From Acidobacteriaceae bacterium (lineage in GTDB: Bacteria; Acidobacteriota; Terriglobia; Bryobacterales; Bryobacteraceae): a DNA stretch of 64,000 nucleotides. The position numbers and the translations under genes are program-made. The DNA is taken from the NCBI GenBank assembly GCA_903970405.1, contig CAJCIT010000161.1, positions 1 through 64,000 of the forward strand, in the 5' to 3' direction. This document shows, one piece after another, positions 1-64,000 of this stretch. The first letter of the stretch is position 1; each line of letters starts with the position of its first letter. Under the pieces are notes generated by a model, which was given only the letters and a program-made list of their open reading frames with translations, searched no databases and had not been told where the DNA came from.

Positions 1-62
1 CCGCTCCCGACTCCACATCCGCGCCGCCGGATGCCCCCAACCCGCAACCCCTGGCCGCCTAA
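1..62 (+). CDS. C-terminal tail of a protein cut by the window edge
   Basis: One frame stays open from the left edge to a TAA at 60-62. It encodes a Pro/Ala/Ser-rich tail ending PNPQPLAA. Low-complexity tails of this kind often close membrane or secreted proteins, but nothing visible identifies the family. It points the same way as the two-component genes downstream. It could also be a chance open stretch. Confidence 0.3.
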   Translation, partial: APDSTSAPPDAPNPQPLAA

Positions 63-383
63 CATTTAATCTGCTGTCAGCCTGCTAACCGCAGTCTGCC
101 GGCTTCTGTTCTTTGACAACCCGCCTCCAGTAAGTGCCCGCCTCATGCGACCCCACCCCAACTCCGCTCAGACAAACGCCAGAACGCGCAAAATCCACGC
201 CGAAAAGCGCAGATTTTCACCTGCCGGCCCCGCTACGCGCTCGAATTTGAGGCCCGCACATCCCTGAACAGTTCGTTTCGTAGCGCCGATCCGGCGACTT
301 GCCATGTGCCTCTCTGGCTTGCCGGCGTTGCTATCGTTCCTCACGCTGCCACAAACGGTTGAACATGGTGTGTGCCGCGAGCG
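63..383. other. intergenic region upstream of the Cpx-like operon
   Basis: No convincing gene lies here. A short open frame on the minus strand (168-401) has no recognisable features and overlaps the regulator promoter region, so I do not call it. A TTGACA lies at 113-118, but I see no good -10 at the right distance. Confidence 0.4.
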
Positions 384-398
384 GTAAAGGATTGTAAA
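384..398 (+). promoter_or_regulatory. CpxR-box-like operator GTAAA-N5-GTAAA
   Basis: GTAAA at 384-388 and GTAAA at 394-398 are separated by exactly 5 bp (GGATT). This is the known CpxR box of enterobacteria in perfect form. It lies 63 bp upstream of the ATG of an OmpR-family regulator whose partner kinase resembles CpxA. The inference is that the operon is autoregulated. Confidence 0.55.
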
Positions 399-461
399 CA
401 ATGGAGCTTGCCGGACCGAAGCCCGCCGGAATCCGCTACGCTAGGGCAAGCCCGGTCCCAC

Positions 462-1178
462 ATGTCGAAGCTCTCCATTCTGTTGATTGACGATGACGCT
501 GAACTCGGAGGTCTGATGGGCGAGTTTTTCGCCCAGCACCAAATCGACGTCCGCTGTGCTCACGACGGTCAGCACGGCTTGAATCTCGCCTTTAACGGCA
601 CTTGGGATCTGATTCTGCTCGATGTGATGATGCCTGGGATGGATGGGTTTTCGGTGCTGCGCCAAATCCGCCGGAGGAGTCCGGTGCCGGTGATCATGCT
701 GACCGCGCGGACAGAGCATGGCGACCGGATTGAAGGGTTGAATGCGGGGGCCGACGATTATCTGCCGAAGCCGTTCAGTCCGGAGGAACTGCTAGCCCGT
801 ATTCAGGCAGTGTTGCGCCGGTCGGGACGCGCGTCAACTTTGAAGCCCGAAACCATTGAGGTGAACGGCGTGAGACTCAATCCAGGTACCCGCGAGGTTT
901 TCCTGAACGCGGCGCCGATTGAGGTGACATCGATTGAATACGAGATTCTGGAGATTCTGGTGCGGTCGGCCGGCCAGGCGGTGTCGCGCGATGACTTGGC
1001 GCGGTTGCTGTATAACCGCCAGGCGAATCCGCTAGAGCGGTCGCTGGACGTGCATGTCAGCCATCTGCGGCGCAAGCTGGAGCACGGCAACACCCTGATT
1101 CGGACGATCCGCGGCGTCGGCTATTTGTTTGCCGCCGGTTCGGTGGAGCCCACCCGCGCCCAGGCCTTGCATTCCTGA
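462..1178 (+). CDS. OmpR/PhoB-family response regulator, CpxR-like
   Basis: DNA-binding response regulator of 238 aa. The N-terminal receiver has the acidic pocket D10-D12, phospho-acceptor D54 in LLDVMMPGMDG, T81 and the conserved K103 in LPKPFSP. The C-terminal winged helix ends in the usual LIRTIRGVGYLF strand-turn. I chose the ATG at 462 because the receiver begins directly there (MSKLSILLIDDD); the frame is open further upstream but adds unrelated sequence. The stop is 9 bp before the kinase start, so the two genes form an operon. A perfect CpxR-type box lies upstream, which suggests autoregulation in response to envelope stress. The CpxR label rests on family resemblance and the box. 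Confidence 0.9.
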   Translation: MSKLSILLIDDDAELGGLMGEFFAQHQIDVRCAHDGQHGLNLAFNGTWDLILLDVMMPGMDGFSVLRQIRRRSPVPVIMLTARTEHGDRIEGLNAGADDYLPKPFSPEELLARIQAVLRRSGRASTLKPETIEVNGVRLNPGTREVFLNAAPIEVTSIEYEILEILVRSAGQAVSRDDLARLLYNRQANPLERSLDVHVSHLRRKLEHGNTLIRTIRGVGYLFAAGSVEPTRAQALHS

Positions 1179-1187
1179 CGAACCGCC

Positions 1188-2531
1188 ATGCGATCGATTT
1201 TTGTCAAAATTCTATTCTGGTTCGCGGGGTCGCTGGTGCTATTCATCGGCGGCACGATAGTTACGACGTCTTACATTTACCGGGCAAGCACCACGGGGCG
1301 CAACTTTTTTCCCCGCGCGATGGAATTGCAGGCGGATGAGGCCGCGAGCCTGTATGAGAGCGGTGGCGTGAGGGAACTGCAGACGTTTCTGGACCGATGG
1401 CAGAAATCGATTCCCGGCGAATACGTGCTGGTGGATCAGAACGGCATGGATGTAATCACCAAGCAAGACAGAAGCGACGTCATCCGGTTGAGACCGCCGC
1501 GGCCAAGACTCTGGCCCGGCATTCTGCCGCTGCTTCCGCCGCGGGAAAACCAACCGGAAGTGTGGCTTTGGCGCACCACGGACCGCAAGTACGCCTTGTT
1601 AGTTCAAAGCGCAATCCGGCATGGCACGTGGAATGCGCTTCCCTATTACATCTGGATAGTGGTGGCGGCGACGGTGTTCAGCTACTTACTGGCGCTGCAT
1701 CTGGTTTCGCCGCTGCGCAAATTGAAGTACGCGGCGCAGCAGTTTGGCGAGGGCGATTTCTCAGCCCGGGTGAGCCTGAAACGCCGTGATGAGTTCGGCC
1801 AATTGGCCCAGGCCTTCAATGAGATGGCGGTGCGGATTGAAACACTGATGACAGCGGAGCGCCGGCTGTTGCAGGATGTCTCACACGAGTTGAGATCACC
1901 CCTCGCGCGGCTCGGGTTCGCCGTTGAACTGGCCCGGACCAGCAGCAATCGGGAAGCGGCGTTCGAACGGATCAAGAAGGAAGTGGGCCGCCTGAGCGCC
2001 CTGGTTGGGGAACTGCTGCAGGTGACGCGCGCGGAAGGCGATCCGGCTTCGCGAAATATGCAGGAGATTTCGCTGAACACACTGCTAAAGGATCTGATTG
2101 AAGACAGCTCGGTTGAATCGCAGGCCCGCGGATGCAAACTGACTCTGGAATGTTCTTCGCCGATCCAGATTATCGGGGACCGTGAGCTGCTGCGGCGCGC
2201 GGTGGAGAATGTGCTTCGAAATGCTATTCGCTACTCACCGGATAAAACGCCGATTCGAGTCGAGGTCACCAGGAGGAGCGATAAAGCGGTGATCTCGGTG
2301 CGGGATTTCGGTCCGGGCGTCCCGGTGGATTCGCTGCCGCTGCTCTTCCAGCCTTTCTATCGAGTGGACTCCGACCGAAACCGAAACAACGGAGGAGTTG
2401 GGTTGGGCCTCGCCATCGCCAAGCGGGCTGTAACGCTGCACAACGGCGCTTTGAAGGCGAGGAACGCGGCCCCAGGCCTGGAAGTGGAGATTGAGATTCC
2501 GGTATTAGAGGGACCGTCGGAAAATTCTTAG
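1188..2531 (+). CDS. sensor histidine kinase, CpxA-like
   Basis: Inner-membrane sensor kinase of 447 aa, partner of the preceding regulator. There are two membrane segments (about residues 6-30 and 153-172) around a periplasmic loop of about 120 residues. A HAMP linker follows (about 172-222), then a HisKA domain with phospho-acceptor H233 in DVSHELRSPL, and a HATPase domain with an N box (ENVLRNAIRYSPD) and G boxes (RDFGPGVP, GGVGLGLAIAKR). The order matches CpxA. The periplasmic loop is rich in Pro and Arg (RLRPPRPRLWPG) and gives no direct clue to the signal. Confidence 0.9.
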   Translation: MRSIFVKILFWFAGSLVLFIGGTIVTTSYIYRASTTGRNFFPRAMELQADEAASLYESGGVRELQTFLDRWQKSIPGEYVLVDQNGMDVITKQDRSDVIRLRPPRPRLWPGILPLLPPRENQPEVWLWRTTDRKYALLVQSAIRHGTWNALPYYIWIVVAATVFSYLLALHLVSPLRKLKYAAQQFGEGDFSARVSLKRRDEFGQLAQAFNEMAVRIETLMTAERRLLQDVSHELRSPLARLGFAVELARTSSNREAAFERIKKEVGRLSALVGELLQVTRAEGDPASRNMQEISLNTLLKDLIEDSSVESQARGCKLTLECSSPIQIIGDRELLRRAVENVLRNAIRYSPDKTPIRVEVTRRSDKAVISVRDFGPGVPVDSLPLLFQPFYRVDSDRNRNNGGVGLGLAIAKRAVTLHNGALKARNAAPGLEVEIEIPVLEGPSENS

Positions 2532-2674
2532 AGCAATGGGGCGGCGTAAGCGGTGAAACGCGCGCCGCGTTTGGTACGTTCATAGATAAGTCTCGCAGGT
2601 GCGTTTTTCGGCCGGCTTAGTTCTGACTACTCGCATCGGTTCTCCGCTGCCGCATTACTTTGGTGAGGAGTTTT

Positions 2675-3130
2675 GTGCCCGTTGTTCACTTGAACGAGTG
2701 CCGTGCGCATCGCCGCGGCTGGATGACTGCGTGCGGCAGAAGCGTGCTGGCTTTCCTGGCGGCAGCGGTTTTGCGTGCTCAGCAAAAATCGGATTCGAAG
2801 GAGCCGGAAGCCGCAGCGGACGCCGACGGTGTCGACGAGCCGGTGTACGAGGTTGGCGGCGATGTCAAGGGCCCGCGCGTCTTACATCGCGTGATGCCCG
2901 AGTTTACACCGAAATCGAGGGAGCAGCACATTGAGGGGTCGGTGATTCTGGCCACGGTGGTGACTTCAAAAGGCGAACCGCGCCGGGTTCGCGTTCAAAA
3001 GAGTCTGGATAAGGAATTGGACGCGAAGGCGGTTGAGGCGCTGCGTCAGTGGCAATTTGCGCCGGGGCAGAAGGACAACAAACCGGTTGCCACCAGGGTG
3101 AGCGTGGAGATCCGGTTTAACGTGCTGTAG
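2675..3130 (+). CDS. secreted TonB C-terminal-domain protein
   Basis: Small exported protein with a TonB C-terminal domain in its last 85 or so residues: PEFTPKSREQHIEGSV, then a strand-helix-strand with ALRQWQFAPGQKDNKPVA. A hydrophobic segment (VLAFLAAAVLRA) near the N-terminus is a signal peptide or anchor. It lacks the long Pro/Lys-rich linker of classical TonB. Many Acidobacteria encode such short TonB-domain proteins; whether they energise outer-membrane receptors is unknown. The start is uncertain: GTG 2675 has GAGGAG just upstream, while ATG 2723 would put the signal peptide at the very N-terminus. It follows the kinase gene in the same direction after about 140 bp. Confidence 0.75.
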   Translation: MPVVHLNECRAHRRGWMTACGRSVLAFLAAAVLRAQQKSDSKEPEAAADADGVDEPVYEVGGDVKGPRVLHRVMPEFTPKSREQHIEGSVILATVVTSKGEPRRVRVQKSLDKELDAKAVEALRQWQFAPGQKDNKPVATRVSVEIRFNVL

Positions 3131-3155
3131 AGTTGCCCCAGTCAGGGAGCGACTG

Positions 3156-4595
3156 TTACTTCGTCCCGTGCGGCGTCGCTGGGTCGGCCGACACCACCGT
3201 CCACGGATTGGCCTTGATATCTCTCAGCAGCGAACTCTGCCACTCAAACTCCGGATGATCTTCAATGTGCTTAGCGGCGTGAAACTCTACGCCGCAGGGA
3301 TGCCCCATGCCCGCTGAGAAAGCCATGCGCTCAGCCATCGCCGCGTCCGCCACTTTCGCATTCGCGACGCCGGCCGGTCCGTAAGCCGGTTGCCAGCCCT
3401 TCATGCCGCGCCCGGATTTATCCACGTGCCCGCATATCGTGCGCTCGTTCGGGTCAATCTCATGCGTCAGCGCGTCATAGTGATCGGTCTCGAATTTCTC
3501 GCCGGCCGCTACGTCGATCTTGCCTTTGTATTCGGCCATGAGTTGATCCCAGCGGATGTGGCGAATGCCGTCCGGCGCTTCGGGATCGGTGGCTGGATAG
3601 TCAGTTTCCTCGGCAATCAGTTTGGGATTAATGGGGAAATTCGAGCCGACAAAGTAGCCGTCTTTGGTGCGTTCCAGCGTGACGTTCTTCAACCCGAGTT
3701 CCAGACGTCCAATCTCATTGGTTTTGCGGTCCGCCACCAGCCAGGTGTTCGCATAGCCGCCGTTGTTACCCTCTTTCATGAGGCGGGCGAAATCGTCGAT
3801 GGATTCTGAATACTGCATCGCCTTGCGGGCGCGCACAAACTCGGGCACGGCGTTCTCATCGAAGCCATGAAACGCGGAGATCGTCGTTTCGGTGATCAGG
3901 ATGCCCGCGTCGTTGATGCCGAAATCATCCGCGCTGTGGATCAGGCCCGGCATGCCATCCATCAGGATGTGGTGGCCGGCAGTGGGCACGATATCGAAAA
4001 TGACGTTCCAGCGCGCCGCCGTCAGATAGTCGGTCCAGTTGTTGTGGCCAATCACCACACGGCCGTCTTTCGTATACGACCCGGTGGCCACAAAGGCGCT
4101 GCAGTGCTCCGCGGGGTGGGCGGGACCGGACGCGCCCGCGCGGCGCTTCAACTCGTCGTAGTAATAGCTGTACTCCATGTAGGCATTCATCGCTACAAGG
4201 TCAATTACATCGAGCTTTGATTTGCGCGCGTGAAGGCCTTCGGCAATGCCCGTCAGCTCGTCGCGATATTCCTGGGGCACCTTCGGCCAGAAGTATTTTT
4301 GCGCGACGTCTCGCAGTTCGGCCCATGATCGATTTACCTCGTGCGTGGTCGAAAGAGCGATGGCCTTCTGGTTGTCTTCAATCTCCGGCGCCAGCAGATA
4401 GCCGTGTTGAAAGCCGACGGTTCCCGGCGAACCTTCGAGATGAACGAAGATCCAGCCGGCCTTTTCGGGCTTGCGGGAGGAGCCTTCCAGGCGCGGGTCG
4501 GCACCCGTCTGGTTTCCAGCTAACCTCTTGGACCCGCCGAAACACAGCGCGGGAAGTAAAAGAGAGAGAATGAGGAGAAGGCGGCGCAAGGTCAT
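3156..4595 (-). CDS. C45-family Ntn hydrolase / phospholipase B-like protein, exported
   Basis: Protein of 479 aa with a Sec signal peptide (MTLRRLLLILSLLLPALCFG). It resembles the acyl-CoA:6-aminopenicillanic acid acyltransferase / phospholipase B-like group of N-terminal-nucleophile hydrolases. The likely nucleophile is C165 in AEHCSAFVATG, where family members cleave themselves to free an N-terminal Cys. Further family motifs are VIGHNNWTDY, the GLIHSADDFGINDAGI segment and NEIGRLELGLKN. The substrate is probably an amide or acyl bond in the periplasm, but the sequence does not say which. Its 5' end overlaps the proposed start of the divergent oxidase subunit gene. It has no operon partner. 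Confidence 0.75.
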   Translation of the reverse strand: MTLRRLLLILSLLLPALCFGGSKRLAGNQTGADPRLEGSSRKPEKAGWIFVHLEGSPGTVGFQHGYLLAPEIEDNQKAIALSTTHEVNRSWAELRDVAQKYFWPKVPQEYRDELTGIAEGLHARKSKLDVIDLVAMNAYMEYSYYYDELKRRAGASGPAHPAEHCSAFVATGSYTKDGRVVIGHNNWTDYLTAARWNVIFDIVPTAGHHILMDGMPGLIHSADDFGINDAGILITETTISAFHGFDENAVPEFVRARKAMQYSESIDDFARLMKEGNNGGYANTWLVADRKTNEIGRLELGLKNVTLERTKDGYFVGSNFPINPKLIAEETDYPATDPEAPDGIRHIRWDQLMAEYKGKIDVAAGEKFETDHYDALTHEIDPNERTICGHVDKSGRGMKGWQPAYGPAGVANAKVADAAMAERMAFSAGMGHPCGVEFHAAKHIEDHPEFEWQSSLLRDIKANPWTVVSADPATPHGTK

Positions 4596-5259
4596 TTCTC
4601 CCGATTACAACACAAAAGCACCGGGCTCGGAGCAATCCGGCGGGCGTTTAAGACGAGGCTTGCAGGCCGCGCCCGGCCTTCAAAGCTGGGAACAGGAACG
4701 AAACTTGAACTCTCTGTACGTGATGGCGATTCTGGTCGGCCTGGGCATTGTCACCATGACGTTCGGAGCGCTGGTCTTCGCTTTTGTCTATCGCTCATTT
4801 TCCGCACAGAACTGGCTGCCCATCGAGTTACCTCGCGTGTTGTGGGTTTCCACCGGGATTCTGCTGGCCAGCAGCGCTGTTCTGGCGGGGGCGCAAAGTC
4901 GGCTGAGACAGGGCGGGGAAGCATCGTTCCACACTTTGGTGAGAGTGGCCGCGGGCCTGGGAGTGCTGTTCCTCATATTGCAACTGGCCGCGTGGTATTC
5001 AATTGTCACCTCTGGCGTGGTACTGGACAGGAACCCGCACTCATCATTCATTTTCATTTTTTCCGGAATGCACGGGGTGCACATTCTGCTGGGTCTGGCT
5101 GGTCTGTTTTACTTGTTACAACGCACAAGGACGCCGGTGGGCGGACCGAAATACCGGATGACAACGCGAGTCTGGGGAAATGCCGTGTCGATCTTCTGGC
5201 ATTACCTGGATTTTGTCTGGATTGCGTTGTTTGCGATGCTACTAATATGGAAGAGGTAA
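4570..5259 (+). CDS. cytochrome c oxidase subunit III-like protein (five-helix form)
   Basis: Membrane protein with five hydrophobic segments and the subunit III signatures HSSFIFIFSGMHGVHILLG and WGNAVSIFWHYLDFVWIALF. The core from MAILVGLG (4723) is 178 aa, the size of five-helix subunit III of caa3- and bo3-type oxidases. The start is uncertain: ATG 4570 follows AGAGAG and gives a basic N-terminal extension but overlaps the divergent gene; TTG 4705 or ATG 4723 would give the bare core. No subunit I, II or IV gene is nearby, so this is an orphan that may serve an oxidase encoded elsewhere. Confidence 0.8.
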   Translation: MRRRRRKVISPDYNTKAPGSEQSGGRLRRGLQAAPGLQSWEQERNLNSLYVMAILVGLGIVTMTFGALVFAFVYRSFSAQNWLPIELPRVLWVSTGILLASSAVLAGAQSRLRQGGEASFHTLVRVAAGLGVLFLILQLAAWYSIVTSGVVLDRNPHSSFIFIFSGMHGVHILLGLAGLFYLLQRTRTPVGGPKYRMTTRVWGNAVSIFWHYLDFVWIALFAMLLIWKR

Positions 5260-5268
5260 CGGAGCGGT

Positions 5269-5703
5269 TTAACCCCGCGCGGCGGCTGCGGTTCTGGTCC
5301 ATTTCCCGACAATGGCCACCAGTTCGTTCGGCTGAAATGGCTTTGAGAGGTAGTCGTCCATGCCCCCGGCTAGACAGCGTTCGCGCTCGCCTACCATGGC
5401 ATTGGCAGTAACCGCAATAATGGCCGGTTGGCGCACGCGCAGGCCCCGAATCGCCCGTGTCGCCTCAAAGCCATCCATTGAGGGCATCTGGCAATCCATC
5501 AGGATCACGTCGTAAACCACTGTCGAATGCGCCTCCACTGCCTGAAAGCCGTCCGTGGCCAAGTCAACACTATAGCCCGCGCGCTGCAGAATGAGCTTCC
5601 CAACGCGTTGATTAATGAGGTTGTCCTCAGCCATGAGGATCTTCACTTTGGGGGGCGCGGGCAGGATATCTTCGGCCAGTGACGCCAGGTTGCGAAAAGC
5701 CAT
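5269..5703 (-). CDS. stand-alone receiver-domain protein
   Basis: Single-domain response regulator of 144 aa with a short N-terminal extension of about 20 residues. Receiver residues are E26-D27, phospho-acceptor D70 in ILMDCQMPSMDG, T99 and K121 in YLSKPFQP. The DCQMPxMDG form is typical of receivers cut from hybrid kinases. There is no output domain, so it probably passes phosphate on or works by protein contact. It converges on the oxidase subunit gene with 9 bp between them. No kinase is adjacent. Confidence 0.85.
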   Translation of the reverse strand: MAFRNLASLAEDILPAPPKVKILMAEDNLINQRVGKLILQRAGYSVDLATDGFQAVEAHSTVVYDVILMDCQMPSMDGFEATRAIRGLRVRQPAIIAVTANAMVGERERCLAGGMDDYLSKPFQPNELVAIVGKWTRTAAAARG

Positions 5704-5849
5704 GTTCGATTGGATGTACTCAAGTACCGGTGAGTACCTTATTATAGTATCCGTTCGAGCCGCGAATTAGATGTTTAGTCCTATTACCCGATCGAAAAGT
5801 TTGCCAACCGGCAATATTTTCAGATATTGACAAAAGGAGGTAAGCCAAG

Positions 5850-6608
5850 TCACCTCCCGATGGCCTCATCGCGCTCAACTTTGCCGTCGCGGATGTGGAT
5901 CACGCGGTGTGCGTGCATTGCGATGTCGAGTTCGTGCGTCACCAGAACAATGGTGTTGCCCTGCTGATGGAGGCGTTCGAACAGGTTCATGATTTCAATG
6001 CCGGTTTGGGTGTCCAGGGCTCCGGTGGGCTCATCGGCCAGCAAAATGGACGGATGATTCACCAAGGCTCGCGCTACCGCGACGCGCTGGCGCTGGCCTC
6101 CCGAGAGCTCATTCGGCTTGTGCAGCATGCGCTGTTCCAGATCGACAGAGCGAAGGGCCGCTTTGGCGCGCTCCTGGCGCTCAGCGGAACTGACGCCGGC
6201 GTATATCAGAGGCAACTCCACATTGTGCAGCGCCGACGCCCTGGCCAGCAGGTTGAAGGTCTGAAAAACGAACCCGATTTCCTTGTTGCGGATCCGGGCC
6301 AATTCATCGTCGGTCATGTCGCTGACCAGGTTGCCGTTCAGATAGTAGAGGCCCTTCGACGGCGAATCGAGACACCCGATCAGGTTCATGAGCGTCGACT
6401 TTCCCGAACCCGACGGACCCATGATGGCGACATATTCGCCGCGCTTGATTTCGACGTCCACGCCTGAGACGGCATGGATTTCCTGATCGCCCATGACATA
6501 GGTTTTCCAAATGTCATAAGTGCGGATGACGATGCCGTTGGCGCGCAATTGCTCACCGCGCTGAGCCCGTTCCTTCTCGCTGAGTGGTTCCTGTACGGCG
6601 CTGGCCAT
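5850..6608 (-). CDS. ABC transporter ATPase, MacB/LolD type
   Basis: ATPase of 252 aa of the MacB/LolD class. Walker A is GPSGSGKST, the Q-loop is in [20 protein letters not shown], the signature is [16 protein letters not shown], Walker B is [12 protein letters not shown] and the switch His is in LVTHE. An N-terminal extension of about 25 residues precedes the domain. It lies 41 bp downstream of a MacA-like adaptor gene, so the two are probably co-transcribed. The permease that should complete the pump is absent: the next gene encodes a receiver protein. Inferred role: ATP-driven efflux, or lipoprotein or peptide export, with a permease encoded elsewhere. Confidence 0.88.
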
Positions 6609-6649
6609 GAATAGTCCTTGGGTTCCCGGAATGGACGTCGAGGGGCGGA

Positions 6650-8065
6650 TTAGCCTTCTTGCACCGGAATAACCGGGGCCTTGTTGTCTACCTTGATCTT
6701 GGCGTCCGGGCGCAGCGTGCGGATCACCTTATAGCTGCCGGTAACAATCTGGTCTCCCTCAGCCAGGCCGGAAAGAACCTCAATATCGGTGGCCCCGGTG
6801 ATTCCGGTCTGCACTGGTTTAAAGACGGCTTTCTCACCTTGGACTACAAAGACACCCTGCACTTCCTCTTTGTTCGCCTTGATGATGGCCGGATCGGTGG
6901 GCGGCGCCGCGCCCGGCTTCTTCGGTTGCAGATCGCCCTTCTGGCGAACCGTCAGCGCCTGGATGGGAATCGCCAGAGCGCGGGCGCGGGTGGCAGTGGT
7001 GATTTTCGCCGTGCACGACAGGCCCGGACGGACCATGTCCTGCGGAATGTCAAGCGCCACTACCACTTTGAAATCCTTCGCTTCCTGGCTGGAGGTAGTG
7101 CTTTGCGAGGCAGCCAAACCGGTGGAGCGGACAATGGCTGTGTCGCCGATTTCAATCACGCTGCCCTTGAAGACCTTGTTCGGAATGGCGTCGATGGTCA
7201 CCTCCGCCGGCTGGTTGAGCTTCACATTCACGATGTCGGTTTCATCCACTTTTACTTCGGCCGTGATGATGGACATGTCCGCAATGGTCATGATGGTGGA
7301 TGATGCCGAGTTCTGAAGGCCCGGTACCACCGTTTCACCCACGCGAACCGGAAGGTTGGTTACAACGCCATTGAGAGGCGCGATGGCGTCGTAGTTCTTG
7401 AGGATATCGGCTGAGCGGGTAACGACGGCTTGCTGCTGAACAATCTTCTTTTGCGAAGCCCCTAACTGCGCGGCCGTCTGGGCGCGCTGGCTCCTGGCCT
7501 GCGCCAGACGCCCTTCGGCTTCCGCCAAAGCGCCGACCCCGGAGTTGTAGGCGGCCAACTTCGCGTCATAATCCTGCCGGGCAATCAGCTTGGATTCGAA
7601 GAGTCCCTTGGCTCGTTCGAAGTCGGCCTTCTTCTGCTCCAGATCGGCCTTGCGCTGATCCACGGTGGCGATGGAGGCGTTCACGAAGTCGTCGGCTGCC
7701 TTTACCGCCGCTTCACTGGCGGCTGAATCGGCTAGCGAAGAGTTCAAAGCGGCTTTCTGAGCATTCACGTCGGCCTGGGGTTGAATGGATTCAACGGATG
7801 CCAGAATCTGGCCTTTCCGGACGTGGTCGCCCTCTTTGACGTAGATCGCGGTCAGCGGTCCCATCGCATTCGCGCCAATATTGATGTAATTGCGCGGCTT
7901 CACTTCACCGGAGGCGGTGACGATCGAAGACAGGTCCTGCCGCGCCACTTTGCCGGTCTGCACCGTGACGATGCCCCGCTGGCTGTACTGAATGCTGGCG
8001 AACACGCCGCCCGCGGCCAGGAGCAGCAGCAACACAAGAATCAGAATCTTCCATTTTTTCTTCAC
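6650..8065 (-). CDS. periplasmic adaptor protein, MacA/HlyD family
   Basis: Membrane-fusion protein of 471 aa. An N-terminal membrane anchor ([22 protein letters not shown]) is followed by a lipoyl-like half ([22 protein letters not shown]). A long alpha-helical coiled-coil hairpin spans about residues 90-215 ([13 protein letters not shown], then [16 protein letters not shown]). The second lipoyl half, a beta-barrel ([20 protein letters not shown]) and a membrane-proximal domain follow. It starts with GTG at 8065 after AAGGTG. It should link an inner-membrane ABC pump to an outer-membrane channel; only the ATPase is adjacent. Confidence 0.88.
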
Positions 8066-8446
8066 GGCTTGTTCACCTTATTCCACATCTCTCGGGACGC
8101 ACAGCGATTCGGAACTTGAGGGATTTCTGGGCCCCCCGTCGTGTTCAGACGGAGTTGCGGTCTCCGTTGTTCCGTAAGAGTCCCCAATTTCTCGCGGTTA
8201 CCAGGGACCCGCTTCGCCGGGACATTACTCCTTCAAATCGATCAATTACTTAGCAACTGGAAGAGCGTCCGTGCGTAGAACTCTTCTTTCAGTGTAAGCG
8301 TAGCGGGAAAGGCCTGTCCCGGACAATCGTTCGCAGGCGAGCGGTTTTCCGGCGTCGATGAACGGTTGCCCCGGCAAGACGGCGGCTTGCCGGAGGTAGG
8401 CTGGCGGACACTGAGGCCAGACAGAATTGGGGTTACCAGCCGGGGT
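8066..8446. other. intergenic region upstream of the efflux adaptor gene
   Basis: This stretch of 381 bp should hold the promoter of the minus-strand adaptor gene. I see no confident -35/-10 pair. A 26-codon minus-strand frame starting MSRRSGSLV near 8229 follows an AGGAG, but the spacing is only 2 bp, so I do not call it. Overlapping longer frames show no protein-like features. Confidence 0.35.
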
Positions 8447-8725
8447 CTACTGGCCCTTGTGGAGCCAGGTGACACTGGCCGGGGTTGCCCCTTCACAGGC
8501 CACCACTTCCGTAACGCCGCTCGCAATGTCGCCGCAGGCGTTCGTAATCGCGCCGCGCAGCGCATCCTGCTCTGTCTTCGCCCTGACCGTCTTGCAGGCA
8601 TTCCGTCCTTCAAAAGCCATGCATACCTTGACGCGGTAGGAAGGCCCGGAAACCGTCAAGTACACGATGAAAGCCAGGAACCCGGCGACACACACGGTCA
8701 CCAGAATGCCGATCTTCCGGTTCAC
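8447..8725 (-). CDS. small Cys-rich membrane-anchored protein, function unknown
   Basis: Protein of 92 aa with one N-terminal membrane helix ([19 protein letters not shown]) and a short outer domain. That domain holds four Cys (C35, C44, C64, C77) in segments [16 protein letters not shown] and [10 protein letters not shown], which could form two disulfides in the periplasm. Its ATG overlaps the accA stop in an ATGA, so translation is coupled to accA. I do not recognise the family. The coupling suggests a role tied to envelope or lipid growth, but that is only inference. Confidence 0.7.
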
Positions 8726-9585
8726 GCGCCGGCCTCATCGAAGAAGTTGCCCATGTTCCGGAATTTCTGGTAGCGGTCCTCAATGAGTTGTTCCGGCGAC
8801 AACCGGGAAAGGTCGGCGAGCGCGCTGAGCAGGGTCTCCTTCACCGCCTTCGCGGCTGCGTCAGGATCTGTTTGCGCGCCTTCAGGCGGCTCCGGAATAA
8901 TATCGTCGATCAGCTTCATGCCGAGCAAATCTTGCGCCGTCAGGTGTAGCGCCGCCGCCGCAAGGGGCGCCTTGCCGGCATCGCGCCAGATAATGGCCGC
9001 GCAACTTTCAGGGCTAATCACGCAGTACCAGGCGTTCTCCAGCATGAATACGCGGTTCGCCACTCCCAGGGCCAGCGCTCCGCCGCTGCCGCCTTCGCCG
9101 ATCACCACCGTGATGAACGGCGATTCCAACCGCGCCATTTCGCGAAGATTCAATGCGATGGCTTCGGCCTGCCCCCGCTCCTCGGCATCGATGCCCGGAT
9201 AGGCGCCCATGGTGTCGATCAGTGTAACGATGGGGCGGCGGAACTTGGACGCGAGTTGCATCAGGCGCAACGCTTTGCGATACCCCTCCGGCTTCGGCAT
9301 GCCGAAATTCCGGTACAGTTTCGACTTCGTGTCGCGCCCCTTCTGCTGGCCGATGACCATTACCGGCTGCCCGTCCAGCAGCGCGAAGCCGCCAACAATG
9401 GCTTTGTCGTCGCCGAAGTTACGATCGCCATGCAACTCTTCGAATCCGGTGAAGATCCGCTCAATATAATCGAGCGCGTGCGGGCGCTTGGGATGCCGCG
9501 CGAGCAATACCCGCTCATAGCTCGGATTACTGGCGGGCTCTTCCGGTTCAGGCGCCGTTACCGCGCCCATTTCATTGTCTGCCAT
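8722..9585 (-). CDS. accA: acetyl-CoA carboxylase carboxyltransferase subunit alpha
   Basis: Alpha subunit of the carboxyltransferase, which with AccD moves CO2 from carboxybiotin to acetyl-CoA to make malonyl-CoA for fatty acids. Crotonase-fold motifs are clear: [36 protein letters not shown] and [14 protein letters not shown]. At 287 aa it is a little shorter than E. coli AccA (319 aa), mainly at the N-terminus. It lies 3 bp downstream of dnaE; an accA-dnaE neighbourhood is common in bacteria. Confidence 0.96.
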
Positions 9586-9588
9586 AAG

Positions 9589-12500
9589 TTAGGAGGCGAG
9601 AATCTCCATGGATTCGGGTCCGCAGATCTTGTCGAGCTCCGCCCGGAACTCTCTGTCGGGGCGCACTCTGGCCGTCACATCCATAATGACTGAAAAGTCC
9701 CGCGGTTTCTCGATCCGCAGCCGCACTTCGGTGCCGCCCTGCTTCCGCTCAAAGAGGCGGTTAAGCAGTTCCGCCTTATTCAGGGACGCCTCATCGCGCA
9801 AGAGGACGCGAATGGAAATGAGGGAGGGCAGGTCGACGCGCGCGTCTTCAAGCGGAATCAAGTCCTGGATGGAGATCCGCGGCGGCGCGCCTTCCTCAGG
9901 CAGTACGGAGCCTCGCAGGAATACCGCCGCATCCTCCTTCAATCGTGGCGACAGTTCGTCGTAGCGTGTGGTGAAACACATGGCGTCGAGCGCGCCCCGG
10001 CCGTCATCGATCCGCATCGCCGCCCAATACTTGCCCTCTTTGTTCGTCTTCCTTTGAATGCCGGTGAGCATGACGCACAGCGCCACTGGCGTGTGTTTTT
10101 CCAGGCCCTCCAGCTTGTCAGTGAAGTGCGTGGCGAGTTCGGCCACTTTGTCGGCATATTGATCCAGCGGGTGTCCGGAGACGTATATACCCAGCATCTC
10201 TTTCTCACCGGCCAGCTTCTGCATCATGGTCCAATCCGGCAGTTTCGCCAGGGGCTGCTCATGGGGAGTCTCCTGTTCCACAAATCCGAACAGACCGCCC
10301 TGGCCTAGTTCGCGATCCCGCGAGGCGCGCATGGCGGCGTCCAGCGCCCGGTCAATGGCTTCTGTTAATTGTGCGCGATTGCCGCCCAGCGAATCGGCCG
10401 CTCCAGCTTTGATCAGACTCTCAATCACGCGGCGGTTCACAGCCGCCAGGTTGATGCGTTCGCAGAAGTTAAAGATTGACGTGAAGGGACCGCCCTCGAG
10501 CCGCGCTTTAGCGATGGCGTCCACCGCCCCTTGTCCCACGTTCTTCACCGCACCCAGGCCAAAACGAATCGAATTTCCAGCGGGCGTGAAGTGCAGGTCG
10601 CTTTGATTCACGTCAGGGGGAAGCACTCGAATGCCCAGGTCCTTGCACTCATTGATGTACTTGACGATCTTGTCCGTGCTGCCCGATTCCGACGTCAGAA
10701 GCGCCGACATAAACTCAACCGCGTAATGCGTCTTGAGATAAGCCGTCACATAGGCCAGATACGCATATGCCGCTGAGTGCGACTTATTGAAGCCGTAACC
10801 GGCGAACTGTTCCATCAGGTCGAAGATCTTAGCGGCCTTCTTTTCCGGGAAGCCTCTTGCGGCGGCGCCACTCAGGAAGCGGTCGCGCTGCTTCGTCATC
10901 TCTTCCAGCTTCTTCTTGCCCATGGCCCGGCGCAAGAGATCGGCATCGCCGAGCGAATAGCCGGCCAAAACGTTCGAGATCTGCATCACCTGTTCCTGGT
11001 ACAGGATGACGCCGTATGTCTCCGCAAGCAGCGGCTCCAGTTCGGGCAGCTCGTAAACAACGGGCTTGCGTCCCAGCTTGCGGTCTATGAAGTCCGGGAT
11101 CATCCCGCCTTGGATGGGCCCGGGACGGTAGAGGGCGTTCAAGGCGCAGAGATCTTCGACTCGATCCGGCTGATACCGCCGCAGAATATCCTGCATGCCT
11201 GAGGATTCAAACTGAAACACGCCGCTGGTCAGGCCGGTATGGAAGATCCGTTCATAAGTGGTCTTGTCATCGAGCGGCAGATCTTCAATGTTCAGTTCGA
11301 CGCCGCGGTACTTTTCGATCAGCGCCAGCGCATCCTGAATGATGGTGAGCGTGGTCAGGCCCAGAAAGTCCATCTTCAGCAGGCCCAGCTTTTCCAGGCC
11401 GATCATGTCGTACTGCGTCACAATTTCGTTCTTGTTCGTGACGTAGATGGGAACCAGTTCCGTCAGCGGAACGGAAGAGATAACGACGCCGGCGGCATGC
11501 ACGCCCGCGTTGCGCGCCAGCCCTTCCAGTTTCAGGCTGACGTCAAGAACCTCACGGATGCGGGAATCCTTCGAGGCGGCGTCCTTGAGCTGCGGATCGT
11601 CCATTGCGTCCTTCAGCTTGATATCGAGCGTCTTGGGGACCAGCTTCGAAATGCGATCGACGTCCGCGAAGCTCATGTCAAGCACCCGCCCCACATCCTT
11701 AATCGCCGCCTTCGCCGCCAGGGTGCCGAAGGTGATGATCTGGGCGACATGCTCACGGCCGTACTTCTCGGTGACGTATTGAATCACTTCGCCGCGGCGG
11801 TTGGTGCAAAAGTCGACGTCGATGTCAGGCATGCTGACGCGTTCCGGGTTCAGAAACCGCTCGAACAGCAGGCCGTACTCCAGCGGATCGATATCGGTGA
11901 TCTCCATCGCGTAGCTCACCAGGCTTCCGGCAGCCGATCCGCGGCCCGGGCCTACCGGAATGCCCCGCGATTTCGCGTAGCGGATGAAGTCCCAGACAAT
12001 CAGGAAGTAGCCGGAAAACTTCATCTCCTGGATCATCTGGATTTCGAATTCCAGACGTTCCCTGTACTCTGCGATGTGGTGTTTCAGGCGCCCTTGCGCG
12101 TGCATCGCCTCGAGGCGCGTCCGCCGCTTTTCGAAGCCTTCGCGCGCGATCGACGCAAAGTAGGTGTCGGCCGTGTGCTGCTCGGGAACATCGAAGTTCG
12201 GAAACGGATCGTGCACCTTTTCGAGCTTCACGCGGCAGCGCTGGGCAATGTCCCACGTGATGTCCAGGGCATGCTCCACTTCGGCAAACCGTTGCATCAT
12301 CTCGGCGCGCGATTTCAGATAGAAATCGGGCGTGCTGAAACGCATCCGGTTCGGATCTGACATGGTCTTGCCGGTTTGGATGCAGAGCAGAATCTCATGC
12401 GACCGGACGTGATCGTGCGTCAAGTAATGAGCGTCGTTGGTCACAACCAGCGGGATCTCTGTTTCGCGGGCCAGGCGATTGACGGCGGGCAACACGAGGC

Positions 12501-13050
12501 GGTCCTGATCGAGCCCGTGGTCCTGCAACTCCAGGTAGAAGTTGCCGCGGCCGAACAGGTCGCTGTACTCATTCGAAAGGCGCTTCGCCTGGTCGTACCG
12601 TTCGTTCAAGATGCTCTCATTCACATCGCCGCGCAGGCAGGCGGAGAGCCCAAGCAAGCCTTTGGAGTGGCGGGCCAGCAGGTCCTTATCGATGCGCGGC
12701 TTGTAGTAGAAGCCCTCCGCATAAGCGGTAGACACCAGCTTGGTGAGGTTCTTGTAGCCTTCCTGGTTCTCGCAAAGCAGCACCAGGTGGTTATAACGGT
12801 CAGTGTCAGACCGGCTTTTGTGGCCCTGCTGCGAAACGTAGACTTCGCAGCCGATCACCGGGTGCACGCCGTGCGCCGTGGCCTCGCTATAGAACTCCAC
12901 CGCGCCGAACAGGTTGCCATGATCGGTCATCGCGACGGCCGGCATTTTGTGCTCAGCGACGACTTCCATCAATTGCTTGATTTCGCAGGCTCCGTCTAGG
13001 AGGGAGTAATCGGTGTGGCAGTGCAGGTGAACGAATGGCCGCGGGGACAT
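9589..13050 (-). CDS. dnaE: DNA polymerase III subunit alpha
   Basis: Replicative polymerase of 1153 aa, the DnaE1 type. An N-terminal PHP domain (HLHCHTDYSLLDGAC, AMTDHGNLFG) is followed by the C-family polymerase core with GPGRGSAAGSLVSYAMEI and the acidic catalytic motif PDIDVDF. Next come the fingers (NALYRPGP, YQEQVMQI, GYGFNKSHSAAYA), a helix-hairpin-helix region and an OB domain near residues 1000-1080. No PolC-type exonuclease insertion is present. Transcription leads straight into accA. Confidence 0.97.
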   Translation of the reverse strand: MSPRPFVHLHCHTDYSLLDGACEIKQLMEVVAEHKMPAVAMTDHGNLFGAVEFYSEATAHGVHPVIGCEVYVSQQGHKSRSDTDRYNHLVLLCENQEGYKNLTKLVSTAYAEGFYYKPRIDKDLLARHSKGLLGLSACLRGDVNESILNERYDQAKRLSNEYSDLFGRGNFYLELQDHGLDQDRLVLPAVNRLARETEIPLVVTNDAHYLTHDHVRSHEILLCIQTGKTMSDPNRMRFSTPDFYLKSRAEMMQRFAEVEHALDITWDIAQRCRVKLEKVHDPFPNFDVPEQHTADTYFASIAREGFEKRRTRLEAMHAQGRLKHHIAEYRERLEFEIQMIQEMKFSGYFLIVWDFIRYAKSRGIPVGPGRGSAAGSLVSYAMEITDIDPLEYGLLFERFLNPERVSMPDIDVDFCTNRRGEVIQYVTEKYGREHVAQIITFGTLAAKAAIKDVGRVLDMSFADVDRISKLVPKTLDIKLKDAMDDPQLKDAASKDSRIREVLDVSLKLEGLARNAGVHAAGVVISSVPLTELVPIYVTNKNEIVTQYDMIGLEKLGLLKMDFLGLTTLTIIQDALALIEKYRGVELNIEDLPLDDKTTYERIFHTGLTSGVFQFESSGMQDILRRYQPDRVEDLCALNALYRPGPIQGGMIPDFIDRKLGRKPVVYELPELEPLLAETYGVILYQEQVMQISNVLAGYSLGDADLLRRAMGKKKLEEMTKQRDRFLSGAAARGFPEKKAAKIFDLMEQFAGYGFNKSHSAAYAYLAYVTAYLKTHYAVEFMSALLTSESGSTDKIVKYINECKDLGIRVLPPDVNQSDLHFTPAGNSIRFGLGAVKNVGQGAVDAIAKARLEGGPFTSIFNFCERINLAAVNRRVIESLIKAGAADSLGGNRAQLTEAIDRALDAAMRASRDRELGQGGLFGFVEQETPHEQPLAKLPDWTMMQKLAGEKEMLGIYVSGHPLDQYADKVAELATHFTDKLEGLEKHTPVALCVMLTGIQRKTNKEGKYWAAMRIDDGRGALDAMCFTTRYDELSPRLKEDAAVFLRGSVLPEEGAPPRISIQDLIPLEDARVDLPSLISIRVLLRDEASLNKAELLNRLFERKQGGTEVRLRIEKPRDFSVIMDVTARVRPDREFRAELDKICGPESMEILAS

Positions 13051-13227
13051 CTTTGTTGCTCTAGTGTAACGGGGAGGGGAAACCGCATTGTATCCGGCTC
13101 AACAGTTCTCCGCCAGCCTGGAACCGCCAATTTTTTGATTGGCCCCTTTGCGACGCAGGTGCGCCTCCCTCGCAAGGCTATAGCGTGTGCCTGCATTCTA
13201 CGTTTGCAGGCGCATACCAAAAGATGA

Positions 13228-13259
13228 GCCTGTGCCACCATATTTATACGGGCACAGGC
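13228..13259. repeat. palindromic intergenic element (GCCTGTGCC hairpin)
   Basis: GCCTGTGCC at 13228-13236 pairs perfectly with GGCACAGGC at 13251-13259, with a 14-nt loop. A smaller GC-rich hairpin, CCGGC-TTTA-GCCGG, follows at 13264-13277. The element lies in the 270-bp gap between dnaE and phoU, which otherwise shows no gene. GCCTGTGCCACC recurs at 27617-27628, which points to a dispersed REP-like family. It could also act in transcription termination, although no T-run follows. Confidence 0.55.
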
Positions 13260-13319
13260 GGCGCCGGCTTTAGCCGGTGGTGCGGCGCAGGCGCGCCGCC
13301 TGAGGCAAGGCTCTCGCCG

Positions 13320-14015
13320 CTAGTCGATCTTCGCCGCTTTGATGCTGTTCCCCAGACGCCGCTCCTCGTTGCGATGGCGAACATCGATTCCCTTGACCAG
13401 GAACAACACATCTTCCGCGATGTTCGTGGCATGATCGGCGATGCGCTCCAGATTGCGAACGATGGAGAGCAGTTGAAAAGCCTGCGGGATGTATGTCGGA
13501 TTCGTCTCCATGAAGCTGATCAGCTCCTGGTAGTGGGCTGTGCGCAGGCTGTCCACTTCGTCGTCGGAGACCAGCACGCTGCGCGCCAGATCGGCATCGC
13601 GGTTGACAAACGAGTCCAGCGCCTTGCGCACCATCGATTGCACCAGGCTGGCGATGTGCGGAATGTCGATCGCCGTTTCCGCATTCGGGGTCTGAATCAG
13701 ATTCAACGCCCGTTCGGCAATGCTCACGGCCAGATCGCCCATGCGCTCCAGATCGTTGTTGATCTTCACCGCGGCCGTGATCAGCCGTAAATCGGCGGCC
13801 ACCGGCTGCTGAAGAGCAATCAGCCGGATGGCGTCTTCGTCTATTTCGATTTCAAGGTCGTTGATGCGCTCCTCGTTCTCCAGAACGAGATTCGCCAGAT
13901 CCTGGTTGCGCTCCACAACAGCCTGAATGCTGCGGTAGACCGAGTTCTCCACCAACGCACTCATCTCCAGGAGCTTCCCCTTGAGAGCCTCTAATTGTTG
14001 TTCAAAATGGCGCAA
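13320..14015 (-). CDS. phoU: phosphate transport regulator PhoU
   Basis: PhoU of 231 aa with two related three-helix halves. Metal-binding-type motifs are NDLEIEIDEDAIRLIA in the first half and VSDDEVDSLRTAHYQE in the second. It links the PstSCAB transporter to the PhoR kinase and restrains the regulon when phosphate is plentiful. The start appears to be TTG at 14015 (protein starts (M)RHFEQQLEALK), the usual PhoU beginning; a GGGAGG lies about 11 bp upstream. It is the last gene of the pst operon, 30 bp after pstB. Confidence 0.95.
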   Translation of the reverse strand: MRHFEQQLEALKGKLLEMSALVENSVYRSIQAVVERNQDLANLVLENEERINDLEIEIDEDAIRLIALQQPVAADLRLITAAVKINNDLERMGDLAVSIAERALNLIQTPNAETAIDIPHIASLVQSMVRKALDSFVNRDADLARSVLVSDDEVDSLRTAHYQELISFMETNPTYIPQAFQLLSIVRNLERIADHATNIAEDVLFLVKGIDVRHRNEERRLGNSIKAAKID

Positions 14016-14045
14016 TTCTTTACTATCCTCCCGCTGTAAGACGAA

Positions 14046-14879
14046 TTAACCGAAACGGCCTGTGACGTAGTCTTCGGTTTCCTTCTTGGTTGGGTTCTGG
14101 AAGATGACTTTAGTATCGTCAAACTCAATCAGACTGCCCATGAAGAAGAAACCGGTTTGGTCGGCTACGCGGGCCGCCTGCTGCATGTTGTGGGTCACGA
14201 TGACGATGGTGGTGATGTCTTTGATCTGAAAAAGCAACTCTTCAATCTTCAGCGTGGCAATAGGATCGAGGGCGGAACAAGGCTCGTCGAGGAGCAGAAC
14301 TTCCGGCTCAATCGCCAGCGCCCGGGCGATGCACAAACGCTGCTGCTGGCCGCCGGACAGGGCGCTTGCGGGTTTGTTCAGCTTATCCTTCACCTCCGTC
14401 CACAGCGCCGCGCGCTGCAGGCTTTTCTCCACCATCTCCTGCACGTAGGATCTCTTCGTCATGCCGTTTACCCGCAGACCGTACGCCACGTTGTCAAAAA
14501 TGGTCTTCGGAAAAGGATTCGACTTCTGGAACACCATGCCCACACGGCGGCGGACGCCGGTTACGTCCATCTCGAGAAGATTTTCGCCATCCAGGAGCAA
14601 CTCGCCTTCCACGTGGGTATTGCGGATGGTTTCATTCATCCGGTTAAAGGTTCGCAGGAAGGTGGACTTACCACACCCGGAAGGCCCAATAAAGGCCGTT
14701 ACCTTGTTGGTCCGGATGCCCATCGTAATGTCCTTCAACGCTTGAAAGGCGCCGTAGTAAAAGTTGACGTGGTTCGCTTGAAGCTTAGACGAAACGGCCA
14801 TGCTGGTTTGATGCGCCATGGGAACGGGCGGGTTGGCGAGCGCTTCTCCGGTCAGTTGTTGTTGCTGAGGGGTGGCCAC
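14046..14879 (-). CDS. pstB: phosphate ABC transporter ATPase PstB
   Basis: Cytoplasmic ATPase of the high-affinity phosphate importer, 277 aa. Walker A is GPSGCGKST, the signature is [17 protein letters not shown], Walker B is [13 protein letters not shown] and the switch His is in [11 protein letters not shown]. The PstB hallmark [10 protein letters not shown] is present. An N-terminal extension of about 30 residues rich in Gln and Pro precedes the domain and is longer than usual. It lies 3 bp after pstA and 30 bp before phoU. Confidence 0.97.
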
Positions 14880-14882
14880 AGT

Positions 14883-15770
14883 TTATCTCCGCGCGGACGA
14901 TGCGCCGCGGCTGATAATCAGCCGCGCTGTTACGTTGATAGTCAAAACCAAGGCTAACAGGACAAAGCCCGCCGCCCATGCCTGCTGATGCTGGTCATCG
15001 TAAGGTGAAATTGCGTATTGGTAAATCATCACGGGAAGGGCCGCCGTGGGCTGCAGCCAGCCTTTGCTCCAGAACTGATTGCCGAAAGCGGTAAAAATGA
15101 GGGGCGCCGTCTCGCCCGCCACCCGGGCCAGGTTCAGCATCATGCCCGACGTCAGGCCGGCAATGGCGGCGGGCACAACCACCGAAAAAATCGTGCGGGC
15201 CTTGGTTGCGCCAAGGGCCATCGCTCCCTCGCGCAGGTTATTTGGGACGGAACGCAGAAACTCCTCAGTGGTTCGCACGGCGATGGGGATCATCATGATA
15301 CCCAGGGCAATGCCGCCCGCGAGCGTCGAGAAGTGCTTCATGGGTTGAACCACCAGCGCATACGCGACAATACCGATGACGATGGAGGGCACGCCGTTCA
15401 GCAGATCCACCACATACTTCAGAATGAAGGCGAATGTCTTGTTGCTGTATTCAGAGAGATAGACGCCGGCCAGGAAGCCGATTGGCACGCCGATGATGGT
15501 GGCCAGCAGCAGAATCTTACCGCTTCCCACGATTGCATTGGCCATGCCGCCCCCGGTTTCGCCAGTCGGCTTCGGCAGTTGGGTGAAGAAGTTGAGAGAG
15601 AGCGATCTGCCGCCGTTCCACAAAAGATATCCCAGGATGAAGAACAGAACGCCGACGCAGAGAAGCGTCGCGAGGCCCGTGAATGCGAGCATCGAAATGT
15701 TGGTGATTTTCCGAGAGGCGGAGATCCCGGTGACCCCGGCGATGCTTCTAGCGTAAGTCGCGGTTGCCAT
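14883..15770 (-). CDS. pstA: phosphate ABC transporter permease PstA
   Basis: Inner-membrane permease of 295 aa with about six helices. PstA motifs include GGMANAIVGSGKILLLATII, VDLLNGVPSIVIGIVAYAL and the coupling EAA loop REGAMALGATKARTIFSVVVP. It pairs with PstC to form the phosphate channel. It lies 7 bp downstream of pstC and 3 bp upstream of pstB. Confidence 0.96.
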   Translation of the reverse strand: MATATYARSIAGVTGISASRKITNISMLAFTGLATLLCVGVLFFILGYLLWNGGRSLSLNFFTQLPKPTGETGGGMANAIVGSGKILLLATIIGVPIGFLAGVYLSEYSNKTFAFILKYVVDLLNGVPSIVIGIVAYALVVQPMKHFSTLAGGIALGIMMIPIAVRTTEEFLRSVPNNLREGAMALGATKARTIFSVVVPAAIAGLTSGMMLNLARVAGETAPLIFTAFGNQFWSKGWLQPTAALPVMIYQYAISPYDDQHQQAWAAGFVLLALVLTINVTARLIISRGASSARR

Positions 15771-15777
15771 CCGGTTT

Positions 15778-16743
15778 TCAGGCTCCCCTCTGCGCCGTCG
15801 CCAGTATGAACATCCGCGCCAGGCCGTTGATCACGATGGTGAGACCGAACAGCACCAGCCCCAGAAAGATAAGAGCGGACAGGTGCAGACCGCCTCCCGC
15901 TTCGCCAAACTCATTGGCGATGACGGCGGCGATGGAGTAGCCCGGAGCCAGCAGAGAAGGGCTGATCTTCACACTGTTTCCGATCACCATTGTGACAGCC
16001 ATGGTTTCACCGAGGGCCCGCGCCAAGGCGAGAAAGACAGAACCGATGACGCCGGTGCTGGCGTTCGGAAGCACAATCTGAGAAGTGGCCTCCCACTTGG
16101 TGGCGCCCAGCGCCAGCGCCGCCTCCCGTTGTTCATTTGGGACTGCCAGGAGCACTTCGCGCGAAACGGAAATGATAAAGGGAACAACCATAATCGCCAG
16201 CACGATGCCTGCCGATAGAAAACTGACGCCGTAAAAATCGCCGCTGAAAGTGGGCAAAAAGCTCAACGGCTTCAGCAGCGGATAGAGGTACGTCTGGATG
16301 GCCGGGACCAGAATGAAAATGCCCAACAGGCCGTAGATAACGCTCGGAACCGCTGCCAGCAACTCTATCAAGAAGGTGAGGCCATTGGAGATCCTGGGTG
16401 GCGCCAGTTCAGCCAGGAACAGCGCCGCTCCCACGCCCAACGGCACGGCGATGAGAAGCGCTACTACGCTGGTCACCACCGTCCCATAAATAAAGGGTAG
16501 CGCACCGTATTTGTCTCCGTTCGGGTCCCATTCGGAGCTGGAGAGGAAGGCCCAGACGCCCTTACTTGAGATCGCGGTTGAATTGGCGACCAGCTCCCAC
16601 ACCAGCAAACCCACGATCAGCAGAATTAGAAGCGCGGCGGCCAAGGTGATGAGATAGGAAGGCCCCTCGCCGCCCTTAAGCTGTTTGAAAAAGGTGCGCG
16701 CCCCGGATTGGGGAGCGCGATGTACCACAGTTGTTGTCGCCAT
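15778..16743 (-). CDS. pstC: phosphate ABC transporter permease PstC
   Basis: Inner-membrane permease of 321 aa, partner of PstA. Six or more helices are visible, with the family motifs LLAAVPSVIYGLLGIFILV and the EAA loop REAALALGATKWEATSQIVLP. A gap of 19 bp separates it from pstS, the usual order for a co-transcribed pstSCAB operon. Confidence 0.96.
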   Translation of the reverse strand: MATTTVVHRAPQSGARTFFKQLKGGEGPSYLITLAAALLILLIVGLLVWELVANSTAISSKGVWAFLSSSEWDPNGDKYGALPFIYGTVVTSVVALLIAVPLGVGAALFLAELAPPRISNGLTFLIELLAAVPSVIYGLLGIFILVPAIQTYLYPLLKPLSFLPTFSGDFYGVSFLSAGIVLAIMVVPFIISVSREVLLAVPNEQREAALALGATKWEATSQIVLPNASTGVIGSVFLALARALGETMAVTMVIGNSVKISPSLLAPGYSIAAVIANEFGEAGGGLHLSALIFLGLVLFGLTIVINGLARMFILATAQRGA

Positions 16744-16762
16744 GGAGGCTTTGACGAGTTCC

Positions 16763-17794
16763 TTATTTGATCTTGTCGATCGCTTTCAACTCCTGCGTCA
16801 CCACGCTCTTGGGAAGTTGGGCATAATCAAGGCCTTGCGCGTAGGTCTGCCCTTTATCGAGCATCCACCTCAGAAAGCCGGTCAGCACCTTTTTCTTGGC
16901 TTGGTCTGAAATCTGCTCAGGAATCAGAAGCCAGGTAAAGGTGGAGATCGGATAAACGCCCTTGCCGGCCTGATTGACGATTGAGGCGCGGAAGTCCGCG
17001 GGCATCTGTTTGGCGGCGGCCGCGGCGGCCAGCGTGACGCCCTGAAGGTCCGCCTCCACAAACTCACCCGCCTTGTTCTTGATTTTAGCCGCTTGAAGCT
17101 TGTTGTGCGCGGCATAAATCAGTTCCACATAACCGATGCTGTTCTTCTGCTGCTTCACCAGACCGGTGACGCCGTCGCTGCCCTTGGAGGCCAGTCCTCC
17201 CGCCCAGTTGACGGTTGCACCCCTGTTCGGACCACTCTTCCATTCCGGACTGACGGACGCCAGATAATCGGTAAAAGCGTAGGTTGTCCCACTGGCGTCG
17301 GCCCGGTGTACGGTAACGATCTTGTCGGCCGGAAGGGTAATGCCGGGATTCAGTTTCGTGATCTGCGGATCGTTCCACATCACGATCTTTCCGAGGAAGA
17401 TCCCCGCCACTACTTCGCCAGTGAAGTTCAGACTGGTGGAGACGCCGGGAACATTGTATGTAAGAACAACTGCTCCCATCACCGTCGGGAAGTGCAGTAT
17501 TTTCATCTTGGCTTTGCCCATCTGCTCGTCAGTCATGGGGGCATCGCTCGCGCCGAAGTCGACAATGCCGCTGCTCACCTGGTTAATGCCGGCGCCGGAG
17601 CCGACGGCCTGGTAGTTGATGTTGGCGCTGGAATCGACGTTTCGATACTCGCTGAACCACTTGGTATAGATCGGGGCAGGGAAGGTTGCGCCAGCCCCGT
17701 TTATCAGAACTTGCCCATAAGCGGGAAGCGCGATTGCCAGGGCGGAAGCCGCACAGGCCACACGGGCTGACAGGCCCATCGATTTCAGTTTCAT
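16763..17794 (-). CDS. pstS: phosphate-binding periplasmic protein PstS
   Basis: Phosphate-binding protein of 343 aa with a signal peptide ending near ALPAYGQ. The phosphate-cage motifs are INGAGATFPAPIYTKW, QAVGSGAGINQ, DFGASDAPMTDEQM, VHRADASGTTYAFTDYLAS and NSIGYVELIYA. It captures phosphate in the periplasm for PstCAB. It is the first gene of the operon, with a PHO-box-like triplet about 140 bp upstream. Confidence 0.96.
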   Translation of the reverse strand: MKLKSMGLSARVACAASALAIALPAYGQVLINGAGATFPAPIYTKWFSEYRNVDSSANINYQAVGSGAGINQVSSGIVDFGASDAPMTDEQMGKAKMKILHFPTVMGAVVLTYNVPGVSTSLNFTGEVVAGIFLGKIVMWNDPQITKLNPGITLPADKIVTVHRADASGTTYAFTDYLASVSPEWKSGPNRGATVNWAGGLASKGSDGVTGLVKQQKNSIGYVELIYAAHNKLQAAKIKNKAGEFVEADLQGVTLAAAAAAKQMPADFRASIVNQAGKGVYPISTFTWLLIPEQISDQAKKKVLTGFLRWMLDKGQTYAQGLDYAQLPKSVVTQELKAIDKIK

Positions 17795-17935
17795 CCTCGT
17801 AAGGTCCTCATTCGTAATCGGATCGCCGGGTCGAGTCTGCGAGGCACACCCCTATTGCACATATTGCACAGCGCCTGAAAGTTGCGCAGCGCAAACCGGC
17901 CCCTCTTAGTATCGACGCGAATTCATAAATGCCTT

Positions 17936-17964
17936 GTGACGTGGAGGTTACAAACGCGTGAATG
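17936..17964 (-). promoter_or_regulatory. PHO-box-like triple repeat upstream of pstS
   Basis: Read on the minus strand, three 7-mers CATTCAC, TTGTAAC and ACGTCAC are separated by 4-bp spacers, giving an exact 11-bp period. PhoB sites in E. coli are 7-bp repeats (CTGTCAT-like) with the same 7+4 spacing. A TATGAAT that could serve as -10 begins 8 bp further on. The triplet is bracketed by a perfect 9-bp inverted repeat, CCTTGTGAC (17932-17940) and GTCACAAGG (17964-17972). The rest of the 315-bp gap between pstS and the VOC gene shows no gene. Confidence 0.5.
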
Positions 17965-18109
17965 TCACAAGGGGAGGGAACGCGATATTGCGTGCAACCG
18001 AGACGTTCAGAGTTGCCAGTGGCCTGCTTTTCTGAACGGGCGCAGCTGGCGCCTGGAGGCCGCACACTCTCCCGAAGGGACTTTGCGAATAAGTATGGTT
18101 CTTCTGGAC

Positions 18110-18550
18110 CTATCCACCGAATGGGTTCTGGTCCGGATGCCACGTTCCGTCGGCCGTTCCGTACGGACTGGCGATAACCACGATATAGCCGTCCGGGTCT
18201 TGCATCCAGCACTCCCAATGATTCGGCCCACCGTCACCATCCGGAGGGTTTCGATGCCGAGGCATGACAATTTCGACATTCATTTCAGTGCAGCGCCGCA
18301 TGATCGCCTCAAAATCGTCGACCTGGAACCAGAGCAACACCCCGTTTCCATAGGGCCGGTCCTCACGATTGCCGATCGGGCCGTGATCGTGTTCGCTCTC
18401 GAAGCTGTGCAATTGAAGGATGAGTTGCCCGTTGGAAACTAGCTGTTCATATGTGGCGCCTCCGTGGTTACTCTCGCAGCCCAGCAGGCGTTGGTACCAT
18501 CGGCTGCTTGTTTCAACATCGGTCACTGCGATCAGTGGTTGGGGACGCAT
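18110..18550 (-). CDS. VOC (glyoxalase/bleomycin-resistance) superfamily protein
   Basis: Protein of 146 aa with the paired beta-alpha-beta-beta-beta layout of the vicinal-oxygen-chelate fold. The first half has VTDVETSSRWYQRLLGCE; the second has VLLWFQVDDFEAIMRR and ends in MQDPDGYIVVIASPYG. Possible metal ligands are H47 in ILQLHSFE and E/D residues near the end. Members range from metal-dependent lyases to drug-binding proteins, and the substrate cannot be read here. It lies between phoR and pstS in the same direction, an unusual place for this family. Confidence 0.82.
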   Translation of the reverse strand: MRPQPLIAVTDVETSSRWYQRLLGCESNHGGATYEQLVSNGQLILQLHSFESEHDHGPIGNREDRPYGNGVLLWFQVDDFEAIMRRCTEMNVEIVMPRHRNPPDGDGGPNHWECWMQDPDGYIVVIASPYGTADGTWHPDQNPFGG

Positions 18551-18737
18551 GTTGCGAACTTACCAACTCCGATCCGGGAGGCCAGTGTTTTGAAGCAATC
18601 CCGGACAAATCCGCCTCTTGGTGCGGTGGAAGAAGAAGAGATCGACGCTCGGGTTGAAGCAATCAGGATCTGACGCTTATTCGTTGGACTGTGCGCGGCA
18701 TTCGCGAAACGGGCGGCATTCCCTTTGGCCGAGTTCT

Positions 18738-20126
18738 TCAAAAACTCTGGAGAACAATCGTAAAACGGGTCCCGCGCCCGAGCTGGCTCTCCACGCTGAT
18801 ACTGCCTCCCATCCGTTCGATGATCTGTTTGACAATGGAGAGGCCCAAACCGGTGCCGCCGACCCGCCTTGACCGCGCTTTGTCGACACGATAGAAGCGT
18901 TCAAAGATTCGCTTCAGATCCTCGCTGGGGATGCCTATGCCTGTATCGCTCACCGAAAGCCGCACCGTTCCGTTGCCGGTAAAGCCGCACTCCACGCACA
19001 CTTCCCCGTCCGGACGGTTGAACTTTACGGCGTTGTCCATGAGGTTGACCAGCGCCTGTTCCAGCCGGAACCGGTACCCGATCACCACGCAGTCTTCGCA
19101 TCTGCCCTGAATCAGCCGAACCTTCCGCAACGCGGCGCTGCTTTCCACGGTTCGTGTGGCGGAGTCAATCACCTCCAGCATGTTGACGCGGTCCGGTGGG
19201 ATGGCCGGCGCATTCGAATCGAGTTCTGACAACACCAGCAGGTCAGAGGCGATGTTGTTCAGCCGAATGGCATGAGCCAGGATCACTTCGACAAAACGGC
19301 GATTGTTGGCCCCGTCGTCGAGTGCGCCGTCCAGCAGGGTTTCGGCGTATCCGCGGATGGCGGCCAGGGGCGTGCGTAACTCGTGCGAGACGTTGGCGAC
19401 GAAGTCCTTCCGGGCCTGCTCCTGGCGCTGAATATCGGAAACGTCATGCAGCACCACAATGGCGCCGCGGTTCCTGGCATCGAGGAAGGGTAGGGCATGG
19501 GCCTCAAACCAGTGCCCGGCGGCGGAAGGTAACTGAAACTGTTCGCGCGCCGACTCGCCGGAACGAACCACCATTTCGAGAATATTGTGCAGGGCCGGCT
19601 CGCGGACGGCTTCATAGAGCGGCCGCCCTTCCGCCACCGGCAATCGCGCTTTGAAGGCTCGCGCGAAGGCTTCGTTGTAAAAAACCACGCTGAGTTTACT
19701 GTCCACTGCCAGAACACCCTCAGCCATGCCGGCCAAAATCGTTTCCCGCCGCGACGACTCCAGCGTGGCCCGTTCCACCGTGCTCTTCACCTGCGAAGCG
19801 GTGCGAAGGATGGCGTCGGTAAGCTCCGCCATCTCCGGCGGGGGCGCCAGGCGAGGCTTCGCGCCGGCGGCTGGAAGGGCCTCGGCGACGCGTCTGAGTT
19901 CCTCGGCATAACGGGCCCAACGATTGAGGACTAGATAAGAGATCAGGAAGCCGGCGCCGGCAGAGGCTGCTGCCAATGCCGCAACGGCGCCAAGCAACGC
20001 GCCGGTGGGCTCACCGCCGGTCAGTTGAATCCGCCACAGCCGGAGGCAAAGCAGCGCCGCCAATGTAAAACCGGCAAAGACGAGTGTCCAGACTCCGGCG
20101 AGTTTGAGCAGTGTCAGCCGTTTCAG
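18738..20126 (-). CDS. phoR: phosphate-regulon sensor kinase, PhoR-like (probable CTG start)
   Basis: Sensor kinase with two N-terminal membrane helices, a PAS domain (ILAGMAEGVLAVDSKLSVVF), HisKA with the phospho-acceptor His in FVANVSHELRTPL, and HATPase_c (LMDNAVKFNRPDG, SDTGIGIP, GGTGLGLSIVKQIIERMGG). The nearest standard start, TTG at 20063, would cut the first membrane helix in half. A CTG at 20126, with AGGGT 9 bp upstream and an in-frame stop just before it, restores a full helix (LKRLTLLKLAGVWTLVFAGF) and gives 462 aa with H248. No phoB regulator is adjacent. Position beside pstSCAB-phoU supports the PhoR call. Confidence 0.85.
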   Translation of the reverse strand: MKRLTLLKLAGVWTLVFAGFTLAALLCLRLWRIQLTGGEPTGALLGAVAALAAASAGAGFLISYLVLNRWARYAEELRRVAEALPAAGAKPRLAPPPEMAELTDAILRTASQVKSTVERATLESSRRETILAGMAEGVLAVDSKLSVVFYNEAFARAFKARLPVAEGRPLYEAVREPALHNILEMVVRSGESAREQFQLPSAAGHWFEAHALPFLDARNRGAIVVLHDVSDIQRQEQARKDFVANVSHELRTPLAAIRGYAETLLDGALDDGANNRRFVEVILAHAIRLNNIASDLLVLSELDSNAPAIPPDRVNMLEVIDSATRTVESSAALRKVRLIQGRCEDCVVIGYRFRLEQALVNLMDNAVKFNRPDGEVCVECGFTGNGTVRLSVSDTGIGIPSEDLKRIFERFYRVDKARSRRVGGTGLGLSIVKQIIERMGGSISVESQLGRGTRFTIVLQSF

Positions 20127-20237
20127 GGATCGTTACCCTGGGCGGATTATCTCACGAGTGATCCGCGAACATCGAGGCCAAATCACCGGCCGCTCATTGA
20201 CCATCGCGGCTCAGTCGAGCCTCCGTTCAGTTCCAAC

Positions 20238-20277
20238 TTGCGCGACTCCAGAAATATAGCGTATACTCCAAATATAG
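20238..20277 (+). promoter_or_regulatory. promoter and probable autoregulatory operator of the RES/Xre pair
   Basis: TTGCGC (20238-20243) and TATACT (20262-20267) are separated by 18 bp, a fair sigma-70 promoter. Two direct copies of AAATATAG at 20252-20259 and 20270-20277 flank the -10 with an 18-bp repeat distance. Bound antitoxin would cover the -10, as expected for conditional autorepression of a toxin-antitoxin operon. Confidence 0.5.
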
Positions 20278-20290
20278 AGATTGGAGCTCG

Positions 20291-20755
20291 ATGCCAGGCA
20301 GTCAACCGAATGCGGTCCGCCAGATGTCCGGTCCGGCGGACACCATACTACTTGAGGCGGGGGATGGCGCCGCCGCGTCCCGGCACGACCGGGAGCAGCG
20401 CAGACGCCTCTCGGGGCCAGCCATCCGCGCGTTCTTCCTGCTGGCCGAATCCTGGCGGTTAAGCGTGAGCGACCAGATCGCGCTGTTGGGACATCCGGCC
20501 GAATCCACTTACTTCAAATACAAAGCGGAGCGCGGCGGGACGCTCTCCTTCGATACCCTGACGCGGATCTCCTTGCTGCTGGGCATTTACAAAGCCCTGC
20601 ACATTCTTTATCCTGACGATGTACTGGCGGACCGTTGGATCGGGCTGCCGAACAGCAATCCGCTCTTTGGAGGAAAGCCGGCGCTCGATCTGATGATGAG
20701 CGGCATGGACGGCCTGTATCAAGTGCGGCGGCTCCTCGACGGGCGCAGAGGATAG
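20291..20755 (+). CDS. Xre/MbcA/ParS-type antitoxin
   Basis: Antitoxin of 154 aa of the Xre-MbcA-ParS class. The N-terminal half contains a helix-turn-helix-like segment (LSVSDQIALLGHPAESTYFKYK), preceded by a disordered N-terminus. The C-terminal half is the toxin-binding DUF2384-type domain (RISLLLGIYKALHILYP and NSNPLFGGKPALDLMM). GGAG lies 5 bp before the ATG. It is expected to neutralise the RES toxin encoded 9 bp downstream and to repress the operon. Confidence 0.88.
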   Translation: MPGSQPNAVRQMSGPADTILLEAGDGAAASRHDREQRRRLSGPAIRAFFLLAESWRLSVSDQIALLGHPAESTYFKYKAERGGTLSFDTLTRISLLLGIYKALHILYPDDVLADRWIGLPNSNPLFGGKPALDLMMSGMDGLYQVRRLLDGRRG

Positions 20756-20764
20756 TTGCCGCGA

Positions 20765-21451
20765 ATGAAAGTGAGTGCCGCCGCGAGTCCGATCCATTGG
20801 AAGAACACCGTTCGGCTGGTCCCGACGCGCTTCCCCTCCGTGGGTATTCTTGACCGGATAGCCGAGCCGGCGGATCTGGAAGCGGTCATCGAGCTTGAGT
20901 CGTGGACCAATGATCGCATCACAACTGAACTCGGCATTCTGCACCGGCTGCCGCGCGAAGAATGGGTGGTGGGCAAGCGGATGGCGTCGGTTATCATGGC
21001 CGCCTACTGTCATCCGCGCTTAACCGGCGCTCGATTTACAGGCCCCGAGCGCGGAGCCTGGTATGCCGGGAAGACGGTTGAAGTATCTCACGCCGAAGTG
21101 ATCCACCACCGCACCGAAGAGCTCGCCGAAGTTGGCGTCTTTGAAACGTTTGTGCAGGTGCGCGCCTATCTGGCCGACTTTTCAGGACCCTACCATGACA
21201 TTCGGGAGGAGCGGCCCGAATACAAGCAGCTCTACAATCCCGCTAGTTACACAGCGTCGCAGCGATTCGGGCGCGAAGTCTTCGACCATGGCTCAAATGG
21301 AATTGTGTACCGGAGCGTCCGGCGCCCCGGCGGCCAGAGTCTGGTGTGTTTCCGTCCGAAGAAAGTTCTGAATGTGCGTATGGGGAAGCACTACGAGTAT
21401 CGGTGGCACGGCGTCAGGACGCCGGCAATCAGGGAGCTGAACGGGCGCTGA
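20765..21451 (+). CDS. RES-domain toxin (NAD+-degrading family)
   Basis: RES-domain protein of 228 aa, toxin of the pair. Conserved RES features are the Arg in GARFTGPERGAWYAG, the Glu in EVSHAEVIHHRTEEL and the Ser near the end in SNGIVYRSVRRPGG. Studied members such as MbcT consume NAD+. I chose ATG 20765 over an in-frame TTG 9 bp earlier. Its N-terminal 70 residues (EAVIELESWTNDRI and after) are the usual lead-in of long RES proteins. Confidence 0.88.
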   Translation: MKVSAAASPIHWKNTVRLVPTRFPSVGILDRIAEPADLEAVIELESWTNDRITTELGILHRLPREEWVVGKRMASVIMAAYCHPRLTGARFTGPERGAWYAGKTVEVSHAEVIHHRTEELAEVGVFETFVQVRAYLADFSGPYHDIREERPEYKQLYNPASYTASQRFGREVFDHGSNGIVYRSVRRPGGQSLVCFRPKKVLNVRMGKHYEYRWHGVRTPAIRELNGR

Positions 21452-21461
21452 CGCCACCGGT

Positions 21462-21833
21462 TCAGATGCGTCCGCGTAATCTATTCAAGTCGCGCCGGTT
21501 CCGTTTGGAGGGACGCCCTTCGCCAGACGCTTCGAAACGGGGCATGGCTCTCCGCTCTTCGGCGAGTTTCAGGCGCAACTCCCGGCTTGCGTCCGTCTCA
21601 CGGTAGAGCGTCAAGGCGACCGCCGCCGGACCGCGCGTCTCACTGATCGCCAGCACTTCAATCTGAAAATCGCCGCTCTCGTTCTTGACCTGCAGCAGGT
21701 CTCCGGCCCTGACTTCGCGGGACGGCTTCGCCGCTTGTCCGTTGGACTGAATCCTGCCTAAGTCACAGGCGCGCGTAGCAATCGCCCGGGTCTTGAAGAA
21801 ACGGGCCGCCCATAGCCACTTGTCTATTCTCAT
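21462..21833 (-). CDS. S4-domain RNA-binding protein, Hsp15-like
   Basis: Small RNA-binding protein of 123 aa. It starts directly with the S4 fold (MRIDKWLWAARFFKTRAIA, then CDLGRIQSNGQAAKPSREVRAGD), as in Hsp15/HslR, which binds 50S subunits carrying nascent chains. A basic C-terminal tail (RPSKRNRRDLNRLRGR) fits rRNA contact. It converges on the RES toxin gene with 10 bp between the stops. Confidence 0.88.
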   Translation of the reverse strand: MRIDKWLWAARFFKTRAIATRACDLGRIQSNGQAAKPSREVRAGDLLQVKNESGDFQIEVLAISETRGPAAVALTLYRETDASRELRLKLAEERRAMPRFEASGEGRPSKRNRRDLNRLRGRI

Positions 21834-21882
21834 AACAATTTCAAGGCGGCTTTACGGAGTGTCAAGCCCCGAAAGGCTGCTG

Positions 21883-22326
21883 TTACTCACAACTGACCTG
21901 GACGTGTGACTTGCCGTCGTCCAAATCAAGGAGCAGCTCGCCTTTCCTTAAGATTTCGTTCAGCCTTGCGCCGTCCAGCTGCGAGAGGTCGATGCCGCGC
22001 TCACGCATCTTCTCCTGCACGCGGGCGCCGCCGAATCCTTGAATAATGGCGCCCAGTCTCATGCCGCTGGTCATCAGGGAAACAGGAACCCGGATGTTCA
22101 TTTCCTTCTCCGGACGAAAGTCATTCGCTGCTTTGTTCACCTTAACTCGCAGGAATTGAACAGGGGCGTCAGGCGCCGGGGGCCTGGGCCGCTCGGCGGA
22201 TACTCCTGGCAACTGCCGGGATTGCGCACCCAAACGGTGCACTGCCTCCATTAACTGGTGGGCGTCTTCCACTGAGATCTTGCCTTCGGCAAGCAGAGTG
22301 AGGATACTGCGGATTTCTTCGTTCAC
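21883..22326 (-). CDS. SHOCT-like / YvlB-N-type protein
   Basis: Protein of 147 aa. An N-terminal short helical hairpin (ILTLLAEGKISVEDAHQLMEAV) is the SHOCT-like motif found at the start of YvlB/LiaX-type envelope-stress proteins. The rest (FLRVKVNKAANDFRPEKEMNI and on) resembles the linker and first beta region of that group. It lies 10 bp downstream of a DUF2089 gene, and this pair is a recurring neighbourhood. It is probably a cytoplasmic regulator or sensor; the biochemical role is unknown. Confidence 0.75.
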   Translation of the reverse strand: MNEEIRSILTLLAEGKISVEDAHQLMEAVHRLGAQSRQLPGVSAERPRPPAPDAPVQFLRVKVNKAANDFRPEKEMNIRVPVSLMTSGMRLGAIIQGFGGARVQEKMRERGIDLSQLDGARLNEILRKGELLLDLDDGKSHVQVSCE

Positions 22327-22336
22327 GTTAACTCCT

Positions 22337-22750
22337 TTATGACTGCCGTGTTTCCTTCAACCGTGCCAGCACTTCGCTGACGGTCAACTCATTCTTTTCC
22401 AATTGCGCGAGGAGCGAGCGAGCGATGCCCTCTGGGCTGGTCTGCTCCGATTCCCCGAAATGTTCAGGTGTTTGGTCGATTTCCACCAGCGGCAACTGCG
22501 CTCCCAGGCGGTTGAGGCGGTTCTTGATGGTGGGATAGCTCACATCGAAAAGCTGCTCCATTTGCTTGATGGAGCCGTGACAGCGAACGAAGGCGGCCAC
22601 GAAAATCTGGTCTTCCGCAGCCAGCTCCGCCAGCGGAGGCAGTTCGAAGCTGCCTTCGATCGCGATGTCAGCGTCCGCCAGCCGGACCCGCTCCACCGTT
22701 AGGCGAGCGCCCTGGGTCAGAGCGGTGAGTGCTTGCCAGGGTTGTGCCAT
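22337..22750 (-). CDS. DUF2089-family probable transcription regulator
   Basis: Protein of 137 aa of the DUF2089 family. The middle is a helix-turn-helix-like segment, FVAAFVRCHGSIKQMEQLFD followed by VSYPTIKNRLNRL. The C-terminus carries a second SHOCT-like hairpin (LLAQLEKNELTVSEVLARLK) matching the one at the N-terminus of the next protein, which suggests the two interact through it. The usual N-terminal zinc-ribbon Cys of DUF2089 are absent. The 113 bp upstream is AT-rich and probably carries the promoter. Confidence 0.78.
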   Translation of the reverse strand: MAQPWQALTALTQGARLTVERVRLADADIAIEGSFELPPLAELAAEDQIFVAAFVRCHGSIKQMEQLFDVSYPTIKNRLNRLGAQLPLVEIDQTPEHFGESEQTSPEGIARSLLAQLEKNELTVSEVLARLKETRQS

Positions 22751-22863
22751 ATGGTCCTGGAACCAGAGTAATGGCGTTGGTAATAAAAATCAAGAGAGAT
22801 ATGAATAATATTAAGCTATCAGCGTGTGCAGATAACGATAATGAAGGCTCGTGGCGTCTTTCG

Positions 22864-23814
22864 TCATTTTTCTTCAGCCGGGAGCGAGCCAGGCAGGGTC
22901 ACTAAACCATTCAGCCGCATCGCTTCGATCAACGCCCCGGCAGCGGGGCCGTACTTCGGCTCCCCGGCTTGGCAACCCAGGCGGTAACGAACACTCTTGA
23001 GAAACTCAGAAAGCAAGGGCCGGCTCTTGAACACGCCGCCGATGTAGGCGATGGCCACCGTCTGAGTCGGTTCAAAGAGCTGCCGGTGAACTCCTTCCAC
23101 GCAGTTGACCAACTGTGTGGCGGCATCGAAGAGCAGGTGCTCGGCGACGGGGTCGCCTTCATCGGCCGCTTCCGAGACGATACCGGCTAAGCTGGCAATG
23201 CGGTCGCGCGGATACTCCGGCGTGTAGAACCGGTGGAGCAGGGCATTGATGGAGGGAGCGCCGGTTTCACGGAGCAAGAGGCCGCGCAAAACAGTTTCGC
23301 GGCCCCAGCCTTCCTCCAGGCGAAGGGCGGCGCGCAGAGCCTGGCGAGTCAAATCGAACGCACTGCCCTCATCGCCAAAAACGTAACCCCAGCCACCTGC
23401 GCGGGCCGTTCGCCCTTTCGCATTGCGGCCGAAGCTGATCGATCCGGTGCCGGAAATGATGATAATGCCTGGCTTTCCGCCGGTCGCGCCGATCATTGCG
23501 ACTTCGGCGTCGTGGGTGATCTTATAACGGTCTGCCGTTAAGAGCTCGCGGGTGAATGCCTCCTTATCGCCGGCGCCTCCGCTGAAGCCCAGGCAAGCGG
23601 CGTGAAAGACGATGCCTGAACGATCGAGGCCCGCTTGCGCGCAAGCTTCCGTCAGTACCGCGGTGAGCACGGCGCGGAACCTGGTTCTGGCCTCGGGTCC
23701 CGTGACGTGGTTGCAGGGGCCACCCCGGCCCCTGCCGATGACCCGGCCAGAGTCATCGGCGATCAGCCCGAGGGTGCTGGACTGCCCGCCGTCCACGCCC
23801 AGGTAGTATTTCAT
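22864..23814 (-). CDS. BadF/BadG/BcrA/BcrD-type kinase, N-acetylglucosamine kinase-like
   Basis: ASKHA-fold protein of 316 aa. Phosphate-1 motif is YLGVDGGQSSTLGLIAD; further ATP-binding motifs are IIISGTGSISFGRNAKGR, GGWGYVFGDEGSAFDL and a late GGVFKS. These fit eukaryotic-type N-acetylglucosamine kinases better than benzoyl-CoA reductase activators, since no Fe-S Cys pair is seen. It is likely to phosphorylate an amino sugar from cell-wall recycling. It lies 7 bp downstream of the PmbA-like gene, in an apparent operon with nth, tldD and pmbA. Confidence 0.85.
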   Translation of the reverse strand: MKYYLGVDGGQSSTLGLIADDSGRVIGRGRGGPCNHVTGPEARTRFRAVLTAVLTEACAQAGLDRSGIVFHAACLGFSGGAGDKEAFTRELLTADRYKITHDAEVAMIGATGGKPGIIIISGTGSISFGRNAKGRTARAGGWGYVFGDEGSAFDLTRQALRAALRLEEGWGRETVLRGLLLRETGAPSINALLHRFYTPEYPRDRIASLAGIVSEAADEGDPVAEHLLFDAATQLVNCVEGVHRQLFEPTQTVAIAYIGGVFKSRPLLSEFLKSVRYRLGCQAGEPKYGPAAGALIEAMRLNGLVTLPGSLPAEEK

Positions 23815-23821
23815 CCTTTAT

Positions 23822-25162
23822 TTAGATGGCATCCGAGATGCTTGAGAACGGAAAATCGGCGACGAGCATGGCGGGAGCGAAGGAGGAACCCGTCTCCGAA
23901 CCGTCCACGCGCGCCGGCTGGGTCAGCATCTTCGCATTCTGCAGGATTCGGACCGGGCTCTCATTCCACCGGAAGTTCGTCACCGGCTCAGTGACCTTGC
24001 CCTTCTCCACCAGAAACACACCGTCGCGGGTGGTCCCGGTCAGTTGCAAAGTCTGAGGTTGCAGGACCCGGATGTACCAGAGGCGTGTGATGAGGAGCGC
24101 GCGGTCGGCTGACTTGATGAGATCGTCCACGGAGTGGTCCTGGCCATCGAGGACCAGGTTGTTCGGGAAGGGCGTCGGCTTCTTCCCGGCCTTTTGTGCC
24201 CAGTAACGATCCCAAAAGAGGTTCTTGACCACGCCATGATCGACCCAATCGATCTTCTGGTTCGGCAACAATGAATTAGACCAGGGCGTGGCCGCCAGCT
24301 TGGTGTTGAAGGGATCGCTCCGGATGGTGATGAATTCCGGAAACATCTTCTCGCCAAGATGGGTTTCGCCCGCCTTGTCGGCCTTCTTTGAGAGGAACGA
24401 TTGGCCTTGCTCAGCGCTTCGCGCATCCATGCTGAAGGCCAGAAAGCCAACCACGTCCGCCACCGCGGCCGGCTCAAGGATCACCGTGTACGGGCCAGGA
24501 TCCAGCTTCTTGCGGGCAATGGTCCCTCGCAAACATTTTTCAGCTGAGATCCGCGCCGCCGCTTCGCCATTGAGATCCTTGATCTGCGAAGAGGATTGCG
24601 AAGACCAGCCGGAACTGGTGCCGCCGGTATTGCGCATCGTGTTGCTGAGGCCGGAATCGGTATAGGTGTGATATCCGAAGAGTCCCGCCTTATTACCAAC
24701 CGCTGCCGCGGTAGCTGAGCGAGTGATGAACCCCGCTGTGGTGAGTTGGCTGGTTTTCGCCTGATCGATGATGGCCTTGACGTGCGGGATCAGAACGTCG
24801 CCGCGGGCCGAGCCGGTGGCGGAATCGAAATTCTGGAGGACCGGGTACTCTTGCGGTCCCAACGGGTCCACGTGTTCCGGGTCGGCGTGTGAAATCTTCG
24901 CGAGTTGTTCCGCCGTTTCCACCGCCCGGCGAAGCGCGTCATCGCTGAACTCGCTCACCGACGAATTGCCGGAGCGCTTGTCGGCGGTGACCGATGTGAT
25001 GCTGACTTGCTGGGTCACTCGATAACCGGATGTGGTGATGCCATTGTTTGCAAAGCGGATGAAGACGTCCTCGGAATTGTAGACGCTGACTTCGCATTCG
25101 GGAAGAGTAGAGAAGCCGATGAGCTTGTCGATGAGGTTCTTCGCGTCTTGTTTCGAAAGCAT
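23822..25162 (-). CDS. TldE/PmbA-like metalloprotease-related protein
   Basis: TldD/PmbA superfamily protein of 446 aa, the TldE (PmbA) partner by order and sequence. It lacks the HExxxH motif carried by the upstream gene product. TldE-type features include GPYTVILEPAAVADVVGFLA, the GEKMFPEFITIRSDPFNTK region and a C-terminal LTGTTRDGVFLVEKGK. No signal peptide is seen. In E. coli TldD and TldE form a cytoplasmic complex that degrades unfolded peptides and matures RiPPs. It lies 9 bp downstream of tldD. Confidence 0.85.
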   Translation of the reverse strand: MLSKQDAKNLIDKLIGFSTLPECEVSVYNSEDVFIRFANNGITTSGYRVTQQVSITSVTADKRSGNSSVSEFSDDALRRAVETAEQLAKISHADPEHVDPLGPQEYPVLQNFDSATGSARGDVLIPHVKAIIDQAKTSQLTTAGFITRSATAAAVGNKAGLFGYHTYTDSGLSNTMRNTGGTSSGWSSQSSSQIKDLNGEAAARISAEKCLRGTIARKKLDPGPYTVILEPAAVADVVGFLAFSMDARSAEQGQSFLSKKADKAGETHLGEKMFPEFITIRSDPFNTKLAATPWSNSLLPNQKIDWVDHGVVKNLFWDRYWAQKAGKKPTPFPNNLVLDGQDHSVDDLIKSADRALLITRLWYIRVLQPQTLQLTGTTRDGVFLVEKGKVTEPVTNFRWNESPVRILQNAKMLTQPARVDGSETGSSFAPAMLVADFPFSSISDAI

Positions 25163-25171
25163 GGTTGTCTC

Positions 25172-26848
25172 CTAATCGGTCATCAGCACGTTGATTCCGC
25201 GGAAGCGCGAGGGGGCGCAGCCATGGCTCATGGCGTTGGTCTGAGCGGGCTCGCCTTTTCCATCGTTCGTGAGTCCGTACTGCTGCCAGAAGCTGCGGCC
25301 GGCGATGCCGTCACAGGCATGCCAGAAATCGGTGGTCTTGCTTTGGTACGCCACTTGGGAGATCATGTTGCCTTTCTTGCCCCCCTTAATCTCCCAGAAA
25401 GCATCGCCGCCGAACTGGAAGTTGTAACGCTGTTGATCGATGGACCAGCTTCCGGTGCCTTCAATCAGAACCCCATCGTCCACGCCTGAAATCAGATCGT
25501 TGAGCGTCGCCGCCTCCGGGCCGGGCGCCAGCCACACGTTGGGCATCCGCTGAAACGGAACGCTGGACCAGGAATCGGCATAACAGCAGCCGCGCGATTC
25601 CTTCTCCCCGATCAGATGCGCCTGGTCGCGAATGGTCTGGTAGTGAACGAACACGCCGTTCTCAATAATGGGGAACTTGGTGGTCTTGACGCCATCGTCG
25701 TCGTACTTGACCGTCGAGAGGCCGTTTTCCGTGGTGCGATCACCAAAGACATTGATCAGCTTGCTGCCATAGTCAAGCTTTCCGAGCTTGTCAGGCGTTA
25801 CGAACGTGGTGCCGGCATAATTGGCTTCATAGCCCAGGGCGCGGTCCAGCTCCGTGGCATGGCCGATGGATTCGTGAATCGTGAGGCAGAGGTGGCTCGG
25901 CAGAAGAACCAGATCCTTCTTGCCGGCCTTCACCGGCGGCGCGCCCAGATGTTCAACGACTTCGTCGGCGATGCGTTTGGCGTTTTCGCCGAGATTCATC
26001 TTCGGGACGTACTCCCACCCAGTGGCCAGCGGCGCCACCTGATAGGAGCGGCTCTTGGACTTGCCCTCTTTGAAATCCACCGCGTCTGCTTCGAGAAACG
26101 GATAAACCTGGACGATGTACTGCTGAATCGAGGAGCCTTCCGACGACGCGAAGTATTTGTCCTCGGCGTGGAATCCCAGCGCGCCGAACGCGGAGAATAC
26201 CTTGGTGTTCTTCTTGATGGTCAGCGTGGCGTTATGGATCAGTTCAAGCTTTTCGTCCATGCTTACCGTGAACGGGTCTTTGTCGTACGGAATCACCCAT
26301 CGATCGATATACGAAGGCGTGGGAGCGAGTTCCACCGGCGTGCGCTGCAGCACGGCGTTCGCCTTGGCGATGGAAACGGCCTCGCCCGTGATGCGCACAA
26401 TTTCCTCCGTCGTCACGAACGGCGACGCCGCAAAGCCCCACTGGCCGTTGACGATAACGCGCACGCCAAACCCGAAGGTCTGCTGGTCAGTGACGAATGG
26501 GACTTCGTCGGTCTTCGTGCCGCCGCGCTCCGGCGAGAGCCGGTATCCGGAGAACTGGTCGCGATACCGGTTAATGCGGATGTCCGCGTAGGTGGCGCCC
26601 TGTTTCCTGGCTTCCGTCAGAGCCACCGCGCCCAGCTCCTCCAGCTTCTTGTCCGGCTTCGTGGACGTGCCGGCGGGCGATCCGAACAGTCGATTCGCAA
26701 GAAGGGCGGAGGCGGTGCCGGTAGCCCCAGCTATGAAAGCGCGGCGCGAGAAACCGGCAGCCGGCAGCCTGCTTTCCGGCGGCAGTTTGGAGTCGAAGAA
26801 GTTCCGAAGTGGGGGGCTGTGGTGTTTCATAGGCCGATCGTCTTTCAT
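25172..26848 (-). CDS. TldD-like metalloprotease with a Tat signal
   Basis: TldD protein of 558 aa bearing the metal site H325-ESIG-H330 (CLTIHESIGHATELDRA). The N-terminus carries a twin-arginine signal: FSRRAFIAGATGTASALLAN at about residues 35-54, after a polar lead. E. coli TldD is cytoplasmic, so an exported form is notable. I chose ATG 26848 because it overlaps the nth stop in an ATGA; ATG 26830 is also possible. The partner TldE gene follows after 9 bp but has no visible export signal. Confidence 0.87.
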   Translation of the reverse strand: MKDDRPMKHHSPPLRNFFDSKLPPESRLPAAGFSRRAFIAGATGTASALLANRLFGSPAGTSTKPDKKLEELGAVALTEARKQGATYADIRINRYRDQFSGYRLSPERGGTKTDEVPFVTDQQTFGFGVRVIVNGQWGFAASPFVTTEEIVRITGEAVSIAKANAVLQRTPVELAPTPSYIDRWVIPYDKDPFTVSMDEKLELIHNATLTIKKNTKVFSAFGALGFHAEDKYFASSEGSSIQQYIVQVYPFLEADAVDFKEGKSKSRSYQVAPLATGWEYVPKMNLGENAKRIADEVVEHLGAPPVKAGKKDLVLLPSHLCLTIHESIGHATELDRALGYEANYAGTTFVTPDKLGKLDYGSKLINVFGDRTTENGLSTVKYDDDGVKTTKFPIIENGVFVHYQTIRDQAHLIGEKESRGCCYADSWSSVPFQRMPNVWLAPGPEAATLNDLISGVDDGVLIEGTGSWSIDQQRYNFQFGGDAFWEIKGGKKGNMISQVAYQSKTTDFWHACDGIAGRSFWQQYGLTNDGKGEPAQTNAMSHGCAPSRFRGINVLMTD

Positions 26849-27567
26849 GCGAGTGCTTTGTCCTTTGCGTAGCAGAGCGGGTCCAGCGGGCAGATGCCGC
26901 ACTTCGGCGCGCGCGCTACGCAAATCTGGCGGCCGAAGTGAATCACTTGATGCGAAAACTGAATCCACCGGTCCTGAGGCAGGAGCTTCATCAGGTCCTG
27001 CTCAATCTTGACGGGCTCGCCGTTCTTTGTGAGATCGAGCCGTTGGGAGATGCGCTGGACATGCGTATCCACCACCACGCCGGTGGCAATCTTGTACCAC
27101 GTGCCGAGGACAACATTGGCGGTTTTGCGCGCGGCACCTGGCACCGTCAGCAACTCCTCCATGGTCTGGGGAACCTTGCCGCCGAACTCAGTCAGCACGC
27201 GATTGGCGGCGCCGATAACGGACCTCGCTTTGTTATTGAAGAAACCAGTGGAACGGATCTCCCGCGCCAGTTCCTCCTGTGAGGCGTTGGCGAAATCCTT
27301 GATAGTGGGGTACTTCTTGAAGAGGCCTGGAGTCACCATATTGACGCGCTCATCCGTGCACTGGGCGGAGAGAATGGTGGAAACCAATAGCTGCCAGGCG
27401 TTCTTATGGTGAAGGGCGCAGGTCACGTTCGGATAGAGCCGGTCCAGCTCAGTCAATATACGGCCCAACCGGGCCTTTCGTTCCGCCGCATTCTTCGGTT
27501 TGCGAACCTGTTTGGGCGGCGTGACCTTTGAAGTTCTATCTTTGGGAGGCGCTGCTTCGGTTGGCAT
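26845..27567 (-). CDS. nth: endonuclease III
   Basis: Bifunctional DNA glycosylase/AP lyase of 240 aa that removes oxidised pyrimidines. The helix-hairpin-helix is VPGAARKTANVV with catalytic K148, and D167 lies in VVVDTHVQR. The hairpin reads PGAARKTA where most members have PGVGRKTA. The 4Fe-4S loop has C216-x6-C223-x2-C226-x5-C232. I chose ATG 27567; longer frames run into the palindromic element at 27606-27628 and look non-coding. The basic N-terminal tail is rich in Lys and Pro. Its stop overlaps the tldD start. Confidence 0.94.
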   Translation of the reverse strand: MPTEAAPPKDRTSKVTPPKQVRKPKNAAERKARLGRILTELDRLYPNVTCALHHKNAWQLLVSTILSAQCTDERVNMVTPGLFKKYPTIKDFANASQEELAREIRSTGFFNNKARSVIGAANRVLTEFGGKVPQTMEELLTVPGAARKTANVVLGTWYKIATGVVVDTHVQRISQRLDLTKNGEPVKIEQDLMKLLPQDRWIQFSHQVIHFGRQICVARAPKCGICPLDPLCYAKDKALA

Positions 27568-27605
27568 GTGAAACCCAACCCAACATAGCGCATACTTCGG
27601 TTCTC

Positions 27606-27628
27606 CACAGGCGAAAGCCTGTGCCACC
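27606..27628. repeat. palindromic element, second copy of the GCCTGTGCC family
   Basis: CACAGGC (27606-27612) and GCCTGTG (27617-27623) form a perfect 7-bp stem closed by a GAAA loop, followed by CCACC. GCCTGTGCCACC is shared with the element at 13228-13239. It lies between divergent nth and SRPBCC genes. Confidence 0.5.
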
Positions 27629-27709
27629 GATCACACGAACGTTGCCATGGAAAACCCAAAAGAGCGAACACCTCCAGCCGCGCATCTGAAAGCTTGTAGC
27701 CGGAGTGCA

Positions 27710-28213
27710 ATGCATATCTATACGCTCACCTGCGAGCTTCTATCACCACGATCTCTCAAAGAAACCTTTTCAGTGTTTGAGAATCCGTACAATCTGGCGA
27801 GAATAACGCCACCGGAGTTAGGCTTCAAGGTTCTGACCAAGGAACCGGTTGTGATGGCGAAAGGGGTTGAGATCGTTTACCGAATCTATTGGGCCCGCCT
27901 GCCAATGAACTGGCGAACCCTGATTACCGAGTATGACCCGCCGTTGGTGTTCGAAGACGCGCAAGCCAAAGGTCCGTACGCGCTATGGAAGCACCGTCAT
28001 ACGTTTGTGGAAGGCGCAGACGGCACGACGGTGGGCGACCGCGTGGACTATGCCTTGCCAATGGGTCCCATCGGCCGTATGGTTCACAGTCTCTCCGTAG
28101 GAAAACAGTTGATCCGAACCTTCGAGTACCGGCAGGAGAAGCTGGCTGGATTACTGGGCGGAGAGCCACTGCGGCAGACCAAGCGGCCGCTGATCACGGA
28201 GCGGGACGAGTAA
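27710..28213 (+). CDS. SRPBCC-family (START-like) ligand-binding protein
   Basis: Protein of 167 aa with the SRPBCC/polyketide-cyclase pattern: [19 protein letters not shown] at the start, central beta strands ([19 protein letters not shown]) and the long closing helix ([19 protein letters not shown]). Such cell-division-inhibitor-like SRPBCC proteins bind hydrophobic ligands; the ligand is unknown. I chose ATG 27710 because GGAG lies 4 bp upstream and the fold starts at [10 protein letters not shown]. It converges on rpoD with 18 bp between the stops. Confidence 0.82.
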
Positions 28214-28231
28214 GCCATTCCGCAAGGCAAG

Positions 28232-29875
28232 TTACTGCCGGCCCGTCTCCAGAAAATTGCGGAGGCGGTGGCTGCGGCTGGGGTGGCGGAGCTTGCGGAG
28301 CGCCTTGGCCTCAATCTGGCGAATTCGTTCGCGTGTCACGGCGAAGTGCTGGCCCACCTCTTCCAGCGTGTGTTCGCTGCCGTCCTGCAGGCCGAAGCGC
28401 ATCTTGACAATTTTCTCTTCACGGGGACTGAGCGTCTTTAGAACCTCCGCGGTATGTTCACGAAGATTCAGATTGATGACCGCGTCAGACGGTGAAACCA
28501 TCCGGCTGTCCACCAGAAAATCGCCAAGATTCGACTCCTCCTCCTCGCCTACCGGCGTCTGAAGTGAAATCGGTTCCTGGGCGATGCGCATCACCTTGCG
28601 GACTTTGCCGGGCGAGAGGTCCATGCGGAAGGCAAGCTCTTCGGTAGTCGGTTCACGCCCCAGTTCCTGCTGCATTACGCGTTGCAACCGGACCAGCTTG
28701 TTGATGGTCTCAATCATATGAACCGGGATGCGGATAGTGCGGGCCTGGTCGGCAATGGCGCGCGTGACGGCCTGGCGCACCCACCAGGTGGCATAAGTCG
28801 AGAACTTATAGCCGCGCTTATAGTCGAACTTATCCACCGCGCGCATCAAGCCGATGTTGCCTTCCTGGATGAGGTCCAGGAACTGCATGCCGCGGTTGGT
28901 GTACCGCTTTGCGACGGAGACCACCAGCCGGAGATTCGCTTCGATCAGGCGCTTCTTGGCGCCATCGGTCTCGGCTTCGCCTCTCTCCACAATTTGAAGC
29001 GTGCGGCGAAGTTCACCGGCGCTGGCGCCCGAATCGTCCTCCACTTGAACGATTTGCGCGTTCAGCGACTTCAATTCCTTTTTGATGGTGGTTGCGGCGG
29101 GCGATTGGGCCACGCCGGGCTGTTCGAGCTTCCGCTGCAGGCGCGTAATTTCGCGCTCAACGGGACGCAAGTTATCCACCGTCGAGCGCAACATGCCGCT
29201 CAGCGCGCGCTGGAAGTTGGAAGTGAACTGAAGCTCGCGGATGAGGTGCGAAATGCAGATCATCAGCCGCGCATACTCGAAGCGCAGCTTCCGGTACTGT
29301 TTGGGCCTCAAGCCGCGCGGCGTGGCGGCGAGCCTCTGCTGAACCAGCTGCGCCTTCCGAAAATGCTTTTCAATCTCATTCATCGCGGTGAGGTATTGAT
29401 CGCGGAGGGGTGCGATCAATACCTCTTCTTCCGCCGGATTCTGCAGTTCGGGCGCCTGCAGAACCTCCAGAATGTTGACACCGCCCCGTTCGATCGGGTG
29501 GCGAAGTTCCAAAAGCCGGCGGATGATGAGCCGCGAACGGGAAATCGCTTTACGAACGGCGCACTGCCCGCGCTCAATCCGTTTAGCCAGTTCAATTTCC
29601 CCTTCTCTGGTGAGGAGGGGAACCATGCCCATCTCGCGAAGGTAAACGCGAACCGAATCGTTGCTCTTGTCTAAAGCGCTGGCGGAGAGGTCCAGCTCGC
29701 TCAGTTCCTCAGCCTCGTCGCCTTTCTTGTCAAAGTCTTTAGGTTCGCCGAGAAGATCTGCCGGAATGGCGTCAAGCTCCGACATGAGATCGATGTCGTC
29801 AACGGCCAAGTCGTCGCGGACTATGCCATTTACATGATCCTTCAAAGCAAAGCTCTTTTCGCTGCCGTCTTGCAT
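28232..29875 (-). CDS. rpoD: primary RNA polymerase sigma factor
   Basis: Group 1 sigma-70 factor of 547 aa. Region 1.2 is [21 protein letters not shown], and a large non-conserved insert lies at about residues 130-290. Region 2 has [20 protein letters not shown] and [20 protein letters not shown]. Region 3 has [14 protein letters not shown], and region 4.2 has [20 protein letters not shown] with [11 protein letters not shown]. The acidic N-terminus is short for a region 1.1. It initiates transcription of housekeeping genes. dnaG lies upstream in the same direction, the usual macromolecular-synthesis arrangement. Confidence 0.97.
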
Positions 29876-30027
29876 GAACCGCCTTCTGTCAATTCATCGT
29901 TCTGGCAATTGACGAGCGGCTGGCCCGATTCCAGACCACTCTTCCGCGAAACCCCAGGACTGTCCTATTTCTACCCACTGGCCTACAAGACGTCCCTTGA
30001 TTACTCATATTAGAACACGGTACTACG

Positions 30028-31803
30028 TTAAGAGGACGCACGTTGATGCCTATCTAACTCATCGGTCAGCCGCATCGCTTCGCTGAGATTGCCTTCCTTT
30101 TCGAGCGCTCGAATTCGCCGTTTCATCTCATTCCGCTCCGCTTCGAGCTGTTTCGACTCCAGTTTCCTGATGCAGTCTAAAGCCTGAACTGTGGAGGTTT
30201 CCGGATCGGCGGATGTTTCAGAAAAAGCGAGTTGCTCCAAAATGGCGCGGATACGCGAATCGAGACGCGCCAGCAGGCTATCGAACGAATACGGGATGTG
30301 CTCCTGCTCCAAGGCCAGGAAGGCTTCGAAAGCCGGCCCGAGGGTGAACATATCGGTCTTCGTGCGCTGGGCGGAGTCATGGGCTTGAGCCAGATACGGA
30401 AGAACGGCGGCGCGGGCTTCCGCGCTTTGCAGCATGGCGTTCAGCAGCAGCCGCTCCGTCGGCGGCAGGGATAAGGTGAGATCGGGAGGGCGGGATGGCG
30501 CCGCGGCGGCGGTCCTCCGGTCGAATCGCTGCCGCACCACATCCTTATCGATATTCAAACTCGCGGCGACTTCGGTGACAACCTCAGCTTGCTCCAGCCT
30601 GTCATGGACCTGCTGGATGGCTGGCCATACCCATCGGAATGCGTCGACGCGGCCCTCGGCGGTAGTCATGTCGAACTTCTCCTTGGCGCGGTCCGCCAGC
30701 CATGAGAAATAGCGCGGCGCGGCATCGCAGAGCGATCGGTATCGTTCCACTCCCTGCTGCGCGATGAATTCATCCGGATCGAGCCCTCCTGGCAGAGCAA
30801 GCACCTTGACTCGCAATCCTTCCGCCAAAAGCAGGTTAATCGATTTCTCCGTGGCCGACACCCCCGCGCGATCCGGATCGAGGTTAATAATGACCTGGCC
30901 GGTGGAAGCGCTGCCGTGGGCGATCTGCCGTTTGATGGCCCGAACCTGCTCATTGGTGAGCGCGGTGCCGCAGATGGCCACCACTTCGGAAAGCCCTGCG
31001 GATGCAACGCCGATGGCATCCATGTAGCCTTCAACCACAATCATCCGGTCGAGTTTGCGGGCGGCGATCTTGGCGCGGTGGAGGTTATAAAGGACCACGC
31101 TCTTGTTGTAGAGGGGCGTTTGCGGCGAGTTCAAATACTTCGGATTATCATCCGGCCGGAGCGCCCGCCCGCCGAAGCCGATGACCCGGCCGGACTCATT
31201 GTGAATCGGAAAGATAATGCGCTGGCGAAATCGATCCCGAATGGTCCCATCCTCGCGGCGAATGGCGAGGCCCGCCTCCTCAAGAATCGCCGGATCGTAA
31301 CTCTTCAGGCGCTGGATCAATTGTTGACCTGACGAATCGGCAAGCCCCAACCTGAATGTGCGGGCCGTGTCCATACTTACTTTTCGGCCTTCCAGGTATT
31401 GGCGCGCTTGGGCGCCCTGCGCCGAATGGAGATTAGCTTCGAAAATAGCGGCCGCTTTGTCCTGTACTTCGAAGAGCACCTCCCGGCGCTGCTGAACCGG
31501 ATCGGCGCCCTGAGCGCGCGGAGGCATGGGAATGTTATAACGTTCGGCCAACGCTTTAACCGCTTCGGGAAACGTCAGACTCTCGGTCTTCTGAACGAAG
31601 GTGAAGATATCGCCTGCTTCCTGGCAGCCGAAGCACTTGTAGTACTGGTGGTCGGCGTTGACGCTGAAAGAGGGCGTCTTCTCCATGTGGAAGGGACACA
31701 GACCGACGTAACGCGGCCCGGCGCCGGACCGTTTCAGACGAATGTGCGCCCCAATCACGTCCACAATGTTGAGCTGGCTCTTCAGGGCGTCCTTGAAATC
31801 CAT
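30028..31803 (-). CDS. dnaG: DNA primase
   Basis: Primase of 591 aa that makes RNA primers for replication. The N-terminal zinc ribbon is LCPFHMEKTPSFSV with the second pair in YKCFGCQEAGD. The core contains FRQRIIFPIHNESGRVIGFG, and the TOPRIM domain has MIVVEGYMDAI and the acidic NLDPDRAG. The C-terminal helicase-binding region is divergent and ends in a charged coiled segment. It is followed by rpoD 152 bp downstream. Confidence 0.97.
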   Translation of the reverse strand: MDFKDALKSQLNIVDVIGAHIRLKRSGAGPRYVGLCPFHMEKTPSFSVNADHQYYKCFGCQEAGDIFTFVQKTESLTFPEAVKALAERYNIPMPPRAQGADPVQQRREVLFEVQDKAAAIFEANLHSAQGAQARQYLEGRKVSMDTARTFRLGLADSSGQQLIQRLKSYDPAILEEAGLAIRREDGTIRDRFRQRIIFPIHNESGRVIGFGGRALRPDDNPKYLNSPQTPLYNKSVVLYNLHRAKIAARKLDRMIVVEGYMDAIGVASAGLSEVVAICGTALTNEQVRAIKRQIAHGSASTGQVIINLDPDRAGVSATEKSINLLLAEGLRVKVLALPGGLDPDEFIAQQGVERYRSLCDAAPRYFSWLADRAKEKFDMTTAEGRVDAFRWVWPAIQQVHDRLEQAEVVTEVAASLNIDKDVVRQRFDRRTAAAAPSRPPDLTLSLPPTERLLLNAMLQSAEARAAVLPYLAQAHDSAQRTKTDMFTLGPAFEAFLALEQEHIPYSFDSLLARLDSRIRAILEQLAFSETSADPETSTVQALDCIRKLESKQLEAERNEMKRRIRALEKEGNLSEAMRLTDELDRHQRASS

Positions 31804-31866
31804 GGGCTGACGGGGCGCGGGCGGTCCCTAAGGAAGAAGGTACCAAGGGCTGGCCATCCGCTACTG

Positions 31867-31900
31867 GGCCGCGACCGTCAGGGATCGACTGGTTGGCGAG
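31867..31900 (+). repeat. dispersed repeat, copy A (CCGCGACCGTCAGGGA type)
   Basis: CCGCGACCGTCAGGGATCGA followed by CTGGTTGG lies just upstream of dnaG. It shares a core with segments at 31975-32005 (inverted), 44913-44945 and 51176-51202. Copies A and B face each other about 75 bp apart in the 391-bp gap between dnaG and the next gene, which holds no other recognisable gene. Confidence 0.5.
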
Positions 31901-31974
31901 GAACTGCGCGTTTACCCGCTTGCTCACGCGCGCGGTTCAAAAGGGGCGAGTGCGGGCAACAAGGCGTGGCCGGC

Positions 31975-32005
31975 ACAACCGGTCGCTCCCTGATCGCGGC
32001 TCGGA
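31975..32005 (-). repeat. dispersed repeat, copy B (inverted)
   Basis: Read on the minus strand this is GAGCCGCGATCAGGGAGCGA then CCGGTTGTG. It is the inverted counterpart of copy A, lacking a CCG triplet in the middle. Together the two copies could form a large imperfect cruciform. Confidence 0.5.
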
Positions 32006-32163
32006 AGCGCGGCGATTAAGTCGGGCGCCGATTTTTCACGGCTGCTTGAGTTGGTGGAAATCCACCGGAGAGGCTCTTTTTCAACCAGCCCCGCCTACGG
32101 CTACGTCCACGGAATCAGTAACTTAGCCTTGGCACTCTGTGTGCAATTAAGAAGGTGGAACGG

Positions 32164-32180
32164 CAAGGTTAAAGACCTTG
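32164..32180 (+). promoter_or_regulatory. leader hairpin before the Gly/Tyr-rich protein gene
   Basis: CAAGGT-TAAAG-ACCTTG forms a perfect 6-bp stem that ends 1 bp before GGAGG (32182-32186). It may shield or stabilise the ribosome-binding site. Confidence 0.35.
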
Positions 32181-32194
32181 TGGAGGGAATCAAA

Positions 32195-32515
32195 ATGAAA
32201 CTGAAATTGTTAGCACTTCTCGTATTGACCGGAAGCTCACTGTTTGCCGGTCCTCGTGTTTTCGTGGGTGTTGGAGTTGGTGGCGGCTGGGGCTACTATC
32301 CGCCCGCGCCTCCAGCATATGCCTATGCGCCCGCGTACAACGCCGCTCCACCGTATGTGGGAGCGGCCTGGATCCCCGGTTACTACTATCCCGTGGGCCC
32401 ACGCTATTACTGGCGTGAAGGCTACTACGCCCGGCGGCCCTTCGTTGGCGCATACTGGAATGCTCCACGCTACTACGGCGGCCATTACTACGCGGGCCGC
32501 TGGGGACGCCGCTAA
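32195..32515 (+). CDS. small secreted Gly/Tyr/Pro-rich protein
   Basis: Protein of 106 aa with a clear signal peptide (MKLKLLALLVLTGSSLFAG). The mature part is low-complexity, with repeats such as PPAPPAYAYAPAYNAAPP and YYGGHYYAGRWGRR, and many Tyr, Gly and Pro. It resembles the YXWGXW/glycine-tyrosine-rich secreted proteins common in Acidobacteria and Proteobacteria, whose function is unknown. GGAGG lies 8 bp before the ATG. It is probably a surface or periplasmic structural protein. Confidence 0.75.
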   Translation: MKLKLLALLVLTGSSLFAGPRVFVGVGVGGGWGYYPPAPPAYAYAPAYNAAPPYVGAAWIPGYYYPVGPRYYWREGYYARRPFVGAYWNAPRYYGGHYYAGRWGRR

Positions 32516-32679
32516 TCGGCGGCGCGACAAGTGTCAGTGGATCGGCGCATTCGCGATATCAACAGGAACGGAACGCGACCCGCAGGGGCCGATTGCCCAA
32601 ATCGGCCGCAGCCTTCCAGGCTGCCCTACACGAAGCCAGTTATATTGGACCAATTCAGTCCGCCTTGTAGAATGGGGGT

Positions 32680-33045
32680 GTGCCAACCGTTATTTTTGAG
32701 CCGTCACATGCGACGGCGGAGTTTGAGCTGGGAAAACTGCGCTATACGGACCACGGCAAACGCCAGTCCCTCCTCGATATCGCTCTCAACAATGAGATTC
32801 ATCTGGAACATGCCTGCGGCGGAAGCTGCGCATGCACTACCTGCCATGTCATCGTCATGGAAGGCGCGGAGTTGCTGTCGGAAGCCGAGGAGGACGAATT
32901 GGACCGGCTGGATATGGCGCCTGGGCTGACCCTTCGGTCGCGGTTAGGATGCCAGGCGGTGGTTCAAAAAGAAGGCACGGTCAAGGTGGAAATTCCCGCC
33001 TGGAACAAGAACTACATCAGTGAAGGCGGCGGGTCTACACTTTAG
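32680..33045 (+). CDS. 2Fe-2S ferredoxin, adrenodoxin/ISC type
   Basis: Ferredoxin of 121 aa starting with GTG. Cluster ligands follow the adrenodoxin pattern C46-x5-C52-x2-C55 with a distant Cys in SRLGCQAVV. An extra C50 sits within the loop (ACGGSCACTTCHV). ISC ferredoxins donate electrons for Fe-S cluster assembly; neighbouring isc genes are absent. A strong terminator follows, so it is probably a single-gene unit. Confidence 0.93.
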   Translation: MPTVIFEPSHATAEFELGKLRYTDHGKRQSLLDIALNNEIHLEHACGGSCACTTCHVIVMEGAELLSEAEEDELDRLDMAPGLTLRSRLGCQAVVQKEGTVKVEIPAWNKNYISEGGGSTL

Positions 33046-33081
33046 TTCGGTTTACGAGGAAATACGGCATCGCAGTAACAG

Positions 33082-33109
33082 AAGAGGACGCGACACGTCC
33101 TCTTTTATA
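33082..33109 (+). terminator. rho-independent terminator after the ferredoxin gene
   Basis: AAGAGGACG (33082-33090) pairs perfectly with CGTCCTCTT (33096-33104) over a 5-nt loop and runs into TTTATA. It lies 37 bp after the ferredoxin stop. Confidence 0.85.
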
Positions 33110-33163
33110 GCCGCTGTTTCAACCTGATGAAGCTTCGGTATAATCGAGTCAGCCTCTTTACCC

Positions 33164-34474
33164 ATGTACAACCGCCTAAAATGGTCCATTGTCGGCACCT
33201 CCACGCTGCTCGTGGTGGGGCTTCTTGTCGGCGCGATCTACGGTCGAACCGCCTCCGCTTCTTCCACTTCTACTCCCAATGACGATGTCTACGGGCACCT
33301 GCGGGTGTATAGCGAGGTCCTGCAACGGATCAAGCTTGAATACGTGGAAGACCCCGATATGAAGAGCGTCACGCTGGGCGCGATCAACGGACTGCTGGAA
33401 TCGGTGGACCCGTTCGCCAGCTACCTGAACGCCGATCAATACAAGCAGTACATGAAGAACAAGGACTCCGCCAAGGCGGATGTCGGTCTGATACTGGCCA
33501 AGAAGTTTGGGTATATTTCGGTGATCGATGCGCTGCCGAATTCACCGGCGATGAAGGCGAATATTACGGCCGGCGATCTGATTGAAACCATTAACGGCGT
33601 GGCAACGCGCGACATGCCTCTGGCCTACGCCGAGCAGTTGCTGGCGGGCGACGCCGGCACCAATATTGAAGTGACGGTGCTCCGGATGCGGAATCCCGAC
33701 CCGCAAAAAGTGACGCTGACCCGCGCGGCTGTCGCGTATCCCGACGTAACGGCGAAGATGCTGCCGAATGAGGTGGGCTACCTGAAGGTGGAAAGCCTGG
33801 AGGGAAACAGGCCGGCCGAAGTGAAGTCAAAGCTGCAGGGTCTGCTGAAGCAGGGCGCGAAATACGTTGTGCTCGATCTGCGGCATTGCGCCACGGGCGA
33901 TCCGCAATCCGGCGTTCCGGTGGCTAACCTGTTCGTGGACAAGGGCGACATTACCTACGCCAAGGGCCAGAAGTACGACAAGACCGACTTTGAAGCGAAG
34001 CCGGAAGCGGATGTCTACAATGGACCGCTGGTGGTGATCACGAATCGCGCAACGGCGGGCGGCGCGGAAATAGCGGCCGCCGGACTGATGGAACTGAAAC
34101 GCGCCCAGGTGGTGGGCGAACGGACTTTCGGCGATGCCGGCGTCCGGCGAACGGTGCAGATGGAAGATGGCGCGGCGGTGATCCTCTCCGTAGCCAAGTA
34201 CTATTCGCCGAACGGCAAGGCGATTCAGGATACGCAGGTGATCCCCACCGTGCAGATGAATGAGAACGACAACTCGCCCGAGTTGGATCAGGACGGCAAT
34301 CCCATTCCCGGAACCGAGCCGAAGACTGTAGAAGACAACCTGCTGAAGCAAGCCGTTGACTTGGTCACCGGCAAGACATCGCTTGCAGACTTGCGGAAGC
34401 CGAACAGCGGCGTGATTGTTCGCGATCCCTCCAAGGCCATCGACATACCCCCGGACCAGGAAGAGAATCAGTAA
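33164..34474 (+). CDS. S41 (C-terminal processing protease) family protein, catalytically altered
   Basis: Membrane-anchored protein of 436 aa with the CtpA/Tsp layout: N-terminal anchor (residues 8-26), helical lead (EVLQRIKLEYVEDPD), PDZ domain (about 100-185) and S41 core. The active-site region aligns without gaps to E. coli Tsp (RFSASASEIFAAAMQDYGRA), but the catalytic Ser is G299 (RATAGGAEI), the Asp is E310 and the Lys is D324 (TFGDAG). Proteolysis by the usual Ser-Lys mechanism is therefore not expected. It may act as a scaffold or adaptor. It lies 7 bp upstream of an FmdB-type gene. Confidence 0.88.
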   Translation: MYNRLKWSIVGTSTLLVVGLLVGAIYGRTASASSTSTPNDDVYGHLRVYSEVLQRIKLEYVEDPDMKSVTLGAINGLLESVDPFASYLNADQYKQYMKNKDSAKADVGLILAKKFGYISVIDALPNSPAMKANITAGDLIETINGVATRDMPLAYAEQLLAGDAGTNIEVTVLRMRNPDPQKVTLTRAAVAYPDVTAKMLPNEVGYLKVESLEGNRPAEVKSKLQGLLKQGAKYVVLDLRHCATGDPQSGVPVANLFVDKGDITYAKGQKYDKTDFEAKPEADVYNGPLVVITNRATAGGAEIAAAGLMELKRAQVVGERTFGDAGVRRTVQMEDGAAVILSVAKYYSPNGKAIQDTQVIPTVQMNENDNSPELDQDGNPIPGTEPKTVEDNLLKQAVDLVTGKTSLADLRKPNSGVIVRDPSKAIDIPPDQEENQ

Positions 34475-34481
34475 GAGCGAA

Positions 34482-34949
34482 ATGCCCCTGTACGAATATC
34501 TCTGCGACAACTGCAGCGAGAAATTCGAAGTCATTCAGAAGTTTGTTGACGCGCCTCTGACGGTGCATGAGAAGTGCGGGGGTGGTCCTGTCCATCGCCT
34601 GCTCTCAGCCCCGGCGCTGCAGTTCAAAGGCAGCGGCTTCTACATTACCGACTACAAGAGCGGGAGTTCCCAGGGCAGCGCGGCGGGTTCGAACGGCGGC
34701 TCGACGTCTGGAGGAAGCGACTCTGGCGGGTCCGATGGCAAGGCCGCTTCAGGAGACAAATCTTCAGGAGAAAAGTCGTCCACCGGCGAGAGGTCTTCCT
34801 CCGGCGAGAAGTCTTCCTCGGGTGAGAAGTCCGGCGATTCAGGCGGCAAGAAGGAGTCGAAATCCGACTCTGGCGGCAAATCCGACACCTCCAGCAACAA
34901 ATCTGCGCCGGCAAGCTCCACTTCTCCCTCGTCATCTGATAAAAAGTAA
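34482..34949 (+). CDS. FmdB/Zinc-ribbon_8 family protein with a Ser-rich tail
   Basis: Protein of 155 aa. The first 60 residues are the FmdB-type zinc ribbon (MPLYEYLCDNCSEKFEV). The second metal knuckle is HEKCGG, so one usual Cys is replaced by His. After SAPALQFKGSGFYITDY the protein becomes a long disordered tail of Ser, Gly, Lys and Asp with repeats of SSGEK. Such proteins are putative regulators of amidase or formamidase operons, on weak evidence. It starts 7 bp after the S41-like gene. Confidence 0.85.
   Translation: MPLYEYLCDNCSEKFEVIQKFVDAPLTVHEKCGGGPVHRLLSAPALQFKGSGFYITDYKSGSSQGSAAGSNGGSTSGGSDSGGSDGKAASGDKSSGEKSSTGERSSSGEKSSSGEKSGDSGGKKESKSDSGGKSDTSSNKSAPASSTSPSSSDKK
34761..34829 (+). 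repeat. degenerate 18-bp tandem repeat inside the FmdB tail
   Basis: Three 18-bp units and one shorter unit, each encoding S-S-x-G-E-K/R, follow each other (consensus TCTTCCTCCGGCGAGAAG). The units differ mostly at third positions, so the repeat is old or under protein-level constraint. Confidence 0.6.
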
Positions 34950-34953
34950 ACGA

Positions 34954-36309
34954 ATGACTACAAGACGCCAGTTCCTCGGGACGGCAGCGGCTACGGCCGG
35001 TCTGGGGGCGCCGCTTCTTGCCGCGCAAGCAGCGCTTCCCGAGAAGAAAACCTCCGCCAACGACAAGATACACATTGCCCTCATCGGTTGCGGCGGCATG
35101 GGCCAAGGCGATGCGCACACGTCGACCTCCACTGGGCTCACCAAAATCGTAGCCGCCTGCGATTGCTACGACGGCCGCCTGGAGCACATGAAAGAGCAGT
35201 ACGGGCGCGACATTTTCACGACCCGCAACTACGAGGAGATCCTGGCCCGCCCGGACATTGACGCAGTGCTGATCGGAACGCCTGACCACTGGCACCAGAA
35301 GATCAGCGTGGACGCGATGAACGCCAAGAAGGATGTCTACTGCGAGAAGCCGATGGTGCAGCACGTCGACGATGGCATGGCGGTGGTGGAGGCCCAGCAT
35401 AAGACCGGGCGCATCTTCCAGGTGGGTAGCCAGCGCGTCAGCAGCGTGATCTACAGGAAGGCGCAGGAGATCTTCCGCAGCGGCCAGATTGGCGAGTTGA
35501 TGATGGTGGAGGCCTGGTGGGACCGCAACTCAGCCGTGGGCGCGTGGGAATACGCCGTTCCGCCCGACGCCGATCCAAGCAGCACCTGCGATTGGGATCG
35601 TTTCCAGGGGCGCGCTCCGAAGACGGCGTGGGACGCCCACCGATTCTTCCGCTGGCGCTGTTACCGGGACTACGGCACCGGCGTTGCCGGCGACCTGTTC
35701 GTTCACCTGTTCAGCGGGCTGCACTTCATCACCAGCTCCACGGGACCGACGCGCGCTTTTGCCACCGGCGGGCTGCGCTTCTGGGACGACGGCCGCGACG
35801 TGCCGGACGTGCTGCTGGGTTTGTTCGATTATCCGAAGACCGCCGCGCACCCGGCCTTCAACCTGGTGCTGAGGGTGAACTTCGTCAGCGGAGCTGAAGA
35901 GAGTTCGGGCTTCCGTTTTGTTGGCAGCGAGGGCATTATGACGGTGGGCGGCACGGTGACGCTCTCAAAGCAACCGGCCGAGAGGGGTCCCGGCTACAGC
36001 ATCGATACGTTTACGAATGCGATGCAGGCGCGCATCAAGGCGGGCTACGAAGCGAAATATCCGCCCGCGCCGCATACGCCCGCGGGCATGGGCGCCAACG
36101 TGGAGACGGTGTTCCGCGCGCCGCACGGCTATAGCGACCATTACGACCACCACCTGAACTTTGCCCAATCCATCCGTTCCCGCAAGCCGCTAGTGGAAGA
36201 CGCGGTTTTTGGCTTCCGGGCCGCCGGACCGGCCCTGCTTTCCAACATGAGCTACTTCGAAGGCCATCCAGTGGAATGGGATCCGATCGCGATGAAGTTG
36301 AAAGCCTAG
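34954..36309 (+). CDS. Gfo/Idh/MocA-family oxidoreductase, Tat-exported
   Basis: NAD(P)-dependent sugar-type oxidoreductase of 451 aa. It begins with a Tat signal (TTRRQFLGTAAATAGLGAPL). The Rossmann motif is IALIGCGGMGQGD, with the family signature CEKPM in VYCEKPMVQ. Downstream motifs shared with its neighbour are YGTGVAGDLFVHL and GRDVPDVLLG. Tat export would allow it to fold with its nucleotide before secretion. It probably acts on a sugar or inositol derivative, but the substrate is unknown. A close paralogue follows 10 bp later. Confidence 0.9.
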   Translation: MTTRRQFLGTAAATAGLGAPLLAAQAALPEKKTSANDKIHIALIGCGGMGQGDAHTSTSTGLTKIVAACDCYDGRLEHMKEQYGRDIFTTRNYEEILARPDIDAVLIGTPDHWHQKISVDAMNAKKDVYCEKPMVQHVDDGMAVVEAQHKTGRIFQVGSQRVSSVIYRKAQEIFRSGQIGELMMVEAWWDRNSAVGAWEYAVPPDADPSSTCDWDRFQGRAPKTAWDAHRFFRWRCYRDYGTGVAGDLFVHLFSGLHFITSSTGPTRAFATGGLRFWDDGRDVPDVLLGLFDYPKTAAHPAFNLVLRVNFVSGAEESSGFRFVGSEGIMTVGGTVTLSKQPAERGPGYSIDTFTNAMQARIKAGYEAKYPPAPHTPAGMGANVETVFRAPHGYSDHYDHHLNFAQSIRSRKPLVEDAVFGFRAAGPALLSNMSYFEGHPVEWDPIAMKLKA

Positions 36310-36319
36310 GGAGCCGCAT

Positions 36320-37570
36320 ATGTTTGGAGCTAACGACAAAATTCAGATCGCCATCATCGGCGCAGGCGGCATGGGCCAAGGGGATACAAAACTTGCCACC
36401 TCCCTTCCGGGAGTGAAGTGCGTGGCGGCCTGCGACCTCTATACGGGGCGGCTGGACCACATGAAAGAGACGTACGGGAAGGATCTCTTCACCACGCGCG
36501 ATTACCGTGAAGTTCTCGAGCGGCCTGACATCGATTCAGTGATCGTCGCGACGCCCGACCATTGGCATTCGCGCATCTCGATCGATGCCATGAATGCGGG
36601 CAAGCACGTCTACTGCGAGAAGCCGATGGTGCACGCCATTGAAGAAGGCGCGGCGGTGATTGAGGCGCAGAGCAAGAGCGGCAAGGTGTTTCAGGTGGGC
36701 AGCCAATATCGCAGCTCGCTGATGTACCAGAAGGCGCACGAGCTGTATGAGGCGAAGACCATCGGGAAGCTGAACATGGTGGAAGCTTGGCTCGACCGGA
36801 ACACGGCCCAGGGCGCCTGGGAATATACGATTCCGCCTGATGCGAACCCGATGACAGTGGATTGGGATCGGTTCCTGGGGAATGCGCCGAAGCGGCCGTT
36901 CGACTCGACGCGTTTCTTCCGGTGGCGCAATTTCCAGGACTACGGTACGGGCGTGGCGGGCGATCTCTTCGTACACCTGCTGACCGGTCTGCATACCGTC
37001 ACGGGGTCGATGGGCCCTACGCGCATATACGCGACGGGTGGCCTGCGCTACTGGACGCACGACCGCGATGTGCCGGATGTGATGCTGGCCACGATGGATT
37101 ATCCGGAGAGCGATGCGCATCCAGCGTTCAACTTGATTCTGAGGGTGAATTTCAAATCGGGTGTGGATGAATCGTTCGGCGTGCGGTTTGTGGGAAGCGA
37201 TGGGTCCATGACTGCGAGTTTCACGACATTGAAAGTGAACCGCGTTCCGCGGCCCGACGAGTTCGATTACACAATCGGCTCATTCGCGCAGAAAACCCAA
37301 CAGGAGATGACGCAAGCGTGGAACGCGAAGCACGCACCCACCACGGTAGCCACTCTGAAGCCTCAGGACGACTTGGTGTTCACCACTGAGAACACGGCGC
37401 ACCTGGAGCATCACCGCGCGTTCTACACATCGATCCGCGATGGCAAGCCGTCCATTGAGGATGCAAGCTTCGGACTCCGCGCCGCCGGCCCGGCGCTGCT
37501 GACCAATGAGAGCTACTTCAAGAAAAAAGTTTGCGGCTGGGATCCGGTGGCGATGAAGGAAAAAGCGTAA
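36320..37570 (+). CDS. Gfo/Idh/MocA-family oxidoreductase, paralogue without signal
   Basis: Oxidoreductase of 416 aa, a tandem paralogue of the preceding gene. It starts almost at the Rossmann fold (NDKIQIAIIGAGGMGQGD) and has no signal peptide. CEKPMVHAIEEGAAVIEAQ, DYGTGVAGDLFVHLLTGLHT and DRDVPDVMLATMDYP match its neighbour closely. The missing Tat signal suggests either cytoplasmic duty or export as a complex with the first protein. Confidence 0.9.
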   Translation: MFGANDKIQIAIIGAGGMGQGDTKLATSLPGVKCVAACDLYTGRLDHMKETYGKDLFTTRDYREVLERPDIDSVIVATPDHWHSRISIDAMNAGKHVYCEKPMVHAIEEGAAVIEAQSKSGKVFQVGSQYRSSLMYQKAHELYEAKTIGKLNMVEAWLDRNTAQGAWEYTIPPDANPMTVDWDRFLGNAPKRPFDSTRFFRWRNFQDYGTGVAGDLFVHLLTGLHTVTGSMGPTRIYATGGLRYWTHDRDVPDVMLATMDYPESDAHPAFNLILRVNFKSGVDESFGVRFVGSDGSMTASFTTLKVNRVPRPDEFDYTIGSFAQKTQQEMTQAWNAKHAPTTVATLKPQDDLVFTTENTAHLEHHRAFYTSIRDGKPSIEDASFGLRAAGPALLTNESYFKKKVCGWDPVAMKEKA

Positions 37571-37678
37571 AGGGGAAGCGAACCACGCCCTCCCGCCGGG
37601 GCAACCGGCCGCTCCCTGGCTTACGCAGCCAACCGCGATTCGGCAGTGCCGGCGCTTCACTCAGGCCCCTGGTTTTCT

Positions 37679-39109
37679 TTAGAACATGTTCCAGAGGAAC
37701 TGATTGTAGACTTCGTGGTGGTACTGGACCTCGGGCGCCTTCACGAACGTGCCCAACAGCCTCGGGCAGCGGTCGGCCGACGCTTGCTTGAGGTCGGCAA
37801 ATCGGCCCTTCACGTCTTCGCCGAGGAGCGTGGTGGCCCACTCGGATTCGCGGAAGTTGCTCAACGCGTCGTAGATGTTGTCCGGCAGATAGCGCGGCGC
37901 GCTACGCAGGTTGTCAATGTTCGCTATGTGTCCGTCGAGACCCGTCTTGAAGACGCTATAGAGCACCAAATAGGGGTTCGAATCGGGCGCCACGGAGCGA
38001 ACCTCCACGCGAGCGCTACGCTCATTGCCAATGGGAATGCGGATCATCGATCCGCGATCGGTGGCCGACGCTTTGAGCTGATTCGGCGCTTCGAAGTGCG
38101 GATCGAGACGGCGGTACGCGTTGACACTCGAGTTAAGAGGCAGGCAGAGGTCGTTACCGTGGGAGAGAATCTTGTCAACGAACTCCCAGGCGAACGCACT
38201 CATCTTCTCCTCGCCGTTGGGATCCCAAAACAAGTTCTTCCCGTCTTTGGAGATGGAGACGTTGGTGTGCATGCCGCTACCGTTTACGCCCACCACCGGC
38301 TTCGGCAGGAAGCTGGCCGTGAAGCCCATCTTGGTGGCCACCTGACGGCAGATCAGCTTATAGATCTGGATCTGATCGGCGGCGGCAACCACTTCGCCAT
38401 AGCTGTAGTTGATCTCAAACTGGGAAGGCGCCACCTCGGGGTGGTCCTTCTCATTCTGGAAGCCCATCGCCCGTTGCACTTCGGCGGCAGTATCGATGAA
38501 CTGGCGGAGCGGATCGCCGGGCAATGAGTGATAATAGCCGCCGGTGTTAACGTATTCGAACTTGCCGGTTTCGTAGTAGTTGCGCTCGGCATCGGTTCCT
38601 TTGAAAAGGAAGCCTTCAATCTCATTCGCCGCGGCCAGCGTATAGCCGTCTTTCTGAAACCGCCCAGCGGCGAACCCCTTAAGAACGGCCCGGATGTCAG
38701 CCGCGTAGGGCTGGCCGTCCTTGTCGATGACTTCACCGAACACAAGGACCTTGCCGGCCCCGAAAATGTCCGCCGGCGCCCAGAAGAACGCGCTCCAATC
38801 GATTCCCAAGCGCAGATCGCTCTCGCGCTGGGCCGTAAAGCCGCGAATAGACGAGCCGTCGAACGTCAAGTTGTCCGAGTTCTTCACCAGGAACTTCTTG
38901 TCGTAGTCCAGCATGTGGAGGCGGCCCTCCAAATCGGAGAAAAGCACCGTGACGGCTTTGACGCGGTGTTCGTCCGTGAGGTACCTAAGCCGCTGCTCCC
39001 GGATTGTGTGCGGGGCAACGCGATTGGCGCGCTCTTCCTTCGCTTGCAGGTTCAGCTCTTCCAGTTCGCCATACGGAAGGCTCAAAAAATCATGTAATTC
39101 GCTAGCCAT
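37679..39109 (-). CDS. glutamine synthetase family protein
   Basis: Glutamine synthetase-fold enzyme of 476 aa. Signatures are the beta-grasp end TFDGSSIRGF, the metal-binding EIEGFLF and the ATP-binding VGVNGSGMHTNVSI, followed by PLNSSVNAYRRLDP and RIPIGNERSARVEVRS. I see no clear adenylylation-site motif (NLYDLP). It most likely makes glutamine from glutamate and ammonia, although gamma-glutamyl-amine ligases share this fold. ATG 39109 follows GGGAG; longer frames add only non-conserved sequence. Confidence 0.88.
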   Translation of the reverse strand: MASELHDFLSLPYGELEELNLQAKEERANRVAPHTIREQRLRYLTDEHRVKAVTVLFSDLEGRLHMLDYDKKFLVKNSDNLTFDGSSIRGFTAQRESDLRLGIDWSAFFWAPADIFGAGKVLVFGEVIDKDGQPYAADIRAVLKGFAAGRFQKDGYTLAAANEIEGFLFKGTDAERNYYETGKFEYVNTGGYYHSLPGDPLRQFIDTAAEVQRAMGFQNEKDHPEVAPSQFEINYSYGEVVAAADQIQIYKLICRQVATKMGFTASFLPKPVVGVNGSGMHTNVSISKDGKNLFWDPNGEEKMSAFAWEFVDKILSHGNDLCLPLNSSVNAYRRLDPHFEAPNQLKASATDRGSMIRIPIGNERSARVEVRSVAPDSNPYLVLYSVFKTGLDGHIANIDNLRSAPRYLPDNIYDALSNFRESEWATTLLGEDVKGRFADLKQASADRCPRLLGTFVKAPEVQYHHEVYNQFLWNMF

Positions 39110-39340
39110 TGATCTCCCACTGCCATGACCCTCTTGTGGATTTCGAGGCAACTCCTGCGCGCGGGACCCAGGGATCCGGCAGACGCCTCGGCGGACGAGG
39201 GCTGGCGGCGGCGGAACCTGGGGGAGGAGGTGCTTCCGAGGGGCAAATGTTGATTGTCGACGATCCGCCCCGCACTTGACGATACCCAACCGATCAATTT
39301 TATTTATAAGGCGCAAAACCACGGGGCTTCCCTCCGACGG

Positions 39341-40372
39341 CTACTGTTTTGCGGCCCGCACCCGGTCCAGAGGCAGCACCTTAAGCTTCCACGAAACGGG
39401 AACGGTCTCAGGCAGGAAGCAGGTACGGTCATCGCAGGCCTGATACCGGAACGTCCCGGAAAGTATCAGTGAGCCGCCCGCGTCGAGAATGGCCTTAATC
39501 TCAGTTGGGTTTCCGATCACGACTGTGCGCACGAGCCTGACTTGGCCTTGAAAGACTGGCACGGTTTCGTGAATGGCTTCCATCCGCAGTAACGCGGAGA
39601 CTGGGTATTCGGCCGGCCCAATGGCCGCGCCGGGCGTCTGCTCCATCGTCCAGTCAATTGGAATGTAGCCAGTGACACCAGGCGCGTAGACATGCATGTT
39701 TGGCGGAAGGCTCAATTCAAGGGCGATGAAGATTTTCTGGCCTGTAGCAACCTCTTCGTCGCTCGAGGCGGTGGCCAGTTGGAGGTGTTTCGCGGCGACG
39801 GTTGTGTGCGGTCCGGCCGCGGAGAGCCCAAAGCTGCGCATTAGTATCAAGGCGGCCGTATCGCGCTGCTTGAAGTCATCTTCGAAATACTTGGCGATTA
39901 CCCGGCCTTGGGCGTCCAAGACGTAGACGCCGGGATAAGGCACGCCATAGGCGGGCGAGTTCTTTTCGACCGTGCCGTTGAGGATTCCGTACCGGCGGAT
40001 GATGGCCGACTGGGGATCGGAGAGCAGCGGGAATGTAATGTGCTGCCGGTCTGCGAAGGCTTTGAGAACTGCCACGCTGTCATAACTGATGGCGGCCAAG
40101 CCGAGGCCCTCCTGCTGAATTCGGCGGCGGTTCTGTTCCAACTCGACCAGTTGGGCTTTACAAAAGGGTCACCAATCGGCGGAACGGAAAAAGACCAGCA
40201 GGCCGCCCTTCGGTCCAAGGACCGAGCGAAGGGTTTGCTCCTGGCCATTTTGGTCTGAGGCGCGAAAATCCTCCACCCGCTGACCGACAGCAGGACCGGT
40301 GGGTATTTGCGCGGCGAGGGCCGTCACTAAGAGGACCGGGGCGAGGATCGCGACTCGTTTCATCGAATTCAT
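39341..40372 (-). CDS. probable selenoprotein: exported redoxin with UxxC plus DsbD-N-like domain
   Basis: One gene of 343 codons read through an in-frame UGA. It has a signal peptide (MNSMKRVAILAPVLLVTALA) and an AhpC/TSA-like thioredoxin fold. The redox motif reads FFRSADW-U68-PFC71-KAQLVELE, where relatives have CxxC. The C-terminal part (about 190-335) resembles the DsbD N-terminal domain (LPPNMHVYAPGV, TFRYQACDDRTCFLPETV). The frame stays open for 275 codons after the UGA, and a SECIS-like hairpin follows it directly. The ATG overlaps the GlcD-like stop in an ATGA. Likely role: periplasmic thiol or peroxide chemistry. The alternative, a Cys-to-stop mutation, is less likely. Confidence 0.82.
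40138..40154 (-). promoter_or_regulatory. SECIS-like hairpin
   Basis: On the minus strand, CCAACT-GGTCG-AGTTGG makes a perfect 6-bp stem with a 5-nt loop. The loop starts 21 nt after the UGA at 40171-40169. Known bacterial SECIS elements sit inside the coding region about 16-37 nt past the UGA and need a G near the start of the apical loop; the E. coli fdhF loop also contains GGUC. Confidence 0.7.
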
Positions 40373-41793
40373 AACTCCATCTTCGCCGGTTGCCGAATCT
40401 CCAGGCACCCTTTCCCTGTGGGCAGAACCTTTCCCGGATTCAGGCTACAGTGCGGATCGAACGCCATCTTGATGCGGCGAATCATATCGAGTGAGTCATC
40501 GTCGAACTGGTGCGCCATCAGCTCCATCTTCTCCATGCCGACGCCATGTTCGCCGGTAATGGATCCTCCCACCGAGATGCAAAAATCCAGAATCTCCTCG
40601 CCGGCCAGTTGAGCGTTGCGCAAGTCGCCTTCCTTGCGCGGATCGAACGGAATGATGGGATGCATATTCCCGTCTCCCGCGTGAAAGATGTTGCTAATGG
40701 CAATGCCTCGGCGCTCGCCGATGGCGGCGATAGCTTTAAGCGTCGGGGCGATTTGCGTGCGCGGGACAACGCCATCTTGAACATAGTAAGTGGGGGTGAT
40801 GCGGCCGATGGCGCCAAAGGCGTTCTTGCGGCCCTTCCACAACAGGGCGCGTTCCTCTTCGGTCTTGGCGATGCGGAATTCGGTGGCGCCGCAGTGGAGG
40901 CACACTTTGTCAATCTGCGCGGTCTGCTCCTCCACTTCTTCCTTGAGACCCTCCACCTCAATCAGCAGCACCGCCGCGGCATCCATCGGATAACCCGCGT
41001 GAGTCGCCTCCTCCACCATGCGCAGCATCGGCCCGTCCAGCATTTCCACGGCGACAGGCAGCAGCGATCGCGCGGTCAGTTCGCCTACCGTATCGCCGGC
41101 GCACTCAGCCGCCCCATACACGGCGAGCATGGTTTTGACAGCTTCCGGCTGGCGCATCAGGCGCAGCCCGATTTCCGTTACCAGAGCCATGGTTCCTTCG
41201 GAGCCGGTGAGCAAGCCCGTCAGGTCATAACCGGGCAAATCCAGTTCCTTCCGGCCCAGGCGCATCACGGAACCGTCAGGCAGTACGGCTTCCAGGCTGA
41301 CGACGTGGTTGGTGGTGACACCATAGGCCAGCGTGTGCGGGCCGCCGGCGTTTTCCGCCACGTTGCCGCCGATTGTGCAGGCGCGGGCACTGGATGGATC
41401 GGGAGCGTAAAAATAGCCGTATGATTTGACGGCTTGCGTTACATCCAAATTCACGACGCCCGGCTGCACAATAGCGCGCTCATTCTCAATGTCGATCTCA
41501 AGAATGCGGTTCATGCGCGAAAAAGAGATCACCACTCCGTTGTCGCGGGGAATGGAGCCGCCACTCAATCCCGTGCCTGCGCCGCGTCCCACAATCGGCA
41601 CGCGCGCTTCGCGGGCCTTCAGAACGATGAAGACGACGTCTTCGGTGGTGCGTGGAAAGACCACCGCGGCGGGTCGCGCTTTGTCGACGCCGCCATCGTA
41701 TTCATAGAGGGTTAGGTCCTCCGGGCGCCAGAGGACAGCCCCCTTGCCCAGTTGCGCTTCAAACTGCTCAATGAGCGTCTTGGTCAGCGGCAT
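40369..41793 (-). CDS. FAD-binding oxidase, GlcD-like
   Basis: FAD-linked 2-hydroxyacid oxidase/dehydrogenase subunit of 474 aa. The FAD_binding_4 domain has VPIVGRGAGTGLSGGSIP and GGNVAENAGGPHTLAYGVT. The FAD-oxidase C-terminal domain has NIFHAGDGNMHPIIPFD and the closing SITGEHGVGMEKMEL. It probably oxidises glycolate or D-lactate. The GlcE and GlcF partners are not adjacent. It lies 31 bp after the TlpA-like gene and overlaps the selenoprotein start, so the three form an operon. Confidence 0.92.
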   Translation of the reverse strand: MPLTKTLIEQFEAQLGKGAVLWRPEDLTLYEYDGGVDKARPAAVVFPRTTEDVVFIVLKAREARVPIVGRGAGTGLSGGSIPRDNGVVISFSRMNRILEIDIENERAIVQPGVVNLDVTQAVKSYGYFYAPDPSSARACTIGGNVAENAGGPHTLAYGVTTNHVVSLEAVLPDGSVMRLGRKELDLPGYDLTGLLTGSEGTMALVTEIGLRLMRQPEAVKTMLAVYGAAECAGDTVGELTARSLLPVAVEMLDGPMLRMVEEATHAGYPMDAAAVLLIEVEGLKEEVEEQTAQIDKVCLHCGATEFRIAKTEEERALLWKGRKNAFGAIGRITPTYYVQDGVVPRTQIAPTLKAIAAIGERRGIAISNIFHAGDGNMHPIIPFDPRKEGDLRNAQLAGEEILDFCISVGGSITGEHGVGMEKMELMAHQFDDDSLDMIRRIKMAFDPHCSLNPGKVLPTGKGCLEIRQPAKMEL

Positions 41794-41824
41794 CTGGTTT
41801 TTGTCCTTTGACGGATGGAATTCG

Positions 41825-42394
41825 CTACAGCAAGCTCTTCACGTACTGCACCATGTCATCGCCCATCCAGTTCTGCTCGCTGATCAGCTTCCTGGCTACC
41901 TTGCCATCTTTAATGATGTAGCTTTCCGGGTACTGGAAGGTGCCGTATTCAGCACTGATGTCAGTGGAGGGATCTCGATAAGTGTCGAAGCCGACCCCGA
42001 AGCGATTGAGGAACGTCTTGTACTTCTGTTCGTTCTTATCCACGCTGACCGCGACTACCACCACGCCCTGATCCTTGAACTGCTTCTGAAATGCGTCGAG
42101 CGACGGAATCTCGCGCACGCAGGGGGCGCACCAGGTGGCCCAGAAGTTCAGGACCAGCACTTTCCCGCCGAAATTCGTGGCCGATACTTCGCGCCCCTGC
42201 TCGGTCTTGAAGTGGAACGGGGGCGCCGCCTCGCCCTCGCGGGCAGTGGAATCATGCAGATTCGAAACAACGATTCCGAGGAAACCGGCGGTCAGCAGGG
42301 CCAGCAGGCCGATGAGCAACTTGTTCGTATTCACGGGAATGGCCAGCCCAGAGGCGTTCCCCGGCGCTAATTTAAGAGTATCCGATTGCTTCAT
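41825..42394 (-). CDS. TlpA/ResA-like thioredoxin, membrane-anchored
   Basis: Periplasmic thioredoxin-fold protein of 189 aa with an N-terminal anchor (NKLLIGLLALLTAGFLGIVV). The active site is CxxC in FWATWCAPCVREIPSL, with a cis-Pro region near FQYPESYIIKDG. It probably reduces disulfides outside the membrane and may feed electrons to the Sec-containing redoxin encoded in the same operon. The start at 42394 is only 20 bp from the divergent PTPS ATG; GTG 42334, directly before the anchor, is an alternative. Confidence 0.9.
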   Translation of the reverse strand: MKQSDTLKLAPGNASGLAIPVNTNKLLIGLLALLTAGFLGIVVSNLHDSTAREGEAAPPFHFKTEQGREVSATNFGGKVLVLNFWATWCAPCVREIPSLDAFQKQFKDQGVVVVAVSVDKNEQKYKTFLNRFGVGFDTYRDPSTDISAEYGTFQYPESYIIKDGKVARKLISEQNWMGDDMVQYVKSLL

Positions 42395-42414
42395 GCGAGC
42401 ATCAGTAAGGGTGC

Positions 42415-42888
42415 ATGTACATCACGCGTAAAGCCGAATTTTCGGCCTCGCACGTGTGCCGGTTGCCAAGCTTGAGCGAGGAAGAAAATGCCCGCCTGTT
42501 CGGAGCGGCGGCCCACGCGAACGGGCACGGTCACAACTATATCGTAGAGGTAACGGTGGAGGGAGAGCCGGACCCAACCACAGGGATGATCATCGATCTC
42601 AAGCGCCTGAAGGACATCCTCGAAGAAGAAATCATCGAGCCCATGGATCACCGGTTCCTGAATTACGAAGTCCCACCGTTCGACCGAGTGGTGCCGACGG
42701 CTGAAAACGTCGCCTCGGAGATTTTTCGCCGTCTGGACCGGCGGTTGACAGGGGAGCGAACCTCGCCACAACCCGTTGGCCTTTGGCGTGTCCGCCTGTG
42801 GGAGACGCCCGATCTTTACGTGGATGTGGAGTCCCAGAGGCGAGGCGCGCTGGAACCAGCGGGAGGGTCTCCCCTCAATGGACGTTGA
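42415..42888 (+). CDS. 6-pyruvoyl-tetrahydropterin synthase homologue lacking the catalytic Cys
   Basis: PTPS/QueD-fold protein of 157 aa. Zinc ligands H13, H38 and H40 (HANGHGHNY) are present, as are the Asp-His pair in EPMDHRFLN and the late Glu in LWETPD. The catalytic Cys position, KCNN in its neighbour and in human PTPS, is A32 (FGAAAHANG). C15 is the only Cys in this part of the chain. It closely resembles animal-type PTPS in other motifs (PDPTTGMIIDL). The activity may have changed, or it may need its intact paralogue. Its stop overlaps the next gene by 11 bp. Confidence 0.88.
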   Translation: MYITRKAEFSASHVCRLPSLSEEENARLFGAAAHANGHGHNYIVEVTVEGEPDPTTGMIIDLKRLKDILEEEIIEPMDHRFLNYEVPPFDRVVPTAENVASEIFRRLDRRLTGERTSPQPVGLWRVRLWETPDLYVDVESQRRGALEPAGGSPLNGR

Positions 42889-43390
42889 GCCTCGAGGCAG
42901 CGTGATTCGAGTCACGCATCGCTACCAGTTCTATGCGAGCCACCGGCTTCACTCCCCGGCGCTGACCGAGCAAGAAAACACGGCCGTTTACGGGAAGTGC
43001 AATAATCCTTTCGGCCACGGTCACAACTACATCCTCGAGGTTACGATCCAGGGCCGTCCTGATCCGGTTACGGGCCTGCTGGTAAACCGGCGCGATGTGG
43101 ACGAACTGGTCCAGACCAAGGTTTTGCAACTCTTCGATCACCGGAACATCAACAAGGACGTACCCGAATTCGCGGCGTTGGTGCCCACCACGGAGAATGT
43201 GGCGCTGACCGTGGCCATTCTCTTAGAGGCAGCATGGGTCCTCCGTTTCCCGGTTTCCGGTCCGCGCCTTACGAGAGTTCATATTCAGGAGACGGATCGG
43301 AACGGGTTCGAAGTTTTGCTGCCGCGGTGGAACCCTGGCGGGCAGCGATCCCCGGAACCAGCCGTCGAGCAAGAACAGGTTTTCGCTTGA
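42878..43390 (+). CDS. 6-pyruvoyl-tetrahydropterin synthase
   Basis: PTPS of 170 aa with the complete active site: zinc ligands H22, H47 and H49, catalytic C41 in [14 protein letters not shown], the Asp-His pair in LFDHRNIN and Glu in IQETDRN. It converts 7,8-dihydroneopterin triphosphate to 6-pyruvoyl-tetrahydropterin, or makes carboxy-tetrahydropterin if it acts as QueD. The CNNPxGHGHNY motif is the animal-type PTPS form. It overlaps the first PTPS gene and precedes folE, which makes its substrate. Confidence 0.92.
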
Positions 43391-43446
43391 AACCTGTCAT
43401 CCCTACCGAGAAGAGTCCGGCCGGAAGCGTGAAAGAGACGATTGAA

Positions 43447-44058
43447 ATGAATAAGAACACCGCCGTAGTCGATTTTCCGACGGCGCAGGAGGCGACTGAG
43501 TCCATTGCGTCGCATATGAGATCCGTGCTGGCGGCTTTGGGTGAAGATCCGCACCGCGATGGACTTGAGCGCACGCCCGAGCGCTCTGAAAAGGCCTTGC
43601 GCTTCCTCACCAGCGGATACAACACCGATATCCACAAGCTGGTGAACGGCGCTTTGTTCGAAGTGAAGTACGACGAGATGGTGATTGTGAAGGATATTGA
43701 GTTCTTCAGTATGTGCGAGCACCACCTGCTGCCGTTTTTCGGCAAGATTCATGTGGCGTACCTGCCGGGCGATCGGGTCATTGGCCTGAGCAAAATTCCG
43801 CGCATTGTGGATGCCTTTGCGCGGCGGCTTCAAATCCAGGAACGCCTCACGCAACAGGTGGCGGAGTGCATCCAGGAACTGGTGGATCCCCGCGGCGTCG
43901 GCGTAATATGCGAAGCCCGCCATTTTTGCATGATGATGCGCGGCGTGGAAAAGCAGCACTCGGGAGCTGTCACCAGCGCCATGCTCGGCGCTTTCCGTGA
44001 AAATAAGGAAACGCGGGACGAATTTCTTTCCCTGGCTGCGTACCGGTCAACGCATTAA
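43447..44058 (+). CDS. folE: GTP cyclohydrolase I
   Basis: GTP cyclohydrolase I of 203 aa, the first step of folate and pterin synthesis, making dihydroneopterin triphosphate from GTP. Zinc ligands are C90 and H93 ([10 protein letters not shown]) and C161 ([12 protein letters not shown]). [13 protein letters not shown] closes the active site. I chose ATG 43447, which follows GAAA-rich sequence and matches the family length; longer frames extend into the PTPS gene. It forms a pterin cluster with the two PTPS genes. Confidence 0.95.
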
Positions 44059-44137
44059 GACATGGACTGGTTGTCTGTTCCCGGATAGGCGTCCTTTGCA
44101 GCTTGCCCGGCATATCCGCATGATAGGATTGGGTCAC

Positions 44138-44515
44138 ATGCAGGAGGACTTTCGCCAGTTCGACGCAGGTCCAGACCCGTTTGGACGCCGGTGGAATGTG
44201 AAGTTCCGGTGGCTGCAAACGGCCATTTCGATTCGCCATGCCGACGCGGTTGACGTGAAATTTTCCATCTCATGCGGCGATGGCGCCTGGGAAGAGAAGG
44301 TAATCTCCCTGCCGCACACGGCGTTGCTGAATTTGGCGAAGGAGTTGGGGCGCACCGTCACCGATTCCTGGTGTTCGCGGCTTGCCGCTACCTGGCTTGT
44401 GCATATGATCGAGACGTTTGAGGACATGGACAAGACCCTGGTCACTATGTCACCGGCGGATCTAAGAGGAGCTGCGGCGCCTGGGGAAACCGGCGCGCCC
44501 GTTCTGTCGCGCTGA
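44138..44515 (+). CDS. conserved hypothetical protein, function unknown
   Basis: Protein of 125 aa, mainly soluble. It begins MQEDFRQFDAGPDPFGRRWN and has a strand-rich first half (FRWLQTAISIRHADAVDVKF) and a helical second half (AATWLVHMIETFEDMDKTLV). No membrane segment, signal or catalytic motif is visible. Composition and codon use look like those of a real gene. An in-frame ATG at 44120 is possible. I do not recognise the family. Confidence 0.68.
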   Translation: MQEDFRQFDAGPDPFGRRWNVKFRWLQTAISIRHADAVDVKFSISCGDGAWEEKVISLPHTALLNLAKELGRTVTDSWCSRLAATWLVHMIETFEDMDKTLVTMSPADLRGAAAPGETGAPVLSR

Positions 44516-44651
44516 TCTTCGAAGCGCAATTGTTTGTCCGGACCGCGCCGGTTGACAGGCATTTTGTCGAGAGCCTCCACTCTCCCGTCCCCTCGCCGTG
44601 TTATGAAGAGTAGTTGGTTCCCAAGTGAATTTGAGCGCTCAAAAAACTCGA

Positions 44652-44897
44652 ATGGACAAAAGTATGGTGACCTGCCCGAAATGTGATTCGCCCATCGATG
44701 TGGAAGAAGAAGACCTGGACGAGGGAGACGTGCTCTCGTGCGATGAATGCGGGGCTTCGCTGAGTGTTGCCAGCGTGAATCCAGTCGAACTCGAAACCGA
44801 GGACGATGAGGACGAGGACGAAGACGGCTACGGGTACGACGAGGACGACGACGAAGAGGAAGATGAGGAAGAGGAAGAAGAAGAGGACTGGCATTGA
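44652..44897 (+). CDS. LysW-like zinc-ribbon protein with an extended acidic tail
   Basis: Small protein of 81 aa. The first 48 residues match the LysW/ArgW amino-group carrier pattern: CPKC and CDECG knuckles (C8, C11, C30, C33) with IDVEEEDLDEGDVLSC between and SVNPVELE after. LysW proteins are about 54 aa and end in EDWGE, whose last Glu carries the substrate. Here an acidic stretch of about 30 Asp/Glu residues is inserted and the end reads EEDWH. No LysX, LysZ or LysY gene is nearby. It could be a diverged carrier or an unrelated acidic zinc ribbon. The start is uncertain (ATG 44664 also fits). Confidence 0.7.
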   Translation: MDKSMVTCPKCDSPIDVEEEDLDEGDVLSCDECGASLSVASVNPVELETEDDEDEDEDGYGYDEDDDEEEDEEEEEEEDWH

Positions 44898-44912
44898 GTC
44901 CGTCGTCGCTTC

Positions 44913-44945
44913 AGAGCCGCGACCGTCTGGGAGCGACCGGTTGAC
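44913..44945 (+). repeat. dispersed repeat, copy C
   Basis: GAGCCGCGACCGTCTGGGAG followed by CGACCGGTTGACA lies between the LysW-like gene and the next gene. It shares its core with the elements upstream of dnaG and fabD. A partial relative, CCGCGCCGGTTGACAGGC, occurs at 44543-44560. Confidence 0.5.
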
Positions 44946-44981
44946 AGGACAGGATCCCTCAACTAATAGAAGGAATACAGG

Positions 44982-45350
44982 ATGAACCATCGAACTTTCT
45001 CGCTGAAGCTGATCTTGCGCAGCTTCCTTCTGGCCGCCTTGCCCGCCGCCGTTTCTGTTCTGGCTCAAACGGACGACGGATTGCGGTCAGTGGAAGGACG
45101 AGTGCTTACCCCTTCGCGCGCGGTCGTGACGGGGGCGGTTGTCCAGATTAAGGATGACAAGACGCTCCAAATCCGGTCTTTCATCACGCAGGCGGATGGC
45201 AGCTACCGTTTTTACGGGCTTAGTTCCAATTCCGGCTATGAGTTGACAGCTGAGAAAAATGGCGCATCTAGCGGAATCAAGACGCTCAGCAGTTTCGACA
45301 ACCGCAAAAAGGTCGTGATTGATCTCAAGTTTAAGAAGAGTCCAGGTTGA
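44982..45350 (+). CDS. secreted carboxypeptidase-regulatory-domain protein
   Basis: Protein of 122 aa with a signal peptide (about residues 1-29, ending SVLAQ). The rest is one CarboxypepD_reg/Cna-B-like beta sandwich: VEGRVLTPSRAVVTGAVVQI, then QADGSYRFYGLSSNSGYEL and a last strand VVIDLKFKK. Such single-domain secreted proteins are abundant in Solibacter-type genomes; their binding partners are unknown. Confidence 0.82.
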   Translation: MNHRTFSLKLILRSFLLAALPAAVSVLAQTDDGLRSVEGRVLTPSRAVVTGAVVQIKDDKTLQIRSFITQADGSYRFYGLSSNSGYELTAEKNGASSGIKTLSSFDNRKKVVIDLKFKKSPG

Positions 45351-45419
45351 CCGCACTGAGAGGTTTCGCGCTACCGGGTTGGTATATCGTAGGTACCGCG
45401 CAGAGACGATAGGGTCCAC

Positions 45420-48400
45420 GTGGCAACGCTTGTTCGCCATTTGATGGGGTCGTGGCCCGGAGCCGCCATGCTTGGCGCTCTTGTGCTTTCCGTTGCTTCG
45501 TGCCAACCCGGATCCGGCGCCGGCGCAAGATCAGACGGCCGCCGCCTCACGTCCGTGGCCTCGATTGAAGGTCTGACAGCCGCGCAAATCAAGGCCGGCG
45601 CAGCGGCGGAAATCCGCGGCCACTGCACATTTAGCGACCCCACTTTCGGACCGCTCCTCTTTCAGGACGAAGAGGGCCACGGTATTCGTTTTGACAACGC
45701 GGAGGATTCTCCGGTTTGTCGGCCGGGGGTCCAGGGCGTCCTGAGGGGAGTTGTTTCGGTTGGGAGCCCCACCCCGCGCCTGACCCAGACTCACCTGACG
45801 TTGGCCGGCAAATCTGTGGGTCTGGCGTTCCTGCCGCTCACGGGAGAACATCTCTACGACCCCAAATTCGAGTACCAGCCCGTGACGCTCTCAGGCGTGA
45901 TTCGGGAGAGCTGGCTGGAAGGATTTGGCCGGGTATCCATGGTCATTCAGGTGGGGGACAAGCGGATTCGGGCGCGCGCGGTGGAGTTTGCCGGCACGGA
46001 TGTGGACGGCCTCGCCGACGCCGAGGCCGACGTCAACGGCGTTCTGGAAACCAGTTTCGACGTCGAGGGGCGCGCCAGTCAGGCAAGGCTCTGGATTCAG
46101 CGGGTTGAGCAGGTGCATGTCAAACGCGCGGGCCGGCCTCCCGCGGCGGTTCCAATCACGGAAGTGCGGGATCTGGAAGGCGGACATCCGGCGCCGAATC
46201 ACCGCGTACATCTCAGCGGAAGGATTCAAATGAATGAATCCGGCACGGCCGCGACATTCGCCGACGCCACGGGTTCCGTGCCCGTCTCATTCGCGGAAAA
46301 TCAAGAACGGTTTACCGCCAAATGGCAGCAAGCAATGGGTTTCGTCGAAGGAGATGGACCGGGCCGGCGGCTGACCAGCGTGACGATCATCGATAGTCAG
46401 ATCGGCGAGGGGGGTAAAGACAAAGTAAGCACCTCGACTGTTTTCACTGACGTAACAAGTATCAGAAAGCTCTCAATGGTGGAGGCGGCGAGGCACTCTC
46501 GAGCGCAATTACGACGCGTTTATGTGACGTTCTTCGATCCGGAACAACAACTGACGTTCATTCACGATGGCAGGGCCGGCAAGGGCGGGCTCTTCGTGGA
46601 TATTAGCCGGCTGAAAAGCCACAATTTCGCTGCCGGCGACTTAGTGGACCTTGACGGCGTGATCGATCCAGGGGGATTCGCGCCGCAAATCCAGCTGAGT
46701 AATCCCCCGCGAGTGGTCGGCAAGGGATCGCCGCCCCAAGCGTCGCCGGCCACGCTTGAGGAGATTCTGGTCGGCCGGGAGGATAGCAACTGGGTGGAAG
46801 TCACCGGCGTTGTCCAGTCCGTTGGCAGAAACGGCGGCCGGGCGCTGATGCAGATCGGATGGGGTCTGCATCTGTTCGGCGTGCAAACCATGGAGACGAA
46901 GCCTCCGGCTGAGAGCCTGGTGGGCGCGCGCATCAAGGTCCGGGGAGTTGCCGGTAGTTCGTTTACAACGCGCGGCCAGTTTATTGGGGCCGTGATCCTT
47001 GTGCCCGATGCCCGTTTTGTCACCGTAGTCAAGCCGGCCCCTCTCGCCACCGGGTTGGCCGTGACTCCGCTGGCGGACCTGATGGCATTTTCCGCCGGGA
47101 CGGCGCCGGGAGATCGAGTTCATGTGAGGGGCGTGGTCACGCTCTTCAATCGCTCCGGGCCCACTTACATTCAGGATGGCGGCGGTGGTGTTCTGATCAG
47201 AGACCACTCTGCGGTGAGCCTCTCTGCCGGCGATCAGGTTGACGTGCTAGGTTTCCCGGATTTCGGCGTGGTCGGTCCAGTTCTTTTGCACGCCAGTTTA
47301 GAGCGAGTGGGCGGGACGGTTCATATCGAACCCATACGCATTAACGCGGGGGATGTTCTGAACGACGGTTGCGAACCGCAGCTGGTCACGATCGACGGAC
47401 AGATTACTGACCGGGGTCTCGCGAAGAATCAACAGGCATTGAATCTTGAGGCGGGCGGGGTGCCGTTCCGCGCTGTCCTGACCGGCGCGTCGTCCATCCT
47501 TCCGGCTTATGAGCGGGGCTCTGTTGTCCGGCTCACGGGGGTTTGTTCAGCGGAAAGACTGCGGCACCCTAACGGTTCCGTGCCGGTCGGCTTCAGCGTG
47601 GTCTTGAGGACGCCCTCCGACGTCGTAATGCTCCGCCACGCTCCGTGGTGGACGGCGAATCGCCTGCGGCGCGTCCTCGCCTGGCTGGGCGGCGTCGCGG
47701 CTTTGTCTCTGATCTGGGTATTCATTCTGCGCCGCCGAGTCCGTCAGCAGACCGCACTCATCCGCAACAAGCTGGCTCAGGAAGAGGGGCTGAAACATCA
47801 GGCCGAGGCTGCCAGCCGAGCCAAGAGCGAGTTCGTGGCAAACATGAGCCACGAAATCCGCACCCCCATGAACAGCATCCTGGGATTCACCACGTTACTT
47901 GCGGAGACTGAGCTCGACGAGGTCCAGACCGATTATGTGCAAACCGTGCACTACTCGGCGCAGTCGCTGCTGGTCATTCTCAACGATATTCTCGACTTTT
48001 CCAAAATCGAAGCCGGCCATCTTACGTTAGAGCGTACCCCGTTTGCGTTGCGACCTTTGCTCCGTCGCGCGATGGCCATTATGAGTCCCGAAGCGTCGGC
48101 CCAGCGACTGGTAACCCGCATCGATGTCGCTGACGATGCGCCTGACGAAGTCGTCGGCGATCTGAATCGGTTGACGCAAATTCTAATCAATCTCTTGAGC
48201 AACGCGATCAAGTTCACGAAGGAAGGCAGTATCGATCTGCGCGTCTCGCTGGTGGAGAAAACCACCGATTCGTGCCTGCTCCGTTTTGAAATTAGAGATA
48301 CCGGGATCGGTATCGCTCCTGAGGTCCAGAAACTGATCTTTGCTCCATTCAAACAAGCCGATGGGTCTATCTCGCGCCGTTACGGAGGCACCGGACTCGG

Positions 48401-48572
48401 GCTTGCTATCTGTGCGCGCCTTGTTGCCCTGCAGGGCGGTGAAATCGGTGTCGATAGCGAACTCGGAAAGGGCGCCACGATGCACTTTACCTTACCCTTC
48501 GGGCTGGCTGCTGGCCCGATTCCCGTAATGCCGGACTTTGCACTTCAGGAGCACTCCCAAACGGGCGATTGA
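45420..48572 (+). CDS. large sensor histidine kinase with repeated OB-like extracytoplasmic domains
   Basis: Kinase of 1050 aa. The N-terminus has a hydrophobic segment with a lipobox-like VASC ([15 protein letters not shown]). Residues 40-740 hold about seven copies of a beta pattern V-x-G-x-V..I-x-D-x-x-G-x-V, for example [27 protein letters not shown] and [18 protein letters not shown], suggestive of OB folds. A membrane helix follows (about 750-769), then a short coiled coil, HisKA with H811 ([13 protein letters not shown]) and HATPase_c ([15 protein letters not shown]). No receiver is fused or adjacent. The start is GTG 45420 or ATG 45444. A sigma factor gene follows 3 bp later. Confidence 0.88.
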
Positions 48573-48575
48573 CGG

Positions 48576-49625
48576 TTGTCCGGTGTTGCTCGTCCCGCTT
48601 CCTGCTTCATCCGGCTGACGTATCGTGGGTGTTTGGATTCTGAAGCGCCACAATCCGCGGGCCTCAACCTTTCGGCGGCCTCCTCCCGGAGCGATGGGCG
48701 AAAGCCCGGGCTCACGTCGATTCCGGAGCTTGAATCCTTCACCCGGACTTCCGGACTCTCCATCGACGATTTTTGGCAGGAGGCAGACGGCCTCGGCCTC
48801 GCCAAGGCTGAACTGGCTCAGGCGCTCCTGACGATTGGCGCGAGGTACAACTATGGGCTGCCTCCCGGAGTCGAAGCCGGCCGCGCTCAAATAGCCGCCT
48901 TCTGGCGTTCACTGCAACTCCGGGAGCTTGCTCTGGCGCAAGCCTGCGCTTTGGGCCGCGAGAAAGCGTGGCGGCAACTTCTGGAGCGCTATCGTGAGCC
49001 GCTCACGCAGGCGGCCATCGGAATCACGGGGTCGGCATCGCTCGGGCAGGATCTCGCCGATTCGCTGTATGCGGAGATGTTCGGGCTCCCCGGCCGCGAT
49101 GGCGAGCGCCGTTCACCGTTAGCCTCTTATGCCGGGCGAGGTTCACTGATGGGCTTCCTCCGGGCGACGCTTGCCCAACGGCACGTGGACCAACATCGCC
49201 GCACCCATCGCGAAACTACTCTTGACGGGAAAGACTTCGCCGCCGAATCCACCGCGCCAAGCCTCCCGCCCGAAGTGCTTGTGCGGCTGGGTACGGCGCT
49301 GACGGCAACGCTCAGTTCTCTCGAAAGCGAGGACCGATTCATTCTTTCGGCTTGGTTTCTCGATCAGCGGCCGCTGCGCGAGATCGCGGGCGTGTTGCGG
49401 GTCCATGAGGCGACGGTGAGCCGCAAAATCAAGCGGCTGACGGAGAGACTTCGCAAGCAACTGGTGAATCGCCTGCGCGCTGCCGGGATGAGCCGCCACG
49501 CCGCCGAAGAGGCGCTGGGCGCCGATCCGCGCGATCTTACCATCAATCTGCGAAGCCTGCTGCAAACTCCGCCTCCTGCCGCGTTCTATCGGCAGGGAGC
49601 ATTGCCGGAGCCGGAACAAGCATGA
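48576..49625 (+). CDS. RNA polymerase sigma factor, sigma-70/ECF-like
   Basis: Sigma factor of up to 349 aa. Region 2 lies around EKAWRQLLERYREPLTQAAI and GSLMGFLRATLAQRHVDQHR. Region 4 has SLESEDRFILSAWFLDQRPL, a helix-turn-helix REIAGVLRVHEATVSRKIKR and a basic end. An N-terminal extension of about 100 residues (SFTRTSGLSIDDFWQEADG) is not typical of ECF factors. The start is uncertain: TTG 48576 is used here, but the conserved part begins near LTSIPELES. Its stop overlaps the anti-sigma start in an ATGA, so the two are coupled. Confidence 0.85.
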   Translation: MSGVARPASCFIRLTYRGCLDSEAPQSAGLNLSAASSRSDGRKPGLTSIPELESFTRTSGLSIDDFWQEADGLGLAKAELAQALLTIGARYNYGLPPGVEAGRAQIAAFWRSLQLRELALAQACALGREKAWRQLLERYREPLTQAAIGITGSASLGQDLADSLYAEMFGLPGRDGERRSPLASYAGRGSLMGFLRATLAQRHVDQHRRTHRETTLDGKDFAAESTAPSLPPEVLVRLGTALTATLSSLESEDRFILSAWFLDQRPLREIAGVLRVHEATVSRKIKRLTERLRKQLVNRLRAAGMSRHAAEEALGADPRDLTINLRSLLQTPPPAAFYRQGALPEPEQA

Positions 49626-51043
49626 CCGAATCGATCCATCCGCGGCTACATCCCGAGCCGGAGGTGCTCAGCGCTTTTGCCGAAGGTTTCCTGCCTGAGC
49701 ATGAGCGCCTGGAATGCCTGGCGCACGTTTCGGAATGTTCCCGCTGCCGGCAAATTGTTTTTATTGCCCAGCCGTCTGAGGCGGCGACGGTTCCCGCGCC
49801 CGGGGCGATAACCGCTGTGCCAAGGCTGTGGCGCCGGTTTGCGCTGCTTCCCGCGATGGGCGCCGCGGCGCTTGCGCTCACCGTGCTGACCATTGCAACG
49901 GTCATTTATCGGCAACCGACGGCCGCCGTGGCGCCTTTGGCGCAGACTGCCAGATCGACGCCCGCGCCTTACGTCTCTCCTCGGGCTGCCGAACAAGCAG
50001 CGCAGAACTCCGGCGCGAAGGCCGTTTCCAAGGCGCCGGGCGCTGCCTCCAAGGTCGCCGTCGCTGTCAAGCAGCAAAGAAGTGTTGCCATCGATTCGGG
50101 TTCGAACCCGGTTGCCGCGGCGCCAAACGCCGATACCAGCGCTGCCTCTGCCAACTTGGATGCACAAAGCCGCGCCGTTCCGCCCATGTCGCAAGGGGCG
50201 TCGCTGCTGCCTCGGCCCGCGCCGCTGCAGCAATCGCCACCGGCGGCGAGAACCGATGGGATCGCCCCAAACCCCGAGCTTCCGGCGAAGGGACGCGAAT
50301 TAAAAGCCGCCAAGAAGTCGGATTCGACCGGTTTCGCCGACACTGGTGACAATGGAGGCCCCGTCCGTTCCCGCAACTTCGGCGATGTCACTTTCAATAT
50401 TGAACACCAGCAAAGCCAGGTGAGCAGTCTCTCCGCCGTCAAGGGGGCGGTCACGGACCGCGCCGGCTCAGCCATCCAGGGCGCCACCGTTACTATCCAG
50501 CAACTTGCCGGCGGCACGATGGGAACCACCGCCACGAATGCGAACGGGGAGTTCACCATTGAGGCAGTGCCACCCGGAAAGTATGAGTTGCAGGTGACGT
50601 CGCCAGGCTTCCAGCGTTCTTCAGGGCAGTTTGAGCTTCAGCCACAGGACCTTGCGCGAGTGACGTCATCGTTATCGGTTGGCTCGGCATCTCAAACCGT
50701 GGAGGTCGCCGGGGCAAGCGCCGTGGTTCCTACAGCGGCAGTAACCGCCGAGGTCTCTTCTAACAAGGCGCGACTCCTGCCCAGCAAGTTGCCGGTCTCG
50801 TTAACCGTTTCGAGCGGCAACCGTGCGCTGGCGGTGGACTCAGCGGGCACTCTTTTCTTCAGTCGAAACGGCGGCAAGCACTGGAAGGCAATCAAGCCTC
50901 CGTGGCCCGGCAAAGTAACCCAGTTGATTGGGCCAGCCGGATCGACTCTCTTTCGGCTGACCACCGATGCGGGGTCTGTTTGGACGACCCAGGACGGCCT
51001 GCACTGGCGTTCCGAGCCCGTGAGCGCGAACACCGCCCACTAG
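49622..51043 (+). CDS. zinc-finger anti-sigma factor with a large extracytoplasmic region
   Basis: Protein of 473 aa with a cytoplasmic ZAS-type knuckle H35-x3-C39-x2-C42 (LAHVSECSRCRQIV), a membrane helix (about 74-96), a long Ala/Pro/Ser linker, a CarboxypepD_reg domain (VKGAVTDRAGSAIQGATVTI, about 265-345) and a C-terminal beta-propeller-like segment (FFSRNGGKHWKAIKPPWPG, VWTTQDGLHW). It should hold the sigma factor at the membrane and respond to an outside cue. Its ATG overlaps the sigma stop. Confidence 0.85.
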   Translation: MTESIHPRLHPEPEVLSAFAEGFLPEHERLECLAHVSECSRCRQIVFIAQPSEAATVPAPGAITAVPRLWRRFALLPAMGAAALALTVLTIATVIYRQPTAAVAPLAQTARSTPAPYVSPRAAEQAAQNSGAKAVSKAPGAASKVAVAVKQQRSVAIDSGSNPVAAAPNADTSAASANLDAQSRAVPPMSQGASLLPRPAPLQQSPPAARTDGIAPNPELPAKGRELKAAKKSDSTGFADTGDNGGPVRSRNFGDVTFNIEHQQSQVSSLSAVKGAVTDRAGSAIQGATVTIQQLAGGTMGTTATNANGEFTIEAVPPGKYELQVTSPGFQRSSGQFELQPQDLARVTSSLSVGSASQTVEVAGASAVVPTAAVTAEVSSNKARLLPSKLPVSLTVSSGNRALAVDSAGTLFFSRNGGKHWKAIKPPWPGKVTQLIGPAGSTLFRLTTDAGSVWTTQDGLHWRSEPVSANTAH

Positions 51044-51175
51044 AAAATCTCGAAAAAGCTGAATTCTCCCTGCAAGAGTCGCGCCCAGGTCCGTTCCCCG
51101 AGTAGAGGCGCAAAGACCCGTTAGCAAGAAGCCTTGGAAAAAATTGGCGCCTGACAGACGCGCCAACGCCGACTG

Positions 51176-51232
51176 AGCCGCAGACCGTCAGGGAGCGACC
51201 GCAACGTACTTCTCCCCCGCGGTCGCGGCTCT
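51176..51232. repeat. dispersed repeat, copy D, folded as a long hairpin
   Basis: GAGCCGCAGACCGTCAGGGA at 51176 onward carries the shared core. Its end GAGCCGC-A-GACCG can pair with CGGTCGCGGCTC at 51220-51231, leaving one bulged A, so this copy forms a hairpin of about 57 nt. It lies in the 246-bp gap before fabD, which holds no other feature I can name. Confidence 0.5.
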
Positions 51233-51289
51233 GAAGGGTTGCGGGCGCTCGGGCGCCATGCCAGTACACTGACGATAGCGTCCGCGAAC

Positions 51290-52258
51290 ATGCCCAAACT
51301 TGCCTTTTTGTTTCCAGGCCAGGGGTCTCAGTACTCCGGCATGGGAAAACTGCTTGCCGAATCCTATCCAGTCGCCAAGCGTACTTTTGAGGAAGCAGAT
51401 GAAGCCTTGGGCTTCGCGCTCTCGGAACTCTGTTTTTCGGGATCGGAAGAGGAGCTGAAAAAGACCGAGAATACCCAACCGGCGCTGCTCACTGTTTCTG
51501 TTGCGGCGTTTCGTGTGCTGGCGGAAAACGGCATCCATCCTGACATCGTCGCCGGGCACAGTTTGGGCGAATACTCGGCGCTGGTGGCGGCGGGTTCGCT
51601 TGCTTTTGCGGACGCCGTTCGACTGGTGCGAAAGCGCGGACAGTATATGCAACAGGCCGTGGCTGCCGGCGCCGGCGCGATGGCTGCTCTGCTGAAGCTG
51701 CCCGAAGAGAAACTGGACGGCGTTCTGGCGGAAGCAGCGCAAGGAGAAGTGGTGACCGCGGCAAATTTTAATTCACCTGACCAGATTGTGATTGCCGGCC
51801 ACGTGAAGGCTGTGGAACGCGCCGTGGAGCTGGCCAAGGCCGCCGGCGCGAAGCGGGCGATTCTGCTGGCGGTGAGCGCTCCGTTCCATTGCCCGCTGAT
51901 GAGGCCCGCGCAAGACAAGCTGCGAGTGGATCTGGATGCGACAGAGTTTCGCGACTTGGCCGTGCCGCTGGTGAACAACTGGCAAGCGGCCGTCATCACC
52001 CGAGGCGCGGACGCCCGGCAAGGCTTGTTCGAGCAGGTTCCGAACCCGGTGCATTGGACGAAATCGATGCGGCTGCTGGCGGCGGAGGGCGTTAACCGGT
52101 TTGTGGAAGTGGGCGCCGGATCGGTGTTGACGGGCCTGTGCCGGAACATTGACGCGTCACTTGTGGGCGCTAAGTTCGGCGAACCGGGCGATCTCGAAAA
52201 GGCGATTCACATTCAAACGGAACGCGCGATATCCACCAAATCCGAGAACAAGCCGTAA
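51290..52258 (+). CDS. fabD: malonyl-CoA:ACP transacylase
   Basis: Transacylase of 322 aa that loads malonyl groups onto acyl-carrier protein. It begins MPKLAFLFPGQGSQYSGMG, with nucleophile S91 in AGHSLGEYSAL, the QQAVAAGAGAMAAL segment and the catalytic His in VSAPFHCPLM. I chose ATG 51290 at the conserved start. Other fab genes are not adjacent. Its last 46 bp overlap the convergent homoserine dehydrogenase gene. Confidence 0.96.
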   Translation: MPKLAFLFPGQGSQYSGMGKLLAESYPVAKRTFEEADEALGFALSELCFSGSEEELKKTENTQPALLTVSVAAFRVLAENGIHPDIVAGHSLGEYSALVAAGSLAFADAVRLVRKRGQYMQQAVAAGAGAMAALLKLPEEKLDGVLAEAAQGEVVTAANFNSPDQIVIAGHVKAVERAVELAKAAGAKRAILLAVSAPFHCPLMRPAQDKLRVDLDATEFRDLAVPLVNNWQAAVITRGADARQGLFEQVPNPVHWTKSMRLLAAEGVNRFVEVGAGSVLTGLCRNIDASLVGAKFGEPGDLEKAIHIQTERAISTKSENKP

Positions 52259-53175
52259 GCCGTTTGCTCCACGCCCGGCGAGAGACAGCACGTGCCGAGC
52301 GTCCCCATGAGGTCAGTATGGAGCAGCAACAGATTGGACGTTCCCTGCATGCTTGCCAACAAATTCGTATCCGCCACTACTTCCGGCTTCACCTGAAGGT
52401 GAAGGCTCGCGCCTTGGCGCAACGCCCGGCTCACCAGCAAAACCGTTTTGCGTTCGGCTTCATATTGAACTGCCTGAGCCGTGGTCAAATCCCCGATGCC
52501 TTGCCGGTCTACTTGAGCAGGCGTCACGCGGGCATCCATCAGAACGTTGGCCAGCGCGGCCGTCTTCGCGGCCGAGTCCCAGCCATCGATGTCGAACGAA
52601 GCGTCGGCTTCCGTGACGCCGATTGCCTGGGCTTCGGCAATGCCTTCGGCCATGGTCAGGCCGCGCTGCATGGCCGCCACCACCAGCTTGGTGGTTGAGT
52701 TGAGAACGCCGGTGAAGCCGAGGATCTGAACGCCAGGCAGCGTGTTGCGGACCATATTGAAGACCGGCGCGCCATCCATCACAGTGGATTCGAAGCGGAA
52801 CTCCACTTGTTCGCGTTTGGCCTCCCCGGCAAGCCCGGCGTAAGCGTGGGCGATGGGGCCTTTGTTCGCGGTGATGACGTGGATGTGGCGCGCGAAGGCC
52901 GCGCGGATGTGCGACGTGGCCGGCTCGCCCGTGGCAGGATTCAGCGTGGTGATTTCGATGGCCACATCGGGGCTGGCGCGATCAAGAAATGCGTCCACCG
53001 TTGGCGCGGCCTCCCCAAACTGGGGGACCACGGGCAACCGCTTCGGGTCATACACAGTGCCGTGACGTGCGGTGTGAATACCAACGATGCGAAACGGGTA
53101 TTGAGCGCGCTTCGATTCAAGGAGGCGAGCGAAGGCCCGGCCCACGTTGCCGAATCCGATGAGTGCGACTCTCAA
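52213..53175 (-). CDS. homoserine dehydrogenase
   Basis: NAD(P)-dependent enzyme of 320 aa that reduces aspartate semialdehyde to homoserine for Met, Thr and Ile synthesis. The Rossmann motif is VALIGFGNVGRAFARLL; the NKGP motif is VITANKGPIAHAY. The catalytic domain has GVLNSTTKLVV and EADASFDIDGWDSAAKTAAL. It is the short form without an ACT domain, so it probably lacks threonine feedback. It converges on fabD with a 46-bp overlap of coding ends. Confidence 0.92.
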   Translation of the reverse strand: MRVALIGFGNVGRAFARLLESKRAQYPFRIVGIHTARHGTVYDPKRLPVVPQFGEAAPTVDAFLDRASPDVAIEITTLNPATGEPATSHIRAAFARHIHVITANKGPIAHAYAGLAGEAKREQVEFRFESTVMDGAPVFNMVRNTLPGVQILGFTGVLNSTTKLVVAAMQRGLTMAEGIAEAQAIGVTEADASFDIDGWDSAAKTAALANVLMDARVTPAQVDRQGIGDLTTAQAVQYEAERKTVLLVSRALRQGASLHLQVKPEVVADTNLLASMQGTSNLLLLHTDLMGTLGTCCLSPGVEQTAYGLFSDLVDIARSV

Positions 53176-53215
53176 AAATCGAGCTTAACAGTATCGGGAA
53201 TCGGGCTTCGTCAGA

Positions 53216-55291
53216 TCAGAAATCAAGCTTCGGAAGCTGATCGCGCAGACTTTTCTCTAGCGCGGACTTGCGCTGCTCCAGTTGCTTTTGTCGATCGCGG
53301 AGCCGGCTGAGCTCAGCGTCGCTATCCGCAATCTGAGTGGAGTATTTGCGTACCTGCTCCTCCTGTCCTGGAATGCCGCGGAGACTGGTGATGTTCTGGC
53401 GCCAGCGGTTCTGATCGCCATCGAGCTCGCGCACCTGGGTTTCAGCGGCAGCTAGATCGCCGCTAGTTTGAGCAATCTGCTGCTTCGTATCCAGCAACTG
53501 TTGGAGCTGGGCGCGGCCTTTCTCACTGAGGGCTTTGTTTTGGACAATGAGGGTGAGCGAGTCGGGCGTCGACTCGGTGAGGCCGGTGGTCTCGGTGATC
53601 AGATACTCGCGTTTGATTACCAGAGAGGCCTCGCCATTGGCCGGAAGCTTGACCTCATACCGGGCGGCTTTGGCGGTCAGTTCCAGGGGCTTCGGCGAAA
53701 TGGGCCGGTAATCGGGACTAATCGGCTCCTCGACGATGAGCGTCTTGGCCTTCGCATCCACATTGTGAATCTTAAAGGTGCGGGTCTGGACGCTGGCGGT
53801 CCTGGTTGAAAGGATGCCGTAGGCCGCGTGAAGCTCACGCACCAATCTGTCGCCGCTCTCGAAGTTACTTGTGATGCGGGTTCCGTAGTCCACCGCATAG
53901 CCAATGAGGCGGCGGTCGCCGTCACGGAGCGTTTCAAATAGGGCCTCGCCCGCGTAAGCGCCGGAGTCATACACCGTGATGGGTCCGCCATCCAGAGTCT
54001 TGCCGCTCTTGTTGGTCAGCTCGGCGGCGTTTACGGGGTGCTCGCCGCGGTCTTGCTGGTAGATGAGGAGCTTTCGGGCTTCGAGCTTCTCGGCGAGGAA
54101 TGGCAGCATCGCCGATTGGTTTTTCCTGATGGTGATGGGACCGGCGAAGTTGTATTCGAAGAGCTCGCCGAGCGTGGCGCCGGTGACCCCGGCGACGGCA
54201 GTCGATGGCGAAAGCCACTGTTTAGAGGGTGACGCCTGCTTCCTACTGTAGAGCAATTGTTCCTGTCTGGCTGGCGGCTGCGGCGCAGAAACAGGCGCAT
54301 CGCCGACAACGCCCCCGATGACGCCGCCCACGATCCCAGGCTGCACCAACTGATTCATCACGACTTGGTTCTGGCTCACTGCTCCGCCATAGACCACGGG
54401 CCCTGCCGCCGCATCCTCCGGCAATTCCGCCACCTGCCTGTTCCCATACCGCGGGGTGTCGAGTTGGCTGATGAAACTGATGGGCCGGCCCGAGACCACG
54501 GATAACTTCACGTTGTTCCAATCGTCATCGGTGGTGTTGTCGACAATGGCCCAGCCTTCAAGGGTTGAACTGGGGTCGGCCAGAGTCAGCCGGTAAGACG
54601 ATTTCCAAATCGCGGTGGGACTAATATAAGCCACATCCAGTTGGCGTGCGCCCGATGACGCCGAATCGATGTAAATGCTGCGCTTATCCTTGGACCGCGA
54701 TTGCGCAACCGTTTGGAGATACTGCTTAAGCTGGTCCTGGAGCTTCGAATCGGAGAAGCGCATGGTGGAGATGGTGGAGAGATCGAGATTTACCAGATCG
54801 CCCGAATCCAGCAGCAGGGTCACCTGTTCGCGGAGGTTGTGCCGGTCGCCATCGGGCCCTGTTGAAAGGGATCGCGCCCCGATAATGGTCCCCTCCAGCG
54901 CCCGATCGGTCTTCATTTCCACGTGAGAGCCTTTCATGCGGTCAAGGAAGGCGCTTAACGGCTCCTGGTCGCCGATGGCGAACGGGTACCGGTTGAGCTT
55001 TTCGTCGAGCGACTCATTCGAGTCATAGCGGATGCCCGAAACCTTCGATCCCGAGGCGTCGGAGACAGTGAGCGACTTCAGAACATCGTTCATCTCACTG
55101 TCACGAAAGTCGAGGCGCGCCTCTTCGCCGGCGGGAATTGTGCCTTGCCTCTCAAAGAAACCGACGCCATGCTTGTAGAGAACCACCTCACGGACCGGCA
55201 GATCGGCGCCGGATAGAGTGATGGCGGCGGTGAGACAAAGCGCGGCGGCTTGGCGGGGAAGGCACTTACTGAACGCCCATGGACGGGACAT
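53216..55291 (-). CDS. exported DUF4139-domain protein
   Basis: Protein of 691 aa with a signal peptide (QAAALCLTAAITLSGADLP). The beta-rich body matches DUF4139/mucoidy-inhibitor-like proteins: LPVREVVLYKHGVGFFERQG at the N-terminus, WKSSYRLTLADPSSTLEGWA and NTTDDDWNNVKLSVVSGRPISF mid-chain. A low-complexity insert rich in Gly, Val and Pro occurs around residues 300-345. The C-terminal 100 residues are a charged coiled coil (RDRQKQLEQRKSALEKSLRD). The function is unknown; it is a likely periplasmic or surface protein. Confidence 0.85.
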   Translation of the reverse strand: MSRPWAFSKCLPRQAAALCLTAAITLSGADLPVREVVLYKHGVGFFERQGTIPAGEEARLDFRDSEMNDVLKSLTVSDASGSKVSGIRYDSNESLDEKLNRYPFAIGDQEPLSAFLDRMKGSHVEMKTDRALEGTIIGARSLSTGPDGDRHNLREQVTLLLDSGDLVNLDLSTISTMRFSDSKLQDQLKQYLQTVAQSRSKDKRSIYIDSASSGARQLDVAYISPTAIWKSSYRLTLADPSSTLEGWAIVDNTTDDDWNNVKLSVVSGRPISFISQLDTPRYGNRQVAELPEDAAAGPVVYGGAVSQNQVVMNQLVQPGIVGGVIGGVVGDAPVSAPQPPARQEQLLYSRKQASPSKQWLSPSTAVAGVTGATLGELFEYNFAGPITIRKNQSAMLPFLAEKLEARKLLIYQQDRGEHPVNAAELTNKSGKTLDGGPITVYDSGAYAGEALFETLRDGDRRLIGYAVDYGTRITSNFESGDRLVRELHAAYGILSTRTASVQTRTFKIHNVDAKAKTLIVEEPISPDYRPISPKPLELTAKAARYEVKLPANGEASLVIKREYLITETTGLTESTPDSLTLIVQNKALSEKGRAQLQQLLDTKQQIAQTSGDLAAAETQVRELDGDQNRWRQNITSLRGIPGQEEQVRKYSTQIADSDAELSRLRDRQKQLEQRKSALEKSLRDQLPKLDF

Positions 55292-55474
55292 GTCGGCTCC
55301 TAACGGGATTTTGGACCCTGCTGTATTAGAGGGCTTCGCCCGCCCCGAAAGTTCCCAACGATTCCATTATTTGCAGAAAGTCTTCAAACTCGCTTAGCGA
55401 CCCGGCGTGGCCGCATGGGCTTGAAGAATCGCCTCTACTTGTGAGACCCTAAATGGTTGTATTGGAGGAATTTG

Positions 55475-56788
55475 ATGAAGTTTTGCCGGTTGGCGCTGGG
55501 CGTGCTGTTTGCATCGGCCGCCTGGTCACAAAGCACCGATACGCCGGCGAGTCCCGACCAGGCCGGACCCACCATCCTGAGCCGCGCCGATATGCAAGTG
55601 CCGGATTCCACAGCGGAGAATCACGGCGGTAATTACGCCAATTTCTTTGTGTTTGTTAGAGGATTCTATAACACCTCCGCCGGCAACTACACCGACAATG
55701 GCGCTCTGCAGAACTACGAAGCCACGGGAGGCGTGGATGCAGGCGGCGGGTTAAACCTGGTGCATAACTTCGAGCACGGCGAGATGGCTCTTGCCTACAG
55801 CGGCGGCTATCGCGAGTATTCAAACGGTGAAGGCGGCTCGAGCTTCTACCAAAATCTGGCGTTGAGCCTTAACTACAAGCTCAACCGGCGTTGGTTGCTG
55901 GCGCTCAGGGAGTACATCCAGGTTCTTCCCGAAGGTCAGGTCGCGGTGCCGTTGAGTCTGGGTACGGTAAGTCCGGTTGCCTTCAATTCGGTGGCCAACC
56001 AGCAGCAGTACTATCTTTCTTCGGCCAGCTTGGTGTATCAAGCAAGCAGACGCTGGAGCTATGAGTTCGGCGGCGATTTCTTCTACCTTGCCTACCACCC
56101 GGATTCGTTCTTTAATTCGAAGGGCTTCAGCGGCTCAGGCAGCACGAACTACAGGAAGAGCAGCCGAACTACGGTCGGCATGGGATACAACTTTAATTAC
56201 TTTGTCTTTTCGGGCGGCGTCGGCAATTCGAATACGAATACGGTGTACGCTTCGCTGTCGCATCTCTTTTCGCCCACGTTGCAGTTTGGGCTTTCGGCGG
56301 GTGCTTCGAGAACTGACTTTAGTCAAGAGGTCGCTGCCGCGGATGGGGCCGGCGCGTATGACTTTCATCGCGCCTCCTACTCGCCGTTTATCAATGCGCG
56401 GTTGTCGAAGGCCTCAAAGCGTTACACGGAAACGCTGGTTTTTGTGGAAGGCGTGAATGCCGGGAACGGCGTGTACGCCACTTCCAAATCGTTGAACGCT
56501 TCGGCCGGCATCGGCTATTCCGTGAGCCGGCGGTTTGGCTTCAACGCCGCGGCCGGTTACTCCCATTTCTCCAGTATCGCGGGACCCACGCTCAATGTCA
56601 GCGGCAGCTATGCGTATTTCTACGCTACCGGCGGCGTCTCCCGAAAAGTGGCGAAGCACTTCGGCACGAATTTTTCAGCGACGTATTACGGCGCGCAGAA
56701 CCTGGGTGGCGTTGCCTCGCACGACTACGTGGCGCTCTATGGCGGAATCGTCTTTACGTCGGAAGACCGGCCCGTGCTGACGTTTTAG
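55475..56788 (+). CDS. putative outer-membrane beta-barrel protein
   Basis: Protein of 437 aa with a signal peptide (MKFCRLALGVLFASAAWSQ). The body shows alternating hydrophobic and polar strands rich in Tyr, Phe, Ser and Gly (FGLSAGASRTDFSQ, YYLSSASLVYQASRRWSYEF, AGIGYSVSRRFGFNAAAGY) and ends in an aromatic-containing strand (VALYGGIVFTSEDRPVLTF). This is typical of a barrel of 16-18 strands. GGAGG lies 6 bp before the ATG. The transported solute is unknown. Confidence 0.8.
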   Translation: MKFCRLALGVLFASAAWSQSTDTPASPDQAGPTILSRADMQVPDSTAENHGGNYANFFVFVRGFYNTSAGNYTDNGALQNYEATGGVDAGGGLNLVHNFEHGEMALAYSGGYREYSNGEGGSSFYQNLALSLNYKLNRRWLLALREYIQVLPEGQVAVPLSLGTVSPVAFNSVANQQQYYLSSASLVYQASRRWSYEFGGDFFYLAYHPDSFFNSKGFSGSGSTNYRKSSRTTVGMGYNFNYFVFSGGVGNSNTNTVYASLSHLFSPTLQFGLSAGASRTDFSQEVAAADGAGAYDFHRASYSPFINARLSKASKRYTETLVFVEGVNAGNGVYATSKSLNASAGIGYSVSRRFGFNAAAGYSHFSSIAGPTLNVSGSYAYFYATGGVSRKVAKHFGTNFSATYYGAQNLGGVASHDYVALYGGIVFTSEDRPVLTF

Positions 56789-56848
56789 GAAAAGGGTCAG
56801 GGCCAAAGGTCAGCGGCGTTTGTCATTTTTTCCACGTTCCTAGCGGAC

Positions 56849-58738
56849 CTACCGGCTCACGAAGACCTCCGCCGAACGCGCCGGTAGACTCACCGTAATC
56901 TGGCCTGATTGAACCGTCGCCTTGCCCACTACTCCCAGAGCCCCACGCAGGCTGGTTCCGTCCGCCAGCGTCATGCCGGAGAGCGGAATTGTAATGACGG
57001 CAGGGGTCTTGTCGTTGTTGATGGCAACAACGGCGGTATGTGAGCCGCTGCGGCGCGCATAGACCCATTGCTGCTGTGTGGTAACCAGCGTTTTCAATTC
57101 CCCATGGCGCAACGCCGCGTCGCTCGCGCGCAAAGCCGTCAGTTTCTTAACGTGTTCGAAGACCTCCTCCTGGTCAGGCGTGCGTCCCGCTTTCGTGAAC
57201 GCATTCGCCGGATCGTCATGCCAACCGCCCGGAAAGTCGCGGCGGTTGTCGGGGTCGCCTCCGCCGGACATTGCGATCTCATCGCCGTAGTAAATCAGCG
57301 GAATGCCGCGCAAGGTCAGCAGACAGGTGAAGGCGAGCTTCAAACCGGCGATGGTGGAACCCTCATCGTTCATGAAGCGCGGCGTGTCGTGATTGGCCAA
57401 GAACGGAATCAGGGCCGCCGGCCGCGGATAGAGGTAATCGTGACCGATCACGTTAGCCACAGCCTGAACGGGCTTTCCACTGCCAAACGCGTCGCGCATT
57501 CGATAGTAGGCGGGAAAATCAAAAACCGAATCGAGGCCCGTATCGATGCCTTCGTGCTCGCGGCCGCCCTGAAAGAACGACTCCAGCGCCGGATCCTGAT
57601 CGAAGATCTCACCAACCACGGTGACGGACGGGTATTGCTGCTTGATGGCCGCCATCCAATCGTGCCAGAATGCCCGCGAGACATAGGGCCAGGTGTCCTG
57701 CCGGATTCCGTCAAAGCCAACCGCCCCTAACCACCACAGCGTGTTCTGGATCTCATACTGCCGCACTTCCGGCTCTTCCTGATTCATGTCCGGCAGAATG
57801 TCGATAAACCAGCCGTCGGTCACATCGCGCCTGATCTGCGCCGAGGCATTCGGGTCTGCGAGCGTCCACACTTGCCATGTCTCATTGATGTGCTGGGCAG
57901 CCGTTCCATGAAACCACGTCGGGAGTGGCGGATCGGCGACCCAGGGGTGGTAAGGCCCCACGTGGTTGGACACTTGATCCTGAATCACCTTGATGCCGAG
58001 TTTGTGCGCCTCGACAACCAGTTTCCGCAGAAGATCGAGGGTGCCGAGGTGCTCCTCAACGCCGTAGTAGTCGATAGCGCCATAGCCGTGGTAATCGGAG
58101 ATCCCCTTGCCATCGTACTTCTCCTTGTCATTGAGCCCATTGTTGTTGTCGTAAATCGGCGTGGTCCAGATGGCGGTAACGCCTAGCTCTTTGAAATAGG
58201 GTAAGTGTTGAATAATTCCGGCGATGTCGCCGCCATGGTAATAGCGCGGCTTGGTCCGGTCATAGAGTCCGTGCGAGATGGCAGGGTCGTCGTTCGACGG
58301 GTCTCCGTTGGCGAAGCGGTCCGGCATCAGCAGGTAGATGACGTCGTCGTTCGAAAACCCGCGGAAATTGTCGGTGGCGGATAGCGGCTTTGCAAGTTGG
58401 AAGGGAACTTGAGACGAACCGGCCCGCGAAGTGACCGTCAGCGGGTACGAGCCCGGCATCGCAGTTGCGGGAATTTTCAGATCGGCGAAAAGGTAAGTGC
58501 CGCGCTCGTTCGATCGAATGTTGGAAACCGCAAAGCCACGCGGAGCGGTCAGCGTGGCATCGCGCAACCGCTCGCCGCGCAGCAGCAGGCGCACCGGATT
58601 GATGGAGTAGTTGGCCCACCAGTTGGGCGGCTCTACCTTTGTAACAACCGGTTTGGTAACAATCGGCGACTGAGCCACCGCGCAGACCGCGGTCGCGCAG
58701 GATACGGCAATTAGCCACAGCGCAGCAGTTTTCTTCAT
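56849..58738 (-). CDS. exported GH13 alpha-glucan hydrolase (cyclomaltodextrinase/neopullulanase-like)
   Basis: Enzyme of 629 aa with a signal peptide (LWLIAVSCATAVCAVAQ). An N-terminal cyclomaltodextrinase-type beta domain (VTKVEPPNWWANYSINPVRL) precedes the barrel. Catalytic residues are nucleophile D348 (DGIRQDTWPYV), acid/base E377 (VVGEIFD) and D451 (FLANHDTPRF). It should cut starch-derived oligosaccharides in the periplasm. Its ATG overlaps the transporter stop in an ATGA, placing it last in a malQ-transporter-amylase operon. Confidence 0.93.
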   Translation of the reverse strand: MKKTAALWLIAVSCATAVCAVAQSPIVTKPVVTKVEPPNWWANYSINPVRLLLRGERLRDATLTAPRGFAVSNIRSNERGTYLFADLKIPATAMPGSYPLTVTSRAGSSQVPFQLAKPLSATDNFRGFSNDDVIYLLMPDRFANGDPSNDDPAISHGLYDRTKPRYYHGGDIAGIIQHLPYFKELGVTAIWTTPIYDNNNGLNDKEKYDGKGISDYHGYGAIDYYGVEEHLGTLDLLRKLVVEAHKLGIKVIQDQVSNHVGPYHPWVADPPLPTWFHGTAAQHINETWQVWTLADPNASAQIRRDVTDGWFIDILPDMNQEEPEVRQYEIQNTLWWLGAVGFDGIRQDTWPYVSRAFWHDWMAAIKQQYPSVTVVGEIFDQDPALESFFQGGREHEGIDTGLDSVFDFPAYYRMRDAFGSGKPVQAVANVIGHDYLYPRPAALIPFLANHDTPRFMNDEGSTIAGLKLAFTCLLTLRGIPLIYYGDEIAMSGGGDPDNRRDFPGGWHDDPANAFTKAGRTPDQEEVFEHVKKLTALRASDAALRHGELKTLVTTQQQWVYARRSGSHTAVVAINNDKTPAVITIPLSGMTLADGTSLRGALGVVGKATVQSGQITVSLPARSAEVFVSR

Positions 58739-60096
58739 GCGGTTTTCGCCACGGGTACCGGCTCGGCGATAACATCAGACTCCGCGACAACCACCTCCCG
58801 AACACGATACGTCAGGATAGCCGCGAGAATGAAGCACGCACCGCCCACCACCAGCGCCTTCATGCGGTCGTTACCGAGCAGATGAGCCATCACCCATCCG
58901 AAGAGGAATGCCGAGACGATCTCCGGCAGCACGATAAAGAAGTTGAAGATACCCATGTAGATTCCCATCTTATTCTTGGGCAGTGCGGAAGAGAGAATGG
59001 AATAAGGCATGGAAAGGATGCTGGCCCAAGCCATGCCGACGCCGATCATCGGAAGAAACAACAGCCATTGGTTGTGGATGATGGTCACGGAAATAAGGCC
59101 AACGGCGCCCGCCAGCAGACACAACGCGTGGGTCCCGCGCTTCCCCAGTTTTTTGGCAAGCCCCGGCAGGAAGGGCGAAAAGAGGAAGCAGACCACGCTA
59201 TAAGCCCCGGAGCAATAGCCCGCCCAGATAATACCTTCTGTATACGCCGGCTCGCCTGGGTTCGCTCCGAATACGTTGTGCGCCACTGCCACTGAGAAGT
59301 AGAGGAACATGCAGAACAAACCGAGCCAGGTGAGAAACTGCACCACTGCCAGTTGCTTCATGGTGGGCGGCATGGCTTTCACCGCCTCAATAATCTCGCC
59401 CAAGTCAAAGCGCTTTGCCGTCTTGAGGCGTGCCTTTTCCAAGGCATCAGGCGGATACTCTTTGGTGGTGACTATGGTCCAAAGCACGGCGGAGAAAAAT
59501 GCCACCGCGCCAATCCAGAAGGAGACCCGCACGATGGCGGGGATGGCATGGGTGGAATCGGCGCCGGTGTGAACCAGGACGCGCTTCAGCAGAAAGGGAA
59601 GCAGGAGCGATGCCGCGGCGGTCCCAATGCCTATGAAGAAGCTCTGCATCGCGAACCCACGCGGGCGCTGGTCGTTCGGAAGCATGTCGGCCACAAACGC
59701 CCGGAACGGTTCCATGCTGATGTTGATGGAAGCGTCGAGAATCCAGAGCAGCCCCGCCGCCATCCAAACCGTTCCGCTCAAGGGCATGAAGATGAGGGCA
59801 ATAGAGCTGAGAATGGCGCCCGCCAGAAAGAAGGGACGCCGGCGGCCCAAACGCCCCCAGTTGTTATCGCTCCAATTGCCAATGATGGGCTGAACCAGCA
59901 GCCCGGTGAGAGGGGCGGCCAGCCACAGAAAGGGAAGCTGATCCGGCTTGGCGCCCAGGTACTCATAGATGGCGCTCATGTTGTTCATCTGGAGAGACCA
60001 GCCAAACTGGATACCCAGAAAGCCGAAACTCATGTTCCAGATCTGCCAGAAACTTAAACGGGGTTTCTCCACGCGGACACTCTCCTCAATGGGCAA
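58735..60096 (-). CDS. MFS sugar transporter, SLC45/GPH-like
   Basis: Membrane protein of 453 aa with about twelve helices. The conserved loop between helices 2 and 3 reads IGNWSDNNWGRLGRRRPFFL, as in SLC45-type sucrose/maltose symporters; WILDASINISMEPFRAFVAD is also typical. It probably imports maltose or maltodextrins released by the co-encoded GH13 enzyme. It lies between malQ (21 bp upstream) and the hydrolase gene (4-bp overlap). Confidence 0.9.
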   Translation of the reverse strand: MPIEESVRVEKPRLSFWQIWNMSFGFLGIQFGWSLQMNNMSAIYEYLGAKPDQLPFLWLAAPLTGLLVQPIIGNWSDNNWGRLGRRRPFFLAGAILSSIALIFMPLSGTVWMAAGLLWILDASINISMEPFRAFVADMLPNDQRPRGFAMQSFFIGIGTAAASLLLPFLLKRVLVHTGADSTHAIPAIVRVSFWIGAVAFFSAVLWTIVTTKEYPPDALEKARLKTAKRFDLGEIIEAVKAMPPTMKQLAVVQFLTWLGLFCMFLYFSVAVAHNVFGANPGEPAYTEGIIWAGYCSGAYSVVCFLFSPFLPGLAKKLGKRGTHALCLLAGAVGLISVTIIHNQWLLFLPMIGVGMAWASILSMPYSILSSALPKNKMGIYMGIFNFFIVLPEIVSAFLFGWVMAHLLGNDRMKALVVGGACFILAAILTYRVREVVVAESDVIAEPVPVAKTA

Positions 60097-60117
60097 CTAA
60101 ACCCGAGGCCTGGCCAC

Positions 60118-61650
60118 TCAGCGGGGCACGCGGTCGTATGTTACAGCATATTCTTTCAGACGCGAGCCAATTTCGGAACTGAAATCGCCGGCGCCCATCC
60201 GCCACTTCCAGTTGCCGCCCAGCGTGCCGGGCTTATTCATTCTGGAACTTGCGCCCAACCCCAACAGGTCCTGCATCGGAACCACCGCCGCCCGCGCTAC
60301 AGACGCAAGCAAAGCCCGGATCAAGGTCCAATGCATTTCCTTGCCGTCGGCGCCCAGATAGCGCAAGGCAAACGCTTTTTCCCTCGTCACGTCATCCAGT
60401 GTCCGCGTGCTGTCGCCGCCTTCGCTTTGCCACCACCCTTGAGCCGTATCGTTATCGTGGGTGCCCGTATAGGCGAACAAATCACGGACATAGTTGTGGG
60501 GCTTAAAGTCCGGCGCCTGCGGATCCTTGCCGAAAGCGAATTGCAGAATGGCCATCCCAGGGAAATTGAATTCGCGGCGGATGGCCTCCACTTCGGGAGT
60601 GATCACTCCTAAATTCTCGGCCACAATTTCCAGGTCGCCCAGCTCTTTCTTGACTGCGCGAAAGAGGGCGGCGCCCGGACCCGCAACCCATCGCCCGTTC
60701 ATCGCCGTCGGCTCGCCGCCGGGGACTTCCCAATACGCCTGGAAGCCTCGAAAGTGGTCCAGCCGCACCAGATCGAACTGCCGGAAAGTGCTGCGGAAGC
60801 GCTCCACCCACCAGGCATACCCGCTCTCAGCCATCTCTTCCCAGCGGTAAATCGGATTCCCCCAGAGCTGCCCCGTGGCGCTGAAGTAATCCGGCGGCAC
60901 ACCGGCCACCACCAGCGGACGGCCGTGCTCATCCAAGTGAAAAGCTTCCGGTTTGGCCCAGACATCGGCGCTGTCATGAGCCACATAAATGGGAATGTCG
61001 CCCATCACCTTAATGCCGCGTTCAGCGCAGTAGGCGCGCAGAGCATTCCATTGGCGATAGAACTCGAACTGCCAGTATTTCTGGCACTCGATGGAGTCCG
61101 CCAGCTTCTGGCGGGCATCCGCAATTGCTTCAGGCTTTCGCACCACCAGATCGTGGTCCCACTCCGTCCAGATGTGCTCAATGCCGTTGAATCGTTTAAG
61201 AGCAATGAACAGGGCGTAATCGTCGAGCCACGCGGCCTGATCCCGGGCAAACGTTTCAAAGGCGGAGCGCAGCTCAGGCGTGGCAGAGCGTTTGAAATTC
61301 CGGAAGGCTTTGGTGAGAAGGTTGGTCTTCCATGCGATGACGCGCTCAAACTCCACGAAATCCGCGGAGAAGAACGGCGTCTCTTCGGCGTCGTGTTGAG
61401 TCAACAGACCGTCGCGTGTCAAGGTTTCCGGCGAAATCAGAAGCGGATTCCCAGCGAACGCGGAGAACAGTTGATACGGAGAATCGCCGTAACCCGTGGG
61501 CCCCAGCGGCAACATTTGCCAGATGGTTTGCCCGGCGTCAGCCAACTGGCCGGCGAACCGGTAGGCTTCGGCGCCGAAGTCACCGATGCCGAATTGCGAT
61601 GGCAGCGAGGTTGGATGCAGCAAGACTCCGCTGCAACGGGGCAGGTTCAC
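60118..61650 (-). CDS. malQ: 4-alpha-glucanotransferase
   Basis: Amylomaltase of 510 aa, GH77. It transfers glucan segments between maltodextrins and releases glucose. Motifs: GVLLHPTSLPSQFGIGDFG at the start, LPLGPTGYGDSPYQLFSAFA, GDIPIYVAHDSADVW, VRLDHFRGFQAYWEVP with the nucleophile Asp, EIVAENLGVITPEV with the acid Glu, and YTGTHDNDTAQGWW. It is the first gene of the maltodextrin operon. Confidence 0.95.
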   Translation of the reverse strand: MNLPRCSGVLLHPTSLPSQFGIGDFGAEAYRFAGQLADAGQTIWQMLPLGPTGYGDSPYQLFSAFAGNPLLISPETLTRDGLLTQHDAEETPFFSADFVEFERVIAWKTNLLTKAFRNFKRSATPELRSAFETFARDQAAWLDDYALFIALKRFNGIEHIWTEWDHDLVVRKPEAIADARQKLADSIECQKYWQFEFYRQWNALRAYCAERGIKVMGDIPIYVAHDSADVWAKPEAFHLDEHGRPLVVAGVPPDYFSATGQLWGNPIYRWEEMAESGYAWWVERFRSTFRQFDLVRLDHFRGFQAYWEVPGGEPTAMNGRWVAGPGAALFRAVKKELGDLEIVAENLGVITPEVEAIRREFNFPGMAILQFAFGKDPQAPDFKPHNYVRDLFAYTGTHDNDTAQGWWQSEGGDSTRTLDDVTREKAFALRYLGADGKEMHWTLIRALLASVARAAVVPMQDLLGLGASSRMNKPGTLGGNWKWRMGAGDFSSEIGSRLKEYAVTYDRVPR

Positions 61651-62049
61651 GAGACCTACGGTAGCAAAGATGGGAGGGCGGAACGATTATCGTCTTTTAG
61701 CCTGCTGAGCCGAGAGTCATCTCGGCTGTGCCTAGTTACGGTGTCCATGCGGATCTACCTCGCCACTTTACTCCCTCATCGGCGATTCAGGCCTACTCAA
61801 TAGGCAATTCTTTGGTCCTGTCCTCATTCGCGTTGGTCTGGGGGGCCGATTAACCGCGCTGACCTCGCTCGTCCTCCATAGGCACGGCTCCATTCCTGCA
61901 GGCGTGGAGTACCTTGATCGGAATGAGATGCCGACCAAGGGCGGCAAGCGGCGCATGACTCGGAATACTACGTGGTTCTGGAACGAAATCAGTCATCCGC
62001 GCGCCGAATCACGGTCGCGATGCCGGCTAGCGGTAGCCTAGCAGTAGTA
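61651..62049. other. divergent intergenic region with a palindrome
   Basis: This gap of about 400 bp separates malQ from the M49-like gene and should hold both promoters. AGCCGAGA (61708-61715) and TCTCGGCT (61720-61727) form a perfect 8-bp inverted repeat over GTCA, about 60 bp upstream of malQ, a plausible operator for maltodextrin control. No T-run follows, so it is not a clear terminator. No gene is visible. Confidence 0.4.
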
Positions 62050-63687
62050 ATGACTGACTCCCTGATCGCCCCCGGCCAAGCTGAACTTGAGAAGATGGCC
62101 GCGCGCTTCGCGCCCACGCCTCTCGATGTCGATCTGGCTCACCTCGATCCACGCGATGTGGAGGCGTTGCGCGAGTTGATCCATGCAGGCCATGTGCTGG
62201 ACCGCCTCTTTCTGGAGCAATTGTGGTCTGGAAATCTGGAGGTGGAGGAAAGCTTGCGCCGCGACGCCGGCGTTTTGGGTGAAGCGCGGCGTCAGCTCTT
62301 CGAACTCTATAAGGGGCCTTGGTCAGATCTCGATAACCACGCTGCGTTTCTGGCGGAGGTGCCCCCGAGAAAGCCGGCGGGCGCCGCCTTTTATCCCGAG
62401 CATTTAACTCGCGATGAGTTTGAACGATGGGCTGCGGCGCTGACGCCCTCAGAGGCGGAACTGGCGCGCGGGTTCTACTCGGTAATCCGGCGGAACGGAA
62501 ACGGCGGGTTGACGGCGGTGCCCTATTCGGCTGCTTATGCCGATCATCTGGCGAAGGCGGCATCTCACCTCCGGGAAGCGGCGCGCCTGGTGACCGGCGC
62601 TTCGCTGCGGGCGTTTCTCGAAGCGCGCGCAGACGCCTTCTTGTCGAACGATTACTTCGCAAGCGACCTGGCGTGGATGGACGTCACCGGACCGATTGAG
62701 GTGACCATCGGTCCCTATGAGACATACAACGACGAGCTCTTTGGATACAAGGCAGGCTTTGAGGCTTATATTTGCGTCACTGACCAGGAGGCCTCCGCGC
62801 AACTCGACGCCTTCACGCGTTCGCTGCAACTAGTGGAAGACAACCTCCCAATTCCGCCGTGTCACAGGAATCCCAAGCTCGCGGCCTCGACGCCGATCAG
62901 CGTGGTGAATGAGGTTCTAGCCGCCGGCGACGCCTGCCATGGCGTGAAGGCCGCCGCTTTCAACCTGCCGAACGACGAACGCGTGATTCTTCAAAAGGGC
63001 AGCAAGAAAGTGATGCTGCGCAATGTGCAACATGCGAAGTTCGACGCTATTTTGAAGCCAATTGCGGCGCGCGTGCTGACCGAAGACGCGCAAGCCGACC
63101 TGAGCTTCGATTGGTTCTTCAACCATATCCTGGCGCATGAAACCGCCCACGGCATTGGGCCCCATGAGATTCAGTTGAACGGCCGCAAGACGGCGGTTCG
63201 CGCGGAGCTGAAGGAACTCTACAGCGCCTTGGAAGAAGCCAAGGCCGATGTTACGGGCCTGTTCATGCTGCAGTTCTTCTTCGACCGCGGCATTCTGGCG
63301 GCGGGCCCTGACGCCGAACGGCAGGTCTATACCACGTTTCTGGCTTCGTCATTCCGCACGATGCGCTTCGGCGCGCATGAGGCCCATGGCCGGGGCATGG
63401 CCGTGCAGTTTAATTTCCTGCTGCGGCAGGGCGGCTTCGTGGCGCTGCCCGAGGGGCGGTTCGCCGTAGACCTGGGGCGTATTCGCGACGGCGTCCGTGA
63501 GCTGACCGGGCGCATCCTGACGATTGAGGCCACTGGCGATTACCAGGCCGCCCGCGAGTTACTGGATGAGCTCGGCGTCATAGGGCCGGAGCTGCGAGCG
63601 GCGCTCGACCGGCTCGAAGACATCCCCGTCGATATTGCGCCGCACTTTGTGACCGCCGAACGCCTCGCCCCCCGCCCACGGGTGTAG
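62050..63687 (+). CDS. M49-like (dipeptidyl-peptidase III-related) metallopeptidase
   Basis: Protein of 545 aa. The metal site is H363-E364-T-A-H367 (ILAHETAHGIGPHEI), with a second conserved motif E395-E-A-K-A-D400. The M49 family has HExxGH and EECRAE, so this is the shorter HExxH version. Plant Nudix hydrolase 3 proteins, as I recall them, carry a similar HECCHGIGPH region, and this looks like that domain alone. I chose ATG 62050, MTDSLIAPGQ. No signal peptide is visible, so it is probably cytoplasmic. A DCC-type gene follows 1 bp after the stop. Confidence 0.8.
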   Translation: MTDSLIAPGQAELEKMAARFAPTPLDVDLAHLDPRDVEALRELIHAGHVLDRLFLEQLWSGNLEVEESLRRDAGVLGEARRQLFELYKGPWSDLDNHAAFLAEVPPRKPAGAAFYPEHLTRDEFERWAAALTPSEAELARGFYSVIRRNGNGGLTAVPYSAAYADHLAKAASHLREAARLVTGASLRAFLEARADAFLSNDYFASDLAWMDVTGPIEVTIGPYETYNDELFGYKAGFEAYICVTDQEASAQLDAFTRSLQLVEDNLPIPPCHRNPKLAASTPISVVNEVLAAGDACHGVKAAAFNLPNDERVILQKGSKKVMLRNVQHAKFDAILKPIAARVLTEDAQADLSFDWFFNHILAHETAHGIGPHEIQLNGRKTAVRAELKELYSALEEAKADVTGLFMLQFFFDRGILAAGPDAERQVYTTFLASSFRTMRFGAHEAHGRGMAVQFNFLLRQGGFVALPEGRFAVDLGRIRDGVRELTGRILTIEATGDYQAARELLDELGVIGPELRAALDRLEDIPVDIAPHFVTAERLAPRPRV

Positions 63688-63688
63688 G

Positions 63689-64000
63689 ATGCCCGAAAAC
63701 AGCGTGTTGGTTTACGACGGCCACTGCGGCTTCTGCGGCATCTGGCTTCGTTACTGGCAGGCGCTAGGTCCGGACTCAGTCGAGTACGTGGCCTTTCAGG
63801 ATCTGGGCGATCGCCTTCCCCAACTGGATCGCAACACGCTGCCGGCGGCCGTGCACCTGGTTACGGCGGAGGGCACGGTGTACCACGGGGCGCATGCCAT
63901 TCTGCGACTGTTAGGCCCGACAAGCTGGTGGCCGCGCTTCCTTCTGTGGCTCCATGAACGGGCGCCTTCGTTCGCCGTCGTGGCCGATGCGTTTTATAGC
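63689..64000 (+). CDS. DCC-family thiol-disulfide oxidoreductase, cut by the window edge
   Basis: Start of a DUF393/DCC-family protein; 104 codons are present before the window ends. The signature is LVYDGHCGFCGIWLRYWQ, containing DGxCxxC, followed by VAFQDLGDRLPQL and AAVHLVTAEGTVYHGAHAIL, all typical of the family. It starts with ATG 63689, directly after the preceding stop, so it is probably co-transcribed. The C-terminal half is not in view, so fusion to a membrane HTTM-type domain cannot be judged. Confidence 0.88.
   Translation, partial: MPENSVLVYDGHCGFCGIWLRYWQALGPDSVEYVAFQDLGDRLPQLDRNTLPAAVHLVTAEGTVYHGAHAILRLLGPTSWWPRFLLWLHERAPSFAVVADAFYS

Follow-up and report, generated by a model that had tools for sequence, protein, structure and literature searches.

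Close to the start of the window, by which we mean the whole 64 kb stretch of DNA that was analysed, an intergenic region carrying a predicted CpxR-type operator precedes a single operon encoding an OmpR-family regulator and a HAMP-HisKA-HATPase kinase (Table 1), one of the features by which CpxRA membership is judged. The Pfam domains of the regulator are Response_reg and Trans_reg_C. The two top NCBIfam models for the kinase are both CpxA models, scoring 274 and 234 bits against equivalog cut-offs of 800 and 486, and the CpxR model likewise scores below its cut-off with the regulator (190 bits vs 341). The closest solved relative of the kinase by sequence is CpxA (161 bits, with 93 for the next distinct protein). 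In a Foldseek search with a model of the whole kinase (mean pLDDT 85), the top match is a CpxA core structure, and the majority of the best 25 matches are CpxA. The sensor domain was modelled with low confidence (mean pLDDT 68) and its top match, the PfeS sensor 3kyz, is weak (E 0.37, probability 0.72); in the accessible part of PMC11078701, CpxA is given a PAS sensor and PfeS is named as the one structure sharing the dimer. Domains, NCBIfam ranking and solved relatives together bear out the first-pass annotation, which had described an OmpR-family regulator with a kinase resembling CpxA.

Table 1. Features at the start of the window, with the evidence for each.
Feature	Position	Strand	Evidence
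Predicted CpxR-type operator GTAAA-N5-GTAAA, GTAAAGGATTGTAAA	384..398	+	Exact match; kept at orthologous promoters
Intergenic region with operator	63..461		Window and contig begin at 1; + strand frame ends at 62
OmpR-family response regulator, sister clade of CpxR, 238 aa	462..1178	+	Pfam, E. coli match, tree
CpxA-like sensor histidine kinase, 447 aa	1188..2531	+	Pfam, NCBIfam, solved relatives, tree, structure model

A pattern scan confirmed that the repeat is exact, on the + strand, and that 63 bases separate its end from the regulator ATG at 462, both of which had been noted at first pass. The site GTAAAGGATTGTAAA is the sole box match within the 64 kb, where shuffled sequence leads us to expect 0.03. 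A longer regulator frame, from a GTG at 372, would span the box; it is an unlikely start because the protein alignments to relatives mostly begin near the codon at 462. No sigma-70 consensus promoter was found in positions 200-600 of the window. The idea of a constant distance from box to −10 element was dropped, as the distances are scattered and no sigma-70 consensus promoter lies nearby.

On the 3′ side of the kinase gene, a small TonB C-terminal-domain protein is encoded (2660-3127, + strand), followed on the opposite strand by a C45-family acyltransferase/hydrolase (3156-4595, −). Judging from translations alone, positions 4471-5703 hold a putative heme-copper oxidase subunit III beside a lone receiver domain that resembles the tail of a hybrid kinase.

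Relationship to CpxR and CpxA

From the family of the window and its closest relatives, 124 operon loci were gathered, and a regulator 49-75% identical to that of the window was found in 122 of them (the window itself is included, at 100%). Among E. coli proteins, the window regulator matches CpxR best, at 43% identity. CpxR is also the best match for 110 of the 111 family regulators that gave a hit, from 122 submitted, and CpxA for 37 of the 39 family kinases with a hit.

A quick regulator tree grouped long branches, and a careful tree was used in its place, for which the rows were thinned to 59 and Ec_rstA, Ec_phoP, Ec_kdpE, Ec_creB, Ec_basR and L018 were omitted as long or misassigned. Here the window regulator and E. 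coli CpxR fall in one clade of 44 rows (98/86, bootstrap/SH-aLRT) that excludes OmpR, PhoB, BaeR, QseB, CusR, HprR, ArcA and TorR. Within this clade, the window belongs to an acidobacterial group of 17 rows (98/87), and the sister of that group (27 rows, 99/94) comprises E. coli CpxR, other Acidobacteriota and other phyla. The window regulator is not, in this tree, inside the clade of CpxR proper. Candidatus Solibacter and Terracidiphilus are among the named loci close to the window, and the assignment of the organism to the acidobacteria is based on such relatives. The kinase tree agrees in outline and is less well supported, the clade that includes E. coli CpxA having an SH-aLRT value of 91.

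The recognition helix gives a similar picture. Among 14 E. coli OmpR-family regulators, the signature D-x-H-x-S-[NHR]-L-R-[RKQ]-K is present in CpxR only. Most family members have it (99 of 120), as do 20 of 27 regulators from other acidobacterial families and 31 of 78 named-locus regulators, and none of 15 paralogue controls does. By sequence, the window system is rightly described as CpxRA-like; to call it CpxRA would be too strong, because its regulator sits in the sister clade of CpxR proper.

The box at orthologous promoters

At least 250 bases of upstream sequence were available for 116 of the family loci, of which 115 are distinct, and the 300 bases upstream were scanned. An exact box lies upstream of the regulator in 13 of the 115 regions, where dinucleotide shuffles (100 rounds) average 0.02, and 49 regions have a box with at most one mismatch, vs 0.95 in shuffles. 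The spacing is strict. Exact matches number zero at N0-N4, N6, N7 and N9-N15 and one at N8, and allowing one mismatch gives between 0 and 4 regions for each of N0-N4 and N6-N12, compared to the 49 obtained at N5. Unsupervised expectation-maximisation on the same regions, with no prior motif, returned GTAAAGNTTTGTAAA. When one family region with a non-A/C/G/T letter was removed, the counts were 13 exact and 49 within one mismatch out of 114 (shuffles, 0 and 0.85). The PhoP-type box, GTTTA-N5-GTTTA, is also a direct repeat with an N5 spacer and differs in its half-site, GTTTA in place of GTAAA; it is found exactly in just 1 of 114 family regions. A position matrix trained on 64 sites from outside the set places 65 of the 115 regions above a 1% shuffle threshold, and discriminates less cleanly than the spacing test, because 4 of 15 paralogue controls exceed its 5% threshold.

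No box within two mismatches was found in 45 of the 115 family regions, and the box is absent in the two closest relatives, L035 (75% identity) and L036 (72%). Read by eye, the L035 regulator is preceded by a co-directional gene, and that of L036 adjoins a tRNA and an elongation-factor-like gene. In L069, L074, L081, L092 and L110, a variant [CA]TTAAG[TA]TTTGTAAA recurs upstream of the regulator, suggesting that the first half-site has been altered in a lineage-specific way.

The box was then sought more widely. For other acidobacterial families we collected 29 loci (L147-L175), with a regulator in 27 and sufficient upstream sequence in 26; the box is exact in 14 of the 26 and within one mismatch in 19. 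A scan of genome contigs provided 80 named loci, of which 78 were usable. Among the 20 of these from Acidobacteriota, 9 have an exact box and 13 a box within one mismatch, and for the 58 from outside the phylum the equivalent counts are 20 and 32. The non-acidobacterial set includes Nitrospirota, Myxococcota, Synergistota, Thermodesulfobacteriota, Rokuibacteriota and Pseudomonadota, with the box present in some and not all of these, and a spacing of N6 also occurs outside the phylum (7 of 58, exact). The box of E. coli K-12 cpxR is exact and lies at -70 from the ATG, compared to -78 in the window; none was found within one mismatch upstream of the 13 other OmpR-family regulator genes of E. coli K-12. 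Paralogous regulators in the relatives have no upstream box (0/15, a set in which we retained L018, a Cpx-clade member without the box). In short, the first-pass annotation had proposed an operator conserved over a very large distance and a comparison of orthologous upstream regions, and we see a box far above chance at family promoters at N5 only, absent at paralogues, and present in other acidobacterial families and other phyla.

The neighbouring gene was also compared. At 19 of the 110 family loci, 27 of the 69 named loci and 6 of the 13 loci from other Acidobacteriota, the top divergent frame encodes an LTXXQ protein (CpxP/Spy family); at the 13 control loci it never does. No divergent cpxP (LTXXQ) gene was found in the 461 bases available between the contig start and the window regulator.

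As read from these sequences, the simplest history places the origin of the operator before the split of the two sister clades, because both carry the box; horizontal spread of the operator between phyla is also possible. A convergent origin would have the acidobacterial sister regulator gaining the same operator independently, so that its likeness to E. coli would say nothing about ancestry. The position of the window regulator outside CpxR proper and the shortness of OmpR-family half-sites would suit such an origin, but the box keeps the same spacing across the two sister clades and several phyla, often accompanied by a divergent LTXXQ gene, and we consider convergence unlikely. It concerns history, and would be compatible with the functional explanation that we prefer, namely regulation of the operon by its own regulator through the box.

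Candidate targets and genome-wide frequency

Searching with a T-rich spacer pattern, GTAAANNTTTGTAAA, gave 32 sites in 200 genomes, vs 18 for its backward form. Of 30 sites that were opened, a crude test on reading frames places 17 between genes, many ahead of proteins with signal-peptide-like starts. These sites led to a secreted DUF5666/CusF-like family, which was noticed through members beside the operon and two box sites. DUF5666 relatives are present in 77 of 121 genomes. The best 30 loci, chosen by protein score and not by the box and including that of the window's own genome, contain 4 exact boxes and 15 within one mismatch, where shuffles give 0.35. Many of these boxes lie some 60 bases ahead of the start, and the half-site is often GTCAA, a variant that also appears in HT-SELEX data for Pseudomonas aeruginosa, according to the accessible text of PMC12802237. 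Among the places listed, a DUF5666 gene lies within 3 kb of the kinase in 14 genomes, and none of the 15 box-bearing DUF5666 loci is near a kinase place so listed. In the genome of L018 (G008), whose Cpx-clade regulator-kinase pair lacks the box, an exact box stands before a DUF5666 gene.

A small secreted lipocalin-like family (L304, L309, L310 and relatives) is found in 111 of 121 genomes, many with several copies, and has an exact box at 3 of 29 loci and one within one mismatch at 6 of 29; these counts are not independent evidence, because the family was chosen for the box of its gene. A further 18 box sites, picked by spacer or recurrence, are illustrative only.

OmpR-family proteins have in common an operator architecture of direct repeats with a ten-base period, so the box could be a genuine operator that is read by another member of the family, or shared by several, and not mainly by the regulator downstream of it. 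In four genomes (G052, G062, G087 and G095), DUF5666 is preceded by a box and no CpxA-like kinase was detected, meaning that either another regulator reads these boxes or the genomes are incomplete, and the paralogue promoters above the 5% matrix threshold point the same way. However, the box follows the CpxR clade across phyla, together with the shared recognition-helix signature, and the CpxR proteins of E. coli and P. aeruginosa use the same sequence, as stated in the available parts of PMC9600279 and PMC12802237. We therefore judge a different main reader to be quite improbable, and favour the downstream regulator.

A genome-wide scan for the box, and a look for boxes before envelope-stress genes, had been proposed at first pass; in the window's own genome, neither came out in favour of the operator. 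The genome (5.45 Mb) contains 2 exact sites vs 4 for the backward pattern, the second being inside a long ORF, and a relaxed motif gives 15 sites vs 19 for the backward control, with several of the nine that were inspected lying within reading frames. Over 200 family genomes, the exact motif shows no obvious excess vs the backward control, as judged by eye from an unsummed table. No regulon is visible in the window's genome. The flanks examined for its CpxP-like genes (PF07813, in three places) and its lipocalin-like genes are free of boxes at up to one mismatch. The site GTAATGTTTTGCAAA (G000:C59; L285 1379-1393), about 120 bp before the genome's own DUF5666 gene, has two mismatches and is too weak to be claimed as a box.

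Because the exact and relaxed motifs are at the level of the backward control, the genome scan alone gives no support to the operator, and the significance of the box comes from its conservation at orthologous promoters. That a ten-base match in a large genome simply happens to precede a two-component operon would fit this frequency and the two box-less nearest relatives, but is very improbable given that orthologous promoters keep the box at a strict N5 where paralogue promoters have none and shuffled upstream regions give 0.02 per 115.

A predicted envelope-stress circuit

Taken together, the comparative data make it highly probable that the box is the operator of the CpxR-clade regulator encoded immediately downstream, controlling the regulator's own operon and genes for secreted envelope proteins. 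On our best reading, a CpxRA-like sister system regulates itself through an operator that has kept its sequence in different phyla. We infer the binding, the autoregulation and its sign, and the inducing signal, as follows. The CpxA-like kinase would sense envelope stress and phosphorylate the regulator, and a dimer of the phosphorylated regulator would bind the pair of GTAAA half-sites, which lie one turn of the helix apart. The bound regulator would control, and probably raise, transcription of its own operon, and would also control genes for secreted envelope proteins.

The likeness to the cpxP-cpxRA locus of E. coli extends to the sequence and spacing of the operator, its position some 70-80 bp before the regulator ATG, the regulator-kinase gene order and the recognition-helix signature. 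The window differs in that its regulator, at 43% identity, belongs to the sister clade, its sensor domain is not confidently placed, its own genome has no detectable regulon, and it lacks the cpxP that diverges from cpxRA in E. coli. The published CpxR consensus is GTAAA-N5-6-GTAAA in the accessible part of PMC9600279. The same consensus is given for P. aeruginosa, where Cpx genes differ in flanking cpxP on both sides, in the portion of PMC12802237 that is available; that text also states that Cpx systems occur throughout the alpha-, beta- and gamma-Proteobacteria, mostly with a divergent cpxP. No report of a CpxR box in Acidobacteria was found in the literature searched, which covers only a minority of subscription journals.

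A more extended interpretation is that operator and regulator were already paired before CpxR proper and the acidobacterial group separated, and that the pair spans several phyla. In the family of the window, a secreted DUF5666 (CusF-like) protein would then stand in for CpxP as a target of the kinase, or its partner in feedback, in the periplasm, with its gene either beside the operon or at another place where it has a Cpx box to itself. We offer this tentatively, as a possibility that may well prove wrong.

Operators usually drift fast while regulators persist. Here, an exact direct repeat precedes orthologous operons in Acidobacteriota, Nitrospirota, Myxococcota and Proteobacteria, so that a regulator and its predicted binding code can be traced together across phyla. 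This suggests a stress circuit of greater age, or wider distribution, than is commonly stated. For the Acidobacteriota, the predicted operator and the predicted family of secreted targets would provide a first handle on the control of envelope stress.

Follow-up and report, generated by a model that had tools for sequence, protein, structure and literature searches.

The locus and the encoded protein

In the window, i.e., the whole stretch of 64,000 nucleotides analysed here, a reading frame of 343 residues lies on the minus strand (39341..40372), running from an ATG at 40372-40370 to a TAG stop at 39343-39341 and interrupted once, at codon 68 (40171-40169), by an in-frame TGA, which is preceded by 67 codons and followed by 275. 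With translation table 11 the locus is read as two separate ORFs, 40169-40408 and 39341-40141, and ordinary automatic annotation would cut the selenoprotein gene in half. Residues 1-22 (40307..40372) form a probable signal peptide, recognised by eye from a hydrophobic stretch rather than by a prediction program; residues 1-20 have low pLDDT in the structural model. The true start may be Met4, encoded by the second ATG at 40363.

The start of the gene overlaps (ATGA) the TGA stop of a FAD-linked oxidase gene on the same strand (40369..41793). Some 1.5 kb upstream of the gene for the selenoprotein, the window also contains a TlpA-like thiol oxidoreductase with ordinary Cys residues in its active site (CAPC; 41828-42394, minus strand). 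A synteny comparison found none of the neighbours, i.e., the FAD oxidase, glnA, TlpA and PTPS, beside the homologues, and thus no operon argument is made. Two adjoining genes of the Gfo/Idh/MocA oxidoreductase type are located on the plus strand (36320-37570 and 34567-36309); the larger frame (34567-36309) opens with a low-complexity stretch, followed by a Tat-like signal.

The N-terminal domain (residues 29-167; 39872..40288, minus strand) is an AhpC-TSA/redoxin domain with the AhpE/Bcp fold and the active site DW-U-PFC; it matches PF00578 over residues 29-159 with 97.4 bits (E 7e-28), the UxxC site being UPFC. The resolving Cys71 of U-P-F-C (40160..40162) is invariant in both alignments, A1 and A2. 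The peroxiredoxin motif PxxxT/SxxC does not occur at the site, which reads F61..A65-D66-W67-U68, with no P at -7 and A at -3.

The C-terminal domain (residues 190-335; 39368..39805, minus strand) is of the DsbD N-terminal type (nDsbD). The DsbD_N match (PF11412, residues 208-323) reaches 24.1 bits against a cut-off of 25, and the same domain was found in 19/19 members tested. Cys313 (39434..39436) and Cys318 (39419..39421), the first and second residues of a YQAC-x4-C pair, are both invariant, in 71/71 and 65/65 sequences. An AlphaFold model built with 65 relatives had a pLDDT of 92.5 and a pTM of 0.87, and the best PDB matches of the whole model were AhpE/Bcp peroxiredoxins (5epf, 4x0x). When the PDB was searched by sequence profile, the C-terminal domain gave no match, and a fold comparison was needed: the domain modelled alone had a pLDDT of 94.2, and the top five Foldseek matches were DsbD N-domains (including 3pfu, 1l6p, 1vrs and 1jzd), with E values from 2e-5 to 8e-5 and TMt of 0.66-0.72. 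The source genome encodes one DsbD, of 648 aa and with the motif RYQACTEVKC, and hhalign aligned the C-terminal domain to the N-domain of this protein at 96%. No match to DsbD_TM or to the C-terminal thioredoxin domain was found in the 343-aa protein. The two-domain architecture, a redoxin followed by nDsbD, is highly probable.

A first-pass annotation of this DNA had placed the TGA at the first Cys of a redoxin CxxC, within a frame intact on both sides, and had expected gene callers to report two broken genes; its coordinates and codon counts were exact, and table 11 does yield two ORFs. The UxxC redoxin domain was also rightly recognised, but the second half of the protein, with its DsbD N-terminal-type domain, had been overlooked.

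The in-frame UGA and the downstream hairpin

The source genome (5.45 Mb in 319 contigs, 91% complete) contains a tRNA-Sec with anticodon UCA, scoring 68.1 bits and above its cut-off, together with selA (511.4 bits), selB (336.6 bits) and selD (348.2 bits), all above the curated cut-offs. Another tRNA, L004, was called “Stop (TTA)”; its anticodon arm looks like that of a tRNA-Leu(UAA), the call being off by one base, and no UAA suppressor is therefore claimed.

Homologues were collected by searching 151 related genomes, reading 71 loci and scanning a set of named genomes. The 110 distinct sequences have TGA (95) or a Cys codon (15) in the column of codon 68 (40169..40171), and never Trp. The named hosts are Acidobacteriota (Bryobacterales, other Terriglobia and Vicinamibacteria), together with two or three odd bins, and a phylum-wide sample revealed the family in many further Acidobacteriota families. 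In almost all sequences the active site reads RSADW-[U/C]-P-[FYW]-C-K, and conservation at the protein level spans both halves, before and after the UGA. A second Sec paralogue, 39% identical, is present in the source genome itself (L020; G000:C256:996-2030); it has the site ADW-U-MYC and the same hairpin (CAA..UUG), and its relatives are found in G062 (UMYC) and G036 (UVYC). In four further loci (G127:C66, G140:C502, G120:C70 and G146:C115) the match is split in two around query residues 134-139, which probably reflects an insertion at this position.

A perfect 6-bp hairpin, CCAACU-GGUCG-AGUUGG (40138..40154, minus strand), starts 14 nt past the UGA. With its loop GGUCG at 20 nt from the UGA, it agrees with the bacterial SECIS model, i.e., a stem-loop with a G among the first two bases of the loop, located 16-37 nt from the UGA (PMC13188914). 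The loop GGUCG is one of several among the homologues, GU being the conserved core, and no match for the hairpin was found among the 4227 families of Rfam. The SECIS hairpin of E. coli fdhF has a bulged U, whereas the one described here has none; this and the lack of an Rfam match weigh against the selenocysteine reading.

Taken by itself, the hairpin is within chance: the local fold of the single sequence is no better than that of shuffled sequences (z -0.95), and a filter combining redox motif and hairpin passes 10 of the 186 TGA codons in the window that are open on both sides, so that motif-plus-hairpin evidence alone was not used. Across the homologues, the hairpin is far beyond chance. 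The 5-bp core stem is present in 92/95 UGA genes versus 2/15 Cys genes (p 2e-12), and the stem with the GU loop in 91/95 versus 0/15 (p 3e-15); in the first set of loci, the 66 with Sec have a mean predicted hairpin energy of -7.7 kcal/mol, compared with 0 for the five with Cys. The structure is kept in the Sec genes, where compensatory synonymous changes are observed, and has decayed in the Cys genes.

The central pair of the hairpin joins the third base of a Gln codon to the first base of a Leu codon. The two codons are CAA-UUG in 31 genes and CAG-CUG in 59, with the mixed forms in 1 and 2 (31:1:2:59); control Gln-Leu pairs that are equally spaced but lie in other parts of these genes are distributed 4:23:9:37, with no association, indicating that base composition is not the explanation of the covariation. 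On the protein tree each of the two codons changes 15 times, and the 8 independent pairs of changes on well-supported branches are all concordant (p 0.008); such concordant, paired synonymous changes show that selection acts on RNA pairing.

On comparison of these sequences, UGA 68 is almost certainly decoded as selenocysteine, the reading proposed in the first-pass annotation, since the machinery is present, the column is Sec or Cys, and the hairpin is kept in the Sec forms. The selA, selB, selD and tRNA-Sec genes that the annotation had proposed to look for were all found, so that the first of its two possible counter-indications, a genome lacking selB or tRNA-Sec, does not apply; the second, a UGA private to this genome with no hairpin conserved in relatives, is at variance with the 95 UGA homologues, the other 15 all having Cys, and with the hairpin kept in 91/95 UGA genes. 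Its description of a perfect 6-bp stem with a GGUCG loop 14 nt after the UGA was correct, and a loop starting with G does fit the SECIS model, but the exact GGUCG had been given too much weight, as only GU is conserved. The hairpin counts as evidence through its conservation in UGA genes, but not through the fold of the single sequence.

UGA read-through is known in bacteria, and the codon might accordingly have come to encode Trp or some other amino acid, or be read by a near-cognate tRNA without selenium; this is very improbable, however, as the homologues show Cys and never Trp, the neighbouring gene uses UGA as its stop, the genome has tRNA-Sec together with selA/selB/selD, and the hairpin covaries. 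A pseudogene or a sequencing error, with the UGA having arisen from a Cys codon in this genome alone, would account for the in-frame stop and the two separate ORFs, but it has next to no probability and is refuted by the homologues, which carry the same TGA in different genomes and assemblies and are conserved in both halves, and by the paralogue of the same genome, which has a TGA at the same site.

The five Cys members in the 71-row protein tree need five changes, indicating that a family with Sec acquired Cys on several occasions; on these sequences, replacement of Sec by Cys is counted at least five times. selA is absent from 3/4 genomes having only the Cys form (G088, G137 and G145) versus 3/59 Sec genomes (Fisher p 0.002). 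G018 is an exception, with selA present and yet the Cys form, while G103 contains selA plus both Sec and Cys copies. The Sec forms without a good selA match are those of G030, G040 and G071; G040 and G071 are incomplete assemblies, and G030 is reported as 99% complete, but 10% contaminated. The repeated switches from Sec to Cys, with decay of the hairpin, represent a natural experiment on SECIS requirements.

Proposed function of the two-domain selenoprotein

Sec decoding and the two-domain architecture, considered jointly, are very highly probable, and a mechanism may be proposed on this basis. UGA 68 would be read as Sec by SelB and Sec-tRNA(Sec), in a presumably SelB-dependent manner, under the direction of the hairpin 14 nt downstream, and the N-terminal hydrophobic stretch would lead to export of the selenoprotein. 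The N-terminal domain would act as a thiol-disulfide oxidoreductase of the peroxiredoxin/TlpA fold, with U-P-F-C as active site, while the C-terminal one, an nDsbD domain, brings a redox Cys pair of its own. Electrons could pass from cytoplasmic thioredoxin to the membrane protein DsbD and then to the Cys pair of the tethered nDsbD, which would in turn reduce the selenenylsulfide formed by Sec and Cys in the redoxin domain; the substrate of the latter may be a peroxide or a periplasmic protein in oxidised form, and reduction of peroxide and of a protein disulfide (or sulfenate) appear about equally likely. In E. coli, nDsbD domains hand electrons to periplasmic thioredoxin-fold proteins, and the fusion is thus most simply read as tying nDsbD permanently to a partner of this kind. 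The DsbD-type relay through the tethered nDsbD, which is drawn from domain homology, has about an even chance of being correct.

A competing view, somewhat less probable than an even chance but to be taken seriously, is that Sec is real while the nDsbD-like domain is no reductant, being instead on the substrate side or a docking module; the protein would then work as an oxidase/isomerase, or as a peroxidase that receives its electrons from another source. The nDsbD of E. coli DsbD interacts with several partners, the Pfam score of the domain in this sequence is just below the cut-off, and the relay is a proposal, all of which leave room for such a role. On the other hand, C313 and C318 are invariant in all members, as would be expected of a redox function more than of mere docking, and the genome encodes a full DsbD which could supply electrons to nDsbD. 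In the most far-reaching reading, the gene would belong to a distinct, unnamed selenoprotein family of Acidobacteriota, consisting of a redoxin with a tethered nDsbD, i.e., a self-contained, DsbD-coupled periplasmic selenoenzyme, whose Sec/Cys state tracks the gain or loss of the Sec machinery; this comprehensive description is plausible, with the balance for and against it level.

Relation to known selenoproteins and significance

Selenoproteins of the Prx-like UxxC (PF00578), or Redoxin family UxxC, class have already been listed (PMC13188914, PMC2398784). Like the protein described here, they have a peroxiredoxin-type domain with UxxC, a SECIS-like hairpin and Cys homologues; the present protein is in addition fused to an nDsbD domain and exported, an architecture that listed members may share. 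The family named Unknown_3 also combines a Prx-like domain containing Sec with a domain that bears Cys; however, comparison by description only indicates three Cys including a CxxC there, versus one C-x4-C pair here. The nearest curated NCBIfam model, the SelL-related redox protein (NF040769), covers the redoxin part only and scores 52.7 bits against a cut-off of 120; the present protein has one Sec (UPFC) rather than UxxU, and an extra domain.

With the AhpE/Bcp peroxiredoxins (5epf, 4x0x) the N-terminal domain shares the fold, but it lacks PxxxTxxC, and WUPFC resembles instead the WCxxC of TlpA and thioredoxins. With the DsbD N-terminal domain (PF11412; 3pfu, 1l6p, 1vrs) the C-terminal domain has in common the fold and the Cys pair, YQAC-x4-C being found also in the DsbD of the same genome; unlike in DsbD, it is attached to a Sec redoxin and not to a membrane domain.

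No NCBIfam model scored above its cut-off for the protein of the window, and a scan of 19 members, recorded in a table without cut-offs, revealed no model specific to the nDsbD-fusion family. A description of this family was not found in the literature on Acidobacteria, Solibacter and selenoproteins, the coverage of which was partial, so that a prior description of the fusion is possible. The Sec class is known (Prx-like UxxC), while its fusion with nDsbD forms a widespread and apparently unnamed two-domain family.

There is little literature on selenium use in Acidobacteriota, which are major soil bacteria. In a 2006 survey, the count of selenoproteins for the phylum was 4, whereas the nDsbD-fusion family alone gives 95 Sec genes, which automatic annotation would likewise break up, and the selenoproteome of Acidobacteriota looks much larger than that count. 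The fusion also suggests a route for a periplasmic selenium redox chemistry powered by DsbD. Redoxins that consist of a single domain and contain one in-frame TGA are likewise common across Acidobacteriota (e.g., G063:C497:25150-25602 and G083:C419:1746-2249).
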